NCBI GenBank assembly: GCA_022821545.1
Contig: JAJEDJ010000036.1
Location: 1-64,000 of the forward strand
Direction: 5' to 3'
Source of the DNA: Caldilineaceae bacterium
Lineage (GTDB): Bacteria; Chloroflexota; Anaerolineae; Caldilineales; Caldilineaceae
DNA length: 64,000 nucleotides
The notes under the pieces were generated by a model. The model saw nothing but the letters and a program-made list of their open reading frames with translations, ran no database searches and was not told the origin of the DNA. The position numbers and the translations under genes are program-made. Of this stretch, positions 1 through 64,000 are shown in pieces (position 1 is the stretch's first letter; each line of letters begins with the position of its first letter).

Positions 1-597
1 CTGCATGATTACTGGCGCTCTTACCTCAAGTTTAGCGACTGTCGCCATAGCTTCTGCAACGTCCATCACCTGCGCGACCTCGCCTTTATCGTCGAACAGT
101 ACGACCAGGCATGGGCAGCAAAGATGAAGCGCTTGTTGTGCGACATCAAAGATGAAGTCGCTGCGACCTCCCAACGACACACTGCCTTGCCCGCGCACCG
201 CTTGGCCTATTACGAGGCCGCGTACGATGCGCTCATTGCCCAGGGTTTTGCCGCCAACCCTTCCCCGCCAAAGACAAAACCCAAACCGATCGGGCGACCC
301 AAACAGTCGCCGCCCAAAAACCTGCTTGACCGCTTGCACAGACATAAAGCCGGCGTCTTAGCCTTCATGTATGACTTCCGCATCCCTTTTGACAACAACC
401 TGGTCGAACGCGATGTACGCATGATTAAAGTCCAGCAGAAAGTCTCCGGCTGCTTTCGTACTGAAGACGGGGCCCACATCTTCTGCGCTTTGCGCTCCTA
501 TATCTCCACTGCTCGTAAACATGGCCTCAACGCCATTGATGCCATCTACAACGCTTTCCTCGACCAACCCTTCATCCCTGACAACAACCAGGCTTAG
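1..597 (+). CDS. IS66-family transposase, C-terminal part (5' end outside window)
   Basis: The frame is open from base 1, so the gene enters from the left; about 198 residues are visible. The start [10 protein letters not shown], the NVHHLRDL segment and the closing block [16 protein letters not shown] followed by SGCFR are the characteristic C-terminal part of IS66 transposases. The Glu of the ERD segment corresponds to the last acidic residue of the DDE catalytic triad. The protein ends soon after the [10 protein letters not shown] block, and two TAG codons follow in a row. No terminal inverted repeat is recognisable between the stop and the nif3-like start about 20 bases later, so the right end of the element is missing or degenerate. 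Catalytic N-terminal residues cannot be judged. Confidence 0.85.
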
Positions 598-617
598 TAG
601 TTACGAGGATTGTACTT

Positions 618-1370
618 ATGCAAAGGGAGGCGCTTGTCCGATATCTCGACGAAAACCTTCGCATCCGCGAGATCGCCGACTACGGACCCCAAGGGTTGCA
701 AGTCGAAGGAAGGGCGGAGGTCGACAAAATTGTCGGAACTGTGGACGCGCACCAACCCTGTGTCCACGCCGCCCTCGAACGCGGCGCCGATCTCCTGTTG
801 GTGCATCACGGTATTCTTTGGGGCGATGCCAAGCCCCTGGCCGGCAGCTATGGCCGCCTCGTGCGCACCTTCGTCGAGAACGATCTCAACCTCTACGCCG
901 CCCATCTTCCCCTGGATGCTCATCCGCAATGGGGCAATAATGCCGAACTCGCGCGACGGCTCGGCCTTACAGTCATCGACTGGTGGGCCGACGTCAAAGG
1001 CACCCCTCTTGCCGTCCTGGCCGAGTACGACGAGCCGCTCGACTTTCATGCGCTGGTGGCCCGCTTCGAGAAACAGGTAGGTAGCCCCCGGCTTGTTCAG
1101 GCAGAAGGGCCGCCCATGGTGCGGACGGTGGGCATTCTCAGCGGGTTCGGCGCCGACAAGATCGAGGCCGCCGCCAGTCTCGGCTGCGACGCCTACGTCA
1201 CCGGCGAAACGAGCCACGCACAATACTACGAAGCCGCCAACACAGGCATCAATCTCCTGTACGGCGGCCATTACACTTCAGAAACCGTCGGCGTCCAAGC
1301 CCTGGGGGAACATCTGGCCCAGCGTTTCGGCGTCTGCTTCGAATTCGTTGACCTGCCAACCGGCCTCTGA
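618..1370 (+). CDS. Nif3-like dinuclear metal centre protein (YbgI/DUF34 family)
   Basis: 250 residues, the usual length for the short bacterial Nif3/YbgI form. The family's metal ligands are visible: the HH pair at residues 63-64 ([10 protein letters not shown]), the HLPLDAH segment near 96-102, and the C-terminal [10 protein letters not shown] with the last His and Glu. Family members form toroidal hexamers with two metal ions per subunit; suggested roles include GTP cyclohydrolase-like or metal-chaperone activity, but the physiological reaction is unsettled. The ATG at 618 has a GAGG box about 11 bases upstream. It follows the IS66 remnant directly, so any upstream promoter lies within transposase sequence. 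Confidence 0.9.
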
Positions 1371-1439
1371 ATCGGACCCAACGGGCGGGCGCCCGGACTA
1401 CATCTGTTTTTCCAGGACGCCCCGTTCCGGTTCTCTCCA

Positions 1440-1478
1440 AAAAGAAAAGCCCGCTGCAAGCAGCCCTGCAGCGGGCTT
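1440..1478 (-). terminator. Intrinsic terminator of the selW-like gene
   Basis: A perfect 12-bp stem (1447-1458 with 1467-1478) with an 8-base loop. Read on the minus strand the stem is followed by TTTTCTTTTT. It lies about 40 bases after the UAA of the selW-like gene. On the plus strand there is no T-run, so it serves the minus-strand gene. Confidence 0.85.
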
Positions 1479-1521
1479 CGCGCTCACCTGACGGGAGCGA
1501 CTCAATTCGCCGAAATCGTGC

Positions 1522-1788
1522 TTACGCACGCGGGGCCGGCTCCAGGCCGATAGCCTCTGAGAAGAGACCGAGTACCTCTCCCTCCTCTGCATGGCGGCCC
1601 TCAGCCTTTTTGCTGTACACAATCGTATCGTCTGCCAGCACCTCGAAAAGTCCCCCACCCGAAGGGATCATCTTGAGGCTTTCAATCGCCGGCGTGAAAT
1701 TCTCTAACAGGTCGGCCGCCGCACGGACGGCTCGGGGTGTGTAGTTTCATTGTACACAGTATTCGATACTGACCTTGTACTTCTGCAT
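1522..1788 (-). CDS. SelW/Rdx-family selenoprotein with in-frame UGA (CVQU motif)
   Basis: An 88-residue thioredoxin-like redox protein of the Rdx (SelT/SelW/SelH) family. The ATG at 1788-1786 follows AGGAGAG by 6 bases. Residues 1-13 are MQKYKVSIEYCVQ; the next codon is TGA (1749-1747), then the same frame continues NYTPRAVRAAADLLENF... to a TAA at 1524-1522. In this family the N-terminus is a beta-strand ending in a CxxC or CxxU redox motif, commonly YCTQC, and the TGA falls exactly on the second redox position (Cys11-Val-Gln-Sec14). The PSGGGLFEV segment after the gap is also family-typical. Six-base stem arms (1731-1726 and 1720-1715) enclose a CGUGC loop 21 bases after the UGA, which fits a bacterial SECIS. 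Promoter and terminator flank the gene. SelA/B/C/D are not in the window. A sense mutation or sequencing error is the alternative, but the SECIS-like hairpin argues against it. Confidence 0.88.
1715..1731 (-). promoter_or_regulatory. Candidate bacterial SECIS element
   Basis: Immediately downstream of the in-frame UGA (1749-1747), the mRNA can form GCCGUC paired with GGCGGC (one G-U pair) around a 5-base loop CGUGC. The loop starts after 21 intervening bases and has G at its second position. Stem length, loop size, distance and early loop G fit the general model of bacterial SECIS elements. The pairing was found by eye and no folding energy was computed. Confidence 0.6.
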
Positions 1789-1837
1789 AGCTCTCTCCTG
1801 TCGCTGGACGGCCTTTCGGCGCAGCAAATGAAGTATA

Positions 1838-1877
1838 CTGCTATCCGAAGTATAGCAGCATTGCCCCCCATCGGCAA
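1838..1877 (-). promoter_or_regulatory. Promoter of the selW-like gene with overlapping inverted repeat
   Basis: On the minus strand: -35 TTGCCG (1877-1872), 17-base spacer, extended -10 TGC-TATACT (TATACT at 1854-1849). An inverted repeat, CTGCTAT (1838-1844) and ATAGCAG (1852-1858), overlaps the -10 and could be an operator. The transcript would start near 1842, giving a leader of about 55 bases with the ribosome binding site. Confidence 0.6.
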
Positions 1878-2082
1878 ACCCGCGGTTTTTCCGACTTCTT
1901 GAAGCGGTCTGCGCGGCGAAAGTAAAAGCCAAATTATCTCTGAGAAGGCGTCTGCAGGTGCATCCAAGTCGTTTCCTTCATTTTCAATAGCCGGTTTCAC
2001 AGGTTGGTTGTACTCGTGAAGGCTAGCCGGTGGGGGGCTGTTCAGACAATCGTCCCCGGCGCGGACAAGAGCGCCATACACT

Positions 2083-2112
2083 TTGATGCGCCGCCAAGTC
2101 GATGCTATAGTA
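2083..2112 (+). promoter_or_regulatory. Promoter for a probably leaderless transcript
   Basis: TTGATG (2083-2088), an 18-base spacer and TATAGT (2107-2112) sit only 5 bases before the ATG at 2118. The predicted transcription start therefore coincides with the start codon, and no Shine-Dalgarno sequence is present. This is one reason for choosing 2118 over the upstream GTG/ATG candidates. The rest of 1878-2082 shows nothing else recognisable. Confidence 0.5.
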
Positions 2113-2117
2113 GTTCC

Positions 2118-3497
2118 ATGTCACCAGAGAACCTCCCAGCTTCTTCGAGTAAGGACGGGCAGGGTACTCCCGGTCCGGATCCCGAGCATGCGCCGGGGCC
2201 GACCCTGCCCCGACAGGGCCGGCCCGCACAGCCCAATCAACAACCTGTCTGGTCGCGGCGCCGCTTTCTGGCTGCCGCAGCCGCCGGACTGGGCATGCTT
2301 GTCGGGGCCTGCGGCAATGGAGAACCGTCCCTTGACGCTTCCTCCTTGTCGGCAACTTCCGCAACGCCCGGCCCCTACCATGGGTATCTGCCCTGGGTCG
2401 AAATGAGAGGGCTGCGCCCCGCGTCGCCCGATTTCCCACCCACACCGCCCAAAGTTACCGCAACCCCTGTTCCGACCAGCACACCATTCCCGACCGAAAC
2501 ACCGGTCCCGCCGACGCCCACCTATACGCCGACGCCGACCGTGACCCCGTTTCCACCCGGCCCGCCCAGCAAGCTGGGTCTCTTTATCACCCGCAACCAT
2601 CCCAGCGTCTTCAACCTTCTGCGCAGCGGCGGCGTCGCCGTCGTTAAGACACTGGAGCTGGACTTTCGCTTCGCTCGCCAGATCAAAGAGACTGCCCCGA
2701 CTACCCGGCTGATCGGGCGTATAGATCTGCCCCAACTGCAGTTGCAAAACCTCAACGCGAAAGCCGCCGCCCAGGACTTCGTCAATCGTCTCTGGCCCAT
2801 CGCCGACCATCCCGAGCGCCGCCTTCACTACGACGGCTGGGAAGCCTACAACGAACCGGTGGCCGGGAACCTGGACGAATTCAAACGCCTGACCGAGTTT
2901 GAAGTCGAACGGACGCGACTCCTCGCCCAGCACGGTCTGCGCAGCGTAATCGGCAACTTCGGCACGGGCCAGCCGGCGCCCGAAATGTGGGAGCATTTCC
3001 TGCCCGCTGTTGCCGAAGCCCAGGCCCACGATGGTTGGCTGGGTCTGCACGAGTATTCCGCTCCGACCATTTACTATGCCAGCACCCGTGACGGCCAGGG
3101 CCGTTACCCGGGCGTGGCCCCGCATGACACCGGCTGGCTGACACTGCGCTACCGCCAGTTATACAATCAGGTCCTGAAGCCCGCCGGCCGCGCAATTCCG
3201 CTGGTGATGACGGAGCTGGGGGTAGACGGCCTTGTGGCCAACCGGCCAGGCCCGCAGAACGCCAAAGGCTGGCAGCACTTTCAGGAGTATTGGGCACAAC
3301 ACGGCTTCGGTTCCTGGGGTCCGGGCGCATACGTGGAGCAGCTTGTCTGGTATGATCTGGCAATGCAACAGGATTCCTATGTGATGGGCGGCTGCATTTT
3401 CGCTCTGGCGGCCAGTCCCGGTTGGGAGTCGTATGAGATCGGCGGGCACGTGGAAGGCGTGCTGCACCAGTACCTGAGCGTCCATCCGCAGCGGTAA
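2118..3497 (+). CDS. Tat-exported lipoprotein with glycoside-hydrolase-like (clan A) domain
   Basis: 459 residues from the ATG at 2118; the frame is open further upstream to 2004 but that part looks non-coding. Residues 46-65 form a twin-arginine signal ([10 protein letters not shown]) ending in a lipobox LVGAC with Cys65, so it should be a membrane-anchored extracytoplasmic lipoprotein. Residues about 105-155 are a Thr/Pro-rich linker ([12 protein letters not shown]) typical of Chloroflexota surface proteins. The C-terminal domain has YNEP (Glu246) and MTELG (Glu366), the spacing and context of the acid/base and nucleophile of (beta/alpha)8 clan A glycosidases. The substrate cannot be read from the sequence. 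It stands alone, behind its own promoter. Confidence 0.7.
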
Positions 3498-3583
3498 GCG
3501 CTCCAGCTCCCATTCCGTCCGGCGAGTTGACACCAGGAAGCTGACGACAAAGGGTTCCAGTTCAACGACAGTTTTTCGTTTCG

Positions 3584-3967
3584 ATGGATTCTCTGAGCGA
3601 CATTCACCGCGGTCTGGCCCAAACCGGCATTCTGTTCTTCATTGCGTTGGGCGTGTGGGCCATCTGGCTCCGCATTCGCTCCCGCCCGCTGGACGGCAGT
3701 TGGTACGGCGCCGCCGCCGTCGGCGAGATTCTGATGATTGTAGAGTTTCTCCTGGGATGGGTTCTCTACGGTCAGGGGCTGGGTGGGAATCTGGCCCGCG
3801 CCTTTGTACACATTCTCTACGCGACCGTCGCCGTCATTACTCTGCCGGCAGCCTATCTCTACCTGAGCCGACTGCAGGATGAAAACGTGAAGACAATTCT
3901 CTTTGCAATCGTCTGTTTCTTTCTGATGGAGGTCATCATTCGCGCCCGTGTCGTGGCGCTGGTATAA
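3584..3967 (+). CDS. Small four-helix membrane protein of unknown function
   Basis: 127 residues with about four hydrophobic segments (roughly 14-28, 42-62, 70-93, 103-120) and short charged loops. There is no signal peptide cleavage site and no recognisable catalytic motif. The layout, with an N-terminal His residue and helices of about 20 residues, recalls small heme- or quinone-membrane subunits, but nothing establishes this. It begins 86 bases after the lipoprotein gene. Its TAA overlaps a TATAAT box that probably drives the next gene. Confidence 0.6.
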   Translation: MDSLSDIHRGLAQTGILFFIALGVWAIWLRIRSRPLDGSWYGAAAVGEILMIVEFLLGWVLYGQGLGGNLARAFVHILYATVAVITLPAAYLYLSRLQDENVKTILFAIVCFFLMEVIIRARVVALV

Positions 3968-3968
3968 T
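3960..3968 (+). promoter_or_regulatory. Extended -10 promoter before the HNH nuclease gene
   Basis: TGG-TATAAT, a perfect -10 hexamer (3963-3968) with an extended TG. It overlaps the stop codon of the preceding membrane-protein gene. No good -35 is visible, as expected for an extended -10 promoter. The leader to the ATG at 4096 would be about 120 bases. Confidence 0.5.
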
Positions 3969-4095
3969 CTGCTTCCAGAGCGAGTCCCGTCCGACAACAC
4001 GGCCCTCACTACGTTCAGCAGCCTGTCAAAACCGACATTTCGCCCGCATCTGCGCCACACTGAATCTTCAGTAACGCCATCGAGACACCATCACC

Positions 4096-4605
4096 ATGTC
4101 CCGTTCCGTGCTGGTACTGAATGCAACATTCGAACCGTTGAGCCTCGTCTCTGTACGGCGGGCAGTCGTACTGCTGCTACGCGACAAAGCGGAGTTGGTT
4201 GAGGCCACCGAACGCATGCTGCACAGCGCCAGCCAGGCCCTGCCCGAGCCACTGGTGATTCGACTCAACCGCTACGTTCGCCTGCCCCACCGCTCTGTCC
4301 CCCCCACCCGCAGCGCCGTGATTCTGAGAGACGCTTACACCTGTCAGTATTGCGGCGACACACCGGGGAAGCACTCGCTGACCGTGGACCACGTGATCCC
4401 CCGCTGTCGCGGGGGCGATCACAGCTGGACCAATCTGGCGACCGCCTGCAAACGCTGCAACTGCAAGAAGGGCGGCATGAGCCCCCGCGAAGCCGGCATG
4501 AAACTGAAACGGCGGCCGTTTGAGCCAACCTATGTCGCCCTCGTCCTCCTGAGCAATCCGACCGCCGCCTCCCGCTGGGAGACACTGATGGGCGCCGCAT
4601 TCTAG
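4096..4605 (+). CDS. HNH endonuclease family protein
   Basis: 169 residues. The first 70 residues form the N-terminal module common to this stand-alone HNH family ([15 protein letters not shown]... RRAVVLLL). The nuclease core follows: CQYC (Cys83, Cys86), [10 protein letters not shown] with Asp98-His99, WTNL with Asn113, and CKRCN (Cys118, Cys121), which together give the zinc-binding ribbon and the beta-beta-alpha metal finger. This single-domain type is widespread in Actinobacteria, Cyanobacteria and Chloroflexota and is not tied to a methylase or mobile element here. The cellular target is unknown. No Shine-Dalgarno sequence is obvious at the ATG. Confidence 0.88.
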
Positions 4606-4659
4606 CCGCGTTCGATTGCCGCGCCGGCGCGTATCGGAAACCAGCAACCAGAGACCTAC

Positions 4660-5313
4660 ATGAACAGGCCCAGCCAGGAACTACTAGACGCCGTAACCCG
4701 GCGTATTCACGATCTGAACGAGCACTCGCTCTCGCAGCTTTCCCAATATCTGGGCTACCTCAAGTGGCAGGAGGAGCTCTGGCAAAGTCTATTGGAAGAG
4801 GAAGGCACAGACGAAGACGGGTTCGCCCTCGTGTGGAAATGCGACCTACTGGAGCTGTTCCCCAGTTCCCGCCAGAGCGCCACCCGTACACCGGACCTGA
4901 TGGAGGTGCGAATCGACACGGCCAGTTGCGGCATGATGCAGCAGCCGGCCCTGTGGCAGCATCCGCCAGTCGATGGCAGCGCCGTCGTCGAATACGACCT
5001 GAGAGTTCCCCCTGAGGTCGACCGGCTGCGCATGCAGTTCGCAATCGGCATTCGCGACGGCGCCCAAATGGAAGATGACAACTTCTGCGCCTTCCGTGTC
5101 CTCGTTAACGGCGTGCGTATCTGGAGCAGCACAAAGCAGAGCTGCGAGTGGGAACGCTTCGTCACCGACCTGCCAAACCAGGCCGGGCAACATTCGGTCT
5201 TGCAGCTCATGACCGACGGCCTCGGCAACAGCCGCTGGAACTGGGCCGTCTGGGCCGAGCCGCAACTGCTCGGGTACGCCGCCAATCGACAAGGCACCAA
5301 TAGCGAGGACTGA
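4660..5313 (+). CDS. Conserved-looking soluble protein, unknown function
   Basis: 217 residues, no signal peptide and no membrane segment. The N-terminal 50 residues are predicted helical (TRRIHDLNEHSLSQLSQYL). The rest is rich in alternating hydrophobic residues and aromatics (VEYDLRVPPEVDRLRMQFAIG, split by loops) with a closing NSRWNWAVWAEPQL segment, the look of a jelly-roll or carbohydrate-binding-like beta-sandwich. That assignment is an impression only. An AGAG box lies about 7 bases before the ATG. It lies between the HNH and YhhN-like genes on the same strand, with short gaps. Confidence 0.6.
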   Translation: MNRPSQELLDAVTRRIHDLNEHSLSQLSQYLGYLKWQEELWQSLLEEEGTDEDGFALVWKCDLLELFPSSRQSATRTPDLMEVRIDTASCGMMQQPALWQHPPVDGSAVVEYDLRVPPEVDRLRMQFAIGIRDGAQMEDDNFCAFRVLVNGVRIWSSTKQSCEWERFVTDLPNQAGQHSVLQLMTDGLGNSRWNWAVWAEPQLLGYAANRQGTNSED

Positions 5314-5367
5314 GTGGCACAGGGCAAGCCCGGGCTTTCTCTCCTTCTTCCCCCCTCTTCCCGGTGA

Positions 5368-6174
5368 ATGACGGAACCCCCGATGCCGGTCCTCGACCTT
5401 GTTGCCTGGTTTCTGCTCGTCCTCTGGGCCATGTTTCTGGCCGCCGGTCTTCTCCTTCGCAGAGCTCGCCCGCACAAACGGCGCCTCCCCGCATGGATGC
5501 TAGCAGCCTCCGCGTTAACTCTGCTCCTTCTGGCCTGGTATGGCTTCATTCTCGCCCGCCCCGGCACTGAAACCGCCCGCTACGCCTTCGGTATCGCCGC
5601 CGCAACTGCTCTCAGCCTTGCAGGCGGCAAGCTGGCCGCCTGCACGCTCGCGCCTGGGCGGACCTGGTTCGGCATCTCCGCCACTGCTGCCGGCTACCTT
5701 CTGTTCGTCGCCGCGATTGTCCAATATGGCCCGGCCTTCGAAGGCGTTCGCTTACTTGCGCTGAGTCTCAGTCTGCTCGTCGGCGCACTGGCCGGCATCG
5801 CATTTCTGCTGCGGCCGCGCCTTCGCCATCCTGTCCAGACGGCCGCGGCTGCAGCCTACACGCTTCTCCTGCTCTTCGCCGCCGCCGGCCTTGCCTTCGG
5901 TCTGGCGCTTACCGCCCCGCGATTCGGCGTCCTGCCAGCGGGACTGCTTGTCCTCATCTTCAGCGATCTTATTCTGCTCTCCGAACTGGCTGCCAGCCCA
6001 TCCTTCTTCCCGCACGTCAGGCCATCCGGCGCAGGAACCGGGAGCCGGGTCCCGCCATCGCTTTCGAGCGCAGCCCGGCTGCTGCGCTCGCCCGGACAGG
6101 CGCTGATCGTCGCCTCAATCTGGTCCGCACTCCAGAATCCAGTCAGCTCGCAGCTATCCGTCTTCCCCTCCTGA
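5368..6174 (+). CDS. Multi-pass membrane protein, YhhN/TMEM86-like
   Basis: 268 residues with about eight hydrophobic helices. The C-terminal half has a pattern reminiscent of the YhhN (lysoplasmalogenase TMEM86) family: a GLLVLIFSDLILL helix with the acidic residue in a membrane segment, followed by a final helix containing GQALIVASIW, which in the family is the closing 'GQxLI' helix. The family hydrolyses the vinyl-ether bond of lysoplasmalogens or has unknown membrane roles. Similarity is by eye and partial, and the protein is longer than typical members (about 210-230). A second in-frame ATG at residue 6 has a GGAA box at the right distance and may be the true start. Confidence 0.5.
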   Translation: MTEPPMPVLDLVAWFLLVLWAMFLAAGLLLRRARPHKRRLPAWMLAASALTLLLLAWYGFILARPGTETARYAFGIAAATALSLAGGKLAACTLAPGRTWFGISATAAGYLLFVAAIVQYGPAFEGVRLLALSLSLLVGALAGIAFLLRPRLRHPVQTAAAAAYTLLLLFAAAGLAFGLALTAPRFGVLPAGLLVLIFSDLILLSELAASPSFFPHVRPSGAGTGSRVPPSLSSAARLLRSPGQALIVASIWSALQNPVSSQLSVFPS

Positions 6175-6217
6175 CCCGTATTTCCCCCTCGAACCAGACC
6201 TCCCATTCGGCCGCCTG

Positions 6218-6247
6218 TTTACCTTTTGCCCCACTCTTCGCTATAAT
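6218..6247 (+). promoter_or_regulatory. Promoter before the acyl-CoA synthetase gene
   Basis: TTTACC (6218-6223), 18-base spacer, perfect TATAAT (6242-6247). The leader to the ATG at 6314 is about 60 bases. Confidence 0.55.
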
Positions 6248-6313
6248 GTTGGCGCTAATGTTGGCGCTGCACAGGTAGTCCCGGGTCAAGCAATCCCCAG
6301 TTCGAGACAGATC

Positions 6314-8287
6314 ATGTCCACCAACCACTTTCCCTTCGGCCAGGACATTGCGTGGCAGCCGAATCCCGACTGGATCGCGCAAAGCAATCTGAAAGAGTTT
6401 ATGGACCGGCACGGCATCGCTTCCTATGATGAGCTGCTGGCGCGCTCGGTCGAAGACATCAGCTGGTTCTGGGACGCTGTGATGGAGGACCTCGATATCC
6501 GCTTCGCTCATCCCTACTCGCAGATCGTCGACCTGTCCGACGGCGCGCCCTTCGCCCGCTGGTGCGTCGGCGGGAAGATGAACATTGTTCACAACTGTCT
6601 CGACAAGCATCAGAGTACCGCGACCGCCTCCCGGCCCGCTCTCATCTGGGAAGGCGAGGAAGGGCAAGACGCCACCCTTACTTACGCCCAGCTTCACCAG
6701 GAAGTCTGCCGCTGTGCCAATGCCCTGCGCAGCCTAGGTATCGGCAGCGGCGACGCCGTCGGCCTCTACATGCCGATGATCCCCGAACTGGCCGTTGCCT
6801 TTTTGGCGGTTGTCAAAATAGGCGGCATCGTCCTGCCCCTGTTCAGCGGTTACGGCCCTTCCGCCATAAGAAACCGTCTCAACGACGGCGGCGCCAAAGC
6901 TGTTTTCTCCGCCGACGGCTTTCTGCGCCGCGGGCGGGACGTGCCAATGAAAGCGACGCTGGACGGGGCGCTGGCCGGTGTTCCCAGCGTTCGGCATGTG
7001 ATCGTCTGCAAGCGGCTTCCGGTTTCGTCGCCTGCCGCCCAAATCCCCTGGCACGCAGACCGGGACCACTGGTGGCATGAGCTGATTCCCCCACAGGCAA
7101 GCGAGGCCGAGACCAGCCTGACCGGCGCCGAAGATCCGCTGATGATCATCTACACCAGCGGCACCACCGGACCGCCAAAAGGCGCTGTCCATACCCACTG
7201 CGGATTTCCAGTCAAAGGCGCCCAGGATATGCGTCACGCCATGGACGTCAAGCCCGGTGATCGCGTCTACTGGATGACCGATATGGGCTGGATGATGGGG
7301 CCGTGGCTTGTTCTGGCCACCCTGCTAAACCGCGCAACCATGTTCTTCTTTGACGGCGCCCCCGACTACCCATCGGTCGACCGCGTATGGGAGCTTTGCG
7401 CAAAGCACAGGATCACCCTTCTGGGACTCTCGCCGATGCTCGTGCGGACGCTGATGCCTCACGGAACCGGCCACGTGACCCGTCATGATCTCTCACGCCT
7501 GCGGGCAGTCGGCGCCACCGGAAGCCCCTGGGGACCCTCAAGTTGGCGCTGGATTTTCGAAAACGTGCTCGAAAGCCGCAAGCCGATCTTCAACTATACG
7601 GGCGGCACGGAGATCAGCGGCGGCATCCTGGCCGGCAGCCTGTTCAAACCGCTCAAACCTGCCGCTTTCGGAGGACCGATTCCCGGAATGGATGCCGACG
7701 TCGTCGACGAGTCCGGCAACCCTGTCCGCGGCGAAGTGGGCGACCTGATTGTCCGTCAGCCCTGGATCGGAATGACGCGCGGCTTCTGGGGCGCCAACGA
7801 GCGTTATCTGGATACCTACTGGAGCCGTTTCGACGGCATGTGGGTGCATGGAGATTTCTGCGCCATTGACGAGGACGACATGTGGTACATCCTGGGGCGC
7901 AGCGACGACACCATAAGCATCGCCGGCAAGCGTCTGGGGCCCGCGGAGGTCGAAACGCTGGTCAATGCCCATCCCGACGTCACCGAATCCGCGGCTGTCG
8001 CCGTGCCCCATCCCCTGAAGGACAACGACGTAGTCGTGTTCGCCGTCCTCAAACCGGGCGTCGACGCCAGCGAATCCTTACGCGCCTCCCTGCAAGAGCG
8101 CATCACCACCGAGTTGGGCCGCCCCCTCAGGCCCAAAGAGGTCAGATTTTGCGCCGCGCTCCCCAAGACGCGCAATGCCAAGGTGATGCACCGTCTCATC
8201 CGGGCCGCTTACCTGGGCGATGATCCAGGCGACATTACCGCCCTGGAAGATCCCGCCGCCTTGCAGGCGATCCGGCAGTCGGCATGA
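6314..8287 (+). CDS. Acetyl-CoA-synthetase-like acyl-CoA synthetase (AMP-forming)
   Basis: 657 residues, full length for the Acs/propionyl-CoA synthetase group. An ACAS-type N-terminal cap (residues 1-90, ending WCVGGKMNIVHNC) is followed by the adenylation domain with the P-loop YTSGTTGPPKG near 280-290. The mobile C-terminal domain carries SDDTISIAGKRLGPAEVE and the catalytic Lys623 in RNAKVMHRL. It should convert a carboxylate plus ATP and CoA to acyl-CoA plus AMP and PPi. In acetate-specific Acs the substrate pocket is closed by the Trp of the DTWWQTE segment; here the equivalent is NYTGGTEISGG, so a larger substrate is likely. Its stop overlaps the start of the Uup gene (ATGA). Confidence 0.88.
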   Translation: MSTNHFPFGQDIAWQPNPDWIAQSNLKEFMDRHGIASYDELLARSVEDISWFWDAVMEDLDIRFAHPYSQIVDLSDGAPFARWCVGGKMNIVHNCLDKHQSTATASRPALIWEGEEGQDATLTYAQLHQEVCRCANALRSLGIGSGDAVGLYMPMIPELAVAFLAVVKIGGIVLPLFSGYGPSAIRNRLNDGGAKAVFSADGFLRRGRDVPMKATLDGALAGVPSVRHVIVCKRLPVSSPAAQIPWHADRDHWWHELIPPQASEAETSLTGAEDPLMIIYTSGTTGPPKGAVHTHCGFPVKGAQDMRHAMDVKPGDRVYWMTDMGWMMGPWLVLATLLNRATMFFFDGAPDYPSVDRVWELCAKHRITLLGLSPMLVRTLMPHGTGHVTRHDLSRLRAVGATGSPWGPSSWRWIFENVLESRKPIFNYTGGTEISGGILAGSLFKPLKPAAFGGPIPGMDADVVDESGNPVRGEVGDLIVRQPWIGMTRGFWGANERYLDTYWSRFDGMWVHGDFCAIDEDDMWYILGRSDDTISIAGKRLGPAEVETLVNAHPDVTESAAVAVPHPLKDNDVVVFAVLKPGVDASESLRASLQERITTELGRPLRPKEVRFCAALPKTRNAKVMHRLIRAAYLGDDPGDITALEDPAALQAIRQSA

Positions 8288-10197
8288 ACCTTCTCTCCCT
8301 TGAAAACGTCTCCAAGCAGTTTTCCGAGCGGTTGCTGCTCGATGCCGTCTCGCTCTCCATCAACGCCGGCGAACGTATCGGCCTGATCGGCGTCAACGGC
8401 AGCGGCAAAACGACCCTTCTCCGTATGATTGCGGGCCTGGAAGCGCCCGACGACGGCCAGGTCACTGTCTGGGGCGGCGTGCGCATCGAGATGGTCCAAC
8501 AAGAGCCGCAGCTGGACGAGAGCGCGACCGTACTCGAGCAACTCTTCCGCAGCAGCTCGCCGCAGATGCGCCTCCTGCGGGACTATGAAAGCGCCAGCCA
8601 GCGCCTTGAGCACGAACCGGCCAGCCAGGCCCTGCAGCAGCGCCTGCTGGAACTGTCCGAGGAGATGGAGCGGAGCGGTGGCTGGGCCGCAGCCGCCAAC
8701 GCCAAATCAATCCTGACAAAGTTGGGAATCAGCGACTTTGACGCCCGTATCGAAACCCTCAGCGGCGGACAGCGCAAACGCGTCGCCCTGGCCCGGGCCT
8801 TGATCGACCGCGCCGACCTGCTGGTCCTTGACGAACCGACCAACCACATCGATATCGAGATAATCGAATGGCTGGAAGACTACCTGACCACCGAACCCGG
8901 CGCACTTCTGATGGTCACCCATGATCGGCGCTTTCTTGACCGCGTCGTCCATCGCATCGTCGAGCTGGACCGGCGCCGGCTCGTCTCCTACGCCGGCAAC
9001 TACAGCCGCTATCTGGAGCTGCGTCAACTTCGCCACGAACGCCTCGCCGCCGAGGAACGGCAGCGCCTGAAGCTCCTCAAACGAGAGCTCGAATGGATTC
9101 GGCGAACGCCAATGGCACGGGGCACGAAGCAGAAAGCCCGCAGGCAACGTGTGGCCGATCTCCAGCGCATCCACTACGATTCCGACACCGATCGCGTCGT
9201 CATGGCCCTGGCCACCCGCCGTCTCGGCAAGACCGTTCTCACGGCGAAAGGTCTGACCAAATCCTACGAAGGTTCGGCCGCAGTAAGTCAGGTTGATTTT
9301 ACGCTTGAACCGGGTGACCGCATCGGCCTCCTCGGCCCGAATGGCGCCGGCAAGAGTACCTTCCTCGACATGCTGGCCGGCAGGGTCAATCTCGACGCGG
9401 GGCAGATCAAATGGGGCGAAACGGTGCGGCTCGGATACTACGACCAGCAGACGCGCGACCTCGACGACGTGCAGCGTCTGATTGAATTCATCGAGGAGGA
9501 AGCATCCCTGATTCAGGCGCGCGACGGCAGCCGCGTGGAGGCGGCACAGATGATGGAGTGGTTTTTGTTTCCCCGCAAAATGCAGTGGGGGCGCATAGGC
9601 AGCCTCAGCGGCGGTGAGCGCCGCCGGCTCTACCTCCTGCGCACTTTGGTCCATCAGCCAAACGTGCTTCTGCTGGACGAGCCAACTAACGATCTGGACG
9701 TGCAGACACTGACCGTGCTCGAAGAGTTCCTGGACGCCTTCACCGGCTGCCTGATCGTTGCCAGCCACGACCGCTACTTCCTCGACCGCACCGTCGACTT
9801 CATCATGCCCTTCGAGGACGGGCGCCTGGGAAAACGATACCCCGCTCCGTACGAAACCTACCGGCGGCTGTACAGCCAGGACCAGCAGGCCCGCCGCGCC
9901 GACCATTCTCGGAATGCTCCGGCGCCGGGGCGGCCCGCCGCCAATGGACAGACGGCCCCGCGACCGGCCGGAACGGGCAAGAAGCTAACCTGGAAGGAGA
10001 GTCAGGAGTTAACGCGTTTGGAAACGGAGATTGCCGGCTGGGAAGAGGAGCAGACGCGTCTACAGCAGCAGATCAACGACAGCGGCAGCGACTACCAGGC
10101 GCTCCAAAACCTCTCTGCCAGACTGTCAGCTGTCGAACTGTCGCTGGAATCGGCCTTCGAGCGTTGGGCGGAACTGTCCGAGCGCCAGGAGTTCTGA
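8284..10197 (+). CDS. uup: ABC-F family ATPase, Uup-type
   Basis: 637 residues with two ABC domains and no membrane part. Domain 1: Walker A GVNGSGKTT (about 36-44), signature LSGGQRKR (about 159), Walker B followed by DEPTNH. Linker 'P-site' region near 230-300 with basic coiled-coil (LKRELEWIRRTP). Domain 2: Walker A LGPNGAGKS (about 350), signature LSGGERRR (about 441). The C-terminal 80 residues form a predicted coiled coil (WKESQELTRLETEIAGW), the DNA/ribosome-interacting tail characteristic of Uup. ABC-F proteins act on the ribosome; Uup also affects precise excision of transposons. It is translationally coupled to the acyl-CoA synthetase by a 4-base overlap. It ends 23 bases from the convergent caspase gene. 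Confidence 0.9.
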   Translation: MNLLSLENVSKQFSERLLLDAVSLSINAGERIGLIGVNGSGKTTLLRMIAGLEAPDDGQVTVWGGVRIEMVQQEPQLDESATVLEQLFRSSSPQMRLLRDYESASQRLEHEPASQALQQRLLELSEEMERSGGWAAAANAKSILTKLGISDFDARIETLSGGQRKRVALARALIDRADLLVLDEPTNHIDIEIIEWLEDYLTTEPGALLMVTHDRRFLDRVVHRIVELDRRRLVSYAGNYSRYLELRQLRHERLAAEERQRLKLLKRELEWIRRTPMARGTKQKARRQRVADLQRIHYDSDTDRVVMALATRRLGKTVLTAKGLTKSYEGSAAVSQVDFTLEPGDRIGLLGPNGAGKSTFLDMLAGRVNLDAGQIKWGETVRLGYYDQQTRDLDDVQRLIEFIEEEASLIQARDGSRVEAAQMMEWFLFPRKMQWGRIGSLSGGERRRLYLLRTLVHQPNVLLLDEPTNDLDVQTLTVLEEFLDAFTGCLIVASHDRYFLDRTVDFIMPFEDGRLGKRYPAPYETYRRLYSQDQQARRADHSRNAPAPGRPAANGQTAPRPAGTGKKLTWKESQELTRLETEIAGWEEEQTRLQQQINDSGSDYQALQNLSARLSAVELSLESAFERWAELSERQEF

Positions 10198-10220
10198 GAC
10201 CCGCAACTGGTTGCCGGGAA

Positions 10221-13200
10221 CTACTTGAACTGCCGGCGCAGCGCCTCGAGCGACTCCTCGGCGTAGAAATACTCGAAGTGATGGCAGCCGAGCACATCCA
10301 CCTGCAGGTCAGGCCAGTTACCGCCCCGCACACCCCGCGCCGACGCTACCCCAACCAGCAGGTCATTCGGGCCCAGAACCTGGTCCAACGTCTTGTCAAG
10401 TAGACGGGTCATCTCTGTCTTGGAGAACAGCTTGCGCCAGTTCACGGGACCGTCCATCTCGGAGTTGACTCCGATCTGGATATAGTACTTCACGTTCACC
10501 TCATTGCGCGGGTCATTGAGCTTCTGATACAGCTCCGCGCTCGGCGCAAGGTCCTGTATACCGGTCGTCAACCGCGCGATCCCAATCACCAGCAACTGGG
10601 CCAAGAGTTCATAGTCCATCAGCCCCGCCTGATTGAGAATAATCGTCGCCAGCCACGGAATCAGCCGGTGCGATTCAGCCAGCACGGTGCCGGTGTTATG
10701 CGCGCCAACCATGATAACCCGCTCCACAAACTGATGCCCACTCTCCATCTCGACGCAAACACGGGCGACCTGGGTTCCCATGCTGTGGCTATATATGTCG
10801 AGCGGCGGCCCCGTTTCGGCGCCAAATCCGAGACGGCGAAGCTGCGCCGTCATCAGCAGACCGCTCTCGCGGATGCCCGTGTTGATCGTCTCGTAGTCGA
10901 ACGTCAACGCCAGATCGTATTCATCCAGCTCCATCAGATGCGGAAGTGCTCTCTGGACCAACTTGTCGGTGCTGCTGCCGAAGCCGTGAGTGATAAGAAG
11001 CGCCCGCCGCGCCTTGGAAACGTCCTGTGACGTAACCTTCGAATAGACCGGTGTGCCGCCCTCCCCTAAACGGACCTGGCGTACGCCCAGGTCAGGCGGG
11101 AGCTTTTGATAAAACAACTTATAAAAAAGCACGCGCACGGCATGTTTCGCATCTCGGACAGACGGTTCCCCTCCGCCGTCCCCGTCGTCGGACGCCGGCT
11201 CCTTGCGCGCCGCGGCTTCGGCTCGCCGCCACTCCTCCTGGAAAAAGCCGATCAGCCGCCCGAACACACCTCCCACGCCTCTGCCGACCTCGCCTCCAGC
11301 CCCCGTATTGCTCCCAGTATTGCTGCCCGCGTTCGACCTTGTTCTTCGCCATCCGCCCGCGAGACCGGAATCTGCCTCCACCGAATCCGGGACGGGCAGG
11401 TGGGTAATCTCCACTGCCATGCGCCTTCTGTCGCCGGACTGGGACAGGTTACGGGCGTCGGTTGGATGGCCGACCATGTAGTAGTATTCGCCGTCAAAAG
11501 CGACCGCGGCGATCCCGGCAATGTCCGGGTCGTTCTCCACACTCAGCGCAATCCGCAGCGGAGACTCGGCGCTTATTGTCTTAAGCTGCTCCGCTGAACT
11601 GTCCAGGACCAGCACACCGGGTGACCCGCCGCCGGCTCCCGCGTTGTGCGAGAATGAGAGCGGCTGGAAAAACGGCGCGGCTTCAGGGCTGTTCAGACCG
11701 GGCGGCAGGGAGATTGGATCGTCCGCATCCCAGGCGAAATGTCTCAGACTGCTCACAACCAGGAGGCCCCCCAGGCCCGCCGGCTTCTCCACCGTGATGT
11801 CCAGGTCCGTTCCCACATTGATCCTGTTCTGCCCCTGCGGCAGAGCACATTCCTCCTGCTTGCGAAGGGCTGTAACCGCCACTTGCTTTGTAATCCAGCG
11901 ATCATGTGTATCGTCCCGCTGCACCATCAGATTGCGCACGCGCGGGCCGTCGTAACGGATGCCGTTCATCAGTTCTGCCAGCGGGCCGAATGCCCGCGTC
12001 TGTTCCGTCCCGTTCGGCTCGTTCAGCTCCGGCATCTCCAGTACGTCGAAGGAGGTGGGAACGCGCGTGGCGAAGACTTTGAATATCTCCGTCTCGGACT
12101 CTTTTCCCGGGTCCTTCACGACCGGCTCAATGTTGTTGATGAAGAACTCCTTGCCCGGCGCCACCAGCTGGTAGGGCGCCCGATCCGGGAAGATGCGTCG
12201 GATGCCGAATTGCGCGGACAGTGAGAAGGCGGTTACATAGAGATTTTCTGAGCTGTTGTTCCGCACTGTAACCCAGAGCTTGCGCCCCGGCGGCAGCACA
12301 CCGTCCCGACCCAGCGGCTCGCCGTCCTTAGGAGAGGTAAAGCTGGCACGCGTGTACGTCTGGACGTCAATGCTCAACGCCTCTTCCATCAGTGCCATCG
12401 GCGCCGGATTGCGCAGCGTGCGTACATTGTGGAAGGTAGCCAGATGGTGCAGATACTCAACCGTTTTTGCCGCCCCCGCTTGCGTACGCGCCGGCCTGTC
12501 CTGCACAATCTGGACGCCGCTGCCGTCCTGGATTACGTAGGCGTCGTTCTCGACGGCCACTTGGAAACGGGTAAATCCATCCTGAGCGCTTCCTCCCACC
12601 GCGTGCAGAAACGGGGATGAGGGCGCGGTGGTCAACTCCGCCAGCAGAAAGGGATCGGCGCAGGTCACTTCGTACATCAACCTCTCGTATCCGTAAGCCG
12701 TGACCTTCACCCTGGCAGGCAGACTGAACTCGGTGTGGCGCACACCCTTGATCAGCGCGTATGACGAATCGACCCTGGATTCGGTCACTTCGCCGCGGCC
12801 AAGTCCCCGCCCCTCCAGCGCATCGCTGCCCGCCGGGAACAGCTCCACGCGGCTGCCCGGCGTCAGACCGACCGCCGCGCCGCCGCCGATGCGAATAACG
12901 ACGTCGTTTCCCGCATCTCCCGCCTCTCTGGCGCTGATAACGTTCAGATAAGAGCCGGCATGGGGCGTAAGTTCGCCGAAGACGGCACGGTTGCCCGGCC
13001 CCTCCAATTGGGGGATCTGACGCGCATAGACGCTATGCACCTGGGTCTGCACCGCGTCGTGGACCTCCCTCCAGCTCATCTGCGGGTGCAGCTCCTGCAG
13101 CTTCTGCAGCAGGAAGTAGCTCATCGCTCCGTACCACGCGCCGTTGGTCGGCGAGCGGTATTCGTGGCTCATCTCCTCATCCCGGCAACCGGCCAGCAGG

Positions 13201-13826
13201 ACATGTTCGCTGCCCAGCTTTGCGGACCAGTGCCGGCCGGCCGCCGTTCTCCCACCCGACGCCTCGGGAAGAACCGTGGCCGCGGGCCGCAGGCGGCGGT
13301 CTGCCGCGGTCCGCCGCACCGGCACAAGCGCGCGTGTGCCCGAACCGGCGTGGCAGCAGTCCAACACTACCGTTACCAGCGCGCCTCTCTCCTCGGCCGC
13401 AGCGATCAGCGCAGCCAGCTCCTTGTCCAATATGTCGTAGACGGGCTTGCCGCCGTCGTCCACTGCGCGGCTGTCGCAGGGCACCAGCGTCTCGTCGTAA
13501 CCGTCCGGCTCATTGGGGTCGGTAGAGATGGCCTGGGAGCCGTGCCCACTGAAGTGGAAAAAGAGCTGGTCGCCGATTCTGGCCTGCTCGATCAGCCACC
13601 GCCAGCCGTCTATGATGTTTTGTCGGGAGGGGAGCTTTTCATCCGGTTCCGCCCCTGTCGATGTCAGCAGCCGGATGTTCTCGGTCGGCACGCCCATTCG
13701 TTGGGTCAGAAATCCGTAAATCGCCCTGGCGTCGTTGGCGCAGCCGCCCAGATCGGACACCACACTGCTCCGGTAATGATTGATACCGACCACCAGAGCA
13801 AACAACCGCGGAGACAACATTCGCAA
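10221..13826 (-). CDS. Caspase-like (C14) protein with C-terminal alpha/beta hydrolase domain
   Basis: 1201 residues. Residues 5-165 are a prokaryotic caspase/metacaspase p20 domain: FALVVGINHY start, catalytic His95 in FSGHGS and Cys158 in VVLDCCHAGSG. Residues about 280-570 are beta-rich (for example KLWVTVRNNSSENLYV), of the type found behind caspase domains. Residues about 580-790 are unassigned. Residues about 920-1201 are an alpha/beta hydrolase of the PGAP1/lipase kind: LLITHGFGSS oxyanion strand and nucleophile elbow SHS1015MG. No membrane segment or signal peptide is seen, so it should be cytoplasmic. Such caspase-plus-effector proteins are thought to act in conflict or cell-suicide responses, but this partner pairing is inference. 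Two in-frame ATGs (13826, 13820) are equally possible starts. Confidence 0.85.
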   Translation of the reverse strand: MRMLSPRLFALVVGINHYRSSVVSDLGGCANDARAIYGFLTQRMGVPTENIRLLTSTGAEPDEKLPSRQNIIDGWRWLIEQARIGDQLFFHFSGHGSQAISTDPNEPDGYDETLVPCDSRAVDDGGKPVYDILDKELAALIAAAEERGALVTVVLDCCHAGSGTRALVPVRRTAADRRLRPAATVLPEASGGRTAAGRHWSAKLGSEHVLLAGCRDEEMSHEYRSPTNGAWYGAMSYFLLQKLQELHPQMSWREVHDAVQTQVHSVYARQIPQLEGPGNRAVFGELTPHAGSYLNVISAREAGDAGNDVVIRIGGGAAVGLTPGSRVELFPAGSDALEGRGLGRGEVTESRVDSSYALIKGVRHTEFSLPARVKVTAYGYERLMYEVTCADPFLLAELTTAPSSPFLHAVGGSAQDGFTRFQVAVENDAYVIQDGSGVQIVQDRPARTQAGAAKTVEYLHHLATFHNVRTLRNPAPMALMEEALSIDVQTYTRASFTSPKDGEPLGRDGVLPPGRKLWVTVRNNSSENLYVTAFSLSAQFGIRRIFPDRAPYQLVAPGKEFFINNIEPVVKDPGKESETEIFKVFATRVPTSFDVLEMPELNEPNGTEQTRAFGPLAELMNGIRYDGPRVRNLMVQRDDTHDRWITKQVAVTALRKQEECALPQGQNRINVGTDLDITVEKPAGLGGLLVVSSLRHFAWDADDPISLPPGLNSPEAAPFFQPLSFSHNAGAGGGSPGVLVLDSSAEQLKTISAESPLRIALSVENDPDIAGIAAVAFDGEYYYMVGHPTDARNLSQSGDRRRMAVEITHLPVPDSVEADSGLAGGWRRTRSNAGSNTGSNTGAGGEVGRGVGGVFGRLIGFFQEEWRRAEAAARKEPASDDGDGGGEPSVRDAKHAVRVLFYKLFYQKLPPDLGVRQVRLGEGGTPVYSKVTSQDVSKARRALLITHGFGSSTDKLVQRALPHLMELDEYDLALTFDYETINTGIRESGLLMTAQLRRLGFGAETGPPLDIYSHSMGTQVARVCVEMESGHQFVERVIMVGAHNTGTVLAESHRLIPWLATIILNQAGLMDYELLAQLLVIGIARLTTGIQDLAPSAELYQKLNDPRNEVNVKYYIQIGVNSEMDGPVNWRKLFSKTEMTRLLDKTLDQVLGPNDLLVGVASARGVRGGNWPDLQVDVLGCHHFEYFYAEESLEALRRQFK

Positions 13827-13896
13827 TCCTCAGAGACAAGTGAGACACGCTGCTGCTTTGCGAAAAGCGAGCGGACAGTCTATGGGAAATAGAGCG

Positions 13897-13905
13897 ATCA
13901 TAGCA
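13897..13905 (-). promoter_or_regulatory. Extended -10 promoter of the caspase-hydrolase gene
   Basis: On the minus strand TGC-TATGAT (TATGAT at 13902-13897), about 65 bases upstream of the ATG. No clear -35. Just upstream, 13922-13928 AATAACC and 13949-13955 GGTTATT form an inverted repeat around a GCGAA-AA-TTCGC palindrome. That could be an operator or the end of the preceding DUF899 transcript; it lacks a T-run. Confidence 0.4.
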
Positions 13906-13999
13906 CATTGACGGCACAATGAATAACCGGAAATGGCGAAAATTCGCGGGTTATTGTTTCCAATAGAACATCCGGGGTGTCGCGTTCCGTGGTCCCGCT

Positions 14000-14605
14000 T
14001 CAGCCGCTCGCAGAGGGGTACTCGAACAGCGGGTCCCAGCCGGCCGGCCCGTCCGGCAGCAGATCGAACAGGTGCCACACGCCGCAATACAGGTCGCCCG
14101 GACCGAAATAGTCCTTGGCGACCCGCACGATCGTACCCTCCGCGTTCTTTCGAAATACCGAGACGCCCGGTTGGTATCCGGCCAGGAACTCCTCCTCTTC
14201 CCACCGGAATCCCATATCTTCGGTGAAGGTCGTGCCCTCTGCCGAATACAACGGAAACCGCCAGCCCCGCCTCCTCGCGAACTCCTGCTGTGCCTTCGGA
14301 CTGTCAGGCGACACCACTACAAACGCGGCCCGGCTCTGCAAATGCTGGCACACGCCGTTGAACTCGTCGGCCCACATCGTGCAGTTCGCGCATCCGGTTC
14401 CCATATTGTGAACAAGTATGAGATCGTCCTTGTCGCCGAACATCTCCGAAAGCCTGACCAGACCGTCCGTGTTCTTGAGTTCGTAATCTCTCACTGGCTC
14501 TGGTGGCAGCTTGCGCCGCAGCCTCACCAGCTTCCGTCTCGCCGCGTCAAGCTCCTCCTGGGCACAGGAGATCTCCCTCTCCAACTCTGCTCTCAGCCAT
14601 CTCAT
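14000..14605 (-). CDS. DUF899 family thioredoxin-like protein
   Basis: 201 residues. After a helical N-terminus (1-35) it follows the DUF899 layout: VHNMGTGCANCTMWADEFNG with the CxxC pair Cys72-Cys75, then a SPDSPKAQQEFARRRGWRFPLYSAEGTTFTEDMGF-like region (given here in part) and a closing aromatic-rich domain. DUF899 is a thioredoxin fold family of unknown substrate; bacterial members often carry only part of the redox pair, but both Cys are present here. The start codon overlaps the RmuC stop (ATGA) and the GGGAGG box lies in the end of rmuC, so the two are translationally coupled. Confidence 0.85.
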   Translation of the reverse strand: MRWLRAELEREISCAQEELDAARRKLVRLRRKLPPEPVRDYELKNTDGLVRLSEMFGDKDDLILVHNMGTGCANCTMWADEFNGVCQHLQSRAAFVVVSPDSPKAQQEFARRRGWRFPLYSAEGTTFTEDMGFRWEEEEFLAGYQPGVSVFRKNAEGTIVRVAKDYFGPGDLYCGVWHLFDLLPDGPAGWDPLFEYPSASG

Positions 14606-15873
14606 CCTCCCTGTCCCGGCAGTTCTTTCAAGGACTCTACCCGCTTTCCGGCGTATTTGGAGATTCGGACCTGGTCCTCAATCTGCTGTGGCTCCGGGAA
14701 ACTGTCCTCTCTGCTGGAAGTCAGTTGGGCGAACTTTCTGGCTTGGGGCGCAACTCGGCTGTCAAATGAGCCTACAGAATCGTTGAAAGCGTATACCGCC
14801 CTCTTCAATCGATTGCCAACTTCCTGGTAGCGATTGATGAATATCATCATCCGATTGTGCAGCTCTACGCCTTCCTTCAGTATGACTTCGGCACTCTCGG
14901 CGATGCGGTGGCGCTGCCAACCGTTGGCAACGGTCCACAACAGCGAAATCAACGATGCCGGCGTGGCGATAGCTACCCTCTTGCTCATGGCGTACTCGAT
15001 CAGCACAGGATTGGCGTTCAACGCCGCCGCCAGAAACTGGTCTCCGGGAACGAACATCACCACAAAACCCAACGAGCCTTCCACCTTCGTGCCATAGTCC
15101 TTCTTCGCCAGGTCGTCTACCTGCGCCTTCAAGGCGCTGGCGTGCCGTTTCAGGGAACTGTCCCTTGTATCCCTGTCCTCCGCCTCTTGCGCATCCATGT
15201 ACGCAGCCGTGGACGTCTTTGCATCGATCACCACCGTCCGCTGTTCCGGCAACCGCACTGTCAGATCGGGTCTGCTCTGGGAATCGCCAACAGCGACCTG
15301 TTCCCTGAAGTCGCAGTACTCCTCCATCCCCGCCAGTTCGACCACACGCCGCAACTGCACCTCACCCCAGTTACCTATCTGCCTGTTGTCGGTCAGTGCG
15401 CTGGACAGCTTGCCGGTCTCCGCCGCAAGGCTCTCGCTCCGCTGCGCCAGCAAACTGATCTGCGGATTGAGCTTCTCATAATTCTGTGTAAGCGGCTTGA
15501 CCAGCGCTTCAAACTGCTCGTGGCGTTGCTTGAAATCCCCCTTAGCCGCCTCCAGCGTCTTGCCCAGATTCTCCTGCGCCAAGTCCATAAACTGGGAGTT
15601 ATTCGCCTGCAACGCTTGGCTGGCCGTCGCCTGGAATCTCTCATTCAACTGTTCTTTGGCCATCTCCACGATTTTCTCGGCACTGTCGCTTTGCTCCAAC
15701 TGACCTTGCAGCCCAGCGTTCTCTTCCCGCAGCGCAGCTTTCTCTTTCACCCAGTCCGCTTCCAATCTCGATAGCTGGCTCTTGGCGCGCGATCCCTGCA
15801 CCAACCAACTGGTTAACCCCCCCAATACGCACCCTGCCAGGATGCCAGCAACGACTGCATAGGTTAACTCCAT
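14602..15873 (-). CDS. rmuC: DNA recombination protein RmuC
   Basis: 423 residues. An N-terminal membrane anchor (about 5-25, YAVVAGILAGCVLGGL) is followed by a coiled coil to about residue 150. The RmuC nuclease-like domain then shows its typical start IGNWGEVQLRRVVELAGM and the conserved RPDLTVRLP and VIDAKTS segments, the PD-(D/E)XK-like core. RmuC limits DNA inversions at short inverted repeats and is presumed a membrane-tethered nuclease. It is the first gene of a short operon with DUF899; the sirtuin gene lies 79 bases upstream on the same strand. Confidence 0.92.
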   Translation of the reverse strand: MELTYAVVAGILAGCVLGGLTSWLVQGSRAKSQLSRLEADWVKEKAALREENAGLQGQLEQSDSAEKIVEMAKEQLNERFQATASQALQANNSQFMDLAQENLGKTLEAAKGDFKQRHEQFEALVKPLTQNYEKLNPQISLLAQRSESLAAETGKLSSALTDNRQIGNWGEVQLRRVVELAGMEEYCDFREQVAVGDSQSRPDLTVRLPEQRTVVIDAKTSTAAYMDAQEAEDRDTRDSSLKRHASALKAQVDDLAKKDYGTKVEGSLGFVVMFVPGDQFLAAALNANPVLIEYAMSKRVAIATPASLISLLWTVANGWQRHRIAESAEVILKEGVELHNRMMIFINRYQEVGNRLKRAVYAFNDSVGSFDSRVAPQARKFAQLTSSREDSFPEPQQIEDQVRISKYAGKRVESLKELPGQGG

Positions 15874-15952
15874 CTTTCACTCCTCGTTCGCTATTCGAAG
15901 TCATGAAGGGGCCAGAAACTGTGGCCTTCTGCCTCTCACATCAGGTCAACGC

Positions 15953-16720
15953 TCAGTGATTTACCCGGCGGCCCGCCACAGCGCGCGCCAGCGCCGGCAG
16001 CAGCTCCCCGCTCCTTCCCTGCAGAAAGATGTCGGCAATCGTCGAGATAGGACCCGGCTCCGGGTTCACGTCGATGACGGCAGCCCCTGCCTGTTTGGCG
16101 ACAAGCGGCAACTGCGACGCCGGATAGACCAGCCCGCTCGTCCCCACCACCAGCATGACGTCGCAATCTTGGGCCGCAGCGACCGCCTCTTCCACTGCAT
16201 CCCAGGGCAGATTCTCCCCAAACCAGACCACATCCGGCCGTACCGGTTCTCCGCAAAGGCCGCACGCGGGCGGCGAATCCGCTCGGCGCTCCTCTATCGT
16301 CAATTGATGCGGCGCCGCGCACGCAGCGCAGCGGTAATTGGACAGAGTGCCATGCAGGTGGAGCACGTCCGCGCTGCCGGCCTGCTCGTGCAGATCATCT
16401 ACATTCTGCGTTACCAGCAAGAAGTCTCCGCATAGTCCCGCAAGGTCGGCCAGGGCAGCATGACCGTGGTTGGGCGCGGCCGCGCCCAACTGCTGCAGCC
16501 GCCACATGTACCAGCGCCACACCAGTCCCGGGTCCCGTTCAAACCCCTGCGGAGTGGCCAGCTCCTCGACATCAAAACGGCTCCACAAACCGGTCTGCGC
16601 GTCCCGAAAAGTCGGCACACCCGACTCCGCGCTCACCCCGGCCCCCGTCAAACACACAACTGCCGATGCAGCCGAAAAAAGCTGCGCGGCCCTGGCAATA
16701 GCCTCTTCAACGCCATCCAT
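15953..16720 (-). CDS. cobB: Sir2-family NAD-dependent protein deacylase
   Basis: 255 residues, single sirtuin domain. NAD-binding GAGVSAESGVPTFR (from residue 26), TQNVDDLHEQAG (104-115), catalytic His123 in LHG, and a zinc ribbon with Cys131, Cys134, Cys153 and Cys156. Tyr71 and Arg74 give the YxxR pair (YMWR) that in class III sirtuins (SIRT5, CobB) binds acidic acyl groups, so desuccinylase or demalonylase activity is likely besides deacetylation. It may counter acyl-CoA-driven protein acylation. The next gene upstream is the phosphoglycerate mutase, 53 bases away; this gap holds an ACCACTGACC-type repeat (16741). Confidence 0.92.
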   Translation of the reverse strand: MDGVEEAIARAAQLFSAASAVVCLTGAGVSAESGVPTFRDAQTGLWSRFDVEELATPQGFERDPGLVWRWYMWRLQQLGAAAPNHGHAALADLAGLCGDFLLVTQNVDDLHEQAGSADVLHLHGTLSNYRCAACAAPHQLTIEERRADSPPACGLCGEPVRPDVVWFGENLPWDAVEEAVAAAQDCDVMLVVGTSGLVYPASQLPLVAKQAGAAVIDVNPEPGPISTIADIFLQGRSGELLPALARAVAGRRVNH

Positions 16721-16773
16721 TTTCGCTATTCCCAGGCCTCACCACTGACCACTTATTACTGATTACAGCAGTT

Positions 16774-18006
16774 TCACGCGCCGAAACGCTTTAACCGGCC
16801 CGCATGGGCCATCGCCTGCGGGAGCAGCGTCGTCGCATGGCACAGCCCCAGTTGACCCCCGGCGCAGGCCCGTTCACCGAAACTGCGGCTCGCATCCGGC
16901 ATCGCATGAGGGCTCCACAACAGCGACGGCACCGGATGCCAGCTGTGGCTGCGCAGCACCGCCGGCGTACTGTGGTCCCCGGTTACGATCAGCGCCCCCG
17001 GCCCCAGCTCCAGAATGCGGGGAATCTCCGCGTCTACAGCTTCAATCTCGCGGACTTTCGCCTTGAAGTCGCCGTCCTCCCCGTAGCTGTCCGTCTTTTT
17101 GACATGAACGAAGAAAAAGTCGTACTCGTCCCACGCCGCGACCAGCGCGTCGATCTCGTGCCGCGGCCGGTCACCCTCAAACCGGATCGCCTCCATCCCC
17201 ACCAGGCTGGCCACCCCCCGGTACATCGGGTAGACCGCGATGGCGCCCGCCCGCATCCCGAAGATGTCCGGGAAAAGCGGCAGCCCCGGGTCCTGCGCCA
17301 GGCCCCGCAAATTCAGGCTGTTCGCCTGCGGCTCATCGGCCAGCGCTTCACGCGCGTGCGCAGTCCATCGATTCACCAGTTCCGCCGTACGCGCGCCCTC
17401 GCCGCTCCCGCTCTCGTCCCGCACCGGCAGCGGCGCTTTGCCTACCGCCAGCGGGTCCGTGTCCGTCAAACTGCCTCCCAGCCCCTCGCCCCGCAGCACG
17501 AAGACGAAGCGATGCTCCTGCACCGGCTCGACGAAAACCTCACAGTCCTCGAGCAACCCGGCGCCCGCCTCCCGCAGCTTCGCCGCCAGCCGGATGCATT
17601 CATCCGTAGAGATCCGCCCCGCCCGCCGGTCCGTGATCAGCCCGCTGCCGTCGACCGAGGCGAAATTGCCCCGTGCGGCCACGTCTTCTGCCTGCAAGGG
17701 GAAGCCGATACCCAGCGCCTCCAGCACCCCGCGACCGATCATGTAGCGGACCGGATCGTAACCGAACAGGCTCAAATGCGCCGGCCCGCTTCCCGGTTCG
17801 ACGCCGGCGCGAATCGGAATGCTCAGTCCCAACGACCCGGAGACGGCCAGGGCGTCCAGATTGGGAGTGTGGGCCGTCTCCAATTCGGTCCTTCCGCCCA
17901 GCGAAGCCGGCAGCCCGCCCAGTCCGTCCATCACCAACAGAACGATCTTGCCGCCGTCCTGTCGCAGATCACGCATCAAATCAAAGTCGGTGAATGGAGA
18001 CGTCAT
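16774..18006 (-). CDS. apgM: 2,3-bisphosphoglycerate-independent phosphoglycerate mutase, archaeal type
   Basis: 410 residues, the ApgM length. Alkaline-phosphatase-superfamily start KIVLLVMDGLGGLP with the metal-binding Asp, then the GPAHLSLFGYDP segment containing the serine nucleophile region, the GRGVLEALGIG and RISTDEC segments typical of ApgM, and the C-terminal VTGDHSTPAVLRSHSWHPVP with the remaining Asp/His metal ligands. It interconverts 3- and 2-phosphoglycerate in glycolysis/gluconeogenesis. It lies 32 bases after dppF, so it may be co-transcribed with the peptide importer; no terminator is visible between them. Confidence 0.93.
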   Translation of the reverse strand: MTSPFTDFDLMRDLRQDGGKIVLLVMDGLGGLPASLGGRTELETAHTPNLDALAVSGSLGLSIPIRAGVEPGSGPAHLSLFGYDPVRYMIGRGVLEALGIGFPLQAEDVAARGNFASVDGSGLITDRRAGRISTDECIRLAAKLREAGAGLLEDCEVFVEPVQEHRFVFVLRGEGLGGSLTDTDPLAVGKAPLPVRDESGSGEGARTAELVNRWTAHAREALADEPQANSLNLRGLAQDPGLPLFPDIFGMRAGAIAVYPMYRGVASLVGMEAIRFEGDRPRHEIDALVAAWDEYDFFFVHVKKTDSYGEDGDFKAKVREIEAVDAEIPRILELGPGALIVTGDHSTPAVLRSHSWHPVPSLLWSPHAMPDASRSFGERACAGGQLGLCHATTLLPQAMAHAGRLKRFGA

Positions 18007-18038
18007 CGTCTGGACTCCTACTCCTCACTACTCTTCAC

Positions 18039-19051
<1,013 letters not shown>

Positions 19052-19055
<4 letters not shown>

Positions 19056-21031
19056 GCCTCTTCCAACTCTATCAGGGTGTGACGCTCCGGCTCGTAGAGC
19101 CAGCAGGCCACAAGGTGGTCATCCTCTCTCTCCATCAGTTCCGGCCTGCGTTCTCGACAGATTTGCTCGACGTGCTGGCAGCGGAATTGGAAAATACAGC
19201 CGGGCGGCGGGTTGCGCAGGTCGTGCGTCAACCCTTCCGTCACGTTCAACGGCTTGCGTTCTTTGATCGATGGGATCGATTCGATCAGCAGCTGCGTGTA
19301 CGGGTGAAGCGGCTCCGAAAAGGCCGATTCCACCGGCGCCACTTCGACCAAGTTGCCGGCATACATGACCGCAATGCGGTCCACAAGCTGCGCCTGCAAG
19401 CCCATGTCATGGCCGATCATAACCATCGAGACGCCCAACCGCTCCTTCACCTCCAGCAGCGTCTGCGCCACCACTCGCTGCACCACTACGTCCAGGGCGC
19501 TCGTCGGCTCGTCGGCGACAATCACCTGCGGGTTGAGCGCGATCGACATTGCAATGCAGACCCGCTGCTTCATACCGCCGCTCAACTCGTGGGGGTACAT
19601 GTCGATGACCCGCTCCGGCAACCCCACGTCGTTCAGTAGGCCGAGAATGCGCCGTTCAAGGTCCACGCGGCTTATGTTTTCGTGCGCCAGGATCGCGTCA
19701 GCGATCTGCTCCCGGACCGGAGTGACCGGGTTAAGCGAGTTCATCGCGCCTTGCGGCACCAGCGCCAGATCGCGCCAGCGCACCTCGCGCAGTTGCTTGC
19801 CGGAGAGACTGACCAGGTCCTTATCTTCAATGCGTACCGCCCCCTGCACGATTCGGCCCGGCGGCTGTACAACCTGCAGGATCGCCATTGCCACCGTCGT
19901 CTTGCCGCAGCCGGATTCACCCACCAGCCCCAGGATCTCGCCCCTGCGCAGCTTGAGGTTGACACCGTTCGCCGCAATGACCTCACCACGCGGCGTGAAA
20001 TAATGGACGTGAAGGTCGTCCACCTCAAGGGCGGCGTCTCTCCCGGCTGCAACCCCGCCGTCCACGTGTTCGACAGGCGGCGCTTCTCCCGCCGCAATCC
20101 GCTCGCGGCGAGAAGAGCTGAACTGCCGGATACGCGGATTGGCGATCTCATCCAGCCCGATCGTCATCAGAAAGAAGCCGACGAAGATGACCATCAGAAT
20201 GATGATAGGCGGCAGCCACCACCACACCAGCCCCCGCACCAGCGCGGCGTTGGTCGTAGCCTGGTTGATGATCAGCCCCAGCGAAGGCACGCGTGTCGGC
20301 CCCAATCCCAGCACCTCCAGCCCGGTTGCGCCCAGGATGGCCGCCGAAATGCCGCCAGTGAGGCTGGCCGCAAGCCAGGGCAGCATGTTGGGCAGCATCT
20401 CCACGAACATGATCTCCAGCGCCGGCGCGCCCGACAGATGCGCCATCCGCACATAGCTGCGCTCGCGCAGCGTGAGAATCTGCGAGCGCACCAGGCGCGT
20501 CGGTCCCGGCCAGGCAAATGCCGCCAGGATCAGCGCCATTGCCGTCGTGTCGGTCATCTGCACGTAGGAGGCGATCACAACCAGAACGACCAGCGCCGGG
20601 ATCGTGATCGCCGAATCGCTGAGCGTGCGGATCACATGGTCCCACCATCCTCCGACGTAACCCGCCACCGAACCGAGCGCCATGCCGATGCCCATGCCGA
20701 TGATCGCTGCCAGAAAGCCGACCTTCAGCGAGGAAGGCGTAGCCAGGATCAACTGCGCGAGCATGTCGCGCCCGTTACTCTCGGTGCCGAGGGGGTGTTC
20801 CGGCAGACCTCCTTCCTCCCATACCGGCGGCTTGTTCAGCGGCCCCGCGCCCGTGTAGGCCAGGTCGGTATCCCAGAAGATCGGCCCCAAAAGGCCGAAC
20901 AGAAGAATCAGCAGGACGATGGCAACGCCCAGCAGAAACTTGAAGTTCAGCCATGGGGAGTCCCACGTATTCAGCCCCCAGCCGCGCGCCGGGGTGGTTG
21001 TTTCATCAACGGCCTGCTGTCTGACAGTCAA
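19052..21031 (-). CDS. Fused ABC importer permease and ATPase (DppC-DppD type)
   Basis: 659 residues, two normally separate subunits in one chain. Residues 1-305 are a DppC-like permease: N-terminal cytoplasmic part and helix near 32-50, the GTESNGRDMLAQLI segment, and the ABC-importer EAA-type loop around SYVRMAHLSGAPALEIMF, with about six helices. Residues about 330-659 are a DppD-like ATPase: Walker A GESGCGKTT (about 373), signature LSGGMKQRV, Walker B VIVADEPTSALD and the C-terminal CIFQFRCQHVEQIC cluster. The join is a short charged linker (SSSRRERIAAGEAPP). No internal start signal suggests two products, but separate translation of the ATPase cannot be excluded. Confidence 0.9.
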
Positions 21032-21052
21032 CGGTTATTTCTGTTTCTTGTC

Positions 21053-22069
21053 TTAGCGCATGTTCCTCTTGTAGGTAATGCGCGGGTCGATGAGGGGGTA
21101 GAGCAGATCGAGCAGGAAAACGCTCGTTGCAGTCACGAGGATAATCAGATTGGCGATCGCCTGTGTCACTGTATAGTCCTGCGAGATTATCGCCTGGTAC
21201 AGGGTATAGCCGGTGCCCGGGTAGGCGAAGATAAACTCGACCAGGATCGAACCGCTGATCAGCCCGCCCAGGCCAAGCGCCAGCGCGGTCAGCGCCGGCA
21301 GAATCGCGTTGCGCACACCGTACCGGAAGAAGATGCGCGTCGGCGGCAGCCCCTTCACCTGCGCCAGCAGGAAGTAGTCCTCGTTGTTGACGCTGATCAT
21401 CAGTCCTCGCATCCCCAGCGCCCAGCCGCCCATCGATGTCAGCACGATCGATACCACCGGCAATATGGCGTGTGTAAGCACATTCTTGATAAAGGGGAGG
21501 TTCCACCCGGGGTCGACTCTGCGTGAGTAGGCCCCCGTCGCCGGCAACCAGTCCAGTTCGAATGCCACCAGATAGATCAGCATGATGCCGAACATGAAGT
21601 AGGGGATTGCTGTGAAGGTCAAGCTGCTCGGCAGAATCATCTGCAACCATCGCGGCGTACGCCGCCAGCCCATCAACGAGCCGACGGTTATTCCAATGGA
21701 AAAGGAGAGCACGGTCGCCACGGTTAACAGACCCAGCGACCATGGCAACGCATCCTTGACCATGGTCCACGCTTCGGTTGGGAAATGCGACAGCGAATAC
21801 CCGAAATTGAGCCGGAACACGTTGCCCCAATAGCGGAAATACTGAACGTGAATCGGGGCATCCAGCCCGAAACGGGCCTTCCAGCTCTCGATCAGCTTGT
21901 CGGCGTTCTCAATATAGCCTGCATCCAGCGACAGGCGGCCTACCATCTCGCTCACAGGGTCGCCCGGCGCCAGACGCGGGATCACGAAAATCAAAGTAGA
22001 TCCCAACCAGATAGTCAGGAGATACATCAGGAAACGCTGTAGGACGTATTCTCTAGTCAAACCGCGCAT
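21053..22069 (-). CDS. Peptide ABC importer permease (DppB type)
   Basis: 338 residues from the ATG at 22069 (MRGLTREYVLQRF, the normal DppB start with a helix at about 10-30). The frame opens 17 codons earlier, but that part lies in a strong intercistronic hairpin and is unlikely to be translated. IPRLAPGDPVSEMVGRL is the DppB periplasmic loop; five further helices follow, with the permease loop around QVKGLPPTRIFFRYGVRNA. It pairs with the fused DppC-DppD subunit 21 bases downstream. Confidence 0.9.
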   Translation of the reverse strand: MRGLTREYVLQRFLMYLLTIWLGSTLIFVIPRLAPGDPVSEMVGRLSLDAGYIENADKLIESWKARFGLDAPIHVQYFRYWGNVFRLNFGYSLSHFPTEAWTMVKDALPWSLGLLTVATVLSFSIGITVGSLMGWRRTPRWLQMILPSSLTFTAIPYFMFGIMLIYLVAFELDWLPATGAYSRRVDPGWNLPFIKNVLTHAILPVVSIVLTSMGGWALGMRGLMISVNNEDYFLLAQVKGLPPTRIFFRYGVRNAILPALTALALGLGGLISGSILVEFIFAYPGTGYTLYQAIISQDYTVTQAIANLIILVTATSVFLLDLLYPLIDPRITYKRNMR

Positions 22070-22080
22070 AGGCAGAATTT

Positions 22081-22115
22081 CAGAGGTCAGCGGTGATGCT
22101 AACCACTGACCTCTG
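22081..22115 (-). promoter_or_regulatory. Intercistronic stem-loop between binding-protein and permease genes
   Basis: Arms 22081-22094 and 22102-22115 (14 bases, one G-T mismatch) around a 7-base loop. It lies between the stop of the substrate-binding protein gene and the start of dppB. Hairpins here usually raise the level of the upstream binding-protein mRNA relative to the permeases. No T-run follows on the minus strand. The arms contain the ACCACTGACC motif that recurs in other gaps. Confidence 0.65.
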
Positions 22116-22132
22116 TCCACTGACCACTGCAG

Positions 22133-23944
22133 TTACTCACTGGTCGATTCAATCTCCGGCAGGATGCCCACGAAGCTGGGGCACCAGATCACCGGACGCT
22201 GGTAGTAGTTGTCGATTGTCGGCCAGTTGGTCCAATAGGTCGTGTTGAAGGGCACCAGTTTTTTGGACTGGGCCGTCGGGATGGCCGGAATCTCGTCGTA
22301 GTAGATCTCCAGAGCGCGTGCCGTAAGCTCAAACAACAGGGGATCGTCCCAACCCAATTCGCTGATCTGGTCTACCAGTTCTGAGAACTCCGCATTGTGC
22401 CAGCGGAAGCGATTGGAGTGAGGCAGCTGGTGGCGCTCGCCCGCGGGAGGAACTTCATCGGCGCGCAGAGTGCGCAGCGTGTTCCACGGTTCGACGATCG
22501 ATCCGCAGGTCTGCCAGCCGCTCTGCGTTTCGTAGTTGCCGGTGTCCAGGTATTCGACCCAGGTCCCGCCGATCAAGTTCACTTTGACTGCATTGATGCC
22601 AAAGCGCTGCAGTTGCTCGGCAAAAACGTCGGCGACGCGTTCCAGTTCGCTAATGCCTTCGTAGACCTGGATCTCAAGGCTCAGTTCTTCGCCGTCCTTC
22701 TCCCAGTAGTCACCCGACTTTTCGTAGCCTTTAGCGAGAAGGATCTCCTCCGCCGCTGCCACGTTGGGCTGGGTGAATTTGGCGATCGTCTCGGCCGGCA
22801 CCAGGTCGGCAAACTTCTGCATGGAGGGGTAGAGCGGGAACGGATACGGGCCCATGATCGAGGTGCCTTCATAGGCGATGTCGATGATCTGCTGACGGTC
22901 CATCACATAGTTCAGGACCCAGCGCATATCCTTGTCGTTCCACGGCTCGATCGAGTTGTTGACCGTGAGGCTGCGCGCGCATGGGTCGGGCCAGACAAAC
23001 GGCATCTCATCCTGGAACGCGATCCAGTTGGGATTCTGCGCCACCAATGCCTGGAACGAGCCGAACGTGATGTCGTGAAGCCCGTCATAGTCGTCCTCAA
23101 TCGCGGTCGCTAACCGGACCTCCTCGGTGCCGGTGTAGGACATCACCAGCTTCTTCGGCTCCGGCAGCTTTTTCACGCCGGTCTTGGCTGCCCACCAGTC
23201 GTCATGGCGAACCCAGATCGTCTCGTTCTCAGTGATCTTGGCGAGCTTGTAGGGGCCCGTCCCCATTGGCAGCCCCTTTTCGAGGTCGAAATTCTTGAAG
23301 GTGGCCGGGTCTTCGACATTTTCCCAAATGTGTTTGGGAACAAAGTAGTCGACGCCGCAAATGTTATCGGAGAAACGCTCCAGTTTAAAGCGCACATTCG
23401 GCTTCTTCAGGTTGTAAATAACCGTCAAATCATCCACCTTTTCGATCGACTCGATCCACTCCTGGTACGCGAAGTGCTGGCCGAGCGCATCGTTGTTCAT
23501 CTGCAACTCGGTCGAAAAGACGATATCGTCCGCCGTGAAGGGCGTGCCGTCATGCCAGGTGATACCGGGCCGCAACTTCAGCGTCCACACGGAATGATCC
23601 TCGTTGGGCGTCAGCGACTCGGCCAGCCAGTTCTCGATCTCGCCGCTGCCATAGTTAAGCAACGTCAGCACATCCGAGAACTCCGTATAGCCCCAACCCA
23701 CAGCACTGCCCCGCACATAGGGATTCCAATTGTCGCTGCCTTGCAGCGGGCTGGTTCGGTCCAGGATCACCGTCTCCTCGCGAGCCGCATTGAGATAGTC
23801 TTCCGGCGTGCCCATCTCCTCCGTCTGGCTCTCGCTCTCTGCAGCGGACGCCTCCGCGGCCGCCGGCTCTTCCGGAGCCCCGCACGCCGCCAACAAAATA
23901 GCAAACAACAGCAGGAGTACCGTCGATCGATTAAGCAGTTTCAT
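22133..23944 (-). CDS. Peptide ABC importer, substrate-binding lipoprotein (SBP family 5)
   Basis: 603 residues. Signal peptide with lipobox LLAAC (Cys21), an acidic linker (PAAAEASAAESES), then the family 5 fold: GWGYTEFSDVLTLL near the start, LRPGITWHDGTPFTADDIVF (the family signature) at about 120-140, and the usual long two-lobe body. Family members bind peptides, nickel complexes or oligosaccharides; the ligand is not readable. AAGGAG lies 6 bases before the ATG. It is first in the importer operon running to dppF and perhaps apgM. Confidence 0.92.
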   Translation of the reverse strand: MKLLNRSTVLLLLFAILLAACGAPEEPAAAEASAAESESQTEEMGTPEDYLNAAREETVILDRTSPLQGSDNWNPYVRGSAVGWGYTEFSDVLTLLNYGSGEIENWLAESLTPNEDHSVWTLKLRPGITWHDGTPFTADDIVFSTELQMNNDALGQHFAYQEWIESIEKVDDLTVIYNLKKPNVRFKLERFSDNICGVDYFVPKHIWENVEDPATFKNFDLEKGLPMGTGPYKLAKITENETIWVRHDDWWAAKTGVKKLPEPKKLVMSYTGTEEVRLATAIEDDYDGLHDITFGSFQALVAQNPNWIAFQDEMPFVWPDPCARSLTVNNSIEPWNDKDMRWVLNYVMDRQQIIDIAYEGTSIMGPYPFPLYPSMQKFADLVPAETIAKFTQPNVAAAEEILLAKGYEKSGDYWEKDGEELSLEIQVYEGISELERVADVFAEQLQRFGINAVKVNLIGGTWVEYLDTGNYETQSGWQTCGSIVEPWNTLRTLRADEVPPAGERHQLPHSNRFRWHNAEFSELVDQISELGWDDPLLFELTARALEIYYDEIPAIPTAQSKKLVPFNTTYWTNWPTIDNYYQRPVIWCPSFVGILPEIESTSE

Positions 23945-24239
23945 GCTACGCTCCTTGTCTGAACTGGGATATTAAGTTGGAGGAACCGACTTTGGAATCG
24001 GACAGTCCGCCCTCAGAGAAGACAGGCGGTGATTCGTGAAGAGTGGACGGTCGTTACTTCTGGTCACCGCTGGCAGGTGGCTAGGAACTACTGTACAAGA
24101 CATCCTGCTTACAACTGGGAAGTCTTGCAAGGTGCAACTCTTGTTGGAGAGGGCGCGTTGAGACGGGGGAGGAGAAAACCGGAGGAGAGGAGGAGGAAAG
24201 GGTCCTCACTCCCCGCTCCTCTCCCCTCGCTGCTCATAC
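23945..24239. other. Gene-free gap with purine-rich tract
   Basis: 295 bases between the MalK-like gene and the peptide-binding protein gene. It contains a polypurine run (24157-24206) facing pyrimidine-rich sequence (24210-24235); GGAGAGGAG and CTCCTCTCC can pair, which may be the end of the MalK transcript. CCGACTTTGGAATCGG (23988-24003) is a short hairpin. No convincing ORF or promoter hexamer pair was seen. Confidence 0.4.
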
Positions 24240-25346
<1,107 letters not shown>

Positions 25347-26036
25347 TTTGGTGCTTTGCTCCTTTGGTGAAGATTGGGCCCGCCTGGGTCATCTGACGCC
25401 GGTGAGCCTAGTTCACTCTCTTCTCTGCGGCAGAACTGTTCGGTCGCGCAAGCGGGGGCGAGCAGAAACTCCATTCCGCCTGGCGGGACTCGTTGCCAAA
25501 ACCGTCCACAAAGATGAAAGCGTGACAATGGTTGTTGCGCTACACAGCACGCGCGAAAACTTGCGATAGTGAGGATGCTGCACGGGATACGTACGTCGAA
25601 TGGCGGATAGGAGTTATCAGCGACTTCCTCGCCGGGTCGGCGGTCAGCAGCTGCAACCCGAAAGAATAGTACGGTAGACGCGCGCAGTATAGCATGGCCT
25701 ACACCCCTGGGCAAATCGCAGAAATCAGCCGGGCGCCAGGAGAGAGCGGTGAGGAAAGAGGAGAAAGTGACACCGTTTGATCTGCCGGGAATTGGAAAGG
25801 GGGAATGCTGATACGAAAAACTACCGAGAACTTTGCCCATAACTCGCCCGCTGTGGTACTTTCTGCTTTATGGTCACCAGATACCGGTCAAGACGGTCCC
25901 AGACATCCTCCACGATCTTGCCCTGGCAGGCCGGATGCTCTTTGCCCCAAGCCCGTAACAAGGTGTGGGACAGCGACGCCCATTCGTTGGCACGCTCCGC
26001 CGGTTACCCGCTCACATTCTCGATGGAATCGAAATC
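25347..26036. other. Gene-free divergent region with long leader
   Basis: About 690 bases between the MalK-like gene and the molybdopterin-domain gene. It holds the minus-strand promoter at 25686-25714 and then a leader of about 330 bases. No clear riboswitch fold or terminator was seen in the leader. Several overlapping frames are open but look non-coding (no Shine-Dalgarno sequence, no family resemblance). Confidence 0.5.
25686..25714 (-). promoter_or_regulatory. Promoter upstream of the MalK-like gene
   Basis: On the minus strand TTGCCC (25714-25709), 17-base spacer, extended -10 TGC-TATACT (25691-25686). The architecture is the same as at the selW-like gene. The start would be near 25679, more than 330 bases before the ATG. 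Confidence 0.5.
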
Positions 26037-26558
26037 GTGACAGCTCACGACCCGCTCGCCCCCCATTCACACGAGCCTAACCCTCTGCCGCCGTCCCCTG
26101 ACGCCGATCTGACAGTACACCTGCCGGATGGTTCTACCCGCAGCATCGCCCCGGCCGTTCTGCGCAGCCTCAATTTCGTCCCGGCAGACGGCCTCCCGGA
26201 AAGGCCGTCGCCGCCGCTTCAAGTTACCGTGCAGAACTGTTACATCGTCTCCACCGGCCACGGCACGTCAGGACCATTTTCCTTCACCGGCCTCCGCCTG
26301 CTCGATCTTATTGACCTGCTCTGGCCCGGCGAATGGACGCAGGTGGAAGTGGTCAGCGGCGACGGCTTCGGCACGCGCGCACTACGGACCGAACTGGCCG
26401 AGCCCACAGCGCGTCCCATCCTGCTCGCCCATACACTCGACGGCCAACCGCTAACACGGGCCGGCGGGCTTGTCCGCCTCATCGTACCCAGCGAGACCGA
26501 CGACGCCCTGCGGCAGGTTAAATGGGTGGCGCACGTGCGCGTTATCGCGGACGGCTAA
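26037..26558 (+). CDS. Molybdopterin-binding oxidoreductase-domain protein (sulfite-oxidase-like fold fragment)
   Basis: 173 residues from a GTG at 26037; an upstream in-frame GTG at 25965 is possible but lies in sequence that does not look coding. The pattern HGTSGPFSFTGLRLLDLIDLL, VEVVSGDGFGTR, RPILLAHTLDGQPLTRAGG, LVRLIVPSETDDALRQVKWVAHVRV follows the core of the oxidoreductase molybdopterin-binding domain: the strand near the cofactor, 'DG.pL....GgplRlvvP' and the final 'KWv..i.v'. The usual catalytic Cys segment is not evident. This suggests a reduced, possibly cofactor-less version. It precedes hyuA by 45 bases on the same strand. Confidence 0.65.
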   Translation: MTAHDPLAPHSHEPNPLPPSPDADLTVHLPDGSTRSIAPAVLRSLNFVPADGLPERPSPPLQVTVQNCYIVSTGHGTSGPFSFTGLRLLDLIDLLWPGEWTQVEVVSGDGFGTRALRTELAEPTARPILLAHTLDGQPLTRAGGLVRLIVPSETDDALRQVKWVAHVRVIADG

Positions 26559-26603
26559 CAGGTCTCGCCCACCCGTCCCGGAACACGTTCAGGAACTTCC
26601 ACG

Positions 26604-28775
26604 ATGCCCACGACCCTGGTTGGAATTGATGTTGGTGGAACATTTACCGATTTCGTCCTGTTGCAGGACGGCCGCCTTCATGTGCATAAAGAGGCGACCA
26701 CGCCCGAAGACCAGAGCCGCGCCATTCTGGCCGGCCTGACACACCTCGGCATAGTGTCCGCCTCAGACGCTCCCACTGACGCCGAGCTCGTGCATGGGAC
26801 GACCATCGCGACCAACGCGCTGCTTGAACGCCGCGGCGCACGTACCGCCCTGCTGACCACCGCCGGCTTCGTTGATGTTATCGAAATCGGCCGCCAGAAT
26901 CGACCACATCTCTACGCCCTCCACCAGCAGCGGCCGCACCCGCTCGTTGAGGCCGATCTTCGCTTCGGGGCGGTGGAGCGGCTCGACGTTCACGGAAACG
27001 TCCTCACCCCCCTGGACGAGGATGCCCTGGCCCTCACCGCCGCCGAAATCACCGCCGCCGCGCCCCAAAGTCTGGCAGTCTGTTTCCTCCACAGCTTTCG
27101 CAATCCCCAGCACGAACGCCGCGCTGCCCAGATCCTGCGCCGCGCCTGTCCCCATCTCACCATCTCGCTCAGCAGCGACATCCTGCCCGAATATCGCGAA
27201 TACGAGCGCACCGCTACCACCGTTATCAACGCCTACCTGCTTCCGCTGGTAGGCAGCTATCTTGAACACCTGACCGACGCCCTCGCAGACGCCGGTGGTC
27301 AACGTCTGCATGACAGCGGTCCGCATAGGGCCAGCCTTCCCATCCGCGTCATGCAGTCCAACGGCGGCGCCATCGGCGCATCCCAGGCCGCCCGCGAACC
27401 GGCGCGCCTCGTCCTCAGCGGACCCGCAGGCGGCGTCGTCGGCGCATTTCGATTGGCGCAGCTTGCCGGCGTTGGGGAGATGCCGCCTGCCGCCGGTCAA
27501 AACTCGTCATCGAAACAAGATCGAGAATCGGGCCGGCAAGCCCCGCGCATCATCACCTTCGACATGGGCGGCACCAGCACAGACGTCGCTCTCTGCCCCG
27601 GCCGCGTCCCCCGCACCACCGAAAGCGAAGTAGCCGGACTGCCCCTGCGCCTGCCCATCATCGACATTCACACCGTCGGCGCCGGCGGCGGCAGCCTGGC
27701 TCGCGTCGACGCCGGCGGCGGCCTGCGCGTCGGACCGGAAAGCGCCGGCGCGGCGCCGGGTCCCGTCTGCTACGCACGGGGCGGTCAGCAGCCGACAGTC
27801 ACCGACGCCAATCTCCTGCTCGGACGCCTTGATGCCGGTCAGTTTCTCGGCGGCAGCGGCGCCATGGAGCTCGACGTCGGCGCGGCCGAGGCAGCCCTGG
27901 CCGACCTGGGCGCCCGGCTGGGCGGACTCTCTGTCCACGAAGCGGCCCTCGGCGTCATCCAGGTCGCCAATGCCCGCATGGAGCGGGCCTTGCGCCGCGT
28001 CTCAGTCGAACGCGGCTTCGACCCGCGTACCTTCACCCTTGTGCCCTTCGGCGGCGCCGGCCCCCTGCACGCCTGCGACCTGGCCGACGCCCTCGGCATT
28101 CCCCGCATCCTCCTGCCCCCCAGCCCCGGCGTTCTCAGCGCCCTGGGCCTGCTGATCGCCGAAGTCGTCCACGAATCCTCCCAGGCTCTTCTGGTCGAGG
28201 CGAGCAGCCTGGCGCAGGAACCTGCGCCTCTGCAAGAGATAGCCGCGGCTCTGGAAGAGCGGGTGAAAGCCGTGCTGGCCGCCGAAGGGGTCGACGCGCC
28301 CGCACTGGAAGCCTCAATGGACCTGCGCTATCGCGGGCAGAGCTACGAGCTCTCCGTCCCCCTCGACCTGCCCGCGCCGTCGTCGGCGCAAGCGGCTGCA
28401 GCCGTGCAGCGTTCGATCGAAGCCTTTCACGCCGCCCACGAAGCCCGCTACGGCTACGCCATGCGCTCAGAAACGGTCGAAGCCGTAGCAGTACGCCTGC
28501 TCGGCGCCGGACCCGGCGCCGAGTTGAGCCTGCCGCGGGAATCCGCCGGCCCACCCGACCCCGAAGCGGCCCGCGTGACAGTCAAGCCGGTCTGGTTTGG
28601 CCCCAACGGCTCCTCCCGCACCTTCTGTTATGACCGCAATCGTCTGCGGCCCGGCAACCGCATCGACGGCCCCGCGATCGTCTTCCAGTTCGACACCACC
28701 ACCGTTGTCACGCCCGGTTGGTCGGCCAGCGTCGACGAACGTCACAACCTCCTGCTGGCGCGCGCCGGCAGTTGA
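26604..28775 (+). CDS. hyuA: Hydantoinase/oxoprolinase, A subunit
   Basis: 723 residues. N-terminal Hydant_A_N phosphate-binding fold GIDVGGTFTDF (7-17); second ATP-binding segment FDMGGTSTDVAL (about 315-326) in the hydantoinase_A domain; C-terminal part ends with the GNRIDGPAIVFQFDTTTVVTPGW motif typical of the family. With HyuB it forms an ATP-dependent amidohydrolase opening 5-membered lactam rings (N-methylhydantoin, 5-oxoproline, hydantoins), or the related acetone/acetophenone carboxylase type of reaction. The exact substrate is not determinable. Partner hyuB follows after a small membrane-protein gene. Confidence 0.92.
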   Translation: MPTTLVGIDVGGTFTDFVLLQDGRLHVHKEATTPEDQSRAILAGLTHLGIVSASDAPTDAELVHGTTIATNALLERRGARTALLTTAGFVDVIEIGRQNRPHLYALHQQRPHPLVEADLRFGAVERLDVHGNVLTPLDEDALALTAAEITAAAPQSLAVCFLHSFRNPQHERRAAQILRRACPHLTISLSSDILPEYREYERTATTVINAYLLPLVGSYLEHLTDALADAGGQRLHDSGPHRASLPIRVMQSNGGAIGASQAAREPARLVLSGPAGGVVGAFRLAQLAGVGEMPPAAGQNSSSKQDRESGRQAPRIITFDMGGTSTDVALCPGRVPRTTESEVAGLPLRLPIIDIHTVGAGGGSLARVDAGGGLRVGPESAGAAPGPVCYARGGQQPTVTDANLLLGRLDAGQFLGGSGAMELDVGAAEAALADLGARLGGLSVHEAALGVIQVANARMERALRRVSVERGFDPRTFTLVPFGGAGPLHACDLADALGIPRILLPPSPGVLSALGLLIAEVVHESSQALLVEASSLAQEPAPLQEIAAALEERVKAVLAAEGVDAPALEASMDLRYRGQSYELSVPLDLPAPSSAQAAAAVQRSIEAFHAAHEARYGYAMRSETVEAVAVRLLGAGPGAELSLPRESAGPPDPEAARVTVKPVWFGPNGSSRTFCYDRNRLRPGNRIDGPAIVFQFDTTTVVTPGWSASVDERHNLLLARAGS

Positions 28776-28797
28776 AGCTGGTTTTGCGGCCTTGGTG

Positions 28798-28806
28798 TGT
28801 TATGAT
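28798..28806 (+). promoter_or_regulatory. Extended -10 promoter between hyuA and the membrane protein
   Basis: TGT-TATGAT (hexamer 28801-28806) shortly after the hyuA stop. No well-spaced -35. It could provide extra transcription of the membrane-protein gene and hyuB. Confidence 0.4.
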
Positions 28807-28893
28807 ACTTCGCGGATATCCTGCAGGGCCCTTACAGGCAACCGAATGCGGGATTCCGAATAACGAGAAAAAGCTTCCTTTCGGAGTTGAACG

Positions 28894-29427
28894 ATGGTGA
28901 CACTTTCTTCCCAGCAACGTCTTTTGCTCTTTCTGCTGCCGCTGATTGTGGCCGCTCTCCTGCTCTGGATCCCGGTCCGCGACGCTCTCGAAGTCGGCCT
29001 GCCCGATGCCGAAATCTACGCAGCCGACGTGCCGGAGGGCCATCACTGGGTCGCCTTCACCGTCCCCGAGGATGACATCCACGCTACCGACGGGGCGACG
29101 CTCTCCCTTGTCCTTGAATTTGAAACGCTGGAAGGTCAGGTAGATTCCTCCAACCGCACAGTCCTCTTCGACCTCGAAGACAGCGAAGAAGTGCGTGCGT
29201 TGGCCGTTCTCTGGCCCGATGGCCGCAAACAGAAATTCACAAACGTGGCAATCGACGAACGCCACGAACTGGTCTATCCCAAGTCGATCAACGACGCCCT
29301 GTCGGCGCAATGGGCCCTCCGCGGCGCATTCTTCCGCTTCTGGGTCTGGACCGCAGTCGCCGCCCTCCTCATTCTCTTCGGCCTGCGAGTTCTCTCCTGG
29401 GCCCAATCCCAGGAGTCCCACGCCTGA
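28894..29427 (+). CDS. Membrane protein with extracytoplasmic domain, unknown function
   Basis: 177 residues. Helix at about 9-28 (LLLFLLPLIVAALLLW) and a second at about 148-167 (VWTAVAALLILFGLRV) enclose a 115-residue domain rich in beta-strand pattern (HHWVAFTVPEDDI, ATLSLVLEFETLEG), probably outside the membrane. No family recognised. It lies between hyuA and hyuB on the same strand, ending 46 bases before the chosen hyuB start (7 before the alternative at 29435), so it should be co-expressed with HyuB; a link to transport or sensing of the substrate is a guess. Confidence 0.65.
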   Translation: MVTLSSQQRLLLFLLPLIVAALLLWIPVRDALEVGLPDAEIYAADVPEGHHWVAFTVPEDDIHATDGATLSLVLEFETLEGQVDSSNRTVLFDLEDSEEVRALAVLWPDGRKQKFTNVAIDERHELVYPKSINDALSAQWALRGAFFRFWVWTAVAALLILFGLRVLSWAQSQESHA

Positions 29428-29473
29428 GACCCTTATGCCGGCGACTCGATCGACCACTGGCCACCACCGTTCC

Positions 29474-31111
29474 ATGGCCCCCGATCCCATCACCCTCGAG
29501 TTATACCGCCATCGCTATAGCGGCATCGCCGAGGAGATGGGCATCACTCTGCAGCGCACAAGCTATTCACCGAACATAAAGGAACGCCTCGACTTCTCCT
29601 GCGCGCTCTTTGACGGCTCCGGGCGTCTCGTCGCCCAGGCCGCCCACATCCCCGCACATCTTGGCGCCATGCCCGACAGCGTCGCCGCCGCCCTCGCCGT
29701 ATTCGACCACTGGCAGCCGGGCGACGTCGTCATACTCAACGATCCCTATTTCGGCGGCTCCCATCTGCCCGACATCACACTCGTCTCGCCCGTATTCCTG
29801 GATGAGCCTGAAGGCGACAAGGACGTCGACAAGGACGTTGACAATGGGGTGGGGACCCTCTCCTCGCCGCCCGCCCCCCACTTTTTCGCCGCCAGCCGCG
29901 CCCATCACGCCGACGTCGGCGGCATGTCGCCCGGCTCCCTGCCTCTTTCCACAGAGCTGTTCCAGGAGGGCATTATCATCCCGCCCTTGAAGCTCTACAA
30001 AGGCGGTGAACTGGTCGAATCGCTGCTCGAACTGATACTGCGGAACGTGCGCACGCCCGACGAACGCCGCGGCGATCTCGCCGCCCAACGGGCCGCCCAC
30101 GCAGTCGGCGACCGCCGCCTCCACGAACTGGCCGCCCGCCATGGCAACGCCGAGCTGCTGGCCTACGCCGGCCATCTGCGGCAATACAGCGAACGCCTCA
30201 CCCGTGCAGCCATTGGCGCCTGGCCCGACGGCAGCTATACCTTCGAAGATCCCATCGAATCGGTCGTCGACGGCCGCACAACGCCCGCGCCCATCCGCGT
30301 GACCGCCACGATCAGCGGCGAGACGGTGACCCTCGATTTCAGCGGCACCTGCCCCAGTATCTACGGCTCTCTCAACGCCCCTCTCAGCGTGACCAGGTCG
30401 GCCTGCTACTACGTCGTTCGCTGCCTCGTCGGTGAGGACGTGCCGGTCAACGCCGGCTGCTTTGCCCCCGTTCAGGTCGACGCGCCGCCCGGATGCCTGG
30501 TGAACGCCCGCCCGCCCGCTGCCGTCGCCGGCGGCAACGTCGAGACATCCCAGCGCATTACCGACGCCGTATTCGGCGCGCTGGCCCAGGCTCTGCCAGA
30601 TCGCGTCGCCGCGGCCGGGCAGGGCACCATGAACAACTGTACAATGGGGGGTGAAAACGTTGACGGTTCGCCCTGGACTTACTACGAGACGCTCGGCGGG
30701 GGCATGGGCGCCCACCCGCAGGGTGACGGTTTCAGCGGCGCCCACGTCCATATGAGCAATACGCTCAACACACCGGTCGAGGCCCTCGAAATGGCCTACC
30801 CTCTGCGTCTGACCCGCTATCACCTGCGGCAGGACAGCGGCGGAGCCGGCAAGCATCGAGGCGGCGAAGGCATCGTACGCGAGTACGAGATTCTGCGGCC
30901 GACGACCGCCACCATCCTCAGCGAACGCCGCGCCATCGCGCCTTGGGGCCTCGCCGGCGGGGCGTCTGCCGCCCCTGGTCGGAATCTCCTCATCGACACC
31001 GATGGGTCAGAAGAAGAGCTCTCCTCCAAAGTCACCCGCCGTATGCAGCCCGGCCAGCGCCTGCGCATCGAGACGCCCGGCGGCGGCGGCTGGGGAAGCG
31101 CATCTTCCTGA
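29474..31111 (+). CDS. hyuB: Hydantoinase/oxoprolinase, B subunit
   Basis: 545 residues from the ATG at 29474 (MAPDPITLELYRHRY, the usual HyuB start 'DPIT.E'); an in-frame ATG at 29435 is the alternative, and open frame further upstream is a shadow of the membrane protein. Family blocks: GITLQRTSYSPNIKERLDFSCALFD, NDPYFGGSHLPDITL, HHADVGGMSPGS with the metal-binding His/Asp, and the C-terminal RQDSGGAGKHRGGEG. A 30-residue acidic insertion (DKDVDKDVDNGVG) interrupts the domain after the PDITL block. The stop lies 13 bases from the convergent MFS gene. Confidence 0.92.
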   Translation: MAPDPITLELYRHRYSGIAEEMGITLQRTSYSPNIKERLDFSCALFDGSGRLVAQAAHIPAHLGAMPDSVAAALAVFDHWQPGDVVILNDPYFGGSHLPDITLVSPVFLDEPEGDKDVDKDVDNGVGTLSSPPAPHFFAASRAHHADVGGMSPGSLPLSTELFQEGIIIPPLKLYKGGELVESLLELILRNVRTPDERRGDLAAQRAAHAVGDRRLHELAARHGNAELLAYAGHLRQYSERLTRAAIGAWPDGSYTFEDPIESVVDGRTTPAPIRVTATISGETVTLDFSGTCPSIYGSLNAPLSVTRSACYYVVRCLVGEDVPVNAGCFAPVQVDAPPGCLVNARPPAAVAGGNVETSQRITDAVFGALAQALPDRVAAAGQGTMNNCTMGGENVDGSPWTYYETLGGGMGAHPQGDGFSGAHVHMSNTLNTPVEALEMAYPLRLTRYHLRQDSGGAGKHRGGEGIVREYEILRPTTATILSERRAIAPWGLAGGASAAPGRNLLIDTDGSEEELSSKVTRRMQPGQRLRIETPGGGGWGSASS

Positions 31112-31124
31112 CAGGTGGACTCTT

Positions 31125-32504
31125 TCACCGCTCCAATCGCCACGCCACCGCCAGACTCACCAGACTGATCGCCGCAACACCACCAAAAACCCACTGGTAA
31201 GCGGCCAACGGCCCGGGGGCAATCAGGAGTGCCTGCTGCAGCCCCACACCCGCGATCGTCGCGCCGACGACACCGCCGCCAAATCGCGCCGTGCTGTATA
31301 ATCCGGCCGCAGACCCGCTCTCTTCCATGGGGATCTCCTCCATCGCCGCACGGTGAAGCGCGGCCATCGCCAGCCCTCCCGCCAGCGACTGCGTCAGCAT
31401 CAACGCCGCCGCGCCCAGCAGCGGCAGAGGGAACAGCGCCAGGCCGGCCAGCGTACAGATCATGATTGCGAAGCTCCCTCCCACGATCCAGCGGCCGTGA
31501 ATCCGGTCCGACAACTGGCCTCCCACCTGGGTCGTGGCAAAGATCGCGCCGGAAAAGATGGTCGTGAATATGCCCAGTCCAATCGCATCCAACCCGTATA
31601 CATCGGTCAGAAACAGAACGTTCAGAAAGTTGGCCGTGTGCATGATCACCATACGGAAGCCGGCCGCCAGCGAGGCGACCCCGAAATTTTTGCGCCGGTA
31701 GAGCGCGAAATTGACAAGCGGCCGGGCCGTCCGGCCCTCCCGCCGCCAGAATAGCAGCCCGAAACCGGCGGCCGCCGCCAGCAACCGCCAGTCCCGCAGC
31801 GGTTCGACGCCGGTTACCGTGCGGCTTGAGAGGTAGAAGATGGCGAATACGAGCGCGCTCCCCAGCAAGGCCGCGCCCAGCCAGTCGAATGCCTGCAGCC
31901 CCTCCCCGCGAATGGGGCGCTGCGACGGCACGCGCAGGTACGCCGCCCACAGGGCGATGAGCGCAACCAGCAGGCTCGGTACGAAGACGTAGTTCCAGCC
32001 GAACTGATCGACCGCATATCCGCCCAATAGCGGCCCCAATGTCGCCGCGCCCGGCGCCACCGAACTCCACGTTCCCATCGCCCTGCCCCGCTGCTCCGCC
32101 GGAAAGCGCTCCGCAATAATGGCGATGCAGAGGGGGTAGTAGCCGGCCGTGCCCATCCCTTGCAGAATGCGGCCGATCAGGAGTTGCGGCAAGCTTCCCG
32201 CCAGCAGACAGATCACGGAGCCGGCGAAAAAGAATATGATTCCGCTCTGGAAAAGTCGCGCCTTGCCCAGACTGTCGCCCAGTTTCCCGTACAGCGGCAT
32301 GAATATAACGAACGGCAGACTGTAAGCCGCCAACAGCCAGGCCGTCATGTCCGCCTCCACCGCGAACGCATCCCGAACGGTCGGCAGGGCCACACCGAAC
32401 ATCGACATATTCATCGTCGCCATGCCGACCGGTATCATCAGGGCGAACAGCAGACCCCAATGCGACCGCGTCGCGGCGGCTGGCATGGATTCACTCGATT
32501 TCAT
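31125..32504 (-). CDS. MFS transporter, DHA2 (EmrB-like) drug exporter type
   Basis: 459 residues from the ATG at 32504 (open frame continues 9 codons upstream). About 14 hydrophobic helices, the DHA2 layout. Motif A-like PLYGKLGDSLGKARLF lies between helices 2 and 3, and GRILQGMGTAGYYPLCIAIIAERFPAEQ follows, typical of EmrB/QacA-group exporters. Substrate unknown. It is divergent from the rraA-like genes and convergent with hyuB, so it is probably its own unit. Confidence 0.88.
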   Translation of the reverse strand: MKSSESMPAAATRSHWGLLFALMIPVGMATMNMSMFGVALPTVRDAFAVEADMTAWLLAAYSLPFVIFMPLYGKLGDSLGKARLFQSGIIFFFAGSVICLLAGSLPQLLIGRILQGMGTAGYYPLCIAIIAERFPAEQRGRAMGTWSSVAPGAATLGPLLGGYAVDQFGWNYVFVPSLLVALIALWAAYLRVPSQRPIRGEGLQAFDWLGAALLGSALVFAIFYLSSRTVTGVEPLRDWRLLAAAAGFGLLFWRREGRTARPLVNFALYRRKNFGVASLAAGFRMVIMHTANFLNVLFLTDVYGLDAIGLGIFTTIFSGAIFATTQVGGQLSDRIHGRWIVGGSFAIMICTLAGLALFPLPLLGAAALMLTQSLAGGLAMAALHRAAMEEIPMEESGSAAGLYSTARFGGGVVGATIAGVGLQQALLIAPGPLAAYQWVFGGVAAISLVSLAVAWRLER

Positions 32505-32895
32505 GGAGGGGCTTTTCCGTAGCGGGCACAATCTGTCTATCTTACACTGAAATCACCTTCGCAAAGAAATCGTTTCAGGATATATCCGCCGCCGCAAACG
32601 GTCATTCTTCCCTGGCCCGGGCGCAGGACCAACCGAAACTTTCTCCGAATTGGACCGAATGCAACTACCCTTTCCGATAGGCATTTCCTCCGTTTTCGGG
32701 TATGATCACGGCGGGACTGGGGCCTCCCCCAGACGCTGCATTAGTACAGTTCCCATCCAGAGGCAGAACTGTCCCCTGGCTTGTGCAGATGCCGGCCCCG
32801 TCAAGCGCGTCCCGTGAGCGCAATGCTAACTCTCTATCTGAACGCGCTCTGCGCGCAGCAAAAAGCCTAGTATCCACGCCACCAGGAGACACCTG
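32505..32895. other. Divergent gap between MFS and rraA-like genes
   Basis: About 390 bases without a gene. A plus-strand promoter candidate lies at 32678-32706. The short frame at 32702-32896 has no ribosome binding site and no family look. Nothing else was recognised. Confidence 0.4.
32678..32706 (+). promoter_or_regulatory. Promoter candidate for first rraA-like gene
   Basis: TAGGCA (32678-32683), 17-base spacer, TATGAT (32701-32706). The leader to 32896 is about 185 bases. The second copy has the same arrangement (33711-33739), which supports both. Confidence 0.4.
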
Positions 32896-33633
32896 ATGAC
32901 CGAACGCTCCTTCACCCCGGTCGAAGTGCCGCAGCACATTCTGGATCGGTTCAAGAAACTGCCGGTTGCCACCGTGTGGAATTCCGTCCATCGCTACGCC
33001 GGCGTGCCCCTTCCCTATATGAATGATGTTCGTCTTTGCACGCCGGGCCAGCAACTCGCGGCCCGCGCCCGCACTCTGCGCTATCTGCCGCCCCGCCCCG
33101 ATCTGCAGGCCGAAGTGCAGATTGGCGAAAACGCGCCCGAGTACAAGGCCATGGGCCGCTGCGGCCCGGGTGACGTCCTCGTCTGCGACGTCATGGGCGA
33201 TGCCCGCCCCTGCATCTTCGGCGATGTCAAAGCGCTCCAGCTCAAGATGACCAACGCCGACGGCGTCGTCACCGACGGCGGCATCCGCGACCTCGACATC
33301 ATGGTGCAGGAAGAGTACGGCCTCATCATCTACGCCCGCGATCGTACGCCGCTCGGCGGCGTACCCTACGCCATCCCCGCACAGGAAAATGTCGACGTCC
33401 AGTGCGGCGGCGCCCTCGTCCGGCCCGGTGACGTCCTCGTCGGCGACGCCGACGGCGTAGTCGTCGTGCCCTCCTGGTTTGCCGAAGAGTGCGTCGAGCT
33501 GACCGAAGTGCATGAGGAAGCCGAAGAGATGATCAAGAAGCGCATCCTGTCTGAAGGCGTCGTGCCCGGCAAGTACTACCCGCCGGGGCCGGAGACATAC
33601 GAGCAGGTGCGCGCCGCCCGCAAACAGAAGTAA
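32896..33633 (+). CDS. RraA-like aldolase/demethylmenaquinone-methyltransferase-fold protein, copy 1
   Basis: 245 residues with AGGAG before the ATG. RraA/HMG-aldolase core: [36 protein letters not shown] (the Arg-Asp pair that in 4-hydroxy-4-methyl-2-oxoglutarate aldolases acts in catalysis with the preceding GDV/GxxG region), and [15 protein letters not shown]. Members are either class II pyruvate aldolases of aromatic meta-cleavage or RNase E inhibitors; the catalytic residues and the catabolic setting favour an aldolase or a related decarboxylase. The length of about 245 exceeds short RraA (about 160). It is tandemly duplicated downstream. Confidence 0.88.
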
Positions 33634-33710
33634 GAACAACGCCATCTGTCCCTGACCCGAGCGTCCCGCCGGCCTGTGCCCGGCAACTCTGTCCGTTCCA
33701 GCGTTCCTGG

Positions 33711-33739
33711 TAGACGTATCGACCGATTTCACGTATCAT
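33711..33739 (+). promoter_or_regulatory. Promoter candidate for second rraA-like gene
   Basis: TAGACG (33711-33716), 17-base spacer, TATCAT (33734-33739), about 60 bases before the ATG at 33802. It implies that the second copy can be expressed separately. Confidence 0.45.
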
Positions 33740-33801
33740 TTTGGCAATGCACAGACCGTGTTCTTAGCCATTCACCACTCGCCGCTCTCAGGAGTCTCCC
33801 G

Positions 33802-34545
33802 ATGACCGAACGCTCCTTCACACCGGTCGAAGTACCGCAGCAGATTCTGGACCGCTTCAAGAAGCTGCCGGTAGCCACGGTGTGGCACATTGTCCATACC
33901 TACGCCGGCGTGCCCCTTCCCTTCATGGAAAATGTACGCCCATTCACTCCGGGCCAGCGTCTGGCCGCCCGCGCCCGCACCATGCGCTACCTGCCTCCCC
34001 GCCCCGACCTGGCCGCAATGACGCCCGGCGGCGAGGACGCCATCGACTACAGGGCCATGTCCCGCTGCGGCCCCGGCGACGTACTGGTCGTCGATATCTA
34101 TGGCAATGCCAGCCCCGCCGTCTTCGGCGACGTCAAGGCCTTGCAGCTCAAAATGAACAACGCCGACGGCGTCGTAACCGACGGCGGCATCCGCGACCTC
34201 GACATCATGCTCCAGGAAAAGTACGGCCTGATCATCTACGCTCGCGACCGCACCCCCTACGGCGGCGGGCCCTGGGCCTTCCCGGCCGAGGAGAATGTGA
34301 ATATCCAGTGCGGCGGCGCGTTCGTGCGGCCCGGCGACGTGCTCGTCGGCGACGACGACGGCGTGGTGGTCGTCCCCTCCTGGTTCGCCGAGGAGTGCGT
34401 CGAACTGACCGAGGTCTACGAGACCGCGGAAGGGCTGGCCAAAGAGCGCATCCTGGCTGAAGGCGTTGTGCCGGGAAGACACTATCCGCCCGGGCCGGAC
34501 ATACTGGAACAGGCGCGCGCCGCCCTCAAGCATGAGGAAGCATAA
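33802..34545 (+). CDS. RraA-like aldolase-fold protein, copy 2
   Basis: 247 residues from the ATG at 33802, AGGAG 8 bases before it. Start and core repeat copy 1 closely ([57 protein letters not shown]), with the catalytic Arg-Asp kept. Differences concentrate in residues 67-82 ([12 protein letters not shown] versus [12 protein letters not shown]) and in [13 protein letters not shown] versus [13 protein letters not shown], regions that line the active site in the family, so substrate divergence after duplication is likely. The same family residues before and after suggest a heteromeric or paired function, not proven. Confidence 0.88.
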
Positions 34546-34561
34546 CGACTAACCGGGAAGA

Positions 34562-34587
34562 CATTCCCGTCTGCGGTAGAGGGAATG
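34562..34587 (+). promoter_or_regulatory. Intercistronic hairpin before the amidohydrolase gene
   Basis: CATTCCC (34562-34568) and GGGAATG (34581-34587) with a 12-base loop, followed by a purine-rich stretch with the AAAGGAG ribosome binding site and no T-run. It is probably an mRNA-stability element or weak attenuator between the rraA-like and amidohydrolase genes. Confidence 0.4.
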
Positions 34588-34615
34588 CGAAAGAAGCAAG
34601 GGAAAGGAGCCAAGA

Positions 34616-35785
34616 ATGGCGACCATGGTAGTGGAGCGGACCGGCAGCGACGGCGTCTCGCCAGGAAATGAAGCCGAGGCAGCGCCTTCTGGAACGCCCG
34701 TGGAACAGTCCGGCACGCGACAGCGGATTATCGACTGCGACGTGCATCACCAACCGCCCAATGTCGAGGCCCTCTTCCCCTATCTGGCGCGGCAGTACGT
34801 CGAGCAGATCAAGGATTTCGGCTCGATGACGCCCCACGTGGGCTATACCAATATGCCCGGAGGCCATGCCCGTCCCGACCTGTGGGAGGGCACTGAGGAC
34901 GAGCCCGACCCGGCAACCGTCCCCGAAGTCTGTAGCAAGAAACATCTGGACCGCTACGGTATCGACATGGCAGTCCTTACCGGCGCCGGCGGACCCTACA
35001 ACATGGCCGTCCATCCCACCGTGGATTACGCGGCCGCCTACTGCCGCGCCTATAACGACTATACGCTCGCAGAGTGGGTCGCCAAGGACGACCGCTTGCG
35101 CGCTTCGATCCACATCGCGCCCGCCGACCCGCAACAGGCCGCCGCCGAAATTGACCGCCTCGGCGACCACCCCGGCGTCGCCCAGGTCCTGATGCCCGCC
35201 GGCAGCCTGCACCCGTTCGGCAACCGCATCTATCACCCAATCTACGAAGCCTGCGAGCGCAACGGACTGCCTATATGCTCCCATTTCGGCGGCGAAGGCG
35301 CCGGCTTCTCCGCTCCGCCCACCGCGGCCGGCTTCCCAACCTACTACCTCGAAATGCGCATGGCCCGCCCCCAGATCGCCATGGCCCATACCGCCAGCCT
35401 CATCTGCGAAGGCGTTTTCGAAAAGTTCCCCAACTTCAGGTTCCTCTTCATCGAACTCGACACCTTCTGGGTGCCCGGCCTGATGTGGCACATGGACGCC
35501 GACTGGAAGAGCCTGCGCGATTACACGCCCTGGGTCAAACGCCTGCCAAGCGAATATCTGCGCGAACACATCCGCTTCGGTACCCAGCCCTTCCCCAACG
35601 TGCCCAACGGCCAGAACCTCGAAATCTACCTTGACTGGCTCCACGCCGATGAGATTCTTGTCTTCGCCAGCGACTATCCCCACTGGGACTGGGAAGAACC
35701 GAGCGGCCTCATGCGCTTGCTGGACAAAAAGCTGCGCCCCCGCGTCATGTACGACACCGCCGCCGAGCTCTACGGCCTCAACTGA
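34616..35785 (+). CDS. Amidohydrolase-2 family (TIM-barrel) hydrolase or decarboxylase
   Basis: 389 residues. Opening strand IIDCDVHHQPP carries the metal-ligand region of ACMSD-like amidohydrolases. HFGGEGAGF and MAHTASLICEGVFEKFPNFRF are the family's middle blocks, and FASDYPHWDWEEP is the conserved C-terminal strand with the metal-binding Asp. Related enzymes are zinc-dependent nonhydrolytic decarboxylases (gamma-resorcylate, 5-carboxyvanillate) or meta-cleavage hydrolases. The neighbours (RraA-like aldolases, Rieske ferredoxin) fit an aromatic or heterocyclic breakdown pathway; the substrate is unknown. The stop codon overlaps the next start by one base (TGATG). Confidence 0.85.
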   Translation: MATMVVERTGSDGVSPGNEAEAAPSGTPVEQSGTRQRIIDCDVHHQPPNVEALFPYLARQYVEQIKDFGSMTPHVGYTNMPGGHARPDLWEGTEDEPDPATVPEVCSKKHLDRYGIDMAVLTGAGGPYNMAVHPTVDYAAAYCRAYNDYTLAEWVAKDDRLRASIHIAPADPQQAAAEIDRLGDHPGVAQVLMPAGSLHPFGNRIYHPIYEACERNGLPICSHFGGEGAGFSAPPTAAGFPTYYLEMRMARPQIAMAHTASLICEGVFEKFPNFRFLFIELDTFWVPGLMWHMDADWKSLRDYTPWVKRLPSEYLREHIRFGTQPFPNVPNGQNLEIYLDWLHADEILVFASDYPHWDWEEPSGLMRLLDKKLRPRVMYDTAAELYGLN

Positions 35786-36135
35786 TGCCGGCCCACGTTA
35801 TCGCAACCGCCGGCGAGATTCCTCCCGGCGGCCGCAAAATCGTGACCGTCAAAGGTCGCGAGATCGGCGTCTTCAACCTGGACGGCGATTATTATGCCCT
35901 GCGCAACATCTGCCCCCACAAGGCCGGCCCTCTATGCCGCGGTCGCCTGCGCCCCCTCGTCCTCCCCGACGGCCTTACCGGCATGACCTACACCCGCGAA
36001 GGTGAAATCCTCAAATGCCCCTGGCACCAGTGGGAATTCGACATCAAAACCGGCCAGGCCCTCTACGATCCAAAACTCCGCGTCCGCACCTACCGCGTCG
36101 AGGTGGAAAACGAACAGGTGGTGCTATACGCCTGA
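35785..36135 (+). CDS. Rieske-type [2Fe-2S] ferredoxin
   Basis: 116 residues. Cluster ligands in CPHKAGPLC (Cys43, His45) and CPWHQWEFD (Cys78, His81), the C-x-H / C-x2-H pattern of oxygenase-associated Rieske ferredoxins. The spacing between the two halves is about 15 residues longer than in typical ferredoxins because of a loop RPLVLPDGLTGMTYTREGE. It would pass electrons to a dioxygenase; the only Rieske oxygenase alpha-subunit in the window is at 46949-48100, not adjacent. Start overlaps the preceding stop by one base, so the two are co-translated. Confidence 0.9.
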   Translation: MPAHVIATAGEIPPGGRKIVTVKGREIGVFNLDGDYYALRNICPHKAGPLCRGRLRPLVLPDGLTGMTYTREGEILKCPWHQWEFDIKTGQALYDPKLRVRTYRVEVENEQVVLYA

Positions 36136-36196
36136 CGACCGCAGAGCACCACCTGCACAGCACCGGTAAGTTAGTGATTGTCGTGAATCCCTGCCG

Positions 36197-37174
36197 CTAA
36201 AACTCCCCTTCCCGCACCTTCCCCTTCCCCAGCTTCTTCACCACCTTGGGCAGAACCGGCTCGTTGTTCGCCAGCACGCCCTTGCCCTTCTTCAGCTTCT
36301 TGGCCGCCACATTGTCCAGCCCCGCCAGCTTCTCGGCGCCCTCCAAAGCCCTCAAATCACCGCCGTAATAGTCAAACCACGGCAGCCCCGCCTCCGTATA
36401 CTCCTTCGCCGTCGGAGGCATGCTCGGCGGCTTGGCGCCGGTAACGCTAAAGAACTGAATACTGTTCATGATATGCACGTAACAACGCGAGCGCACCGAC
36501 GTCTCCCATGCTTCAAGGCCGTAGTCGTCCTCGTAAATCTCCTGACGCATGAGGCCGCCCGGAGCCAGACCCATCTCCTCAACGGGCCCCGAAACGGCGC
36601 GCAGCGGCGCATAGGCAATGGACATGATCTGCTCTTCTTCTCTCTCGTAATATGACGGCTTTATCGGATAGACGACGATCTGCAGCCCGCCGTGCTCCGC
36701 CTCTCCCGTCAGCTGTTCTTCCGCCGTGTACCCTTCGCCCAGGGGCATCGCCACAAACTGCCGGATCATCCCCTTCATCACTGAAAATCCATCCAGCCAC
36801 GGCTGATCGGGAATGACTACATAGTCCTGGGGCTTGCTTGAAAGTTGGTTCTCCCAGCCCTCACCCGTCACCGCATTGATCTTGCCGGCGGCCACCTTCA
36901 CCGCCATGGGGTACGAACCGCTGAAGTTGAGCCACATCGCCTCCGCCTGGTACATCGGCAGAAAGACGCCCCCGTGCGCGTTCCACGCCGCCGGCGCCCT
37001 GTCCGCATAATCGTCTACAAGATTGAGTGGAAACCGTCCCAGGCCCGGCGGCAACGAATAGGGCCGGTTGTCGTCCGGAATGCGCAACGTGCGCTGGAAC
37101 GAGATCCGGCACTCAGCATCCTTATGCACCTCGGGGAATCGGAAAATCAGCTGATCTCTCTTCAGTTCAATCAT
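36197..37174 (-). CDS. Conserved-looking protein of unknown function paired with an XRE regulator
   Basis: 325 residues, soluble, no signal peptide. Globular, aromatic-rich start (MIELKRDQLIFRFPEVH) with SGSYPMAVKVAAGKINAVTGEGW and VVIPDQPWLDGFSVMKGMIRQFVAMPLGEGYTAEEQ, then QIVVYPIKPSYY. A flexible Lys-rich tail (KKLKKGKGVLANN) may bind nucleic acid or membranes. I do not recognise a family. It is 41 bases after the XRE gene on the same strand, so they form an autoregulated pair. It is convergent with the Rieske ferredoxin gene. Confidence 0.6.
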   Translation of the reverse strand: MIELKRDQLIFRFPEVHKDAECRISFQRTLRIPDDNRPYSLPPGLGRFPLNLVDDYADRAPAAWNAHGGVFLPMYQAEAMWLNFSGSYPMAVKVAAGKINAVTGEGWENQLSSKPQDYVVIPDQPWLDGFSVMKGMIRQFVAMPLGEGYTAEEQLTGEAEHGGLQIVVYPIKPSYYEREEEQIMSIAYAPLRAVSGPVEEMGLAPGGLMRQEIYEDDYGLEAWETSVRSRCYVHIMNSIQFFSVTGAKPPSMPPTAKEYTEAGLPWFDYYGGDLRALEGAEKLAGLDNVAAKKLKKGKGVLANNEPVLPKVVKKLGKGKVREGEF

Positions 37175-37215
37175 TCTAAAGCCCTCCTGGGTCCTTTAAT
37201 TTGCAACACCGGCCC

Positions 37216-37566
37216 TTACCAATCTCCGTCCCGTATCTCGCGCGCGACACTCTCAATCGCGTGGTCGGGCGCATCCTTAAGTTGCCGCAACAGCTCTGCA
37301 AACAGCTGCGGCCTCTGCATGATGATATTCCGCAGGTCGCCCGAAACCTTGCCCGCCATCGCAAGCAAAAGGTCCGCATCCTCGCCCAACTCCCCGGCCA
37401 AGAGGCGGACTGTCGCTTCCGAAGGAGGCGCAACCTGGTCTCGCTCGATCTTGCTCAGGTAGGAAGGTTCGACGCCGATGCGCTGCGCAACCTGGCGCAC
37501 GGAGAACGTGCGATCTTCGCTAAGCCTATTTTCGCGGGCGTTACGGATATACTTGCCGAATGTCAT
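37216..37566 (-). CDS. XRE-family helix-turn-helix regulator
   Basis: 116 residues from the ATG at 37566 (MTFGKYIRNARENR); two codons upstream the frame opens with another ATG in the operator, less likely. HTH core FSVRQVAQRIGVEPSYLSKIERDQVAPPSEATVRLLAGELG spans residues about 20-62 (given in pieces here). The helical C-terminus has no sensor domain recognised. The promoter is TTGACA-N17-TACCAT and the palindrome GTGTAC-N6-GTACAC lies on the -10 and start region, so it should repress itself. It is first in an operon with the unknown 325-residue protein. Confidence 0.88.
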   Translation of the reverse strand: MTFGKYIRNARENRLSEDRTFSVRQVAQRIGVEPSYLSKIERDQVAPPSEATVRLLAGELGEDADLLLAMAGKVSGDLRNIIMQRPQLFAELLRQLKDAPDHAIESVAREIRDGDW

Positions 37567-37604
37567 GTGTACTACATGGTACACGATTTTCGTATGCTTG
37601 TCAA
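37567..37604 (-). promoter_or_regulatory. Promoter and operator of the XRE gene
   Basis: On the minus strand -35 TTGACA (37604-37599), 17-base spacer, -10 TACCAT (37581-37576). Palindromic half-sites GTGTAC (37567-37572) and GTACAC (37579-37584), 6 bases apart, overlap the -10 and end at the ATG. It is a typical self-repression layout. Confidence 0.7.
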
Positions 37605-37884
37605 GATGGCATTAGTGGAAGCGCAGAGGGGTTCTGACACGTTTTTGACACTTTTCCTGGAAGGACACACCCGTTTCCTTTAACGGTTCGATGGTGAACC
37701 CGCTGAAGGAGTTTGACACTATTTGACACTATTTGACACCTTTTTTCTTTTTTTTTTTCGGGTATCACTCCGTTTTTTTCAACGGACAAGCAGTGAGAAC
37801 AGAGAGTATTTTGGGCACACTTTGACACACTTTAGCCATTTCTTTGTTCTATCCATTTTGATGGGTATGCCGAATCCCATACCC
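37605..37884. repeat. Gene-free repeat region upstream of the XRE gene
   Basis: TTTGACAC occurs exactly five times on the plus strand (37644, 37712, 37722, 37732, 37821); three are in a 10-bp tandem array TTTGACACTA. Two equal hairpins CCGTT-N6-AACGG lie at 37671-37686 and 37770-37785, and a T-rich run at 37740-37758. GGGTATG and CATACCC (37863-37884) form a stem just after the MFS stop. A 75-codon frame on the minus strand has no ribosome binding site. Confidence 0.6.
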
Positions 37885-39159
37885 TCATCCCTCCTCATCT
37901 GCCCGCGCCTCGTGCAGCGCGCCCAGCCGCAGCAGCGTGGGCGACAGCGCCGCCGCCCCCGCCACCACCAGGATCGTTCCAATCCCCCCGCTCACGACCG
38001 AAATCACCGGACCGAACCACTGCGCCACCAGCCCCGACTCAAATCCGCCCAGCTCATTTGACGCCCCGATGAAAATGCCGCTCACCGCCGATACCCGGCC
38101 CCGCATCCGGTCCGGCGTCAGAAGCTGCGTCAGCGTCTGCCGCACCACCATGCTGATGTTGTCCAGCGCGCCCGTCAGAAACAGCATCGCCCACGAGAGC
38201 GCGAAGTTCTGCGAAAAGCCGAAAACGATCGTCGCCACGCCAAAGCCGGCCACCGCCAGCAGCAGCCCGCGTCCCGCCCGCTTCATCGGCGGCAGATAGA
38301 CCATCGACAACGCCATGCAGAACGCCCCCACCGCCGGCGCCGCCCGCAGATAGCCGAACCCCGTCGCGCCCACATTCAGAATATCCTCGGCAAAGATCGG
38401 CAGAAGATAGACAGCCCCGCCCAGCAGCACCGCGAACAGGTCCAGCGCCATGATCGTGAACAGAATCCGTTTGTCCCACACAAACCGGATCCCGCCCAGC
38501 AGCGTCTGCCAGCTGGCCGGTTCCGGCTTTTCATCCAAGGGCCGGAACCGGATGCGAGTCAGGATAAATGCCAGCCACAGCGAACTCGCCGCAGCCACGA
38601 AATAGGCGCTCTGCACGCTGACCGCAACCACAAAGCCGCCGAGGGCCGGCCCCACCACCGACGCGATGTGCATCAGGCTCATGTTCCACGTAACGGCATT
38701 CGGGAAGACTTCCGCCGGCACCAGCTGCGGCAGCAGCGCCGTCCGCGCCGGGCGTCCCACCGTCATCGCGCACGCGTCCAGGAACAGCAGCGCGTACATC
38801 CACGCGATCGGCCCCTCCGTTACCGAGAAGAAGGCCAGCGCCAGCGACGTCGCCGTCATCCCCAGCAAGCTGAATATCGACAACCGCCGCCGTTCATAAC
38901 GGTCCGCCAGCAACCCCGCCGGCAGCGCCAGCACCATCAGCGGAAGCGCCTGCGCCAGCCCCACCAGCCCCAGCGAGAGCGCCTCTCCCGTACGCTGGTA
39001 CATCTCCCATGCGATCGCAATGCTCTGGATATAGGTTCCCATACGCGCCACCAGCCAGCCGACAACGTACAGCCGGTAGTCGTGTATGCGAAAAGCTGCA
39101 TAGGGGTCGTGCGAACGGGACAAAAGAAAGACTCCGGTGGACGGATGGGCAGGCCCCAT
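37885..39159 (-). CDS. MFS transporter (MFS_3/EntS-like group)
   Basis: 424 residues from the ATG at 39159; a GTG at 39195 and a TTG between are alternatives and none has a clear ribosome binding site. About 12 helices. DYRLYVVGWLVARMGTYIQ opening, motif A-type GLLADRYERRRL, and the conserved RVSAVSGIFIGASNELGGFESGL toward the end are typical of the transmembrane secretion effector group (EntS, macrolide-efflux-like). Substrate not inferable. Probably a small unit of its own; the stop is followed by a stem-loop at 37863-37884. Confidence 0.86.
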   Translation of the reverse strand: MGPAHPSTGVFLLSRSHDPYAAFRIHDYRLYVVGWLVARMGTYIQSIAIAWEMYQRTGEALSLGLVGLAQALPLMVLALPAGLLADRYERRRLSIFSLLGMTATSLALAFFSVTEGPIAWMYALLFLDACAMTVGRPARTALLPQLVPAEVFPNAVTWNMSLMHIASVVGPALGGFVVAVSVQSAYFVAAASSLWLAFILTRIRFRPLDEKPEPASWQTLLGGIRFVWDKRILFTIMALDLFAVLLGGAVYLLPIFAEDILNVGATGFGYLRAAPAVGAFCMALSMVYLPPMKRAGRGLLLAVAGFGVATIVFGFSQNFALSWAMLFLTGALDNISMVVRQTLTQLLTPDRMRGRVSAVSGIFIGASNELGGFESGLVAQWFGPVISVVSGGIGTILVVAGAAALSPTLLRLGALHEARADEEG

Positions 39160-39218
39160 TGAACGCCAAAACGCCCCGCTTGTCCAACCGGACACCGGGC
39201 GCGGCAGTACACTAAAAG

Positions 39219-40586
39219 CTATCCACTATCCCCCGCAGTCATCCCCCCAATCATCACCCCGTCCACCCGAATCGTCGGCGACCCCAGCGCGCCCATCATC
39301 GGCACGAAGGTCAGGTCGTTGCCGACCGCCTTGACATTGTGCAGCAGCTCCTGCATCGGCAGCGCGATCGTTACCTCGTTGACGGGATGGCTGAGCTCGC
39401 CATTCTCGATCCAATAGCCCTTCGCCGAGATCGAATAATCGCCGCTGATCGGGTTGATGCTGGCCGTGTTCATCACGCTCTCCACGTACAAACCCTGTTC
39501 CACCCCGCCGATCACCTCCTCCGGCGTCTCCTGGCCCGGCTGGAAGTAGAAGTTGCTCGCGTCCAGCGTCGGCATGGCGGAGTGGGAGCGGCGGTTGGCG
39601 TTGCCCGTCGAGCTGGCCGTGCCGTCGCGCGTGGCCGTGTAATGGTCGTGCAGCGCCGTCTGCAGGACCCCCTCATCGATCAGCCGCGTCGCCGCCGTCG
39701 GCACGCCCTCGTCGTCAAACGGCCGCGTCGCGATCCCACCAGGAAGCCGCCCGTTGTCCAGTACGGTGACCATATCCGCAGCCACCGTCTCACCGATCTT
39801 TCCTTCAAGGAAGGACCGATTGCGCTGCATCGCGTCCGCGCCCAGCGCCCGCGATAGCGCGCCCAGCACGCTCGTCGCCGCCATCGGCGAGTAGACCACC
39901 GACGCCCGCTGCGTCGGCACGGGCCTGCCCCCCAACATCCCCACCGCCTTGCGCGCCGCGTCTTTGCCAACCGCCGTCGGCTTGAAGTCGGCCAGCCGCG
40001 AGCCAAAATCGAATCCGAACGCCACCGACCGGTCGTTTTCATCCGCGGCCATCGCCATCACAAAGCCGCCGATGAAACTCTTGTCGTAACTGCCGGCGAC
40101 GCCCTTGGAGTTTGCAACTGCCACGGTCCCGTACTGGCTAATAAGCGTGCAGCGATTTGTCAGCACGACGCGCTCGTCATAGCGCAAAGCCGCCTTCTCA
40201 ATCCGCCGCGCCATCTCAACTTTGCGCCCGATCGGCAAGTCCACAATCGCCTGATCGTAGACCTCCAGATCATCTTCCCCGAGCGGCTGCGGCGCCGGCA
40301 GAGATCGAAACTCGTCGCCGTCCGCGACGTCAGCCAGGCTGACCGCCGCCTCGATCGTCTTCCCGATACTGCCCGCCCCAAAGTCGGACGTGTAGGCATA
40401 GCCCATCTTCCCGTCCCGGACAACCCGCACGCCCAGCCCCTTCGAGCCCGCCTGCGAAAGCTTCTCCACCTCTCCCCGGTCTACGTTGACCGACGTATTC
40501 TGTCCCACACTGATATACGCTTCCGCCTCCACACCCCGCTCAACCGCCTGGGAAACCACGTCCTTTGCAAATTCAAGATAATCCAC
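39219..40586 (-). CDS. pmbA: TldE/PmbA-type subunit of the TldD-TldE protease
   Basis: Chosen start is the GTG at 40586 (VDYLEFAKDV): GAGGAG lies 7 bases before it. The ATG at 40601 is upstream of that box and is the alternative. About 455 residues. PmbA/TldE fold with the N-terminal modulator-of-gyrase region (RGEVEKLSQAGSKGLGVRVVRDGK) and the C-terminal PVNEVTIALPMQELL and SPTIRVDGVMIGG. TldE lacks the zinc site and pairs with TldD (next gene) to cleave unfolded peptides and RiPP leader peptides. The same operon order, with no RiPP precursor visible nearby, suggests a housekeeping role. Confidence 0.92.
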   Translation of the reverse strand: MDYLEFAKDVVSQAVERGVEAEAYISVGQNTSVNVDRGEVEKLSQAGSKGLGVRVVRDGKMGYAYTSDFGAGSIGKTIEAAVSLADVADGDEFRSLPAPQPLGEDDLEVYDQAIVDLPIGRKVEMARRIEKAALRYDERVVLTNRCTLISQYGTVAVANSKGVAGSYDKSFIGGFVMAMAADENDRSVAFGFDFGSRLADFKPTAVGKDAARKAVGMLGGRPVPTQRASVVYSPMAATSVLGALSRALGADAMQRNRSFLEGKIGETVAADMVTVLDNGRLPGGIATRPFDDEGVPTAATRLIDEGVLQTALHDHYTATRDGTASSTGNANRRSHSAMPTLDASNFYFQPGQETPEEVIGGVEQGLYVESVMNTASINPISGDYSISAKGYWIENGELSHPVNEVTIALPMQELLHNVKAVGNDLTFVPMMGALGSPTIRVDGVMIGGMTAGDSG

Positions 40587-40664
40587 GTCTATACTCCTCA
40601 TCCCGCCCCAAAAGGCTCAGGCTTATCTGATGTCTGAACGCTCTGACCACCGCCCACTGCCATT

Positions 40665-42053
40665 TCACTCCGTGCCGCCAACCGTCAGCTTCGGCACGCG
40701 CACCGTGGGCTGGCCGACGCTCACCCGCGCCCACTGCCCCTTGCCGCACATGCCCCGCCCCGGATCCAGCGACATGTCGGCGCCAATCATATCGATCAGT
40801 CGCAGCGTCTCCGGCCCGTTGCCGACCAGCGTCGCGCCCCGCACCGGCGCCGTCAGCTTGCCGTCTTCGATCAGCCACCCTTCGGTAACCGTGAAAACGT
40901 AGTCGCCGCGGCCGATCTCCACCTGGCCGCCGCCCAGCCTCTTGGCATACAGACCCTTTTTCACAGAGCCGATGATCTCCTCCGGATCGTGCGGGCCCGC
41001 GTCTATATAGGTATTCGTCATGCGCGGCATCGGCATGTCCCGAAACGACTGGCGCCGTCCATTGCCCGTTGACGCCCGGCCGGCCCGCCGCGCTTCCGTC
41101 AGGTCCCACATATACTCCTTCAGAATGCCGTTCTCGATCAGCACAGTCCGGTTCGTGGGCGCGCCCTCGTCATCGAAGCGCATTGTTCCCCGCCGGCCCG
41201 GGATCGTACCGTCGTCATAGGCGGTCAGGAAGTCCGGCCCCACCTTTTCGCCCACCAGCCCCGTGTAGGCCGATGCGCCCTTGGTAATAAAGTCGGCCTC
41301 CATACAGTGGCCGCAGGCCTCGTGGAAGAGAACGCCCCCCCAACCGTTATTGATTACGACCGGCATCTCTCCGGCGGGCGCCGGCCTCGCGTCCAACATC
41401 AGCAGCGCCGTATCAGCCGCTTCCGGCATCATCGCCACCGGGTCTCGATCGTCGAAGAACTCCAACCCGACCTGCCCTCCGACCCCAGTGGCACTGGACT
41501 GGCGCATCTCCCCCTTCTGAGCCGCCACCTGCCCCTGAAACTCGATGAAGGCGCGGTCGTCCTCCGCCCAAACACCCTCGGTATTGTAAACCCACACCCG
41601 GCGCCGCGTCTCCGTGTAGCCGCACTGCACGCTGACAATATACGGGCTGTGCCCTCGAGTGACGTCATCCATCTGCCGCAGAATACCGGCCTTCTCCTGC
41701 GTGGACATCTCTTCGAACGGGCGCTCGATCCGCGATACGACCGGACTCTCGCGCTTTGTCAGATCGGCGCACACCTGCGAGTTGTTTGCGTTTTCGGCCG
41801 CGGCCGCCGCAACCCCGGCCGCCTCTATCAGCGACTCCTCCGTAAGATCATCGGTGTAGGCGTAGGCCGCGTTGTTCCCATAAAAGACCCTTACGCCCCC
41901 TCCGACGTCGTTGCCCTGCGTAGCCTTTTCCAGACGGCCTTCGTCCAGGATCAGGGAAAGACTCTCCTTATTCTCCAAATAGACTTCTGCCAGGTCGGCG
42001 CCTTTCGTGAGCCCGGCGTCCAACACTCGGCGGATCGATTCAATGGGAAGCAT
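40665..42053 (-). CDS. tldD: TldD-type metalloprotease subunit
   Basis: 462 residues from the ATG at 42053, which has AGGAG about 6 bases upstream; an in-frame TTG five codons earlier is unlikely. The zinc motif HEACGH (His244, Glu245, His249) is the HExxxH of TldD, which coordinates zinc with a downstream Cys/Glu region. GGGVRVFYGNNAAYAYTDDL at the start and RDMPMPRMTNTYIDAG further on are family blocks. With TldE it forms a heterodimeric peptidase. It precedes tldE by 78 bases on the minus strand. Confidence 0.92.
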   Translation of the reverse strand: MLPIESIRRVLDAGLTKGADLAEVYLENKESLSLILDEGRLEKATQGNDVGGGVRVFYGNNAAYAYTDDLTEESLIEAAGVAAAAAENANNSQVCADLTKRESPVVSRIERPFEEMSTQEKAGILRQMDDVTRGHSPYIVSVQCGYTETRRRVWVYNTEGVWAEDDRAFIEFQGQVAAQKGEMRQSSATGVGGQVGLEFFDDRDPVAMMPEAADTALLMLDARPAPAGEMPVVINNGWGGVLFHEACGHCMEADFITKGASAYTGLVGEKVGPDFLTAYDDGTIPGRRGTMRFDDEGAPTNRTVLIENGILKEYMWDLTEARRAGRASTGNGRRQSFRDMPMPRMTNTYIDAGPHDPEEIIGSVKKGLYAKRLGGGQVEIGRGDYVFTVTEGWLIEDGKLTAPVRGATLVGNGPETLRLIDMIGADMSLDPGRGMCGKGQWARVSVGQPTVRVPKLTVGGTE

Positions 42054-42097
42054 AGGTTCTCCTGTCAATTCAAACTGAGCAGTCTGTGGATAGAGGC

Positions 42098-42913
42098 CTA
42101 ATTGGAAACCTGATTCAAGCGCTGCACGTCCTCTTCATCCAGCGCCAGCGTCAGCGCCTCCAGATTCTGCCGCAAATGGTCGCGGTTCGTCGACATCGGG
42201 ATCGTCACCACCTGCGGCTGCCGCGTCAGCCAGCGAATTGCTACCTGCGCCGCCGACGCGCCGTGCTTGCGCGCCACCGCCTTAACCGTCTCGTCCTGCA
42301 TCACGCCGTCCTTCAGCGGACAGTACGCGGTGAGAACAACGTTGTTCTCCTGGCAGTAGCGCAGCAGCCCGTTCTCCTCCGGCTCGCGCGAGTAAAGATT
42401 GTAGCGCACCTGGTTCGTCACAACCGGCGTTGCGCACAGCTCCTGCGCCTCGCGCAGCAGCGCAACGTCAAAGTTGCTCACCCCAACACGCTTCACGCGG
42501 CCATCCGCCGCCGCCCGGTTGAGCGCCCTGAAGCTCTCCTCCAGCGGCACTTCCGGGTTGGGCCAGTGAATGAGGTACATGTCGGCATAATCCGTCTGCA
42601 AATGTTCCAGGCTGCGGTCCAGCGCCCGTAACAGATCGTCGTAGCGTAAATTGTCGGCCAATACCTTGGTTGTCAGAAAAATCTCCTCACGCGCGAAATC
42701 CTGCATCGCCCGCCCCACCAACTCCTCGCAATGACCGACCCCGTACATCTCCGCCGTGTCGATATGCGTATACCCCATCGCGATCGCATCCCGGATTATG
42801 GCGACCATCTCATCATCCCGCGAATAGTCGCGGCTGCGGCCGCCCCCCATCTGCCATGTGCCCAATCCCAATACGGGAAGACGTCCACCATCATTGAGCG
42901 TCAGAGTCTCCAT
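42098..42913 (-). CDS. Aldo-keto reductase
   Basis: 271 residues, AKR (beta/alpha)8 barrel. Catalytic tetrad visible: Asp52 and Tyr57 (HIDTAEMYG), Lys83 (FLTTKVL), His116 (YLIHWPNP). GVSNFDVALL and SREPEENGLLRYCQEN match the 2,5-diketo-D-gluconate reductase-like group, and the C-terminal IPMSTNRDHLRQNL is the NADP-phosphate region. It reduces carbonyls with NADPH; substrate unknown. Its start faces the operator of the ABC-2 operon; a TATACT box (43008-43003) may be its -10. Confidence 0.92.
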   Translation of the reverse strand: METLTLNDGGRLPVLGLGTWQMGGGRSRDYSRDDEMVAIIRDAIAMGYTHIDTAEMYGVGHCEELVGRAMQDFAREEIFLTTKVLADNLRYDDLLRALDRSLEHLQTDYADMYLIHWPNPEVPLEESFRALNRAAADGRVKRVGVSNFDVALLREAQELCATPVVTNQVRYNLYSREPEENGLLRYCQENNVVLTAYCPLKDGVMQDETVKAVARKHGASAAQVAIRWLTRQPQVVTIPMSTNRDHLRQNLEALTLALDEEDVQRLNQVSN

Positions 42914-43170
42914 TTTCAGCTATTCTCCTTGCGCGTCGCTTCTACCGCCTCAAAAGGGAGCGCCGGCGGAGTGCCCGCGCAACCTGTCCCTTACTCCAGC
43001 AAAGTATACGCTACAGGACAGGAATTCAGAATTTCCCAGCCGTTCTTACGCAGATGCCGTCCAAACCGGCCCGGCCCGGACAGGAGCTTTCCCCGCCGCC
43101 TGGAGGCATGCAACATCTCTATCTCACATATGACGGGTAAGACCCTCCAATGTCAGGAAAATGTCAGACA

Positions 43171-43216
43171 GTTCGGTTTGTTCGGTATTGACAGAACAAA
43201 CCGAACGCGCTACTAT
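43171..43216 (+). promoter_or_regulatory. Promoter of the ABC-2 exporter operon with a perfect 13-bp inverted repeat
   Basis: GTTCGGTTTGTTC (43171-43183) and GAACAAACCGAAC (43194-43206) are perfect complements with a 10-base centre. The -35 TTGACA (43188-43193) lies in the centre and the -10 TACTAT (43211-43216) follows after 17 bases. A dimeric regulator bound here would block RNA polymerase. The GbsR/MarR-type gene at the end of this operon is the obvious candidate. Confidence 0.75.
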
Positions 43217-43303
43217 TGGCAGCATCCTTTGCAGTGTCAGCGACTGCAGTGGCAGCGACTCGCAAACGATCGGCACATACGCCTGTATGTAAGGAGCAAC
43301 AGA

Positions 43304-44170
43304 ATGGCACAACCCGCGATCTCAGTGAATGATCTCCATTACAGCTACGGCGACACTCTGGCCGTCGACGGCATCTCCTTTGACGTGGAAGAAGGCGAGG
43401 TGATTGGCTTTCTTGGCCCTAACGGCGCCGGCAAGTCAACCGTTGTCAAGATGCTCACCGGGCAGCTGACACCCCAACAGGGCTCGGCCTCGCTCCTGGG
43501 CATGGATATCGTCAAGGAGCGCAAACAGGTGCAACAGGAGATCGGCATCGCCTTTGAAACCACCAACCTCTACGAGCAGATGAGCGCAGTCGAAAACCTC
43601 GAGCTTTTCGCAAAGCTCTACAAGGTGGCCAGTTTCGATGCCATCACCCTGCTCGAAAAGGTCGGCCTCGGCGGCCGCGAAAAGGAGCATGTCGCCGGCT
43701 ACTCCAAGGGCATGAAGCAGCGCCTCATGATGGCGCGCGCCCTCGTCAGCGACCCCAAGATGCTCTTCCTCGACGAACCGACCGACGGCCTCGACCCCGT
43801 CTCCACCGAGACGATCCACGCCCTGATCCGCACGGCCACCCAAAATGGCACGACCGTCTTCCTGACCACGCACGACATGGTCGAGGCGGACAAGCTCTCA
43901 GACCGCGTCGCCTTCCTCAACCAGGGCAAAATCGTCGCGTTCGACACGCCGTCCCGCCTCAAATTGAGCTTCGGCATGCGCGCGCTCAAAGTGGAAATCG
44001 AGCTGCCTGACGGCGGCGCCGAGGTGCGCGAACTGTCGCTCGACCAGGACCAGACCGCGCAAGATCTCTTCGAGCTGTTCAAGAACGAGCGCATCCTCAC
44101 CGTCCACAGTGAAGAGGCAACGCTCGAAGATATCTTCTTCGACATCACCGGAAGGGGGTTGCAGGGATGA
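43304..44170 (+). CDS. ABC-2-type exporter, ATPase
   Basis: 288 residues from the ATG at 43304 (MAQPAISVNDLHYSYGD), AAGGAG 8 bases before; the longer open frame upstream runs through the operator and is not coding. Walker A GPNGAGKST (about 41-49), signature YSKGMKQRLMMARAL, Walker B MLFLDEPTDGLDP and H-loop LTTHDMVEADKL. CcmA/DrrA-type single ATPase for drug or antibiotic export, with a C-terminal extension after residue 220. It is coupled to the permease genes (4-base overlap). Confidence 0.93.
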   Translation: MAQPAISVNDLHYSYGDTLAVDGISFDVEEGEVIGFLGPNGAGKSTVVKMLTGQLTPQQGSASLLGMDIVKERKQVQQEIGIAFETTNLYEQMSAVENLELFAKLYKVASFDAITLLEKVGLGGREKEHVAGYSKGMKQRLMMARALVSDPKMLFLDEPTDGLDPVSTETIHALIRTATQNGTTVFLTTHDMVEADKLSDRVAFLNQGKIVAFDTPSRLKLSFGMRALKVEIELPDGGAEVRELSLDQDQTAQDLFELFKNERILTVHSEEATLEDIFFDITGRGLQG

Positions 44171-45228
44171 TCGGTACGCTCGTTGTCAACGATATCAAAC
44201 TCTTCTTCCGTAACCGCTTCTTCGCCATCGTCACCGCGATAGGGGTAGTCTTCTATCTCGCTATCTACTTCCTCATCCCCAACCAGGTGAACGAGAGCCT
44301 CGGCGTTGCCTTTTTCATTGAAGATGGGGAAGCATCGCCCCTCTTTCAAAGGCTGGCTGAAGAGACCGGCGACTATACACTCTTCGATACCGAGGCCGAA
44401 ATGCTGACCGCCATCGAAGAGACCGGTGACTACTTTGTCGGTCTCTCCTTCCCTTCAGGGGTGACGGCGGCGATTGCCCGCGGCGAGGAACTGGATTTGA
44501 ACGCCTACTATGCGCCCGGCGTTCCCGCCGAAGCCAAGCAGATCTTCCATGATGTGCTGGTCCTCATCGCCAACGCCGCGAATCCCGATGTGCTTGCCAA
44601 CTTACAACGCTTCAACGACACCGAAGTCGTGCTGGGCAACGATATGACCGGCGCGCCTCTTTCCTTCCGCGATCGAATCCTGCCTCTGATTCTGATGGCG
44701 ACCGTGCTGATGGAGATTTTCGGCCTGGCAACGCTTCTGACGCGTGATATCGAGAACGGTACTGCGCGCGCCCTCATCACCGGTCCGCTGCGTCTCCACG
44801 AGTTCTTCGCCGGCAAGGCGCTCATGGGCATGATTCTCGCTTTCGGCCAGCTGCTCATCCTGGGTATCGTCACAGGCATCCTGGGCAGGGCGCCGCTGCT
44901 GATCCTGACAACCATGCTGCTCGGCAGCTTCCTCATGGTCGGCATGGGCTTCTTCGTCGCCGCGATTTCCAAGAACAATACTTCCGTGCTGGCCTGGGCA
45001 GTAATCGCTCTCATTCTTATGATGATTCCGGGCCTGTCGGTCCTGCTGCCCGGCCTCGCAACCGGCTGGATGAAGGTCATCCCTTCCTACTATTTTGTGG
45101 ACTCTCTGCACCGCATCCTCAACTTCGGCGCGGGTTGGACAGACTTGGGTCGCAACCTTGCGTTGCTGCTTGCGGTTGGCGCGGGCACGCTGGCGATCGG
45201 GACGGCCGTAACAAGGAGTCGCTTCTAA
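44167..45228 (+). CDS. ABC-2-type exporter, permease 1
   Basis: 353 residues. Long N-terminal helix (about 22-38) followed by a 130-residue extracytoplasmic region (EDGEASPLFQRLAEETGDY ...), then about five helices from residue 175 (ILPLILMATVLMEIFGLATL, TARALITGPLRLHEFFAGKAL). This is the DrrB/YhgE-like large-loop ABC-2 membrane protein. It forms the channel with permease 2, whose start overlaps its stop (TAATG). Confidence 0.88.
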   Translation: MIGTLVVNDIKLFFRNRFFAIVTAIGVVFYLAIYFLIPNQVNESLGVAFFIEDGEASPLFQRLAEETGDYTLFDTEAEMLTAIEETGDYFVGLSFPSGVTAAIARGEELDLNAYYAPGVPAEAKQIFHDVLVLIANAANPDVLANLQRFNDTEVVLGNDMTGAPLSFRDRILPLILMATVLMEIFGLATLLTRDIENGTARALITGPLRLHEFFAGKALMGMILAFGQLLILGIVTGILGRAPLLILTTMLLGSFLMVGMGFFVAAISKNNTSVLAWAVIALILMMIPGLSVLLPGLATGWMKVIPSYYFVDSLHRILNFGAGWTDLGRNLALLLAVGAGTLAIGTAVTRSRF

Positions 45229-46313
45229 TGGACATTCAACGCATCTGGATTCTGATGGGCAAGGAAGTGCGCCTCGGCGCGACCAACTTCATGACGATCT
45301 ATGTGCTTGTGATGCCGGTCATCATCAGTCTTCTGGTCGCGCTCGTGTTCGGCGACCTGTTCGCGCAGACCCCGCGCCTCGGAATCTACGACGCCGGCGG
45401 CAGTGAACGGTTTACCCAGAACCTGCTCGATCATCCCAGCATCAACACCACCCTGTACAGCTCCGACGCGGCGCTCCAAAGCGCGGTCGAACGCGGTACC
45501 GAAGAGGCCGGAATAAGCCTGCCCGCCGGCTTCATCGAGGCCCTGGAAAGCGGTACCGAAGAGGTCCGCTATACCGTCTATCGGTGGGGAGAAGCGGGCG
45601 TTCGCAACCTGCTGCTCCTGGAATCGACGGTTGGGCGTACTCTGGTGGAGGGCGGCGGACAGGGCTTCGATCAGTTGCCGGTCAGCGTCGTATCCAACCA
45701 GATTGGCAGCGCCAACACGCTTACCTGGTCGCAGCGCCTGCTGCCCCTCTTTCTGATCATGTCTATCGTGCTGGGCGGGATGTGGCTCCCTGCAGCATCC
45801 CTGATAGAAGAACGGGAGAAACGCACGCTGGTCGCCCTGACCACTACCCCGACCTCGCTGATGGACGTCTATCTCTCCAAAACGCTCATGGGCCTCATCC
45901 TCAGCGGCATCATGGCCGTGATCATTCTGCTGCTCAACCGCGCCTTCGCCGGAGAGCTGGCACTCCTCCTGCTCGTCATCGCTCTGGGCGGTCTGATGTC
46001 CTCCGTCTTCGGCGTCATCCTTGGTTCCGTCTCCAAGGACATGGATACCTTCATGGGCATCATCAAGGCAGCGGGCATCCTCCTTTACGCGCCCGGCCTC
46101 CTCAAGATTTTCCCGCAGGTACCTGAATGGATCGGCCGCATCTTCCCCACCTACTACCTGATGAACCCCCTGCTTGAAATCAGCCAGAACGGGGCCGGCT
46201 TCGCCGAAATCCTGCTCGACGTCGCCGTGCTGGCCGTCATCATTGCCGCGCTCCTGGTTATTCTCAGCAGCGTCATCGGCCGCCAGCAACAACAGCTGGC
46301 CATGGAATCCTGA
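45228..46313 (+). CDS. ABC-2-type exporter, permease 2
   Basis: 361 residues from the ATG at 45228 (MDIQRIWILMGKEV); the longer open frame upstream overlaps permease 1 and is not used. The same layout as permease 1: first helix about 22-41, extracytoplasmic domain (GGSERFTQNLLDHPSIN ...), then helices from about residue 180 (LLPLFLIMSIVLGGMW, EEREKRTLVALTTTPTSLMDVYLSKTL). It is probably a heterodimer partner. Confidence 0.88.
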   Translation: MDIQRIWILMGKEVRLGATNFMTIYVLVMPVIISLLVALVFGDLFAQTPRLGIYDAGGSERFTQNLLDHPSINTTLYSSDAALQSAVERGTEEAGISLPAGFIEALESGTEEVRYTVYRWGEAGVRNLLLLESTVGRTLVEGGGQGFDQLPVSVVSNQIGSANTLTWSQRLLPLFLIMSIVLGGMWLPAASLIEEREKRTLVALTTTPTSLMDVYLSKTLMGLILSGIMAVIILLLNRAFAGELALLLLVIALGGLMSSVFGVILGSVSKDMDTFMGIIKAAGILLYAPGLLKIFPQVPEWIGRIFPTYYLMNPLLEISQNGAGFAEILLDVAVLAVIIAALLVILSSVIGRQQQQLAMES

Positions 46314-46350
46314 ATGCCCCTAACCACCAGCGAATGATGTTACTCTGCGG

Positions 46351-46845
46351 ATGAACGATCTGAACGAGTTTGTAGAGAGTTTCGGTCTCTTCTGGGAAGA
46401 GGCCGGCCTGCCCCGCATGACCGGCAGAATCCTGAGCTGGCTCCTCGTCTGCGATCCCCCCCACCAGAGCATGCACCAACTCACCGACGCTCTGCAGGCC
46501 AGCAAGTCCTCCATCAGCACCGGCACCCGCATGCTCATCCGCTTGGGCATCATCGAGCGTCTGAGCATGCCCGGCCAGCGCCGCGACCACTACCGCATCG
46601 TGCCCGACTTCTGGTCCCGCGTGCTGGAAGAGAAGGCCCAGCAGTTCACCGAGTTCCGACGCCTTGCCGAAAAGGGGCTTCTGCTTCTGGACGGGGCCTC
46701 CCCCGCCCGCCGCCAGCGTCTCGAGGAAATGCGAGACCTCTACGCCTTTATGGAACGGGAGTATCCCCTGGTATTGGATCACTGGCGGGCGCACCGGTCA
46801 GCCATCGAGAGATCGGCGGCGCCTCGCCTCCAACCCGAAGACTAG
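46351..46845 (+). CDS. GbsR/MarR-family regulator
   Basis: 164 residues. Opening MNDLNEFVESFGLFWEEAGLPRMTGRILSWLLVCDP is the GbsR-type winged-helix start, followed by SMHQLTDALQASKSSISTGTRMLIRLGIIERLSMPGQRRDHYRI (HTH and wing) and a helical dimer region to the end. GbsR-like regulators often control a neighbouring transport operon; here the inverted repeat at 43171-43206 is the likely site. It starts 37 bases after permease 2 on the same strand, so it is probably co-transcribed and autoregulated. Confidence 0.88.
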   Translation: MNDLNEFVESFGLFWEEAGLPRMTGRILSWLLVCDPPHQSMHQLTDALQASKSSISTGTRMLIRLGIIERLSMPGQRRDHYRIVPDFWSRVLEEKAQQFTEFRRLAEKGLLLLDGASPARRQRLEEMRDLYAFMEREYPLVLDHWRAHRSAIERSAAPRLQPED

Positions 46846-46850
46846 ACGCC

Positions 46851-46894
46851 AAAAAAAGCGACCGGCGCGGGCAAGTCACCCCCGGCGGTCGCTT
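46851..46894 (-). terminator. Intrinsic terminator of the Rieske oxygenase gene
   Basis: AAGCGACCG (46856-46864) pairs with CGGTCGCTT (46886-46894). On the minus strand the stem is followed by TTTTTTT (46857-46851). It lies after the tandem repeat at the oxygenase 3' end. It lacks a T-run on the plus strand, so it mainly ends the minus-strand transcript. Confidence 0.8.
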
Positions 46895-46922
46895 CCTCGT
46901 TCCATCTCAAGTTGACCCTGCA

Positions 46923-46958
46923 AACCACTGCCCTCTAACCACTGCCCTCTAACCACTG
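46923..46958. repeat. 14-bp tandem repeat at the oxygenase 3' end
   Basis: AACCACTGCCCTCT twice followed by a third AACCACTG (46923-46958). The minus-strand oxygenase stop codon (TAG at 46951-46949) lies within it. It resembles the ACCACTGACC motifs found in other gaps. Confidence 0.8.
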
Positions 46959-48100
46959 CCGCCCATCCAGGCCATCACCAGCTCCTGGTGTTGCCGCACC
47001 CCTGCCTCTCCTTTCAAGGCAGAGGGCCCGTGCTCGAAATACGGGCTCGCCAGCGACCGCTGCTGCTGTTCGCACGCGTAAATGTCCTCCTGCATAAAGT
47101 CGCCGGACGCCATCGGATCGTCACCGTCTTCGCTGTCGTATTTGCCCCGCACCCGATTCGACCAGAAGTTGTATGAACGGAGCGACTGTGAAGCGAACGC
47201 CAGCAATGAAGCGTCAGCCATTTTCGTGCGCACGACGACCCGCGTGCGGGCGGGCGCCAGTGGCGTCAAGTGAAACACCGACCACGAGTCCTCACTCTCC
47301 GCCAGTCCTATGCCCGGGAACAGCATCGGTACCCACGCGCCCGCCTGCTCGGCCGGGATAACCAGCGGAGATGGCGCCTTCTTCTCCACGTCCGCCGCGT
47401 ATTCCGGGCTAAGCGGCTCCCAAAAGAAGAAGTGCGGCCCGACAAAGCCGGATTCGATGCGTTTGTGATCGTACATCGACAGCGTGCCGGAGTGCAGATG
47501 CGCCAGGTGATAGCCGTCAATATAGTTCTCGACCACGATCTTCCAGTTGGCGGCAATGTCGTATTCGGCGCGTCCCTTCTTGTACTCCACCAGCTCTTCG
47601 ACTTTGTGAGGGCCAAGATGGGGCTCAACGCCGCCGAACCACTTCTCCACAGAGTCGGCGTTCTCGTCAGGATGGACCCACAACATGCCTCGCCAGCTGG
47701 CCACGGACGCCTTTTTCAGCCCGAGACTCGCCATATCCAAGTCCGGAAACTGATTCCTCCTGTCGGGAACAGCCAGCAGACAGCCCTCCAGACTGTAGGT
47801 CCAGTCGTGGTATGGGCAAGTGATGACCTTACGCGTTTTGCCCACCGCCCGCAGCAACTGCGTTCCCCGGTGACGGCAGATATTGTGAAATGCGCGCAAC
47901 TGCCCGTCCTCACCCATTACGATAAAAATGTTGTTCAGCCCTGCCTGCACGGCCACATACTGCCCCGGTTCGCTGACGTCCCCGACCAGGCCTGCAAAAG
48001 CCCACGTTCGTGAGAAGATGCGTTCCTGCTCGCGATCGTACCAGTCCTGGGAACTGTATGCCTCAACCGGCAGGATGGGCATGGCTGCGTTTTTTTTCAT
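46949..48100 (-). CDS. Rieske non-heme iron oxygenase, alpha subunit
   Basis: 383 residues from the ATG at 48100 (MKKNAAMPILPVEAY); the frame is open 16 codons further. Rieske domain: CRHRGTQLL (Cys75, His77) and CPYHDWTY (Cys95, His98). Catalytic domain: NWKIVVENYIDGYHLAHLHS with Asp195, His198 and His203 giving the iron site and its linking Asp. The group with VRGKYDSEDGDDP tail resembles choline-monooxygenase/aromatic-hydroxylating RHO enzymes; substrate unknown. It has no reductase next to it; the Rieske ferredoxin at 35785 may serve it. Confidence 0.9.
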   Translation of the reverse strand: MKKNAAMPILPVEAYSSQDWYDREQERIFSRTWAFAGLVGDVSEPGQYVAVQAGLNNIFIVMGEDGQLRAFHNICRHRGTQLLRAVGKTRKVITCPYHDWTYSLEGCLLAVPDRRNQFPDLDMASLGLKKASVASWRGMLWVHPDENADSVEKWFGGVEPHLGPHKVEELVEYKKGRAEYDIAANWKIVVENYIDGYHLAHLHSGTLSMYDHKRIESGFVGPHFFFWEPLSPEYAADVEKKAPSPLVIPAEQAGAWVPMLFPGIGLAESEDSWSVFHLTPLAPARTRVVVRTKMADASLLAFASQSLRSYNFWSNRVRGKYDSEDGDDPMASGDFMQEDIYACEQQQRSLASPYFEHGPSALKGEAGVRQHQELVMAWMGGSG

Positions 48101-48151
48101 TCGAGAGTATTCCTGTCTCTTCGCTGGCCGGCGCGTCGCTCTGGACAACCA

Positions 48152-49363
48152 TTAGCTGCCGACCGCTTGCCGCACTGCCTCCACCGCCGCGCCGAGCACT
48201 GCCGCCAGCTTTTCCGCCGCCACACCCCCGCCCTGGGCGAAGTCCGGGCGTCCGCCTCCACCTCCGCCGAACTGTTTCAGCGTCTCCCGCAGCAGATCTC
48301 CAACGTGCATCGAACAGTCCTCTGAACGGGCAAACACAACCGTACCCCTGCCCCGCCGCGAGCATCCAAGCAGCGCCACAACGCCCGGCTCGGAGATGAG
48401 CGCCCGCGCCAGCCTCTGCACCGCCGCCGGTTCGCTGTCATTCAACGCCTCGGCCACCAGCCGCAAACTGCCTACAATTTCCGCGGCCGCCAGCAGCTCA
48501 CGCGCCTGGTACTCGACAAGCCCTTCCCGCAGGGCCTTCAGCTCCCGCTCCGCGATCTTGAGGGCCTCCTGCTGTTTCGACACCAACGCCGGCAGTTCAT
48601 CCACACCACTGTCCAGCAGTCCAGCCGTCTCTGCCAGCAGCCCCCTGCGCCGCGCCGCGTCCGCCCGCGCCCTCCCTCCGCATACAAAATGCACGCGGCT
48701 TCTGCCCCGGTGTTTTTCATGCCGCAGCAAGGAAATCAGCCCGATCTCCCCCGTACGCCGCACGTGCGTACCGCCGCACGCCGACCAGTCGAACTTGTCG
48801 ATCTCCACAATGCGCGTCGCACCCTGCACCGCCGGCGCCCGCCGCAGCGGCACCTTCGCCCGCGCCTCCTCATCCACCCAATAGGCGCGAATCGGCCGGT
48901 TCTCCCACACCATCCCGTTGACCGCCGTCTCTACATCCGCCAGCTGCGCCGCCGAAAGCGACGGCCCTTCCAGGTCAACCGTGTTCAGCGCTTCACCGAA
49001 ATGGACGCTCACGGTTTCCAGTCCCAGCAGCCGGTAAAATGTCTGCGACAGCAGGTGCTGACCCGAATGCTGCTGCATGTGATCATAGCGCCGCGGCCAG
49101 TCGATCTGACCGCTTACGCTCTCAGTCCGCTCCGGTAACGGCTCCGCCAGCAGATGCAGCACAGCCCCGTCCGCCCCAACCTGCACGTCGACCACCGCAG
49201 TTCCATCCAGGCTGCCCATGTCATGCGGCTGGCCGCCGGAAGTCGGGTAGAAGGCCGACCGGCTCAGCCGCACCGCCGGCTGTTCCTCGTGCGAAAATCG
49301 TTCCAGCACTTGCGCGCTGAATCTGGTCAGGTATGCGTCTTCGTAGTAGAGTCTCTCGTCCAT
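48152..49363 (-). CDS. AlaX-type alanyl-tRNA editing protein
   Basis: 403 residues. Editing domain with PTSGGQPHDMG (the AlaRS/ThrRS second-additional-domain region), zinc/catalytic HSGQHLL (His98, His102 approx.) and SACGGTHVRRTGEIG. A C-terminal DHHA1 domain follows (about 245-403), ending in GGGGGGRPDFAQGGG. This is the long AlaX form that removes mischarged Ser or Gly from tRNA-Ala. A GTCAGTGGTCAG motif overlaps its upstream boundary. The Rieske oxygenase start is 51 bases downstream. Confidence 0.92.
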   Translation of the reverse strand: MDERLYYEDAYLTRFSAQVLERFSHEEQPAVRLSRSAFYPTSGGQPHDMGSLDGTAVVDVQVGADGAVLHLLAEPLPERTESVSGQIDWPRRYDHMQQHSGQHLLSQTFYRLLGLETVSVHFGEALNTVDLEGPSLSAAQLADVETAVNGMVWENRPIRAYWVDEEARAKVPLRRAPAVQGATRIVEIDKFDWSACGGTHVRRTGEIGLISLLRHEKHRGRSRVHFVCGGRARADAARRRGLLAETAGLLDSGVDELPALVSKQQEALKIAERELKALREGLVEYQARELLAAAEIVGSLRLVAEALNDSEPAAVQRLARALISEPGVVALLGCSRRGRGTVVFARSEDCSMHVGDLLRETLKQFGGGGGGRPDFAQGGGVAAEKLAAVLGAAVEAVRQAVGS

Positions 49364-49426
49364 GATGTCAGTGGTCAGAACCGGAGTGGAAAGTTGCCGG
49401 AGAATGGCAGCCGTTTGCGCCGCAAC

Positions 49427-50665
49427 TCAGAGGGCGCCCGCCGAGGGCGTTGCGACGCCGGCCTCGATCTGAAGGAGTTGCGCCTCCTGCTGAAATTCCC
49501 TGGAAAACTGTGCCCAGTTGGTCGTCGTCACGATGCCCTGCCGTACATCCGCCAGCGCCTTGAGCAACGCCGCCCGCCGCTGCGCGTCCAACTCACTCAT
49601 CACGTCGTCCAGCAGCAGGACCGGCTTCTCGCCTGTCGCTTCCGCCATCGCCTGCAGTTCCGCCAGCTTCAGCGCCAGCGCGCCCGTGCGCTGCTGTCCC
49701 CGGCTGCCGTACGTGCGCAGATTCCAGCCGTTGACCAGGAAAACAAGCTCGTCCCTATGGGGCCCGTAGAGCGAACTGCCCGCCTTCAGCTCAACACCGC
49801 GGCGGCTTTCCAGCCGTTCACGAAAACGCCGGCCGATCGTCGCCGCCTCGACCTCCAGCCCCAAGATCTCGACCGCCCCGATTTCTTCGCCCTCCCGCAG
49901 CCGCTGGTAGTCGGCATCGGAGTAAAGCCCGCTATTGAAGCTCGGCAGATAGAGGAGCGCCAACTGTTCCTGCTCCTGTGAGAGCTCCGCCTGAATGCGG
50001 CGAGCGATCGGAGCCAGCTGCGCCAGATAGGTATGCCTCCTGGCCAGCACCTGCGTTCCCAACTCGATCAGTTGATCGTCCCAAAAGCTGAGTTGCGCCG
50101 CCGCCGAGTGGCTTTCCGCCTGTTCCCGTTCCTGCAGCTGTTTCAGCAGGCTGTTGCGCTGCGTAACCACCTTCTGATAGCGGGAAAGCGTCTGACAGTA
50201 GCTGCGGTCGATCTGGCAAAGAGCAATGTCAACATAACGCCGTCGCTCACTGGGGCTGCCGGCGATCAGCGTCAGGTCCTCCGGCAGAAACAGGACCGCT
50301 CGCAGATGGCCGATCAGGTCCATACTGCGCTTTGGCGCGCCGTTGACCCGAATCTGCTTCGTGTAGTTCAGGCCGTCCCCGCGCAGCGTGAAGAGGATTT
50401 CCAGCGTCGTCGACTCCCCCCTCCGCACGACTTCACCCCGGATGCGCGCGTATGGGATCGGCTCAGCCGCCGCCGCCCTGTCAACCGCCTCCCGCTCCGT
50501 CCGAGCATGGCGCGACTTGCTCGTCGCCAGGTAATAGACCGCCTCCAGCAGGTTCGTTTTTCCCTGCCCGTTGCGGCCCTGCACGAGCGTAACCGGCGCG
50601 CTGAAGCACAGGTCCAACTCTCTGTAGTTACGGAAATGTTCCAGATGGAGCCGCGAAAGGTACAT
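49427..50665 (-). CDS. recF: DNA replication and repair protein RecF
   Basis: 412 residues. MYLSRLHLEHFRNY opening, Walker A GRNGQGKTNLLEAVYYL (34-50), the arm region with coiled coil at about 160-245, signature SRGQQRTGALALKLAELQA and Walker B PVLLLDDVMSELDAQRR. It loads RecA at gaps. dnaN and gyrB are not beside it, which is common in Chloroflexota. It has its own short gap to alaX (63 bases) and to the M16 peptidase. Confidence 0.95.
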   Translation of the reverse strand: MYLSRLHLEHFRNYRELDLCFSAPVTLVQGRNGQGKTNLLEAVYYLATSKSRHARTEREAVDRAAAAEPIPYARIRGEVVRRGESTTLEILFTLRGDGLNYTKQIRVNGAPKRSMDLIGHLRAVLFLPEDLTLIAGSPSERRRYVDIALCQIDRSYCQTLSRYQKVVTQRNSLLKQLQEREQAESHSAAAQLSFWDDQLIELGTQVLARRHTYLAQLAPIARRIQAELSQEQEQLALLYLPSFNSGLYSDADYQRLREGEEIGAVEILGLEVEAATIGRRFRERLESRRGVELKAGSSLYGPHRDELVFLVNGWNLRTYGSRGQQRTGALALKLAELQAMAEATGEKPVLLLDDVMSELDAQRRAALLKALADVRQGIVTTTNWAQFSREFQQEAQLLQIEAGVATPSAGAL

Positions 50666-50699
50666 TGCTCAGCGATCTGCACTCAACACAACCCGCTCG

Positions 50700-52007
50700 T
50701 TAGGCCTCGGGCAGATACCAGCCGACGGTCTGTTTGCTGCGGCCGAACCAGCTCTGCGCCACCCGCTGGATATCGTCAGCCGTCACCGCCTCCAGGTTCG
50801 TCAGCCAGCCGTCAAACCATTCGCTGTCCGCGATCATCTCGCTGAAGCCCAGCCAGTAGGCCTGGTTGGTCACGCTCTCGCTGCTGTAGGCGAACTGCGC
50901 CTTCGTCTGCTTAATCGCCTTGTCCAGCTCCTCTGCCGCCACCGGCTCCTCCTGCACGCGTTCGATCTCCGCCCAGATCGCGTCTTCAATCTCCTGATGC
51001 ATGATATCCTGCGCAAGCGTGGCGCTGAAGCCGAAAACATATGGATCAATCGTCGGCATGAACGAGGAAGAGACGCCTACCGCCAGCTCCTTGTCCACCA
51101 GCGCCCGGTAGAGCCGGTTGCTGCGATTGGAAGAGCTGCCCCCGAAGAGCCCCATCCCCTTCGCGCCGCTCAGGATGCTGTCCAGCACCGTCACTGCAAA
51201 GAAGTCCGGATGCTGCGCGTCCGGCGCATGAAACGCCAGGCCGAAGTAGGAGGTCTGGTCCGTGCCCCGCAGCACGATGCGCCGCTCCGCCCGCTGGTCC
51301 GGCTCTTCCAGGCGCATCCCCGGTACAGGGGGGCCCCCCTTGATCCCTCCAAAAAACTGCTCGATGCGGTCTACCATCTGCGCACCGTTAAAACTGCCAA
51401 CAACCACCGCCACCGCGTTACTCGGCGTATAGAACGTACGATAATGTTCGTAAAGATCGTCCCGGCACATCGTCAGCAGGTCCTGCTTCCAGCCGATGAC
51501 CGGGTGCCGGTACGGGTGTGTCTGGAACGCAGCCGCCTGCATCTCCGTATTCAGCAGCCAGCGGTAGCTGTTCTCGCTGCCCTCCCGCTCGCTGATGATC
51601 ACCGTCCGCTCCGACTCGGTCTCCTCCTCGTCAAAGATCGCATTCGCCATGCGGTCGCTTTCCACGTCCAGCGCCAGCTCGATGCGCTCCGCCGGGAAGG
51701 TCTCGAAATAGGTCGTCCAGTCCTGCCAGGTCATGCCGTTGAACGCACCGCCAGCGCGCGCTACCGCCTTGTCAAACGAGCCCTGCGGATACCTCTCAGT
51801 ACCTTTGAAGAGCATGTGCTCCACCCAGTGGCTGATGCCCGTCCCGCCGGGAACCTCATTGCGGCTTCCCACCCGGTAGAAGATCCAGAAACTGGCGACC
51901 GGCGCCAGGTGGCTCTCTTTCAGAAGAATCTGCAGGCCGTTGTCAAGGCGTGTCTTCTGCACGCTGCCATTTTCCCGCGCCCGTTCGGCGCTCTCTGCTC
52001 CCATCAC
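50700..52007 (-). CDS. M16-family zinc peptidase
   Basis: 435 residues. Inverted zinc motif HWVEH (His60, Glu63, His64) with the distal Glu in the [14 protein letters not shown] region about 75 residues later. Two-domain M16 half: N-terminal catalytic (residues 15-220) and the C-terminal peptidase_M16_C part with [22 protein letters not shown]. Bacterial M16B proteases of this size work as homo- or heterodimers on small peptides; no second M16 subunit lies next to it. Next to recF, same strand. Confidence 0.92.
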
Positions 52008-52089
52008 TCCCGGCTCCTCTTCCTGTCTGAACTGTAAATTTAGTTTATGTATTTTGGGCGGTGAAGCGCGGCGGCAAGACTGCCTGAAC

Positions 52090-53112
52090 TCATTCTAACA
52101 CGACCGCTTCACCCTGGGCCGCCCGGTCCGCCCGTTTCCGGGCCTTGTTGAAGTCACTCCAGCGCAGCTGTTCCCGCCAGAAACAGTAGGCCCCCAAAAG
52201 CGTCACCGGCGCCCACAGTGCCGCATGTAAGGTTAGCGTATAGCTGGCCGCCAACTGCGTATCGATCCCATACGCGGTCAACGTCTCTATCGCCGGCGTA
52301 TCGAAAGTACCGATATACCCCGGCGCCGACGGCAGCGTTGTCGCCAGATTAACGATCCCGTTGATCAACATCAGCGCCAGAAAGCTGACGCTGAACGCGA
52401 AGGCATGCATCACGAACCAGTACTTGACCGTCTCCATCAGCCACACCACGATACTCGTGGCGAAGATCAGGAGCAGGTCCCGCCCGCTGCGCAGGCTCCC
52501 CAGCCCCGCCATGAACCGTTCAAAGAGGCCGTCAGTCCGTTCTCGGATCCGCGCCGGCAACAGATGTTCAGCCAGCCAGCCATACAACGCTGCAATCCGC
52601 CGCGGCCGCACCGTCACCCAGATGAAAAGCGCAGTGACGATCAGCAAGAGAAAGGTGACAAAGACGACAAACCCCTGAAAGGCCGCCGGAATCGGCGCAA
52701 AAGGCAGCGCCAGAAATACGAACAGCAGCATCACCAGCCCGTCAAAAACGCGCTCGATGATCACCGTCGCCAGGCTCGAGCTGATCGGGATCTCCTCCCG
52801 CCGCCACAGAACGTACGCCCGCATCACCTCCCCGGCCCGAAAGGGGTAGACGTTGTTGCCGAAATAGCCGATGCACACCACTGGAAAGAGCCTGCCCGGC
52901 GACACCGGCTTCAGGTGCCGCAGCATGAAGTGCCAGCGCCAGGTGCGCGCCCACAGTCCCACCATATAGACCGCCACACCCGGCACTATCCACCAGTAGT
53001 TGGCCTGCCCCATCGCCCGCCAAACCTCCGGCAGATGGAGGCCCGGCAGAATCAAATAGAGAAAAAAGAGGCTGATCAGAATACCGATCAGCAGTTGGGC
53101 CGTGCGTTTCAT
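52090..53112 (-). CDS. Flippase-like membrane protein (UPF0104/LPG synthase TM domain)
   Basis: 340 residues with about eight helices. Pattern typical of the lysylphosphatidylglycerol-synthase TM/AglD family: [47 protein letters not shown], with the conserved [10 protein letters not shown] segment, and [22 protein letters not shown] near the end, plus a Pro/Gly-rich helix. Family members flip lipid-linked sugars or lipids; no synthase domain is attached. It stands between the M16 peptidase and the SWIM gene. Confidence 0.88.
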
Positions 53113-53260
53113 CCATCCCTCTTGGCGCTTCTCGTCCCGCTATTATTCCACAGGTCCCGTCCCCATTGAAATCCGCCCCAATCCCTCCCCAACCTCAATA
53201 CGTCCTCTCAGCTGACACCATAAAGCCGTAACCACCGACTTCTGCATTTCCACTGCCCAC

Positions 53261-53291
53261 AAAAAAATGCCAGGCCAAACGGCCTGGCATT
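53261..53291 (-). terminator. Intrinsic terminator of the SWIM zinc-finger gene
   Basis: A perfect 11-bp stem (53266-53276 with 53281-53291) and 4-base loop, followed on the minus strand by TTTTTTT. It lies 35 bases after the SWIM stop. Confidence 0.9.
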
Positions 53292-53325
53292 CAAAGGTAG
53301 ACTTTCTGGACTTCGCTCGCCTGCG

Positions 53326-53577
53326 CTATCCCGGAATAGGAAGCACCGCAGGCTCAACCGCCTCACCGAGAATCTCTTCCATCGCCATTACGTGGGCACA
53401 TATTCTTCTGCGCTGAAACTCCTCGCAATCACAATCCCAGGAACCCTGATCATAAGAAACGCGGTGATCGGAATTCTCGCCGTGAATCTTCACCTGCAGG
53501 TTGTTAACCCAGAGGCGCTCGTCGCGTTCAGCTACGTACTGGCGGGCTTTGAGGATACGGCTGGCAATCGCGTCCAT
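53326..53577 (-). CDS. SWIM zinc-finger protein
   Basis: 83 residues from the ATG at 53577 with AAGGAAA upstream; the longer open frame to 53670 overlaps a hairpin and is not used. Zinc ligands Cys49, Cys51, Cys60 and His62 in WDCDCEEFQRRRICAHVMAM (CxCx8CxH, the SWIM pattern). SWIM motifs bind DNA or proteins; this is a stand-alone version. Its terminator is 53261-53291. A strong promoter lies 330 bases upstream, with another hairpin/T-run in between, so the leader may be attenuated. Confidence 0.85.
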   Translation of the reverse strand: MDAIASRILKARQYVAERDERLWVNNLQVKIHGENSDHRVSYDQGSWDCDCEEFQRRRICAHVMAMEEILGEAVEPAVLPIPG

Positions 53578-53659
53578 TCTGATTTCCTTTCTCTGAGCTG
53601 GTCGGCACCGAAGAAACGAAACGGTACAGAGACAGGTTCCCGTTTTATGCGCGTCCCCC

Positions 53660-53695
53660 AAAAACAACAAAACCCGGGCACGCGCGCACCCAGGT
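53660..53695 (-). terminator. Terminator-like hairpin in the leader before the SWIM gene
   Basis: On the minus strand ACCTGGG (53695-53689) pairs with CCCGGGT (53678-53672) around a 10-base GC-rich loop, followed by TTTTGTTGTTTTT. This would end or attenuate a transcript starting near 53900, giving either a short RNA of about 240 bases or control of SWIM. Confidence 0.6.
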
Positions 53696-53906
53696 GTCTA
53701 GAGCTTTTGCAGTCAGTGCAACTCGATGTCGAATCCGGCCACAACTCGCAAAACGTTCGGCGTTCACGCTCATCCTTGAGTGTCAACTGTTTTGTGCCAG
53801 GCACAATGAAGAATACATTGCGGAAAATCCATTGCACCGACGGTCTTGTATCGAATTCTGCTGAGCATTTCCAGAGCCGTTCGTCTTGGGGGGTACGGCT
53901 GCAATC

Positions 53907-53935
53907 AGTATAAGCTCTTACCCTACTGCTGTCAA
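53907..53935 (-). promoter_or_regulatory. Near-consensus promoter before SWIM / candidate small RNA
   Basis: On the minus strand -35 TTGACA (53935-53930), 17-base spacer, -10 TATACT (53912-53907). The next features downstream are the hairpin at 53660-53695 and the SWIM gene. The leader begins with a further inverted repeat (AGCCGT...ACGGCT). Confidence 0.65.
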
Positions 53936-54135
53936 CCGCTGCACCGCGCCCCGGTCCCCAAACGTCCTTAAATGTCCTCTACGATAACGTCAAACTTGTG
54001 GGCATTTACTCTGGTAGGCCTCGAACTGCCAGCCTCAAACTTAACCGAAATCGGCGCGACTGGCGTGGTGGACAATTGGCCTACGATTCGGCTACGATCC
54101 GCTTAAAGAGCTGCCTCCTCCAACCGGTGGGCCTT

Positions 54136-54522
54136 CTACTCCACGAAAATCTCAACCAGCTCCTCTTCATCGCGAACCTCCAGTATCTTCCCGTTCAGCC
54201 CGGACCGCAACGCGTCGCGAATCTCCTCAATGTCCAGTTCGGCCACATCCGGTACAAACCGCGCTCCGACCGCCAACCCCATGTTGACCAGCCCGATCGG
54301 GATCGTCAAATTGACCCGCGTCTTGCCGCTTCTTGTATCAGATACGCGCAGACGCAGCCACCGTCCTCCTCCTTCGCCGCCTGACCCGGCTGCCGCCCGT
54401 TTACGGCGGGCCTGCTCGTCGCTCTTACCCAGCGCCCCCAATAGACGCGCGCCCTCTTTCGCTGAGATTTTTCCTTCCTCTATCATCTTCAAGACGCGCA
54501 TTCGCTCTTCTGCTGTAGCCAT
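54136..54522 (-). CDS. SHOCT-like domain protein (YvlB/LiaX N-terminal type)
   Basis: 128 residues. N-terminal SHOCT-like helix pair EERMRVLKMIEEGKISAKEGARLLGAL; Gly/Arg linker; then VNLTIPIGLVNMGLAVGARFVPD and a helical C-terminus (IEEIRDALRSGLNGKILEV). The same SHOCT-like motif ends the DUF4097 gene at 56967 (EEERLTVLRMLSKGKISAAEAEELLDAL) and the VN-IP segment recurs in the 56458 gene, so several genes of this cluster share a module. In Firmicutes such proteins (LiaX, YvlB) respond to cell-envelope damage. It is the last gene of the minus-strand operon, next to the ABC-2 permease. Confidence 0.85.
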   Translation of the reverse strand: MATAEERMRVLKMIEEGKISAKEGARLLGALGKSDEQARRKRAAAGSGGEGGGRWLRLRVSDTRSGKTRVNLTIPIGLVNMGLAVGARFVPDVAELDIEEIRDALRSGLNGKILEVRDEEELVEIFVE

Positions 54523-54630
54523 ATCATCCTCTTACTGAAATCACGACCAGCGCCCTCTTCTTCGCCAACTACGACTACTGCACGGGCCGATTCAATCTGA
54601 AAATGGGTCGGTATTCTGTTCTGAACGCCC

Positions 54631-55419
54631 CTAGTACTGTCCTAACAAGCCGCGCCTGCGGGCAACCCGTTCCCCCCACAGAAATACGCCCCAGCCCGCC
54701 AAAAGAAAGACCGCCGTATGCACCGTCAGCCAGACCAGGCTTCCGTCTTGCCAAACGCCTGTCAGCGACATGTCCTCTAACACAACCCGGCGCAATACAT
54801 CGATTCCCTGCGTAGACGGCAGGCTGCGTGCAAACGTCTCCAGCCAGCCCGGCATGCGTTCCACGGTCAGAAAGGAGCCGTTCAGGAACAACAGCATATT
54901 CGTAAGCAAATTGCTCAGTGCATTCACCTGCTTGAACACCAACGTTGCCCCGCCCATGAAAAAGGCGAACCCGTAAAGTCCAGCAAGCGTCAGCGCAAAG
55001 ACCGGCACGCCGGCCAGACGAACCGGAATCCGGATCCCCAGCAGCAGCATCAGAATCCCGCCAATCAGAATGACCATGCCGCTGCTGATGAGCAATGACG
55101 CCACCGAGCGCCCCGCCAGCAGCAGACCCGACGGCAGCGGGCTCATGTACATCTGCTCCAGCGTTCCCGTCTGTGTCTCCTCGCGGATCCCTTGACTCAT
55201 ATCCGAAATCGCGAACACCGCAAAGAACCACGTCAGGTATCCCAGCAGCGCCGGCGCCATCTGCTCGGGCGCGGGTCTGCCGCCCGACACAAAGAAACTT
55301 ATGCCCACGAAAAGGAATCCGATCATGAACGTCTCGAGCATGAAATTGAATCTGTACGACCACAGAATGATCAGGCGCTTCTGGCATTCATTCAATAGGA
55401 CCGTTCCCGTCAACACCAT
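54631..55419 (-). CDS. ABC-2-type exporter permease
   Basis: 262 residues from the ATG at 55419 (MVLTGTVLLNECQK), 4 bases after the ATPase stop with GAGGG upstream; the longer frame runs back into the ATPase gene. Six helices, with DMSQGIREETQTGTLEQMYMSPLPSGLLLAGRSV (coupling region, given in part here) and VERMPGWLETFARSLPSTQGIDVLRRVVL typical of the NodJ/DrrB-type ABC-2 group. It partners the ATPase upstream; together they may expel an envelope-active compound. Confidence 0.88.
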   Translation of the reverse strand: MVLTGTVLLNECQKRLIILWSYRFNFMLETFMIGFLFVGISFFVSGGRPAPEQMAPALLGYLTWFFAVFAISDMSQGIREETQTGTLEQMYMSPLPSGLLLAGRSVASLLISSGMVILIGGILMLLLGIRIPVRLAGVPVFALTLAGLYGFAFFMGGATLVFKQVNALSNLLTNMLLFLNGSFLTVERMPGWLETFARSLPSTQGIDVLRRVVLEDMSLTGVWQDGSLVWLTVHTAVFLLAGWGVFLWGERVARRRGLLGQY

Positions 55420-55423
55420 TGCC

Positions 55424-56443
55424 TTACCCTCTGATTTCAACGCCGGCGGGCCTGCCGGCCCCGTCCCGTTCCAAATTCCCGTTTTGCCCAACCGTCTCCT
55501 CCGCCCGCTCGATCAGTTCGACAAATATCTCCTCAAGATTCGGCTCAGCCGGCGAAACGCTGATCAGGTCCATGCCCGCCAGCCGCGCCCGTTCCACCAG
55601 CTCGAAAACGGACAGGTCGTCGCCGACCTCCCCGGAAAGAACCGTGTGACCATTCTCCTGGCTGGCCGTGAATCCGGGGAAAGCTCCGCCTTTTTCCGCT
55701 GCGTCCACGCCCCGCAGCCGTAACTGATAGAATTCCCTTCGGAACAGGTCCAGTAGCTCTCCCGTGGGACGGTGGGCCAGCAGCCGGCCGCGGCTCATGA
55801 TCGCCACCCGGTCGCAAAGATTCTCGGCCATGTCCAGCTGATGCGTCGTCAACACAACTGTCTTTCCGCGTTCCTTTGCCAGCTCGACAATCCAATCCTG
55901 TACCGTGCGCGAGGCCTGCACATCCAGTCCCAGCACTGGCTCGTCCAGCAGCACGATCGGCGGGTCCGCGATCAGCGCGGCCGCGATCGCCACCTTTTGC
56001 TGCATACCCCGGCTGAACTCGCCCACCGGATCTTTGCGGCGCTCCCACAAGTCCAGCTCCCGCAACAGCTGTTCTGCCCTCGTCTTCAGCGACCTGCTCG
56101 ACGAGATACCCTTTATGCGGCCAAAGTAGAGCAGGTTCTGCCACGCGTTCATGCGCCAGTACACATTGCGCGTCCCTTCCAGCACCGCGCCGATCTGCCG
56201 CATCGCCCGGCCCCGCTGCCTGCCCACGTCAAAGCCGTTGAGGCGCACCGTCCCTGTCGTCGGCATCACCAGGCCGCACGCCATCTTCAGCGTGGTTGTC
56301 TTGCCGGCCCCATTCGACCCCAGGAAGCCAAAGACCTGCCCAGGCTCAACCGTCAAATCCAACCGGCTGACCGCCTCGATTTCATTGCCGCCGCGGCTGC
56401 GGAATGTCTTGCTCAGAGATTCGATTTCTATAGCTGCTTTCAT
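55424..56443 (-). CDS. ABC-2-type exporter ATPase
   Basis: 339 residues from the ATG at 56443 (MKAAIEIESLSKTF); the open frame continues upstream without a ribosome binding site. Walker A GSNGAGKTTTLKM (about 40-52), signature FSRGMQQKVAIAAAL, Walker B IVLLDEPVLGLD, H-loop LTTHQLDMAENL, and a C-terminal region of about 100 residues as in DrrA-type ATPases. Upstream partner genes encode the SHOCT/DUF4097 proteins, downstream the permease. Confidence 0.9.
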   Translation of the reverse strand: MKAAIEIESLSKTFRSRGGNEIEAVSRLDLTVEPGQVFGFLGSNGAGKTTTLKMACGLVMPTTGTVRLNGFDVGRQRGRAMRQIGAVLEGTRNVYWRMNAWQNLLYFGRIKGISSSRSLKTRAEQLLRELDLWERRKDPVGEFSRGMQQKVAIAAALIADPPIVLLDEPVLGLDVQASRTVQDWIVELAKERGKTVVLTTHQLDMAENLCDRVAIMSRGRLLAHRPTGELLDLFRREFYQLRLRGVDAAEKGGAFPGFTASQENGHTVLSGEVGDDLSVFELVERARLAGMDLISVSPAEPNLEEIFVELIERAEETVGQNGNLERDGAGRPAGVEIRG

Positions 56444-56457
56444 CACCGGTATCCTGT

Positions 56458-56916
56458 TCAATCCAACCCGACCACCACCAACTCTTCCTTCTCTTCTTTG
56501 TCTTCGTACACTCGCACGAACTCCATCGCCATACACGATTCCAGAAAACGTTCCGCTGGAATTCCCTGCGTGCGGCGGCTCCGCTCGATAAACTGAAACG
56601 CTTGCGACCAGCTCAACCTGGACTGAAAAAACGCGCCGATCAAAGGCAACGGGATCGGGATACGCACATTTACCGCCTTTGATTTTCCGTTCGTATAGAC
56701 TTCACATACGTAAACGCGCAGCCAGAAAAAGAGAACACGGCGCAAGAATGTGCCGTACGGCTGGCGGCTGCCCTCCCGGACCTGGCGTACGATCTGCGGC
56801 AGCGCCTCCTGCCCCCCTTCCCACTTTTCCGCAATTGGGCCGTCGCTGGGGACTGTGATTGCCGACCTTGAGCGGGTCGGCAGTTGGCTGCCTCCATCCC
56901 GATTGTCTCTATCCAT
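56458..56916 (-). CDS. Unknown protein sharing a segment with SHOCT-like neighbours
   Basis: 152 residues, no signal peptide. The middle segment AVNVRIPIPLPLIGAFF resembles the VNLTIPIGLVNMG segment of the 54136 protein, so it may be a degenerate relative of that domain without the SHOCT helices; the ends (KWEGGQEALPQIV, EKEELVVVGLD) match nothing I know. It starts 50 bases downstream of the DUF4097 gene in the same operon. Confidence 0.6.
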   Translation of the reverse strand: MDRDNRDGGSQLPTRSRSAITVPSDGPIAEKWEGGQEALPQIVRQVREGSRQPYGTFLRRVLFFWLRVYVCEVYTNGKSKAVNVRIPIPLPLIGAFFQSRLSWSQAFQFIERSRRTQGIPAERFLESCMAMEFVRVYEDKEEKEELVVVGLD

Positions 56917-56966
56917 TCTGTTCCTCCATGTTCACCTGGGCGCCTACTCGGCGGCGCCTGTCGCAG

Positions 56967-58481
56967 CTACGAAGCCCGGCTGCCCAGCGCATCCAACAGC
57001 TCCTCCGCCTCGGCAGCCGAGATCTTCCCCTTCGACAGCATGCGCAGTACCGTCAACCGCTCCTCCTCGGAGACCGGCTCAACGTCCTCCTCATTCCCGA
57101 CGTCCACCTCCACATTCACGTCCACGTCGATATCCTCAATGTCAGGCAGCGGCTCCTCGTCTCGCACAGAAGCCCCGGACGACGGCGCATCCGTGTCGAA
57201 ACTGAAGCTCCAGCTGCGGGCATCCTCCCAACCCCCTTCGGCCGCCCTCTTGCCCGCCGTCCGCAGTTTGCGCCGCAGCGTTCTGCTTAGCGACCGGGCA
57301 ATGTGACGCTGCGCACGGGCGGCTTGCCGTGCCCCACGCACGCCCTCTTCCTCGCCAAGTCCTTTCAGAATACCGCCGGATTCGAGATGCACGCTGCCCC
57401 CGGCCACCAGGGAATAGCTGCCCTTTCCCGCCCCGGCGCGGAACGTATGCGCGCCCGGGCCGCGCGCCACCATGGTTGCGCCTCCTTCGACCGTGAGCCC
57501 ACCGCCGCACACTGCCTTGAAAGAACCCCCTTCCTGGTCATCCAAACGACACCGTACATCGCCCCCCGCGGCCACGTTGACATTTCCGCGGACTGTCGCC
57601 AGCTCGACGCTGCCGCCGCACTTGGCCGACAGCGAACCCCCGCATCCCTCTACCACCAGGTCGCCGCCTACGCCGCCCAGCGAAATTGAACCGCCCACTT
57701 CACGCAGTTTCGCCCGTCCATGCGCCTTTCTGCAGGACAGGGCGCCGCGTACGGTCTCGGCCGTCAGGTCGCCCATCACCCGGCTCACCGCCGCCTCCCC
57801 CACTTCTGCGAGGTGCAGCTCTCCGTTCACCCGATCGCAGGCGACTTTGCCCCGCACGCCGCGCAGGCTGACCCGCCCCATCGCCCTGCCGACCGCGGCC
57901 GCGCCGTCAACGTTTATGAACTCCACTGCGCCGTCCGCTCTATCGACAACCGCGTTTCCGCCCGCATTCTGCACGTCAACGTCCGCGCGCGCCCGCTTTA
58001 CCCGTACCGCGGACACGTTTTGCAACGTTAATCGCCCTGCTACCTCGGCGATCGAGATCGCCCCGCCAATCTGCTCCGCAATCAAATCGCCGTGTGCCCG
58101 TTTCGTCACCTCCACCCCGCCGGCCGCGTGCGCCACGTTCACACGGCCCCCCGCGCTCCCGATCCGCACGCTGCCGGTCTCCTCCACCAGCAAATCCCCG
58201 CCGGACTGTTCAACTTCCACCCCGCCCCGCACGTTGCTTACTTTCACCAGGCCGCCCGCCGCGCTTTTCACCAGTTCACTCGCCTGCGGCAGGCGCACCG
58301 TGCATGAACCCTCGGTCGCGATCTCGAGTTGCTCCGGCTTGGCCTCCACGATCGGCTGGTTTCCATGACCGTCCACCTCGACCAGCGCCTGATCCCAACC
58401 CTCGACCAGCAGATCTCCGCCGCAACGGATCCGCACGCGCGGGTCCGGAGATTCCGGTTCCACCTGTATCCGCTCACTCAT
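56967..58481 (-). CDS. DUF4097-type beta-repeat protein with C-terminal SHOCT-like domain
   Basis: 504 residues. Residues about 10-390 are a regular repeat of short beta-strands with Gly-Gly turns (GGDLLVE, GGRVNVAHAAGGVEV, VGGDLVVEGCGG), the beta-helix/DUF4097 look. A Arg/Lys-rich linker (about 395-430) follows, then an acidic stretch (DIEDIDVDVNVEVDVG) and the SHOCT-like EEERLTVLRMLSKGKISAAEAEELL at the C-terminus. No signal peptide, so the beta-helix would be cytoplasmic unless exported otherwise. LiaX-like architecture of envelope-stress systems. DUF2089 gene is upstream. Confidence 0.85.
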   Translation of the reverse strand: MSERIQVEPESPDPRVRIRCGGDLLVEGWDQALVEVDGHGNQPIVEAKPEQLEIATEGSCTVRLPQASELVKSAAGGLVKVSNVRGGVEVEQSGGDLLVEETGSVRIGSAGGRVNVAHAAGGVEVTKRAHGDLIAEQIGGAISIAEVAGRLTLQNVSAVRVKRARADVDVQNAGGNAVVDRADGAVEFINVDGAAAVGRAMGRVSLRGVRGKVACDRVNGELHLAEVGEAAVSRVMGDLTAETVRGALSCRKAHGRAKLREVGGSISLGGVGGDLVVEGCGGSLSAKCGGSVELATVRGNVNVAAGGDVRCRLDDQEGGSFKAVCGGGLTVEGGATMVARGPGAHTFRAGAGKGSYSLVAGGSVHLESGGILKGLGEEEGVRGARQAARAQRHIARSLSRTLRRKLRTAGKRAAEGGWEDARSWSFSFDTDAPSSGASVRDEEPLPDIEDIDVDVNVEVDVGNEEDVEPVSEEERLTVLRMLSKGKISAAEAEELLDALGSRAS

Positions 58482-58547
58482 TTTGCTCCCCTCCCATGCC
58501 TGCGCATCTGTCCTTGCCCTCCCGTCTACCGGCAGGGCAAGGAAATT

Positions 58548-58931
58548 CTATCCGTTCTGCAACTGCTCCATTGCCGCTTCATAACTGAGTTCACCCTCCT
58601 CCAGCTGCTCCAGGATCTGCCGCCGGGCCTTCTCCGGCAGAGGCGCCGGCTCGTCGCGGCCCGGCTCAAATCCCATCGCCCGGATCATCTCGTGCAACCG
58701 TCCCCGCAGCGTCGGGTACGACATTCCCAGTTCCTCCTCCATCCGGTTGAACTTCCCCTCACAGCGGATAAACGTGGCCGCGAACTCCATCTGCTCCTGC
58801 GTCAGTCCGGCGAAGGGCGTCTCGACCAGGAACCGCCCCTCCACCCGGCTGTCGCACTCCCGGCAGAAAAAGCCGGTAACGGTCAAATCTCCTGCCTGGC
58901 AGATAGGGCAGGCTGTAGGTAGTGGATTCAT
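58548..58931 (-). CDS. DUF2089 zinc-ribbon/HTH protein
   Basis: 127 residues. N-terminal zinc ribbon Cys8, Cys11, Cys23, Cys26 (CPIC ... CREC); the central region with FIRCEGKFNRMEEELGMSYPTLRGRLHEMI is the DUF2089 helix-turn-helix; the tail LEEGELSYEAAMEQLQNG resembles the SHOCT-like motif of the neighbours. Probably the DNA-binding regulator of this operon, possibly acting on the repeat TCAACTTT...AAAGTTGA at 59254-59279. It shares ATGA with the preceding 81-codon gene. Confidence 0.88.
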   Translation of the reverse strand: MNPLPTACPICQAGDLTVTGFFCRECDSRVEGRFLVETPFAGLTQEQMEFAATFIRCEGKFNRMEEELGMSYPTLRGRLHEMIRAMGFEPGRDEPAPLPEKARRQILEQLEEGELSYEAAMEQLQNG

Positions 58932-59173
58932 AGTGTCGTCTCCATCCGCTTATGTCCGGAGTAGTCGGCCATGGCCAGCCTCGCCTCCGTCCGTCGGTAG
59001 CGCTGCTGCAGAGCAGTTCCCCTTGCAACCATCCACTCTCCAAATCGCAAAAACAACCTCGCCTGCCAGCGAGGCACGCGCCGGTACGGGCGAAGTCCAT
59101 GATACATTCCGGCTTCTGAAGTCAGCTTCTCCCGCTGCAACTTTTCTTCCAGTGCCATTCGTTCTAAAAACAT
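58928..59173 (-). CDS. Small basic protein heading the envelope-stress operon
   Basis: 81 residues, rich in Arg (MALEEKLQREKLTSEAGMYHG, YRRVPRWQARLFLRFGEWM), with one amphipathic or weakly hydrophobic segment around RLFLRFGEWMVARG. No family recognised. It is the first gene after the consensus promoter (59222-59250), and its stop overlaps the DUF2089 start (ATGA), which supports it being real. Confidence 0.65.
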   Translation of the reverse strand: MFLERMALEEKLQREKLTSEAGMYHGLRPYRRVPRWQARLFLRFGEWMVARGTALQQRYRRTEARLAMADYSGHKRMETTL

Positions 59174-59221
59174 CTGCTACAATCCTTTGATATTTTGAAA
59201 CACGTGAACAATATTATCAAC

Positions 59222-59279
59222 ATTATACTAAGAAAAATTAAATATGTCAACACTCAACTTTAAATTTCGTGAAAGTTGA
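59222..59279 (-). promoter_or_regulatory. Perfect-consensus promoter with upstream inverted repeat
   Basis: On the minus strand TTGACA (59250-59245), 17-base spacer, TATAAT (59227-59222), in an AT-rich island. Immediately upstream of the -35, TCAACTTT (59254-59261) and AAAGTTGA (59272-59279) form a perfect inverted repeat, a likely regulator site. It drives the minus-strand operon 59173 to 54136. Confidence 0.85.
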
Positions 59280-59415
59280 TAACGAAATAGACCGACTCGG
59301 CCCGGATAGGCCGGTCTTTCTCTCCAATCTGTGCTTGGAACGCCTCGAACGGCAGCCGCACGAATCCGCCAAACCTGCTCCTGACCCACCGGATTCCTCT
59401 CGGGCCCTGCTGGAA

Positions 59416-59443
59416 TTGGATTCTCTCGCAAAACAGATATAAT
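59416..59443 (+). promoter_or_regulatory. Promoter of the sugar ABC importer operon
   Basis: TTGGAT (59416-59421), 16-base spacer, TATAAT (59438-59443). The leader to the ATG at 59549 is about 100 bases. The rest of 59280-59415 shows nothing else. Confidence 0.6.
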
Positions 59444-59548
59444 TCCGAAGCGTGTGCATCGGCCCGACCACAAGTCCCGGCCTGATGACCGTGCAATCCC
59501 CATCTTCAATCTTCATCTTCAATCCACTGCGCCAGGAGGTCTCCTTCA

Positions 59549-60862
59549 ATGAAGTTGAATTCAGGTAGATCCAGATTCCATACACTACTTGCCATTTCCA
59601 TCCTGTGCCTATTCCTGTTTAGCGCCTGTGCGCCCATCGCGGCCCCCGCAGCCAGTGGACCCGGCCCGGCGATGGTCGAAATCCGTCTTGCTTCCTACGG
59701 CTTGGGTGACGCCTGGAACAACACGCTGGAACAAACAATCGACGGTTTCCGCGAGCAGAATCCCAACATCAGCGTGAAAGTCGAGTTCCGTCCCATCGAC
59801 GCCTACTGGGACAAACTACAGACTGAATTCGCCGCCGGTACCGCGCCCGACGTCACTATTAATCAGATGAACTGGGTCATCCCCGGCGCCGCCCGCGGCA
59901 TGTTTGTAGATCTGGTGCCCTTCATTGAGGCGGACCAAGTTGACATGGACGCTTACTTCTACGATATGGAACCGGAGTGGGGCTGGAAAGGCGGTCTCTA
60001 TGGTGGGCTCCTCTATGCCGGCGGCCAGGTTCTCTACATTAACAAGGACCTGCTGGCCTCGGCAGGGCTGGACTTCCCGTCCGCCGGCTGGACGTGGACC
60101 GACATGCTCTCCTATGCCCAGCAGCTGACCGACCCCGACAACGACCAGTGGGGTCTCTACATCAGCCCGCTCAATCCTCCTTACTGGGGCGCCTCCTTCA
60201 TCCATGGCGCCGGCGGCGCCGTTCTCAGTGATGACCGCGCCAGCTGTACCCTGACCTCCCCCGAATCGCAGGCCGGCCTCCAGTACATCGCCGACCTCAT
60301 CTTCGAACACAAGGTCATGCCCGCTCCCGTTACCCTGCAAGGTCAGGAGAATCCCTTCCTCACCGGCAAAGTCGCCATCTACTTCGGTGGTACCTGGCAG
60401 GAAGGTCAGATCCGCCAAGCCGGATTCGATTGGGATTTCGCCCACATGCCCGCCCACCCCGATACCGGCATTCGCAGCGTGCAGATGGGCTCCAACGCCT
60501 GGTCCGTACTCAGCACCAGCGAGCATGTTGAAGAGTCCTGGCAGCTCGTCAGATTTCTTATGGGCGAAGGCGGACAGACAGGCATGATGGCCAACGGTGT
60601 GCCCGGGCTGACCGCAGTCGTGGAAAGCGATGACTATCTCGCCCTTCATCAGCCCCAGGACATCAGCGTAGTCACCAGCGACTTCGCCAACTACGGCCAT
60701 GACTACTATCCGACGCCCGACACTGGCGAATGGTGGAGCGCCGTCGGCCAGGAACTCTCTGTCGTCTGGTCCGGCGAGGCCACAGTTGAGGAAGCGACTG
60801 AACGCGCCTGTGCAGCCGTCGAAGAGATCTTCGCCCGCCGCCCCGCCGAGTGGGGACAGTAG
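59549..60862 (+). CDS. Sugar ABC importer, substrate-binding lipoprotein (family 1)
   Basis: 437 residues. Signal peptide with lipobox LFSAC (Cys27), then the family 1 pattern: IDGFREQNPNISVKVEF, FAAGTAPDVTINQMNWVIPGAARGMFVDL, GGQVLYINKDLLASAGLDFP, and MGSNAWSVLSTSEHVEESWQLVRFLM. Carbohydrate-binding protein of the CUT1 class; ligand unknown. First gene of the operon, followed by a hairpin and two permeases; no ATPase is present, so a shared MalK-like subunit (perhaps 24240-25346) is needed. Confidence 0.93.
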   Translation: MKLNSGRSRFHTLLAISILCLFLFSACAPIAAPAASGPGPAMVEIRLASYGLGDAWNNTLEQTIDGFREQNPNISVKVEFRPIDAYWDKLQTEFAAGTAPDVTINQMNWVIPGAARGMFVDLVPFIEADQVDMDAYFYDMEPEWGWKGGLYGGLLYAGGQVLYINKDLLASAGLDFPSAGWTWTDMLSYAQQLTDPDNDQWGLYISPLNPPYWGASFIHGAGGAVLSDDRASCTLTSPESQAGLQYIADLIFEHKVMPAPVTLQGQENPFLTGKVAIYFGGTWQEGQIRQAGFDWDFAHMPAHPDTGIRSVQMGSNAWSVLSTSEHVEESWQLVRFLMGEGGQTGMMANGVPGLTAVVESDDYLALHQPQDISVVTSDFANYGHDYYPTPDTGEWWSAVGQELSVVWSGEATVEEATERACAAVEEIFARRPAEWGQ

Positions 60863-60878
60863 ACCCTCCTATGCAACA

Positions 60879-60918
60879 AAAATGGGGAGATGGTAACTGC
60901 CGTCTCCCCATTTTGTTT
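60879..60918 (+). promoter_or_regulatory. Intercistronic stem-loop/attenuator after the sugar-binding protein gene
   Basis: AAAATGGGGAGA (60879-60890) pairs with TCTCCCCATTTT (60903-60914), 12-base loop, with further T-rich sequence GTTT. It looks like a partial terminator that lowers permease transcription relative to the binding protein. The first possible start codon of the permease (60890) lies in the stem. Confidence 0.75.
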
Positions 60919-60928
60919 GGTCCTTATT

Positions 60929-61849
60929 ATGCAATTTCTGCCCGCATTCCGGCGGATGCCCGCCCACATCCGTGGCGAGGCGATCGAGGGCTACCTCTTT
61001 ATTATGCCCTGGCTGGCCGGCCTTTTGGTCTTTGTCGTCGGCCCCATCATCGCTTCCTTCTATCTGAGCCTGACCGATTATGAGGTGATTCGCCCGCCCA
61101 CCTTCGTCGGTCTGCGCAACTTCGATCAGCTCGTTAACGACCGCCTCTTCTGGCAAGCGCTGAAAGTATCGTCGATCTACGTCTTCACCAGCGTGCCCAT
61201 GGGGCTGGTCCTCTCCTTCGCCGTCGCCCTCCTCATGAACCAGAGAGTGCGCTTCGTCAGCCTCTGGCGGACCGTCTACTATATACCCACTCTGGTTCCG
61301 GTTATTGCCAGCACCATGCTCTGGCTCTGGATCTTCAATCCGGAGTTCGGCCTCCTCAATATGCTGCTGGCCCTGGTCGGCATCGATGGCCCCCTCTGGC
61401 TGGGGCACACTCGCTGGGCCTTGCCTTCACTGATTCTCATGAGCCTCTGGACCGTCGGCGCGCCCATGCTCATTTACCTCGCAGGCCTCCAGGGTATCCC
61501 CACCGACCTCTACGAAGCGGCCGAAATCGACGGCGCCGGCGTTTGGGTTAAGTTTGGCAATGTCACCATCCCAATGATGACGCCGGTGATCTTTTTCAAT
61601 CTCGTCATCAACATGATCGCATCTTTCCAGATCTTCGTGCAGCCCTTCATCATGACCGAAGGCGGCCCCCGCTACGCGACCCTCTTCTACGTTCTCTATC
61701 TCTACCAAAACGCTTTCCAGTTCTTCCGCATGGGCTACGCTTCGGCCCTGGCCTGGGTCCTGTTTGCCGTGATTCTGGTACTCACAATAGTGGTCTTCCG
61801 CTCCTCCGCACTCTGGGTCTATTATGAAGGCGAGTTGAGGCAGAGGTGA
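60929..61849 (+). CDS. Sugar ABC importer permease (MalF/UgpA type)
   Basis: 306 residues from the ATG at 60929 (MQFLPAFRRMP); 60890 lies in the hairpin and 60956 is another candidate. No Shine-Dalgarno sequence before 60929 is clear. Six helices, YLFIMPWLAGLLVFVVGPIIASFYLS start, and the EAA loop YEAAEIDGAGVWVKFGNVTIPMM of CUT1 importers. Overlaps the next gene by GTGA. Confidence 0.9.
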   Translation: MQFLPAFRRMPAHIRGEAIEGYLFIMPWLAGLLVFVVGPIIASFYLSLTDYEVIRPPTFVGLRNFDQLVNDRLFWQALKVSSIYVFTSVPMGLVLSFAVALLMNQRVRFVSLWRTVYYIPTLVPVIASTMLWLWIFNPEFGLLNMLLALVGIDGPLWLGHTRWALPSLILMSLWTVGAPMLIYLAGLQGIPTDLYEAAEIDGAGVWVKFGNVTIPMMTPVIFFNLVINMIASFQIFVQPFIMTEGGPRYATLFYVLYLYQNAFQFFRMGYASALAWVLFAVILVLTIVVFRSSALWVYYEGELRQR

Positions 61850-62787
61850 GTAGAACACATCGCCCGGCGTCCGTCACTGACGGCGGACAGATCGAGCAGG
61901 GCTCCGTTGCCGCTCTGCAAGGTCCTTCAGGCTCGCCCCACTGGCTGGCCAGCAGGCGTCGTCGCGTCCTCTTGCAGAAGCTCATTATCTATCCCATTCT
62001 GCTGGCCGGCGCCTGTGTGATGATGATCCCGCTCGTCTGGTTACTCTCCTCCAGTCTCAAAGACAGCGGCCGCATCTTCATCTTCCCGCCCCAGTGGATA
62101 CCCAACCCTTGGCGGCCCGAAAACTACCCGGCAGTGCTGGAGGCAATCCCCTTCATCCGTTTTGCCTGGAACACGGTCTTCGTCACTGCACTCGCCCTGC
62201 TCGGGCAGTTGATCTCGTCAAGCCTGGTTGCCTTCGGCTTTGCCCGACTGCGTTTTCCCGGACGCGACCTTCTCTTCCTGATTCTGCTCGCCACCATCAT
62301 GATCCCTTATCAGGTCACCCTCATCCCGACCTTCATTCTCTTTCGTATTCTTGGCTGGCTCGACACCTACGCCCCACTGATCGTGCCTTACTGGCTGGGT
62401 GGCGGCGCCTTCTTCATCTTTCTGCTGCGCCAGTTCTACATGCGCCTGCCCCTTGATCTCGACGACGCCGGCCGCATCGATGGCGCCAGCACCTTTGGCA
62501 TCTATCGCCATATTATTCTGCCCCAGTCGCGGCCGGCCCTTGGTGTAGTCGCCGTGTTCTCTTTCCTGAACCACTGGAATGATTTCTTCAACCCTCTCAT
62601 CTTTCTGAGCACCACGGAGAAGTACACCCTCGCCCTAGGAATTAACCTCTTTCGCGGCTATCAGGTGACACAATGGCACCTGCTTATGGCCGCCAGCGTG
62701 ATGGTCAGTTTCCCCTGCATTCTGCTTTACGCCCTCGCTCAACGTTACTTTATCCAGGGCATAGTCTTCACAGGCGTCAAACAATGA
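61846..62787 (+). CDS. Sugar ABC importer permease (MalG/UgpE type)
   Basis: 313 residues from GTG at 61846, overlapping the previous stop by 4 bases. A polar N-terminal tail of about 45 residues precedes the first helix (LLQKLIIYPILLAGACVMMIPLVWLL), so a later start is possible. EAA loop DDAGRIDGASTFGIYRHIILPQSRPAL; final residues FIQGIVFTGVKQ are the CUT1 MalG C-terminus. Partner of the preceding permease. Confidence 0.92.
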   Translation: MSRTHRPASVTDGGQIEQGSVAALQGPSGSPHWLASRRRRVLLQKLIIYPILLAGACVMMIPLVWLLSSSLKDSGRIFIFPPQWIPNPWRPENYPAVLEAIPFIRFAWNTVFVTALALLGQLISSSLVAFGFARLRFPGRDLLFLILLATIMIPYQVTLIPTFILFRILGWLDTYAPLIVPYWLGGGAFFIFLLRQFYMRLPLDLDDAGRIDGASTFGIYRHIILPQSRPALGVVAVFSFLNHWNDFFNPLIFLSTTEKYTLALGINLFRGYQVTQWHLLMAASVMVSFPCILLYALAQRYFIQGIVFTGVKQ

Positions 62788-62813
62788 ACTCTTCAGTCGC
62801 AGAGTAAAGAACT

Positions 62814-63929
62814 ATGGGTCGCTCTCACTTTGCCGCGCGCGCGGTCAACAACGGAAAGATTGGCGTCGGCGTACTCGGTCTCGGACAGGGCCGTTCCCAC
62901 CTGCGCGCCTTCCAACTTCTGGATGGCTCTACTGTCGCCGCTGTCTGCGACCAGGACACAGTCCTCGCTGGCCGCGTGGCGCAGGAACACGGGATCGAAA
63001 AGCGCCACCCCGCCTACGAAGCCATGCTCGAAGATCCTGCCATCGATCTGGTCGTCGTCGCTACACCCGACCACCTTCACGGACAGCACGCCATCATGGC
63101 GCTGGAAGCAGGCAAACATGTCCTCTCCGAAATCCCAATGGCGATAACGCTTGACGAATGCCGGCGCATCATCGAACTGACCGACCGCCACGGCCTCAAA
63201 TACCATATGGGCAACCAGGTCCGCTACGCCTTCTGCCTGCGCGACGTGCAGCAGATGATCCGAACCGGCGACCTCGGCGAAATCTTCTACGGCGAGGGCG
63301 AGTACCTGCACACCATGGACGAAATCGTGGCAAATCGCCGGTCCGACCACTGGCGCGTCCACCCGCATACCCCGCAAACTACGCTCCTCGGCGGCGGCCC
63401 CCACGCCGTCGACACCCTCCGCTGGCTGATGAACGTCGATTTCGTCGAGGCGCAGGCCTATCACGCCGAACAGCAATCCCGCTGGCAGACCACCCACACC
63501 ACAGTCGCAATCTTCAAAGCAGCCGGCGGCGCCGTCGCCAAGGTGACCGTATCCTATGGAATGGTGCGCCCCTACTGCCTCTACTACTCTGTCTACGGCA
63601 GCGCCGGCTCCTTCGAACGCACCCGCGACCAGGGCGGCGCCGTCGAGGATACGATCAACTACCACTACCACGACAGGATCGCCGGCGCACGCCGCATGGC
63701 CCCCGTTACCCTTCCCAACTGGAGCAATCCCGCCATCCAGCGCCAACACGCGCTCGGACACGGGACCATGGAAATCGAGCAGGCCCAGCACTTCCTCCGG
63801 GCAATCGTCACCGACGAGGAGCCAGCCATCGGCCCGCGCGAAGCCGCCCGCTCGGTCGCCGCCGGCATCTGCGCACTCCAGTCCGCCGATCAGGGAGGCG
63901 GCCCTGTCGCCATACCCACCTTTGACTGA
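62814..63929 (+). CDS. Gfo/Idh/MocA-family oxidoreductase
   Basis: 371 residues. Rossmann GVLGLGQGRSHL near residues 19-30, VVVATPDHLHGQHAIMALEAGKHVLSEIPMAITLDE, and the C-terminal domain. In most members the Lys of an EKP motif sits at the active site; here it reads EIP, so the usual Lys is absent. It would oxidise or reduce a sugar or inositol using NAD(P). It follows the permease by 26 bases in the importer operon, which supports a role in the imported sugar's metabolism. The last 71 bases of the window show nothing. Confidence 0.9.
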   Translation: MGRSHFAARAVNNGKIGVGVLGLGQGRSHLRAFQLLDGSTVAAVCDQDTVLAGRVAQEHGIEKRHPAYEAMLEDPAIDLVVVATPDHLHGQHAIMALEAGKHVLSEIPMAITLDECRRIIELTDRHGLKYHMGNQVRYAFCLRDVQQMIRTGDLGEIFYGEGEYLHTMDEIVANRRSDHWRVHPHTPQTTLLGGGPHAVDTLRWLMNVDFVEAQAYHAEQQSRWQTTHTTVAIFKAAGGAVAKVTVSYGMVRPYCLYYSVYGSAGSFERTRDQGGAVEDTINYHYHDRIAGARRMAPVTLPNWSNPAIQRQHALGHGTMEIEQAQHFLRAIVTDEEPAIGPREAARSVAAGICALQSADQGGGPVAIPTFD

Positions 63930-64000
63930 TATTCATCTTTTCAGGCAACGACGCAATAGCGCTCTTTGTGCGATGCCCTAGAACTGAACGGCCTACATCT

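Follow-up and report, generated by a model that had tools for sequence, protein, structure and literature searches.

An in-frame UGA very probably encodes selenocysteine in a SelW-like (Rdx) gene of an uncultured Caldilineaceae bacterium

A short gene of an uncultured Caldilineaceae bacterium (phylum Chloroflexota) raised the question of whether a TGA codon within its reading frame is a stop or a site of selenocysteine (Sec) insertion. The gene lies in a stretch of 64,000 nucleotides (positions 1 to 64,000 of contig JAJEDJ010000036.1, assembly GCA_022821545.1), which is called the window here. On its minus strand, positions 1788 to 1522 form an ORF of 88 codons followed by TAA (1524-1522), and the sole internal stop is TGA at codon 14 (1749-1747). 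An earlier reading made from the letters of the window (the sequence-only reading) had described an ORF broken by a single UGA at this codon, and translation of the minus strand bore this out. When the TGA is read as U, the product is MQKYKVSIEYCVQUNYTPRAVRAAADLLENFTPAIESLKMIPSGGGLFEVLADDTIVYSKKAEGRHAEEGEVLGLFSEAIGLEPAPRA.

The read-through product was assigned to the Rdx family by profile searches. It matched PF10262 (Rdx) with 68.1 bits (cut-off 22.6, E=7.6e-19) and TIGR02174 with 50.7 bits (cut-off 34.2). The best NCBIfam model was NF041051 SelTWH_Campy (SelT/SelW/SelH family (seleno)protein), nearly the whole profile of which was covered with 86.3 bits, just under the equivalog cut-off of 88 bits, and the product is thus no formal equivalog member. 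Among solved structures, the bacterial Cys-type Rdx proteins (PDB 2fa8 Atu0228, 3dex SAV_2001 and 2p0g) have the motif CTQC, with cysteine at the Sec position, whereas the window protein has CVQU. Homology to 2fa8 extended over 64 residues (E=2.1e-12), spanned both sides of the UGA, and aligned the TGA with the second Cys of CxxC. The alignment thereby placed the UGA exactly on the second position of the Rdx (SelW/SelT/SelH) CxxC/CxxU motif, C11-V-Q-U14, as had been proposed, and the two halves joined across the UGA proved to match Rdx in PF10262, TIGR02174 and the solved structures alike. Mammalian selenoprotein W (PDB 2npb) belongs to the same family and shares the CxxU position, but its direct similarity to the window protein was marginal (E=0.77), and its SECIS is of the eukaryotic kind, in the 3' UTR. 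The CxxU motif of the family suggests thiol/selenol redox chemistry. From these matches and the comparisons below, we consider it very probable that the gene encodes a SelW-like Rdx selenoprotein, in which the UGA would be decoded as Sec by means of a downstream hairpin.

An interrupted frame of this kind could also come from a pseudogene, or from a sequencing error that turned a Cys codon (TGC or TGT) into TGA, which is one substitution away; the genomes compared here are mostly metagenome assemblies. We looked at this explanation against the conservation of the codon. In an alignment of 156 Rdx genes (nearly all from the class to which Caldilineaceae belong, some being the same gene fetched twice), the codon at the Sec position of the motif was TGA in 151, TGT in four and TGC in one, and TAA or TAG in none, while the Cys11 codon (1758-1756, minus strand) encoded Cys in 156/156. 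A genome scan across Bacteria and Archaea yielded 26 loci, mostly in Caldilineaceae assemblies, with the TGA in place in every one. When 298 genomes were drawn evenly from the class, Rdx was found in 129, nearly all with exactly one TGA within the domain, and the UGA form was present in 126 of these 129. This TGA is shared by assemblies made independently of one another, within the genus, within the family and across most of the class. A sequencing error, which the sequence-only reading had named as a way to refute its proposal, was thereby excluded. Downstream of the UGA, all 69 codons compared stayed open, and dN/dS relative to the window gene was about 0.03-0.19 in pairs with unsaturated dS, which indicated strong purifying selection on the frame that is read after the UGA. 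With the UGA and the downstream frame conserved in this way, both pseudogene and sequencing error were rejected as extremely improbable.

In a tree of 131 distinct Rdx proteins, which was built on 78 columns and left many forks unresolved, three changes between the labels Sec and Cys were needed. Three genomes have a pair of Rdx copies of which one contains the UGA and the other lacks it: G170 (L076), G252 (L101/L148) and G200 (L052/L143). The second copy carries Cys in G170 and G200 (CAEC, CTQC).

A frame open across a UGA would also fit genome-wide reassignment, with Trp or Gly as the ordinary amino acid encoded by UGA. However, TGA terminates at least nine well-formed genes of the window and every Trp is encoded by TGG, so UGA is not reassigned. 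Homologues lacking the UGA have Cys at the position, never Trp or Gly, and the genome contains the full Sec machinery described below. Because TGA serves as an ordinary terminator in the same genome, reassignment was rejected, and its probability is negligible in our judgement.

The sequence-only reading had called for a search of the genome for selA, selB, selC and selD, and all four were present in the assembly, which is 98.9% complete and has one Rdx copy. The matches scored 546.7 bits for selA, 324.9 bits for selB and 331 bits for selD, and tRNA-Sec (selC) was found with 67.6 bits and called by ARAGORN as tRNA-Sec with the anticodon tca (UCA). The four genes sit on four different contigs; in the window itself, ARAGORN detected no tRNA, selC being on another contig. 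The selD frame (L022 1501-2496, minus strand; G000:C30:80938-81933) contains a single in-frame TGA (context ACAGUASK). In many bacteria SelD is itself a selenoprotein, and the selenophosphate synthetase (SelD) of this genome is probably one too. We also observed that SelA of the genus (L018/L019, G000:C20:34064-35494) interrupts the model after position 246 with about 31 additional residues and resumes at 247, all within a single open frame; SelA of the relative G291 matches the model without the split.

In the class sample, the UGA form of Rdx was associated with the machinery for Sec. Strong selA was found in 120/126 genomes with UGA Rdx versus 130/172 without it (odds ratio 6.5), and four of the six UGA-Rdx genomes without strong selA had tRNA-Sec well above the cut-off. 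In G132 (86% complete) and G205 (77% complete), which carry UGA Rdx, neither selA nor tRNA-Sec rose above the cut-off, likely as a consequence of incompleteness. G146 is the one genome in which the only Rdx is a Cys form (TGT) and no selA match was obtained; its best hit to the tRNA-Sec model was weak (50.5 bits), so Sec decoding has likely been lost there. In G038, which belongs to the same family as the window genome, selA and tRNA-Sec (C43:28014-28108) were found with no Rdx match: Rdx was lost and Sec decoding was kept.

The UGA might instead be read through leakily with Trp, Cys or another residue, in which case mainly a 13-residue peptide would be made and the hairpin would be incidental. 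Bacteria decode Sec through SelB, which carries Sec-tRNA and binds a hairpin, so that Sec is inserted at the UGA. The core of the SECIS-like hairpin (1731-1715, minus strand) is a 6-bp stem, GCCGUC/GGCGGC (1731-1726 / 1720-1715), closing the loop CGUGC; it starts 15 nt 3' of the UGA, and the loop G at 1724 is the 23rd nucleotide after it. By itself, the window hairpin was no more stable than expected by chance against dinucleotide shuffles (z -0.74) and not unusual against synonymous shuffles (z -0.17), as leaky read-through would have it. Since folding of the window sequence gave no significance, a comparative test was built on 132 distinct sequences.

The loop G was kept in 132/132 of these sequences. 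Where the loop codon encodes serine (66 sequences), it was AGY in 66/66, compared with 171/493 serines elsewhere in the same genes. The mean z against synonymous shuffles was -0.71, the paired fraction was 0.750 versus 0.711 (sd 0.005) with codons permuted between sequences that share the residue, and perfect core stems numbered 105/132 against 72 expected under synonymous column permutation, all of these shuffle and permutation statistics ignoring the relatedness of the sequences. Pair changes on both sides were seen, for example at 1729/1717, where C-G is replaced by T-A and by G-C; in 27/132 homologues the core stem was imperfect in the same register. Judged by these sequence comparisons, the hairpin is under selection beyond the needs of the protein, a signal that is visible by comparison only and not in the window sequence alone. 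Comparison likewise revealed what defines a bacterial SECIS, a hairpin just 3' of the UGA whose small apical loop contains a G. The hairpin of the sequence-only reading was right in place, stem and loop G, but taken alone it does not rise above chance level. The constraint on the loop G and on the AGY serine, the synonymous co-variation of the stem, the association of UGA Rdx with selA and tRNA-Sec, and the replacement of Sec by Cys in the lineage without selA (G146) all speak against leaky read-through, which we regard as very unlikely.

Decoding of the UGA as Sec would then proceed as follows. SelA would make Sec on tRNA-Sec (anticodon UCA), using selenophosphate from SelD. SelB carrying Sec-tRNA-Sec would bind the hairpin just 3' of the UGA, and that single UGA would be translated as Sec. 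The predicted product, thioredoxin-like and 88 residues long, would carry the redox motif C-V-Q-U in the loop that follows its first strand. Its probable role is that of a small thiol/selenol oxidoreductase, which may run a Cys-Sec selenenylsulfide cycle with a cellular thiol as reductant. The sequences show directly the presence of the gene, where its UGA lies, the Sec machinery and the selection on frame and hairpin; the actual insertion of Sec, the redox activity and the redox partner are inferred.

Signals for expression surround the gene on the minus strand. The strong ribosome binding site that had been claimed was seen as AGGAG at 1799-1795, 6 nt 5' of the ATG, and a promoter-like pair and a terminator were seen to flank the gene, as had been stated. 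The promoter-like pair TTGCCG-17-TATACT with TG before the -10 (1877-1849; 9/12 matches) lies in a block common to most of the genus, and one such pair was found versus 0.4 expected. The strong intrinsic terminator (1479-1446), a 15-pair stem followed by a T run, is present 3' of most same-genus orthologues with differing stem sequences. An inverted repeat, TGCTATACTTCGGATAGCA (1835-1861, minus strand), overlaps the -10 region of the Rdx gene. It occurs once in the genome and recurs partially in the genus alignment of close relatives; as only part of the repeat is shared in that alignment, we do not claim it as an operator. A DUF34/NIF3 gene and a divergent ORF of unknown function are kept as neighbours across the family. 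On the plus strand, a C-terminal fragment of an IS66 transposase (124-597; PF03050, 55 bits) adjoins the NIF3 gene. A search of the window against Rfam gave no match.

Selenoproteins of the SelW-like CxxU type (Rdx) form an abundant bacterial family that is already catalogued (PMC1088965, PMC1794560, PMC2398784, PMC9312934). They were described in 2005-2008, outnumbered every other such family in ocean metagenomes, and appear in a 2022 review as an established prokaryotic family (SELENOW-like, pfam10262, CxxU; PMC9312934). Their function has been called unclear, with a redox role suggested (PMC1088965). A survey of 2006 counted three selenoproteins in Chloroflexi and found few or no Cys homologues of SelW-like proteins in Sec-using organisms (PMC1794560). 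The gene described here agrees with these proteins in the Rdx domain, in a CxxU motif with Sec second, in a SECIS immediately 3' of the UGA and in the scarcity of Cys homologues in Sec-using organisms; it differs in its host, Caldilineaceae and their relatives in Chloroflexota. A partial search of the literature found no report of the family in this class. The interpretation as a SelW/Rdx selenoprotein was supported by each of the proposed checks that sequence data allow, but its novelty had been overstated, the CxxU Rdx family being already catalogued in bacteria.

With this finding, an uncultured and widespread bacterial lineage gains a well-supported selenoprotein; the general knowledge of selenoproteins is unchanged. 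Since most Rdx genes of the class are Sec-coded, they may be prone to truncation or omission by annotation. A deep set of UGA genes with hardly any Cys counterparts is a resource on the retention of Sec and on the requirements of the bacterial SECIS. Chances appear even that this class of Chloroflexota is bound to the selenocysteine form of its SelW-like protein and that the SECIS also constrains codon choice, as at the AGY serine of the loop. If so, these bacteria would offer a natural setting in which to ask why some selenoproteins keep Sec unless Sec decoding is lost.
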